The notes under the pieces are model-generated. The model saw only the letters and a program-made list of their open reading frames with translations. It was not told the DNA's origin and ran no database searches. A DNA stretch of 13,833 nt from Desulfobacterales bacterium (GTDB taxonomy: Bacteria; Desulfobacterota; Desulfobacteria; Desulfobacterales; JAUWMJ01): contig JAUWMJ010000025.1 of assembly GCA_030613225.1 (NCBI GenBank), forward strand, positions 1 through 13,833. Direction: 5' to 3'. The position numbers and the translations under genes were made by a program. The first letter of the stretch is position 1. Each line of letters opens with the position of its first letter. Positions 1-13,833 of the stretch are shown piece by piece.

Positions 1-1
1 G

Positions 2-190
2 AATGACAAAGACAAGGCTATGCTTCTCTTTGTTCTAAAGGCAGTGAAAACTCCAGATTCGGTTGAGCAAAAGGATGTGGATGCCCTGCATGAGCTGGGA
101 TGGACTGATCAGGATATTCTAGAAGCCACAAATCACGGAGCAGATATGGTCCGGCACGGAATCCTGTTTAAGACATTTAAAATGGATTAG
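2..190 (+). CDS. AhpD-like / carboxymuconolactone decarboxylase family protein, C-terminal part
   Basis: This is an open frame from the left edge to a TAG at 188-190; the start lies outside the window, so only 62 residues are visible. The visible protein has a short helix (AMLLFVLKAVKTPDSV), then DVDALHELGWTDQDILEA, then a final helix ending FKTFKMD. In peroxidase-related AhpD-like proteins the last third has the same order: a helix, a D-V-x-A-L-x-x-x-G-(W/F)-(T/S)-D-x-x-I-L-x-A segment, and a closing helix. The catalytic CxxC of the family would lie upstream and cannot be checked. The likely role is a small peroxidase or disulfide-reductase-like enzyme. It appears unrelated to the genes that follow and probably marks the border of the accessory block. 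Family assignment is from memory of the conserved segment. Confidence 0.6.
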   Translation, partial: NDKDKAMLLFVLKAVKTPDSVEQKDVDALHELGWTDQDILEATNHGADMVRHGILFKTFKMD

Positions 191-300
191 ACAACCTGGG
201 CCTGCTCCCATAATAATGCATAGTTTTATGACCTTATCTATTTACAGTTGGAAAGTCAAAATATGGCGAAAATATCTCAGCTACTCAAGGAGTAACAACA
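191..300 (+). promoter_or_regulatory. Leader of the defence cassette with a strong ribosome binding site
   Basis: This 110-base gap separates the AhpD-like gene from the helicase. AAGGAG at 287-292 lies 8 bases before the ATG at 301 and fixes that start. The cassette promoter should lie here if the four genes are transcribed separately from the upstream gene, but I see only weak matches, for example TTTACA at 241-246 with no good -10 at normal spacing. The short TGGG/CCCA pairing near 197-210 is too weak to be called a terminator. Confidence 0.45.
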
Positions 301-3300
301 ATGCAAGAATCCATAGATATTTTTAATATTCACAAAAAAGTAATGGATGACTACAAGCATTTTGTTAGCAGCTTTATAAATATCGAAGATAAAAGAATAA
401 AAGAAGTAGTTGAAACAGAAATAAATCAAGGTAAGTTCTGGCCTGAACCTTTAATACAGTTTAACCCTTCATTTGAACAAGGTGAATCAGCACAGTCCCT
501 TTGTGACAAAGGCATACTGCATCCGGATATAGCTAATATTTTTAAGAATTACGATCTGTTCAAACATCAGGTTGAAGCAATAAAAAAAGGTATCGAGGGT
601 TTGGATTTTGTCGTTACTTCAGGTACAGGCTCCGGCAAGTCATTAACTTTTTTAGGCACAATATTTGATTACCTTTTACAAAATAAAACCGGAGCCGGGA
701 TTAAAGCGGTTATTGTTTATCCTATGAACGCTTTAATTAATTCCCAGTCTGAAGAGATAAAAAAATTTAGAGACAACTACAAAAATGCAACCGGTAAGGA
801 TTTTCCAATAACATTTGCAAAATACACGGGCCAGGAGGATGAAGAAGAAAGAAAGAGGATAAAGAGCAAACTCCCGGACATTATCCTTACAAATTATATG
901 ATGCTTGAGTTGATCCTGACAAGATCAAAAGAAGATATTATCCGAAATTCAATATTTGATAATCTTAAATACCTTGTATTGGATGAACTTCACACTTACA
1001 GAGGCAGACAGGGATCAGATGTAGCTATTTTAATAAGAAGAATTAAAGCACAGGCGGCTAATAGCATATTATGTATAGGCACTTCAGCCACTATGGTTTC
1101 TGAGGGTACAATTTTTGAACAGAAAAAGAAAGTGTCTGAGGTCGCATCAAAGATGTTCGGGACTCTGTTTTCAGAAGAGCAGGTTATCAATGAATATCTG
1201 ATTAGATGTTTTGATTTTCAAGGCAAACTGCCGAGTAAAAAAGATTTGGTAAAAGTCTTACAGGAAGAAATCAATCCTGATGACCCGGAAGAAAAATTAA
1301 AAACATTCCCATTAAGCGCCTGGCTTGAAAACAGAATAGCTCTTGATGAAAACAGCGGTCTGCTCGTAAGGCATAAACCCATGCAGTTTTCCCAGATAGT
1401 AAATCAGCTTGCCGAAGATACCGGTCTCGATGTAAGCCTTTGCGAATCACAGATAAGAAAGTTTTTGAGATGGATATCAAATGTTAACGAAAAGCTTGAA
1501 GATAAAAGATATACATACCTTCCGTATAAAGTTCACCAACTGATATCCCAAACAGGGACTGTATATGTTTCTCTGGACAATACTGATGACCGAACTATAA
1601 GTCTCGATCCTGCAAGCCATAAGGGCCATGGTGACAACAGAATTCCTTTATTTCCGGTAGTCTTTTCCAGGATTTCAGGTCATGAATTTATCTGTGTGAA
1701 TAAAGATCTTGATAATGAAGTTTTAAGGCCACGTGAGTTCAGAGAAATTTTAAGCGATGAAGAAGACATTACCTCAGGATATATTATTAAAGGCTCGGAT
1801 GTGTGGAATCCTGATACAGATCTTGAACAACTTCCTCCTGCCTGGGTTAAAGTTGACAGATCGGGTAATTACAAGCCTCAAAAAAGATATAAGGACAGAT
1901 TACCCCAAAAAATATATTTTGATCAAAAAGGAAATTTTTCAAGCAGAAACGAATATGAATATGAAGGCTGGTTTATGCCGGCAAAGCTTTTATTCGATCC
2001 TACATGCGGGGCGCAATACGATCCAAAAACAAATGAAGCAACGAAACTCACAAGGCTGGGCAGTGAAGGCCGCATCACGTCAACAACAGTGTTGTCATAT
2101 TCAGTTTTAACTCAACTTGAGGAGCATGGATTTCAGCCAAAAGACCAGAAGTTATTAAGCTTTACAGATAACAGGCAGGATGCCGCCCTTCAGTCAGGTC
2201 ATTTCAATGATTCATTAAAAGTTGTTCAGCTTAGATCAGCAATTTGTCAGGCCCTTATTAAAGACAAAGAGAGGGATTTTACAAATCTGGATCAGGCCAT
2301 ATTCGAGGCCCTTGATCTTTCTCCGGAAGAATATGCTGCTAATCCCGCAACAAAATTTCCTGGAGCAATAAAGGACAATGAAAATGCATTAAAAAACTAT
2401 TTAATGTATCGTGCCCTCTATGACTTAAGACGCGGCTGGCGGGTTGTGCTTCCTAACCTTGAGCAATGCGCTCTTCTTAGCATTGACTACAAACATCTCA
2501 ATGAGAACTGTACGTCTGATGAAAGCTGGCAAGGCGTGCCATTTCTTGAGGACCTTTCACATAAGGAGCGGACTGATATCGTTTCTGAAATTCTGGAATT
2601 TTTCAGGAAATCTTATGCACTGTCCAGTGAGGAGTATTTAACTCAAAACGCTATTAATGAGAAATACAAAGAAATTAAAGAAAGGTTAAAATCCCCATGG
2701 AAATTTGATGAAAACGAAAAAATAGCAACCCCGGTCAAAATGGCATATGAACCGTTAAAAAGAGGTTCCAGGATTTTCTGGAAAAGTATAGGGCCAACAA
2801 GTGCTTTGGGGAAATATTTTAAAGAGAAAGCTAAACTCAAGGGAATCGTTTTCAATAATAAAACTTACATAAATTTCATAAAACTATTACTAAAACTGCT
2901 AACAGAAGCAGGCTGGCTGAAGGAAACAACTGAAAAAAACAGGGACAATAAGGAAACATATCTATACCAGCTTAGGATTGACCAGATTATATGGAAGATA
3001 GGTGATGGCAAAACCATAAAGCCGGATTATGTTAAAATCAGATCATATAAAGGTTATGAACAAAAACCGAACACTTTTTATCAGAAATTATACCAGACTG
3101 ATTTTAGAAGCAGGAAAAAGCTGATTGGCAAGGAGCATACCGGCCAGATAGGCAATGAAGACAGGATAGAAAGGGAAGAAAAATTCAAAACAGGCGAATA
3201 CAGCGCCCTGTTCTGCTCACCTACGATGGAGCTTGGAATTGATATTGCAGATTTAAACGTTGTCCATATGAGAAATGTCCCACCCAACCCTGCAAACTAT

Positions 3301-5391
3301 GCACAAAGAAGCGGCAGGGCAGGAAGGAGCGGTCAGGCAGCGCTAATCTTTACAAGTTGTTCCGTGTATTCACCACATGACAGCCATTACTTCAAACATG
3401 CAACTGATCTTGTATCAGGCATTGTGGCCCCGCCTAAAATTGACCTCACAAACCAGGAATTGCTGGAGGCACATCTTAATGCAATATATCTTGCAAAAGT
3501 AAAACTAAGTGAGCTGAATCAGCATCTGATCGATCTTGTTGATAAAGACGATAAGGAAAATCTCCCTTTGTTATCTGAAATAAAGGAGCGGCTATATTTA
3601 GGACAGCATTTAAAAAATGAGATAAAACTGACATTTGAAAAAGTAATTGATGATATTGGAACCGGGATGCCTTCAACTTTGTCATGGCTGAATGATGAAT
3701 GGATAGACAGAGTAATCAACCTGGCACCTAAAACTTTTGACAGGTCTTTGGATAGATGGAGAAGATTATATATTGCCGTCCAAAAACAACTTTCTGAGGC
3801 TAACAGGATCATAGAAAGCGGCCTGTATCTGAGCACATCCGATGAAATGAAGGAGGCTAAAAGAAATGTTGCCCAGGCAATCAGGCAGAGAGATCTTCTT
3901 GAAAACAGAATATCTTACAGCAGCCTGTCGGAATTTTACCCTTACCGATATCTTGCATCTGAGGGTTTCCTGCCCGGATATAATTTCACACGCCTGCCCA
4001 TGAGAACATATATTCCTGTCGGTGATTCAGGAGAATATATATCACGACCAAGGTTTATTGCTTTAAGAGAGTTCGGTCCACGTAATATTATTTATCACAA
4101 AGGCTCCAAGTATCAGATAGAGCAATTGCTTTCACAGGAGTCGGAATCGCATTTAAAATCTGCAAAGGTCAGTACAAAGTCAGGTTATATCCTGATGGAA
4201 GATGAATATGATTATGAAATATGTCCTTTCAGTAATGTTTCGCTCAGTGGAGGTGAAAATAAGGAAATATTTACAGACCTTCTTGAAATGGCTGAAACCC
4301 GCACAAGGGAAATGGACAGGATCTCCTGTGAAGAGGAAGAGAGGCTCTCCCGCGGATTCGACATTAAAACATACTTTTCCATGCCGGCAGGTGGCCTGGA
4401 TAATATCCGCACTGCTAAAATTAAAAATGACGATGAAGAGTTCTTATATGTACGTTTTCTTCCATGCGCCCGTCTGGTACAGATCAACAATAAATGGCGG
4501 CGGTCAAAGGCTAAAGGCTTTTTAATGGGCTTAAATACAGGCGCATGGAAGAAAGAAACCTTTGATCATAATGCAGAATCAGCTGAACCGGTCAGAAGGA
4601 TAAAACTTGTCGCATATGATACGGCAGATGCCCTTTATATTGAGCCGATTAAATCTCTGGCCCTCACTCCGGCAGGCGTTATTACTTTGCAATACGCCCT
4701 CAAGCGCGCAGTTGAGAATGTTTTTCAGGTTGAGCCAAGAGAGATCGGTGCAGAGCTTATGGGAGATGAATCACAACCAAATATTTTTCTCTATGAGGCT
4801 TCAGAAGGGAGCCTTGGTGTTTTATCACAGTTTATTGAAGACAAGGATGTTTTTAGAAATGTTATTTCAGAAGCGATCAGCATATGCCGCTTTGATGATG
4901 AAAACTATGATGATGAAGCCTCTTATGATGATCTTTTGAACTATTATAACCAGCGATATCATGATGTGATTAACCGGTTTGAGATTAAAGATGCCCTTGA
5001 AAAGCTCAAAGTGTGTGATGTTGAAATCATTACCAGCAAAATATTTGGAGATTATGAAGAGCAGTATCAGCAGCTTTTAAAAGGTATTGATCCGAATTCT
5101 TCAACCGAACTTAAATTTCTAAATTATCTTCATGATAACGGCCTGAAGCTGCCGGATGGCACCCAGAAAGTTGTTGAAGGAATTTACTGCCAGCCTGATT
5201 TTTTCTATGAACCTGATGTGTGGGTTTTTTGCGATGGAACGCCCCATGATAAGCCTGAAGTTAAGAAAAAAGACAGAAACCAGCGCAGTGCGATTCTGAA
5301 CAGAGGGGATCAGGTTTTTGTGCATTATTACCAGGATAAATTGGAAGATATAATCGGCAAAAGGCCGGATATTTTTAAAAAGGTAAAATAA
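301..5391 (+). CDS. Giant DEAD/DEAH-type helicase with DUF1998-like region and C-terminal Vsr-like nuclease domain (DISARM DrmA/DrmB-like)
   Basis: A 1696-residue superfamily 2 helicase. Lobe 1 has Walker A (S107-GTGSGKS-S114, K113), a DELH Walker B box (D228-H231) and SAT (262-264). Family marks follow: F565-DPTCGAQY, GSEGR (587-591) and FTDNRQDAALQSGHFND (621-637). A long insert includes a winged-helix-like stretch near 860-885. Lobe 2 has EHTGQ (945-949), GIDIADL (979-985) and the motif VI box QRSGRAGR (1002-1009). Residues about 1440-1550 resemble DUF1998, ending in YDDLLNYYNQ (1542-1551), but the usual cysteines are missing. Residues about 1590-1690 look like a Vsr/DUF559-type PD-(D/E)XK domain: E1603, PDFFY (D1633), VFCDG..H (D1645, H1649). 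It combines the features of DISARM DrmA and DUF1998-bearing DrmB. The expected role is ATP-driven translocation on phage DNA coupled to cleavage. It is the first gene of the operon. Helicase identity is firm; the nuclease call is motif-based. Confidence 0.88.
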   Translation: MQESIDIFNIHKKVMDDYKHFVSSFINIEDKRIKEVVETEINQGKFWPEPLIQFNPSFEQGESAQSLCDKGILHPDIANIFKNYDLFKHQVEAIKKGIEGLDFVVTSGTGSGKSLTFLGTIFDYLLQNKTGAGIKAVIVYPMNALINSQSEEIKKFRDNYKNATGKDFPITFAKYTGQEDEEERKRIKSKLPDIILTNYMMLELILTRSKEDIIRNSIFDNLKYLVLDELHTYRGRQGSDVAILIRRIKAQAANSILCIGTSATMVSEGTIFEQKKKVSEVASKMFGTLFSEEQVINEYLIRCFDFQGKLPSKKDLVKVLQEEINPDDPEEKLKTFPLSAWLENRIALDENSGLLVRHKPMQFSQIVNQLAEDTGLDVSLCESQIRKFLRWISNVNEKLEDKRYTYLPYKVHQLISQTGTVYVSLDNTDDRTISLDPASHKGHGDNRIPLFPVVFSRISGHEFICVNKDLDNEVLRPREFREILSDEEDITSGYIIKGSDVWNPDTDLEQLPPAWVKVDRSGNYKPQKRYKDRLPQKIYFDQKGNFSSRNEYEYEGWFMPAKLLFDPTCGAQYDPKTNEATKLTRLGSEGRITSTTVLSYSVLTQLEEHGFQPKDQKLLSFTDNRQDAALQSGHFNDSLKVVQLRSAICQALIKDKERDFTNLDQAIFEALDLSPEEYAANPATKFPGAIKDNENALKNYLMYRALYDLRRGWRVVLPNLEQCALLSIDYKHLNENCTSDESWQGVPFLEDLSHKERTDIVSEILEFFRKSYALSSEEYLTQNAINEKYKEIKERLKSPWKFDENEKIATPVKMAYEPLKRGSRIFWKSIGPTSALGKYFKEKAKLKGIVFNNKTYINFIKLLLKLLTEAGWLKETTEKNRDNKETYLYQLRIDQIIWKIGDGKTIKPDYVKIRSYKGYEQKPNTFYQKLYQTDFRSRKKLIGKEHTGQIGNEDRIEREEKFKTGEYSALFCSPTMELGIDIADLNVVHMRNVPPNPANYAQRSGRAGRSGQAALIFTSCSVYSPHDSHYFKHATDLVSGIVAPPKIDLTNQELLEAHLNAIYLAKVKLSELNQHLIDLVDKDDKENLPLLSEIKERLYLGQHLKNEIKLTFEKVIDDIGTGMPSTLSWLNDEWIDRVINLAPKTFDRSLDRWRRLYIAVQKQLSEANRIIESGLYLSTSDEMKEAKRNVAQAIRQRDLLENRISYSSLSEFYPYRYLASEGFLPGYNFTRLPMRTYIPVGDSGEYISRPRFIALREFGPRNIIYHKGSKYQIEQLLSQESESHLKSAKVSTKSGYILMEDEYDYEICPFSNVSLSGGENKEIFTDLLEMAETRTREMDRISCEEEERLSRGFDIKTYFSMPAGGLDNIRTAKIKNDDEEFLYVRFLPCARLVQINNKWRRSKAKGFLMGLNTGAWKKETFDHNAESAEPVRRIKLVAYDTADALYIEPIKSLALTPAGVITLQYALKRAVENVFQVEPREIGAELMGDESQPNIFLYEASEGSLGVLSQFIEDKDVFRNVISEAISICRFDDENYDDEASYDDLLNYYNQRYHDVINRFEIKDALEKLKVCDVEIITSKIFGDYEEQYQQLLKGIDPNSSTELKFLNYLHDNGLKLPDGTQKVVEGIYCQPDFFYEPDVWVFCDGTPHDKPEVKKKDRNQRSAILNRGDQVFVHYYQDKLEDIIGKRPDIFKKVK

Positions 5392-5395
5392 ATCC

Positions 5396-8251
5396 ATGAG
5401 ATTCAAAGCAGGTTCACTGGTTTCAGCCCGAAACAGGGACTGGGTTGTCCTCCCTTCAAATGATGACAAGCTGGTTTTGTTAAAGCCGCTTGGCGGGTCA
5501 GAAGAAGAAATAACAGGTATTTATCTACCCCTTGCTTTTGCCGAGGACAGGATCGAGTCCGCAAATTTTCCATATCCTTCTGCGAAAGATCTGGGGGATA
5601 TTGCCTCTGCCAGACTGCTTCACAATGCTGCAAGGCTGTCCTTTAGAAACGGTGCAGGCCCTTTCAGGTCTTTGGCAAAGTTTTCATTCAGGCCGCGCTC
5701 CTACCAGATGGTTCCGCTTATCATGGCGCTCAAGCAGGAAGGCCCCATACGGCTGTTAATTGCAGATGATGTGGGTGTGGGCAAAACAATCGAAGCCCTG
5801 ATAATATTAAAAGAGCTTCTTGAAAGAAGAGAGATAAAACGTTTTGCCGTTATTGTTCTGCCCCATTTATGTGAGCAGTGGCAGGCAGAGCTCAAAGACA
5901 AATTCGGTATTGAGGCTGTTGTCATCAGGTCAAACACACAGGCAAGGCTGGACAGGGAAATTCCGGGCGACACGAGCGTATTTCACCATTATCCATACCA
6001 GGTTATTTCCATTGATTATATAAAATCCGACCAGCGCAGGCAGGTTTTTATTCAGGAATGTCCGGACTTTATTATTGTTGATGAGGCACATACATGCTCG
6101 GTGGCTTCAGGAGCAAAGACCGTCCAGCAGCAGAGATATCAACTCATTAGAGATATTTCAAAAAAGCCCGGCCAGCATATGATGTATCTTACCGCAACTC
6201 CTCACAGTGGCAAGTCAGAGCAGTTCAGCTCCCTTCTCGGTTTAATACAGCCTGAATATCAGTCTCTTGATCTTCCAGGCGCGACTCAAAACCAGCGCAG
6301 GGACCTTGCAAGATATTATGTTCAGAGAAGGCGGGCTGATGTCGAAAAGTGGATGAACGAAGACACCCCTTTCCCAAAACGGGATGCCGGAGAATTTCAG
6401 TATGACCTGTCAAAAAAGTATTCAGAGTTTTATGATGATATCCTCGATTTTGCACTCGGCCTGACAAGAAGCGGTGATCTTCATGAAGGCAGGAAACGCA
6501 TAAGATACTGGTCCGCTCTTGCTCTGCTTAGGGGTGTAATGTCAAGCCCTGCTGCAGGCGTTGAAATGATAAAAAACCGGATAAAAAACAAGGTAAAAAA
6601 ACAAACTGTTTCTGATGAAACTGACGATGCTGTTGAAACAGATGAAAACCCAATCATAGATGATGATTATGACAGCGCAAAGGATTATACACCCACCGGA
6701 ATTATAAATAAAACAGACTGGACAGACACTGAAAATAAAAAGTTGGATAAACTTGCAAAGCTGCTGGAAGAACTTCATGGTATAGATCACGATTTAAAAG
6801 CAGCCCGAGTACTGGAAATTGTCAGCAAATGGCTGAAAGAGGGCTATAACCCTGTTGTGTTCTGCCGTTTTATCAAAACTGCCAATTACCTTGGAGAGAT
6901 TCTTAAAATAAATTTGAAAAAAATCAATATTCAGGTTGTTACCAGTGAAGATCCTGACGAGGTCAGGAAGGCAAGAATCGATGACATGGAATCATCTTCC
7001 AAAAAGATTCTTGTCGCTACCGACTGCATGAGCGAAGGAATAAACCTTCAGGATCAGTTTACCGCAGTGTTGCATTATGACCTTCCCTGGAACCCGAACC
7101 GCCTGGAACAGCGTGAAGGGAGAATTGACCGTTACGGCCAGAGGTCGGAAAATGTTAAGGCATACCTTTTGTACGGCACAAACAACCCAATAGACGGAGT
7201 TGTGCTGAAAGTCCTTTTAAGAAAAGTACGGGAGATTAGGCGCTCTACGGGAATTTCCATACCATTTCCTGAAGACAGCAAATCCCTTATGGATTCAGTT
7301 CTCCAGGCTGTTATTTCAGATTCACAAGCTGCGGCAAAAAGGCGCAATGCAAGACAGCTTACATTTGATTTCGGTGAAGTCAATGAAGTCAGACAAAAGG
7401 AGCTTATTGCAACAAAGGCTATTGAAGAGGCAGCAGACCGTGAACATGCATCACGAACCATATTTGCTCAGCATGCCATTAAGGCAAATGAAATCGAGCA
7501 GGACCTCAAACAGGCAGATGAGGCTATTGGAAACCCTGAAGCAGTTGAGTCTTTTGTTACAGAATCGTTAATGAACATCCTTGGAGTTCAGATATCAAAA
7601 GACAGAAAAGCCTATGGATATACACTGTTTACGATAAACCTTCCGCCTGTTTTAAAAAGCGCTCTCCCTCCGGAAAAACAGCTCAAGGTCAGTTTTTTCT
7701 CACCCACTCCTGAAGGATATATCTATCTTGGTCGAAATCATCTTTTTGTTGAACAGCTTTGCCAGTATCTTATGGCAAACGCGTTAAGCAGTAATACCGA
7801 ATACGGCCCTGCCAGGTCAGCCGTAATAAAATGCAAAGACGTAAAGATTAAAACAACACTTTTACTTTTCAGGGTCAGAAACGTTATCGAGGAAAAGAAA
7901 GGCAAAAACCAGTTTGTAGCCGAGGAAATGCTTTTATGGGGCTACAGGGGCAGCCCTTCTGATAATGATATTTTAGATAAGGATGAAGTCAGGCATTTGA
8001 TGGATCAGGTACTTCCGTCCGCAAATATTACTGAGCAGGCAAAGGCGAGCTTTCTTGAAAATGAGCTGGAAAACATTTCAGAGCTTAGAAATGAATTTGA
8101 TAAAATTGCCCTTAAAAGGGCTGAAATCCTGGTTGATGCCCATGAGCGGTTCAGAAAAATAATGGGCGGAAAAAGATTCAAGGTTGTTGAGCCTGTTCTC
8201 CCAATGGATCTAATGGGAGTATATATTTTATTGCCGGACAGAGGGAATTAA
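5396..8251 (+). CDS. SNF2/RapA-type DNA helicase, DrmD-like
   Basis: A 951-residue SNF2-family ATPase. It has a Q-like motif in RSYQ, Walker A DDVGVGKT (D124-T131, K130), DEAH (229-232), TATPH (266-270), an ATDCMSEGINLQ motif V (541-552) and a QREGRIDRYGQ motif VI (572-582). A charged linker near 395-430, rich in Lys then Asp/Glu, separates the two lobes. The segment after the helicase core includes QLTFDFGE (654-661), followed by a helical region and a C-terminal domain like that of RapA/DrmD-type defence helicases. It begins 4 bases after the previous stop. AAAAGG at 5378-5383, inside the end of that gene, probably serves as its ribosome site, so the two genes are very likely co-transcribed and translationally coupled. 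In DISARM the matching subunit is DrmD, whose exact reaction is not established. SNF2 family is certain; the DrmD assignment rests on context and overall layout. Confidence 0.85.
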   Translation: MRFKAGSLVSARNRDWVVLPSNDDKLVLLKPLGGSEEEITGIYLPLAFAEDRIESANFPYPSAKDLGDIASARLLHNAARLSFRNGAGPFRSLAKFSFRPRSYQMVPLIMALKQEGPIRLLIADDVGVGKTIEALIILKELLERREIKRFAVIVLPHLCEQWQAELKDKFGIEAVVIRSNTQARLDREIPGDTSVFHHYPYQVISIDYIKSDQRRQVFIQECPDFIIVDEAHTCSVASGAKTVQQQRYQLIRDISKKPGQHMMYLTATPHSGKSEQFSSLLGLIQPEYQSLDLPGATQNQRRDLARYYVQRRRADVEKWMNEDTPFPKRDAGEFQYDLSKKYSEFYDDILDFALGLTRSGDLHEGRKRIRYWSALALLRGVMSSPAAGVEMIKNRIKNKVKKQTVSDETDDAVETDENPIIDDDYDSAKDYTPTGIINKTDWTDTENKKLDKLAKLLEELHGIDHDLKAARVLEIVSKWLKEGYNPVVFCRFIKTANYLGEILKINLKKINIQVVTSEDPDEVRKARIDDMESSSKKILVATDCMSEGINLQDQFTAVLHYDLPWNPNRLEQREGRIDRYGQRSENVKAYLLYGTNNPIDGVVLKVLLRKVREIRRSTGISIPFPEDSKSLMDSVLQAVISDSQAAAKRRNARQLTFDFGEVNEVRQKELIATKAIEEAADREHASRTIFAQHAIKANEIEQDLKQADEAIGNPEAVESFVTESLMNILGVQISKDRKAYGYTLFTINLPPVLKSALPPEKQLKVSFFSPTPEGYIYLGRNHLFVEQLCQYLMANALSSNTEYGPARSAVIKCKDVKIKTTLLLFRVRNVIEEKKGKNQFVAEEMLLWGYRGSPSDNDILDKDEVRHLMDQVLPSANITEQAKASFLENELENISELRNEFDKIALKRAEILVDAHERFRKIMGGKRFKVVEPVLPMDLMGVYILLPDRGN

Positions 8252-8262
8252 AAAGGTGCTTA

Positions 8263-8814
8263 ATGAAAAAAATGATACCTATAGAAAGAATTGCGAGTAA
8301 GATTTACCTCATACGGGATATGAAGGTTATGCTGGACAGGGATCTGGCGGAGCTTTACGCTGTTGAAACAAGACGTTTAAAGGAACAGGTACGAAGAAAC
8401 ATTGAAAGATTTCCGGAAGATTTCATGTTTGAACTAACACAAGAGGAATTAAAAAATTGGAGATCGCAATTTGCGACCTCCAATCAGGATTTAATGGGAT
8501 TACGTGTTAAACCATTTGTTTTTACAGAGCATGGTGTACTGATGCTTTCTTCTGTATTAAAAAGCGAAAGAGCTGTTCAGGTAAACATACAAATAATGCG
8601 GACATTTACAAAACTCCGCCAGGTGATTCTCGATAATGAAGACTTCAGAAGGGAGCTGGATAAACTCAACCAGATCACCGAAGAGCGGTTTCGTATAGTA
8701 TTTGAAACTCTGGATAAGTTATTGGCAGTAGAAATTAAGCCTAAGAAAAAAATCGGATATACGGTAAAAGAGAAAGTAACCAAATACGGGCACGCAAAGC
8801 CACAAAGGTACTAA
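8263..8814 (+). CDS. ORF6N-domain protein (phage antirepressor-type DNA-binding domain)
   Basis: A 183-residue protein. Residues about 7-95 match the ORF6N domain: IASKIYLIRDMKVMLDRDLA, then LYAVETRRLKEQVRRN, FPEDFMFELT, the RSQFATSN segment and FTEHGVLMLSSVL. A coiled-coil-like helix follows (about 110-150), then the usual lysine-rich tail with KKKIGY. ORF6N domains occur in phage KilA-N/antirepressor proteins and in many chromosomal accessory genes; DNA binding is the accepted guess, without a known target. The ATG at 8263 has AAAAGG at 8251-8256, six bases away; M4 at 8272 is a possible alternative. It lies 11 bases after the SNF2 gene and is therefore part of the operon. It could be a regulator of the cassette or a phage sensor; nothing in the sequence decides between these. 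Confidence 0.82.
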   Translation: MKKMIPIERIASKIYLIRDMKVMLDRDLAELYAVETRRLKEQVRRNIERFPEDFMFELTQEELKNWRSQFATSNQDLMGLRVKPFVFTEHGVLMLSSVLKSERAVQVNIQIMRTFTKLRQVILDNEDFRRELDKLNQITEERFRIVFETLDKLLAVEIKPKKKIGYTVKEKVTKYGHAKPQRY

Positions 8815-8817
8815 AAA

Positions 8818-8880
8818 ATGAATGAAAATGCCATAGCAAAAGAAATAGTAGATGCGGCGCTTATAAGCGCCTATTTATAA
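8818..8880 (+). pseudogene. 20-codon relic of a GxxExxY-family gene (N-terminus only)
   Basis: A short frame with ATG at 8818 and TAA at 8878-8880 encodes MNENAIAKEIVDAALISAYL. The first 15 residues match the N-terminus I know from GxxExxY-family proteins (PD-(D/E)XK superfamily), which typically begin MNENxIxKxIVDAA and continue into an LGPGLLESVYE segment. Here the match stops inside a perfect palindrome and the rest of the gene is missing. AAAGG at 8804-8808, nine bases before the ATG, would serve as a ribosome site, so the 20-residue peptide might still be made. A chance match of 15 residues is possible but unlikely. Confidence 0.5.
8856..8871. repeat. Perfect 16-base palindrome GGCGCTTATAAGCGCC
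   Basis: The sequence is identical to its reverse complement over 16 bases with centre TTATAA, and symmetry ends at both flanks (C on the left, T on the right). No U-rich tract follows, so it is not a terminator. It could be an operator for a dimeric DNA-binding protein or a deletion scar, because the GxxExxY similarity ends within it. Confidence 0.7.
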
Positions 8881-9013
8881 AAGAATTATACTCTATTCAA
8901 TAATTAAGCCGAATGTATTTTAATGCAATTAAGGCGTAACCGACCATTAAGCGAAAATACGAATAAAGGGAAACAATGGCTGGAAGGTTATAAAAGGGGC
9001 ATTTTTTAGATAA

Positions 9014-12000
9014 ATGAAATACACCACCATACGCATCGAAGGCGCAATACTCTCAGCCGATATTTTAGATAAGATCGAACAGGGGGAACTTGGCGGCCAG
9101 CTTGCCAAAGATTTTGGCTTTGATACAAAAATAAAGGTCAAGGATGAAATCGCAAGGGCATGGGCGGATGCCCAGGATTTGTGGAGAATATTCAAAAGGC
9201 AAAAAGAAAAAGTTGCTGAGCATGAATACGGAACCACGGAAACAAGAAAATTCTGGATGATCCCCCTGCTCGGATTGTTCGGATATGATGCCCAGCTTTC
9301 AAAGGCGGAAACCGTTCATGGTAAATCATATGCAGTCAGCCACAGTGTAACCAATCTTGACAGATTCCCTATTCATATAGTGGGGTTCAATGACAGTCTT
9401 GATAAAAAGCGAACAGACAGCGGACCCCGCATGTCCCCACATGCCCTTTTACAGGAATATATAAATCTTACCGAGCATCTTTACACCATAGTAACAAACG
9501 GCATTCATCTACGGCTTCTTCGTGACAGCAGCAGGCTTATAAAGCTTTCATTTATAGAGTTTGACCTTGAGACCATGATGGAAGAAGAGCATTATGCGGA
9601 CTTTGCCATCATGTATCGCCTTCTCCATTCAAGCCGCATGCCTGTAAAAACGGATATGGGCGCAGAGAGCCTGATTGAAAAATATCATCAGGACGCGCTG
9701 GATTCAGGGTCAAGAATTCGGGAAGGTTTAAGTAATGCCGTAGAATTTTCCATACGTTCTCTTGCAAACGGTTTTCTGGAACATGCAGATAATGAAGACC
9801 TCCGGGAAAAAATTGATAATGAGAAAATTTCAGCATCTAAATTTTATCAATACCAGCTTCGCCTTATCTACAGGCTTTTATTTTTGATGGTTATTGAAGA
9901 AAGAAACCTGATTTTTCCTGCCAATGCGGATAAAACCAAAAGAGAAATCTATTATGAATATTACAGCGTAAACCACCTCAGAAGGCTTTGTGAAAAACTC
10001 TATCTTGCTGATCAGAGGTTTAATGATCTGTGGATTACTCTTAAAAATACATTTCATCTTTTTGAGAGTGAAATAAAGGGCAAACATCTGGGGCTGAGCC
10101 CCTTAGCCGGCGACCTGTTCGGATATAATGCAATCGGCATTTTGAACAAGTGCAATCTCGATAACAAAATACTTCTGGAGTGCCTAAGGAACCTAAGCGT
10201 ATTTATAAATAAGAATACCGGCCAGAAGATGCGGGTGAATTATGCCTCGTTGAATGTTGAAGAGTTCGGATCGGTTTATGAGGGCCTGCTTGAATATGAC
10301 CCGTTGATTACAAAACAGGGAGGAGTTTATCAGTTTAATCTTGTTAAAGGGTCAGGCCGGTCTTCATCCGGTTCCCACTATACGCCGGATGAACTTGTAC
10401 AGCCGCTTATAAAGCATTCTCTGGATTATGTAATTAAAGACAAACTGAAATCATCCGACCAAAAATCAGAAAAAGAAAAAGCTTTATTATCCATTAAGGT
10501 TTGTGATGTTGCATGCGGCAGCGGGCATATATTGCTTAATGCAGCAAGAAGGATCGGAACCGAACTTGCAAAGGTCAGGACAGGGGAAGATCAACCTTCC
10601 CCTGCGCCATTGCGCCTGGCAATCAGGGATGTGATAAAAAACTGCATTTATGGCGTGGACAAGAATCCTCTCGCTGTTGAACTATGCAAGGTTGCCCTGT
10701 GGCTTGAGGCGCATAATCCAGGAGAGCCTTTAAACTTTCTTGATCATCATATCAAATGTGGTGATGCCATTGTCGGTCTGGCGTATAAAGAAGAGCTTAA
10801 CAATGGGATTGCTGATGAGGCGTTTAAAAAGATGCCGGGTGATGACAAGGATATCAGGGCTGAACTGGCAAAGAGAAATAAGAGAGAAAGGAAGGGTAGA
10901 AAGCAGCGTCATTTTGATTTCGGCGAAACTGTTGAAGGCTCATTTGCAGATATTTCTATGATGTTTAACCGGTTTAACAGGCTCCCGGAAAGTACTATTG
11001 AAGAGATAGAATACAAGCGGAAAGAATATGAAAATATGACTTCTGGAGCTAACTGGCTCCGTTTGAAGACACTTGCAGATATTCAAGTTGCCCAATTCTT
11101 TATACCGAAAAATGAGGAAAATGTTAAAAAGATTGTAACTGATGAAGAGTATCTGGACTATTTAAGTGGAACAAAGGTTGTTCATCCAATGAAAGCGGGG
11201 ATGGTTGGAGGTGTTTCAGCAAAAAAAAGGTTTTTCAATTGGTTTCTGGAGTTTCCAGTTGTTTTTGCGGCAGGAGGATTTGATTGTATTTTGGGGAACC
11301 CACCTTTTTTACTTGGCAAAAAGATCAGTGGAAAATTCGGAGATAATTTTTTAAACTTTATCAAAACATATTTTACTCCTGCTAAGGGAAATATTGATCT
11401 TGTAGGTTACTTTTTTAGAAGAGTTTTTTCATTGATAAAAAGTGGGGGTTATCAAAGTTTAATCTCAACAAATACTATTTCACAAGGTGATACACGTAGG
11501 GCATCTCTTCATGAAATCAATACAGTTGATGGTTCAATAATATTTGCTGTTCCCTCAATGAAATGGCCTGGCAAAGCAGCAGTAGAAATATCTCTGGTCT
11601 CTATTTATAAAGGCATTTGGAATAATAAGTTTGTTTTAAATAGTAATATTGTAAATCAAATCACTTCATATTTAGACGACGAGGAGGATTTTGGTAATCC
11701 ATTTTCCTTATTAGAAAATAATAGAATAGGTTTTCAAGGCGTTGTTGTGCTTGGTACAGGTTTTATTATTACATCTGAACAAGCAAACGACTTAATTATG
11801 AGAAATCCAAAAAATAAAAATATTTTGTTCCGATATCTCAATGGCAAAGATCTTAATAACACCATTGATCAATCTGCAAGCAGGTGGATTATTAACTTTT
11901 TTAATTGGGAAGAAGATGTTTGCAGTCGACAATATCCAGAATGTTTTTCAATTGTTGAGAAACTTGTAAAAATTGAAAGGGAACAAAAGAAACAAAAGGA

Positions 12001-12796
12001 CTATAGAGAAAAATGGTGGCAATATGCCAGAAAAGGAGTTGATCTTTACAAGACGATTTCTGATATTGAAAAAGTTATTTTAATAGCTAGAACAAGCAAA
12101 ACATTAGCTTTCGATATTAATGTTAAAAATCAAGTCTTTAGTGCAAACCTTACTGTTATTGCTTTGGAATCATATGGTGAATTTGCAATCCTTCAGTCAA
12201 ATCTACATAGTTCTTGGGTTTGGAAATATTGCACTACCATGAAAACTGATCCAATATATGCTCCAGTTGATGTAATTCGAAATTATCCTTTTCCACATAA
12301 TATAGCTTCAAAACTAAATGATAATCTCAATCTGATTGGTCGAAAATATTTTGAACATCGCAAAAAACTTATGGCACAGATAAAAATTGGGCTGACTAAA
12401 ATATATAATCTCTTCCATAATAGGAATTTAGTTATTGATGATATCAACAAGGTGAGTAAACAACAAAAAATCTACGAAGAAACATTTGAAGATATATTCA
12501 AATTTCGAGAGTTCCACAAACAAATGGATGAAACGGTTCTAAAGGCCTACGGCTGGATAGACATAAACCTTGCCCATGATTTCTATGAAGTGGATTATCT
12601 GCCTGAAAATGACCGCATTCGATACACAATTTCACCTGATGCCAGAAAAGAAGTCCTGAAGCGCCTGCTAAAACTAAACCACGAAATCCATGAGCAGGAA
12701 GTCAAAGCCGGTCTGCATGCTAAAGGAATAACCAAAAAGAAAAAAATAAAAAAGCAAAAAAAAGCCGATGCACCAGCACAGATGAAATTGTTTTGA
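9014..12796 (+). CDS. Eco57I/PglX-like N6-adenine DNA methyltransferase, DrmMI-like
   Basis: A 1260-residue gamma-order-like amino-methyltransferase. The N-terminal domain (about 1-400) has SPHALLQEY (141-149) and VTNGIHLRLLRD (160-171), the layout of the nuclease-derived N-terminus of type IIG/PglX-like enzymes, but with FPIHIVGFN (118-126) where an active nuclease would carry E-x-K. The S-adenosylmethionine motif I is D498-VACGSGH-H505; GVDKNP (D549) and CGDAIVG (D584) follow; the catalytic motif IV is NPPF (762-765). The target-recognition part carries FRYLNGKDL (939-947) and WWQYARKG (1001-1008). The C-terminus is a lysine-rich tail (1241-1250) ending QMKLF. Residues about 776-1176 are encoded by DNA much more AT-rich than the rest. 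The expected role is modification of host DNA so that the helicases spare it. Methyltransferase identity is firm; equivalence to DISARM DrmMI is inferred from the neighbours. Confidence 0.88.
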   Translation: MKYTTIRIEGAILSADILDKIEQGELGGQLAKDFGFDTKIKVKDEIARAWADAQDLWRIFKRQKEKVAEHEYGTTETRKFWMIPLLGLFGYDAQLSKAETVHGKSYAVSHSVTNLDRFPIHIVGFNDSLDKKRTDSGPRMSPHALLQEYINLTEHLYTIVTNGIHLRLLRDSSRLIKLSFIEFDLETMMEEEHYADFAIMYRLLHSSRMPVKTDMGAESLIEKYHQDALDSGSRIREGLSNAVEFSIRSLANGFLEHADNEDLREKIDNEKISASKFYQYQLRLIYRLLFLMVIEERNLIFPANADKTKREIYYEYYSVNHLRRLCEKLYLADQRFNDLWITLKNTFHLFESEIKGKHLGLSPLAGDLFGYNAIGILNKCNLDNKILLECLRNLSVFINKNTGQKMRVNYASLNVEEFGSVYEGLLEYDPLITKQGGVYQFNLVKGSGRSSSGSHYTPDELVQPLIKHSLDYVIKDKLKSSDQKSEKEKALLSIKVCDVACGSGHILLNAARRIGTELAKVRTGEDQPSPAPLRLAIRDVIKNCIYGVDKNPLAVELCKVALWLEAHNPGEPLNFLDHHIKCGDAIVGLAYKEELNNGIADEAFKKMPGDDKDIRAELAKRNKRERKGRKQRHFDFGETVEGSFADISMMFNRFNRLPESTIEEIEYKRKEYENMTSGANWLRLKTLADIQVAQFFIPKNEENVKKIVTDEEYLDYLSGTKVVHPMKAGMVGGVSAKKRFFNWFLEFPVVFAAGGFDCILGNPPFLLGKKISGKFGDNFLNFIKTYFTPAKGNIDLVGYFFRRVFSLIKSGGYQSLISTNTISQGDTRRASLHEINTVDGSIIFAVPSMKWPGKAAVEISLVSIYKGIWNNKFVLNSNIVNQITSYLDDEEDFGNPFSLLENNRIGFQGVVVLGTGFIITSEQANDLIMRNPKNKNILFRYLNGKDLNNTIDQSASRWIINFFNWEEDVCSRQYPECFSIVEKLVKIEREQKKQKDYREKWWQYARKGVDLYKTISDIEKVILIARTSKTLAFDINVKNQVFSANLTVIALESYGEFAILQSNLHSSWVWKYCTTMKTDPIYAPVDVIRNYPFPHNIASKLNDNLNLIGRKYFEHRKKLMAQIKIGLTKIYNLFHNRNLVIDDINKVSKQQKIYEETFEDIFKFREFHKQMDETVLKAYGWIDINLAHDFYEVDYLPENDRIRYTISPDARKEVLKRLLKLNHEIHEQEVKAGLHAKGITKKKKIKKQKKADAPAQMKLF

Positions 12797-12835
12797 GCGA
12801 GTCCTTAGTTTTCCGAGCTCGCAAAACATGTTTTG
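12790..12835 (+). promoter_or_regulatory. Two overlapping, mutually exclusive hairpins between the methyltransferase and MNT genes
   Basis: GTTTTG (12790-12795) and CGAG (12798-12801) can pair with CTCG (12818-12821) and CAAAAC (12822-12827), leaving a two-base AG bulge and a 16-base loop. The same CAAAAC also forms one half of a perfect 14-base palindrome, CAAAACATGTTTTG (12822-12835). Only one of the two structures can form at a time. The first overlaps the methyltransferase stop codon (12794-12796). The palindrome could alternatively be a protein operator for the following gene pair. There is no T-tract typical of an intrinsic terminator. Confidence 0.45.
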
Positions 12836-12866
12836 AATGAATAATGTCCATAAAAAGGAGAATGGA

Positions 12867-13172
12867 ATGCTTACGGTTGAAGAAAAGCAGGAATTGAAAA
12901 AAGAGCTTGTTTCCATTTTTAAGGATGAAAAGGATATCCTCAAGGTTGTTATTTTCGGATCATTTCTAAGTTCTGACAGCCCGCAGGATATGGATGTGGC
13001 TGTTTTCCAGGAAAGCTCTGAAGGATACATCAAGCTTGCAATGAAATACAGAAAAATGACAAGAGTGGTTTCAAAAAAAATTCCTATTGATATTTTCCCG
13101 ATAAGATCCAATGCCGATGATGCATCGATTCTCTCGGAAATAGAAACTGGAGAGGTGGTATATGAAAAATGA
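12867..13172 (+). CDS. Minimal nucleotidyltransferase (MNT) domain protein, partner of the HEPN protein
   Basis: A 101-residue protein from the ATG at 12867, chosen because AAGGAG at 12855-12860 lies six bases upstream. An in-frame ATG at 12837 has no ribosome site and falls beside the palindrome. The fold signature is VVIFGSF (G31-S32), D41-M-D43 and a third acidic residue in PIDIF (D75), the metal-binding triad of DNA polymerase beta-type nucleotidyltransferases. The spacing between GS and DxD is 8 residues, shorter than the GSX10DXD usual in MNT antitoxins. In HEPN-MNT pairs the MNT protein neutralises the HEPN toxin, in studied cases by transferring AMP groups onto it. Its 3' end overlaps the HEPN gene by 11 bases, so they are translated together. 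Confidence 0.85.
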   Translation: MLTVEEKQELKKELVSIFKDEKDILKVVIFGSFLSSDSPQDMDVAVFQESSEGYIKLAMKYRKMTRVVSKKIPIDIFPIRSNADDASILSEIETGEVVYEK

Positions 13173-13566
13173 AACAAAAACCTGGCTGGATTATGCTGCT
13201 GAAAATCTCGAATCCGCCCGAATTTTACTGGACAGCAATCTTTTCAATTCCTGTCTGCAGAATATTCAGCAATGTGTTGAAAAGCTGTTGAAAGCTGTTT
13301 TTGTGGAACTTTCCGCCAAACTCATTAAAACGCACAGTATCTCCAGATTAGCACAAGTACTGGTGGATAAAGGTGTGGCGGCACATATTACCGATGATGA
13401 ATGTGATCTCCTCGACACCATCTATTTGCCTTCTAAATATCCCATTGGTAGCGTTATTCCCGATTATGACCCGGATGCTGATATTTGCCAGGAGTGTATG
13501 GACATTGCCCACCGTGTGGAAAAATCAGTAAAAGTAATTATCTCAAAAATTGGAAAGGTTCGGTGA
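13162..13566 (+). CDS. HEPN-domain protein (pfam05168 type), partner of MNT
   Basis: A 134-residue all-helical protein. It shows W8-LDYAAENL, the QQCVEKLLKA segment (36-45) and KTHS (56-59) followed by a helix. YLPSKYP (88-94) and a final amphipathic helix come next, the usual order in this HEPN group. GGAGAGG at 13149-13155 is six bases before the ATG. It overlaps MNT by 11 bases, the usual arrangement of an MNT-HEPN toxin-antitoxin or nucleotide-transfer pair. I find no RX4-6H sequence, the RNase motif of toxic HEPN proteins, and the position often R in SRYP is K92. Toxicity by RNA cleavage is therefore doubtful; it may instead be a substrate-binding partner of MNT. Pair identity is well supported, function is not. 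Confidence 0.82.
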   Translation: MKNETKTWLDYAAENLESARILLDSNLFNSCLQNIQQCVEKLLKAVFVELSAKLIKTHSISRLAQVLVDKGVAAHITDDECDLLDTIYLPSKYPIGSVIPDYDPDADICQECMDIAHRVEKSVKVIISKIGKVR

Positions 13567-13833
13567 AGGCTCGGTGTCAAAGCTTGAATTGGAATTAATG
13601 TTTGACAATTAACTTACTGCCATTTAGCAAAATCAGTATGGGTAGAGCAAACAGAAGTTAGGCGAAAGAGGCATGGCCGCTTGTTTTACATCGAATAAAG
13701 GTGGGAAGATTTCTCTTCGTAGAAGAAACGGCTGAGCTTCTGAATATACTTCTCATCGTTTTAATGGCTCTGTTTTTGAACGCCCATGACCGTGCTGAGT
13801 TCCCTGTGCAAATTCTTTGTCTCCTGATGAATA
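13567..13833. other. 267-base right-hand region without an identified gene
   Basis: No convincing + strand gene starts here; the longest small frame is ATG 13673 to TGA, about 20 codons, with no known similarity. On the - strand a frame enters from the right edge and stops at 13761-13763 (about 23 codons, ending VMGVQKQSH). Beyond that stop the same frame stays open and reads sensibly for another 24 codons. This might be the 3' end of a convergent gene, possibly interrupted, but is too short to name. TTGACA at 13602-13607 has no good -10 partner. No terminator hairpin is visible after the HEPN gene. Confidence 0.4.

What the first reader, a model, noticed from the sequence alone, without database searches (positions are those of the whole stretch)
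5053..5388. Vsr-like nuclease domain fused to the C-terminus of a helicase-DUF1998 protein
The last 110 or so residues of the giant helicase carry E1603 in a STELKF helix, PDFFY with D1633, VWVFCDGTPHD with D1645 and H1649, then a KKKDRNQRSAIL helix and a QVFVHYY strand. This order matches very-short-patch-repair (Vsr) and DUF559-type endonucleases, where a PDF strand is followed by a hydrophobic-F-x-D-G...H strand and a charged helix. Classical DISARM has its nuclease-like DrmC as a separate phospholipase D-type gene, and none is present here. A motor with a built-in nuclease would change how the system destroys phage DNA.
Basis: partly seen in the sequence, partly recalled or inferred. Interest (0 to 1): 0.72.

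Follow-up and report, generated by a model that had tools for sequence, protein, structure and literature searches.

The report
DNA-cutting domain on an ARMADA helicase
A giant bacterial anti-virus helicase carries a small DNA-cutting domain at its tail with its likely working parts conserved; this arrangement was already described in 2025 as part of the ARMADA defence system, but one branch of relatives seems to have lost the domain and carries a separate cutting enzyme instead.

Summary

The system is not DISARM. It is ARMADA Type I (YprA-like helicase, BrxHII-like SNF2 protein, PglX-like methyltransferase). A 2025 preprint (PMC12458937) already describes a predicted active Vsr nuclease fused there, so the finding itself is not new; its text reports no nuclease mutant.

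One lead appears new. In one clade of 17 ARMADA I helicases the fused domain is eroded. Of 16 such operons with visible downstream DNA, 15 carry a homologous HNH_2 endonuclease gene after the methyltransferase, against 0 of 55 operons with an intact domain. This is one evolutionary switch, not many, but it suggests that ARMADA I needs a nuclease and can exchange it.

The parts
301..5391 (+). YprA-family SF2 helicase, 1696 aa (DEAD + Helicase_C + MZB/DUF1998 canopy + C-terminal nuclease)
5062..5388 (+). C-terminal Vsr/DUF559-class (EDxHD-like) nuclease domain, residues 1588-1696
5107..5109 (+). E1603, aligns with Vsr E25
5197..5199 (+). D1633, aligns with Vsr D51
5233..5235 (+). D1645 of the DGxxH strand, aligns with Vsr H64
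5245..5247 (+). H1649, near Vsr H69 (gap in that alignment)
5272..5274 (+).
4687..4872 (+). MZB/DUF1998 match; the Cx3Cx2C cysteine pattern sought just after it is absent in the window
5396..8251 (+). BrxHII/DrmD/DpdE-like SNF2 protein, 951 aa
   Evidence: PADLOC DpdE 1.1e-169, DrmD 6.1e-88; found beside the helicase in related loci
9014..12796 (+). PglX/DrmMI-like adenine methyltransferase, 1260 aa
   Evidence: PADLOC DrmMI 1.1e-230; Eco57I 4.6e-22
8263..8814 (+). ORF6N-domain protein between the SNF2 and methyltransferase genes; not conserved in related loci
   Evidence: ORF6N E 1.4e-35; no homologue at E<=1e-4 in 88 related loci

Best explanation
The gene is the YprA-like helicase of an ARMADA Type I anti-phage system. 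Its last ~109 residues are a catalytically competent Vsr/DUF559-class endonuclease (residues E1603, D1633, D1645, H1649, D1658). Shown here by sequence and predicted fold: the domain, its conserved motif, and its place after the DUF1998 canopy. Inferred: the PglX-like methyltransferase marks self DNA; the SNF2 partner and the helicase engage unmarked or single-strand-containing phage DNA; the helicase translocates, and the tethered nuclease nicks or cuts the strand leaving the canopy, so motor and scissors are one polypeptide.
For: Conservation of the five residues. Purifying selection: nonsynonymous difference is as low in the tail as in the core (pN 0.107 and 0.118, pS ~0.7, window vs L001). 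Fold. Mapping to E. coli Vsr: hhalign E 5e-5, probability 66%. Gene order helicase > SNF2 > methyltransferase in 45 of 88 loci; SNF2 > methyltransferase > helicase in 7, four of them cyanobacteria, an order the ARMADA preprint reports for cyanobacteria. Relatives in one clade that lost the fused site carry an HNH endonuclease gene. DruE of Druantia III is described as a helicase-nuclease effector (PMC13192584, abstract and passages). Several stand-alone pieces of this domain already bear JGI's name 'very-short-patch-repair endonuclease' (9 of 120 listed).
Confidence: 0.78

Rival explanations
1. The domain no longer cuts; it only binds DNA and steadies the canopy or a partner protein, like the inactivated Vsr domains of Druantia I/II.
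For: Inactivated Vsr domains exist in related helicases; eroded tails persist in 19 of 132 C-termini surveyed here (one of the 19, L048, is a piece of a split gene).
Against: All five residues are kept in the window and, at >=4 of 5, in 112 of 132 C-termini. When the residues go, the domain usually becomes unrecognisable: 16 of the 19 eroded tails score no more than 0 bits or give no hit with the domain profile, as expected if catalysis was the selected function.
Confidence: 0.13
2. The domain acts on RNA or binds RNA, like RAP domains, which share the Vsr fold.
Against: The motif matches endonuclease-like 3hrl, with E, D, D, H and D all aligned, and the partners are a SNF2 protein and a DNA methyltransferase.
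Confidence: 0.05
3. The locus is a DISARM variant in which the nuclease moved from DrmC into the motor.
For: DrmD and DrmMI profiles hit two of the genes.
Against: The helicase itself matches DruE (1.7e-77) far better than DrmA (4.1e-12); helicase and DUF1998 are one gene; the preprint places such operons with ARMADA.
Confidence: 0.03

Closest known systems
ARMADA Type I (Bell et al., bioRxiv Sept 2025, PMC12458937)
   Same: YprA-like helicase first, then BrxHII-like and PglX-like genes; C-terminal domain described as a predicted active Vsr-type nuclease; other order in many cyanobacteria
   Different: Window carries an ORF6N gene inside the operon and an MNT/HEPN pair after it; the DUF1998 cysteine pattern is missing; the domain's profile is closer to DUF559 than to Vsr
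E. coli Vsr endonuclease
   Different: H64 is D1645; no Vsr profile hit in the window; no evidence of T:G mismatch recognition
I-Bth0305I (EDxHD homing endonuclease) catalytic domain
   Different: Phage homing enzyme with its own DNA-binding region (passages of PMC3943268); here tethered to a helicase
3hrl, endonuclease-like protein (that it is DUF559-type is recalled)
   Same: Best profile hit in the PDB (E 0.0023), all five motif residues aligned
   Different: Small free-standing protein of 104 residues
DruE of Druantia III
   Same: Helicase with a fused C-terminal nuclease (abstract and passages)
   Different: Its nuclease is of PLD type; partner is DruH, not SNF2 and methyltransferase

Membership tests
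ARMADA Type I | YprA-like helicase of the DruE/ARMADA branch with DUF1998 canopy in one chain | tested here: met
   (by profile and fold; not by a tree with references)
ARMADA Type I | Order helicase, BrxHII-like, PglX-like methyltransferase; no GajB-like fourth gene | tested here: met
   an ORF6N gene is inserted before the methyltransferase; only the DNA inside the window was seen
ARMADA Type I | C-terminal predicted active Vsr-type nuclease | tested here: met
ARMADA Type I | HTH with long helical finger between RecA2 and the canopy | tested here: inconclusive
   Model residues 52-160 (protein 1092-1200) are long helices; fold not matched to a reference
ARMADA Type I | BrxA-like domain after RecA1, beta-barrel and MarR-like inserts in RecA2 | not tested
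   Residues 1-1040 were not modelled
ARMADA Type I | Position in a tree with the authors' reference sequences | not tested
   Reference accessions not fetched; window groups with loci of the same gene order
ARMADA Type I | Anti-phage activity | not testable with these tools
   The preprint's experiment is on a Type II cluster
Vsr (PF03852) | Profile hit | tested here: not met
   No hit in the window; 1 of 54 members at E<=0.01; 5 of 66 at E<=1
Vsr-like PD-(D/E)xK fold | Fold and catalytic E, D, (H/D), H, D set | tested here: met
DUF559 (PF04480) | Profile hit | tested here: inconclusive
   No hit in the window itself; 30 of 54 relatives hit, best 5.6e-8
DISARM | DrmA helicase with separate DrmB and DrmC genes | tested here: not met
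   Helicase and DUF1998 fused; no PLD domain in the six ORFs scanned with Pfam

The most novel reading that the evidence does not exclude
ARMADA I has an exchangeable nuclease slot. In one clade (named members in Pseudomonadota and Campylobacterota) the fused Vsr-like domain decayed in place while an HNH_2 endonuclease gene, placed after the methyltransferase, took over the cutting step. 15 of 16 eroded operons with visible downstream sequence carry it, against 0 of 55 intact operons, 10 of which are close sisters of the eroded clade. The motor then recruits its scissors in trans.
Probability: 0.55. Interest if true: 0.55.

Novelty: new member of a known kind. Interest (0 to 1): 0.4.

Why it matters
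If active, the domain makes the ARMADA helicase a one-chain motor-nuclease, explaining how a system without a separate nuclease gene destroys phage DNA. The five named residues give a direct test that the ARMADA paper's text does not report. The HNH exchange gives a second, natural test: two lineages with the same motor and different scissors. Such a swap would argue that DNA cleavage, not only unwinding or DNA marking, is needed for defence.

Tried and rejected
Pfam on the window's tail alone gave only weak hits (Imm48, Imm3, DUF7316; E 0.014-0.25), read as chance. DISARM membership was rejected on the helicase profile and gene structure. Many independent HNH swaps were considered: a first FastTree set L095 apart, but IQ-TREE on 36 rows puts the 17 eroded helicases of that group in one clade (SH-aLRT 99). 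It therefore counts as one event, and the Fisher value (1.7e-14 with L095 added by hand) is not a probability of independent change; the independent-pairs test had only 1 pair. HNH exclusivity to ARMADA was tested and fails: of 16 plasmid records with an HNH match over at least 80% of its length, 14 also appear in the helicase list, but in Rhizobium sp. SU303 and Paracoccus versutus no helicase lies within the 14 kb fetched on each side. The HNH may thus be a neighbouring module. In Kozakia (L093) no HNH follows in 4.9 kb; an IS21 element sits there. The HNH search used seven HNH proteins from eroded loci as queries, so an unlike nuclease beside intact operons would be missed. VIA-align is a second look at Foldseek's list, so absences there mean little. 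One domain search for stand-alone relatives (120 of 472 listed) gave many proteins on short contigs, read as pieces, and was not pursued.

Full report
What is there. The ORF at 301-5391 encodes a 1,696-aa protein with DEAD, Helicase_C and MZB (MrfA zinc-binding, DUF1998) matches. It is followed by a 951-aa SNF2 protein, an ORF6N protein, a 1,260-aa adenine methyltransferase, and a small MNT/HEPN pair. PADLOC's best matches for the three large proteins are DruE, DpdE (with DrmD next) and DrmMI.

The observation. In the 120 listed close homologues (of 432 found) they are kept in 120, 120, 120 and 119. In 78 long ORFs drawn from 88 genome and viral loci, they are kept in 74, 75, 74 and 76; ten loci were left out because the ORF was short or cut. 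The amino-acid difference to the nearest relative L001 is as low in the tail as in the core (pN 0.107 and 0.118; synonymous sites near saturation).

The system. Bell et al. (PMC12458937; abstract, sections 5-9, legends and searched passages seen) define ARMADA. In Type I the YprA-like helicase generally comes first, then BrxHII-like and PglX-like genes; in many archaea and cyanobacteria that pair precedes the helicase; [quoted passage not shown] Of 88 loci, 45 show helicase > SNF2 > methyltransferase and 7 SNF2 > methyltransferase > helicase, four of these cyanobacteria; 20 show the helicase alone, 12 helicase > SNF2, 3 other orders, and L088 fell below the score limit. Many of these partial ones are short contigs; I did not check each. 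So the window is ARMADA Type I, and its nearest relatives are Thermodesulfobacteriota. The fused nuclease is therefore already described. The paper's text tests helicase and methyltransferase motifs of a Type II system and reports no nuclease mutant. A 2026 review counts ARMADA among systems with unknown restriction mechanism (passage, PMC12904381). Searches for ARMADA with YprA and Vsr, with phage and defence, with HNH, and for 'ARMADA Type I' gave three papers in all. The only HNH mention in PMC12458937's main text is a reference title, and the HNH passages shown from PMC13192584 (12 of 13 places) concern the Zorya nuclease ZorE or a reference. Supplementary files could not be read.

An exchange of nucleases. 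One plasmid homologue, from Sphingomonas sp. MM-1 (L092), lacks all five residues and has an HNH endonuclease gene overlapping the end of the methyltransferase gene by 4 bases. I then gathered further plasmid and genome loci. Of 132 C-termini from 131 sources, 112 keep at least four of the five residues, 19 are eroded (one, L048, is a piece of a split gene) and 1 is partial. Where the methyltransferase lies downstream of the helicase with at least 1.2 kb visible after it, a homologous HNH gene on the same strand is present in 14 of 15 eroded and 0 of 55 intact operons; five of these proteins, L195 included, were run against Pfam and all five hit HNH_2, PF13391. In Hydrogenimonas (L095) the methyltransferase runs across the plasmid start and an HNH_2 gene follows about 3 kb later on the same strand (L195), which makes 15 of 16. 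With at least 4.5 kb visible the figures are 11 of 12 and 0 of 19; in the intact sisters of the clade, 0 of 10. The exception, Kozakia, has an IS21 element after the methyltransferase. In L140 the contig ends there. IQ-TREE groups the 17 eroded helicases as one clade (SH-aLRT 99); Hydrogenimonas is basal, and A. caldus (L096) and L126 still show weak domain similarity (27 and 23 bits), which looks like gradual decay. It is one event. HNH relatives also occur without the helicase nearby in two plasmid records, so the HNH may be a separate module.

Mechanism. Shown: motor, canopy and a conserved nuclease motif in one chain, under strong constraint. Inferred: translocation on phage DNA feeds the strand to the nuclease; methylation protects the host. 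The exchange clade, if causal, says that cutting is required.

Verdict. Real, correctly read as a Vsr-like nuclease, wrongly set in DISARM, and already known as a feature of ARMADA I. The HNH clade is the new lead.

Noticed in passing
window 8263-8814: ORF6N-domain (anti-repressor-like) gene inserted between the SNF2 and methyltransferase genes; no homologue at E<=1e-4 in the 88 related loci.
   Followed up: partly
window 12837-13566: Overlapping MNT nucleotidyltransferase and HEPN genes after the operon, resembling a type VII toxin-antitoxin pair (MntA model hit far below its cut-off); no homologue at E<=1e-4 in the 88 related loci.
   Followed up: partly
window 4687-4980; clade of 45 rows: The DUF1998 cysteine pattern (Cx3Cx2C, a pattern match only) is missing in the window and its whole 45-row clade but present in 31 of 33 rows of the sister clade; the preprint says the 4-cysteine cluster characterises the entire YprA family and was lost in Dpd.
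   Followed up: partly
L092 22977-23777 and 14 further loci: HNH endonuclease gene downstream of the methyltransferase found only where the fused nuclease is eroded.
   Followed up: yes
L183 4412-7838; L105 25073-28982: McrBC-like genes follow the methyltransferase in two operons (an actinomycete-phylum genome and Nocardioides); in L183 the fused nuclease is partly eroded (EDE-D), in L105 all five residues are kept.
   Followed up: partly
L091, L094, L099, L102, L103, L010, L023, L032, L070: Similar SMC-like ATPase genes after the methyltransferase in both intact and eroded operons; the two scanned, L091 and L094, hit DUF2326 and LmuB weakly.
   Followed up: no
L089 11004-22500: Deinococcus radiodurans R1 plasmid pMP1 carries an ARMADA I operon with all five nuclease residues and the methyltransferase annotated as two genes.
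   Followed up: no
L098 25458-28160: UvrD-like helicase gene in a Type I-ordered operon of Croceicoccus, weakly similar to GajB, reminiscent of the GajB-like gene of ARMADA II.
   Followed up: no
window 3859-3936 (residues 1187-1212): Sub-threshold match to YqgB 'virulence promoting factor' (18.9 bits, cut-off 24); close homologues P0003 and P0011 bear that name in public records, probably by this stray match.
   Followed up: no
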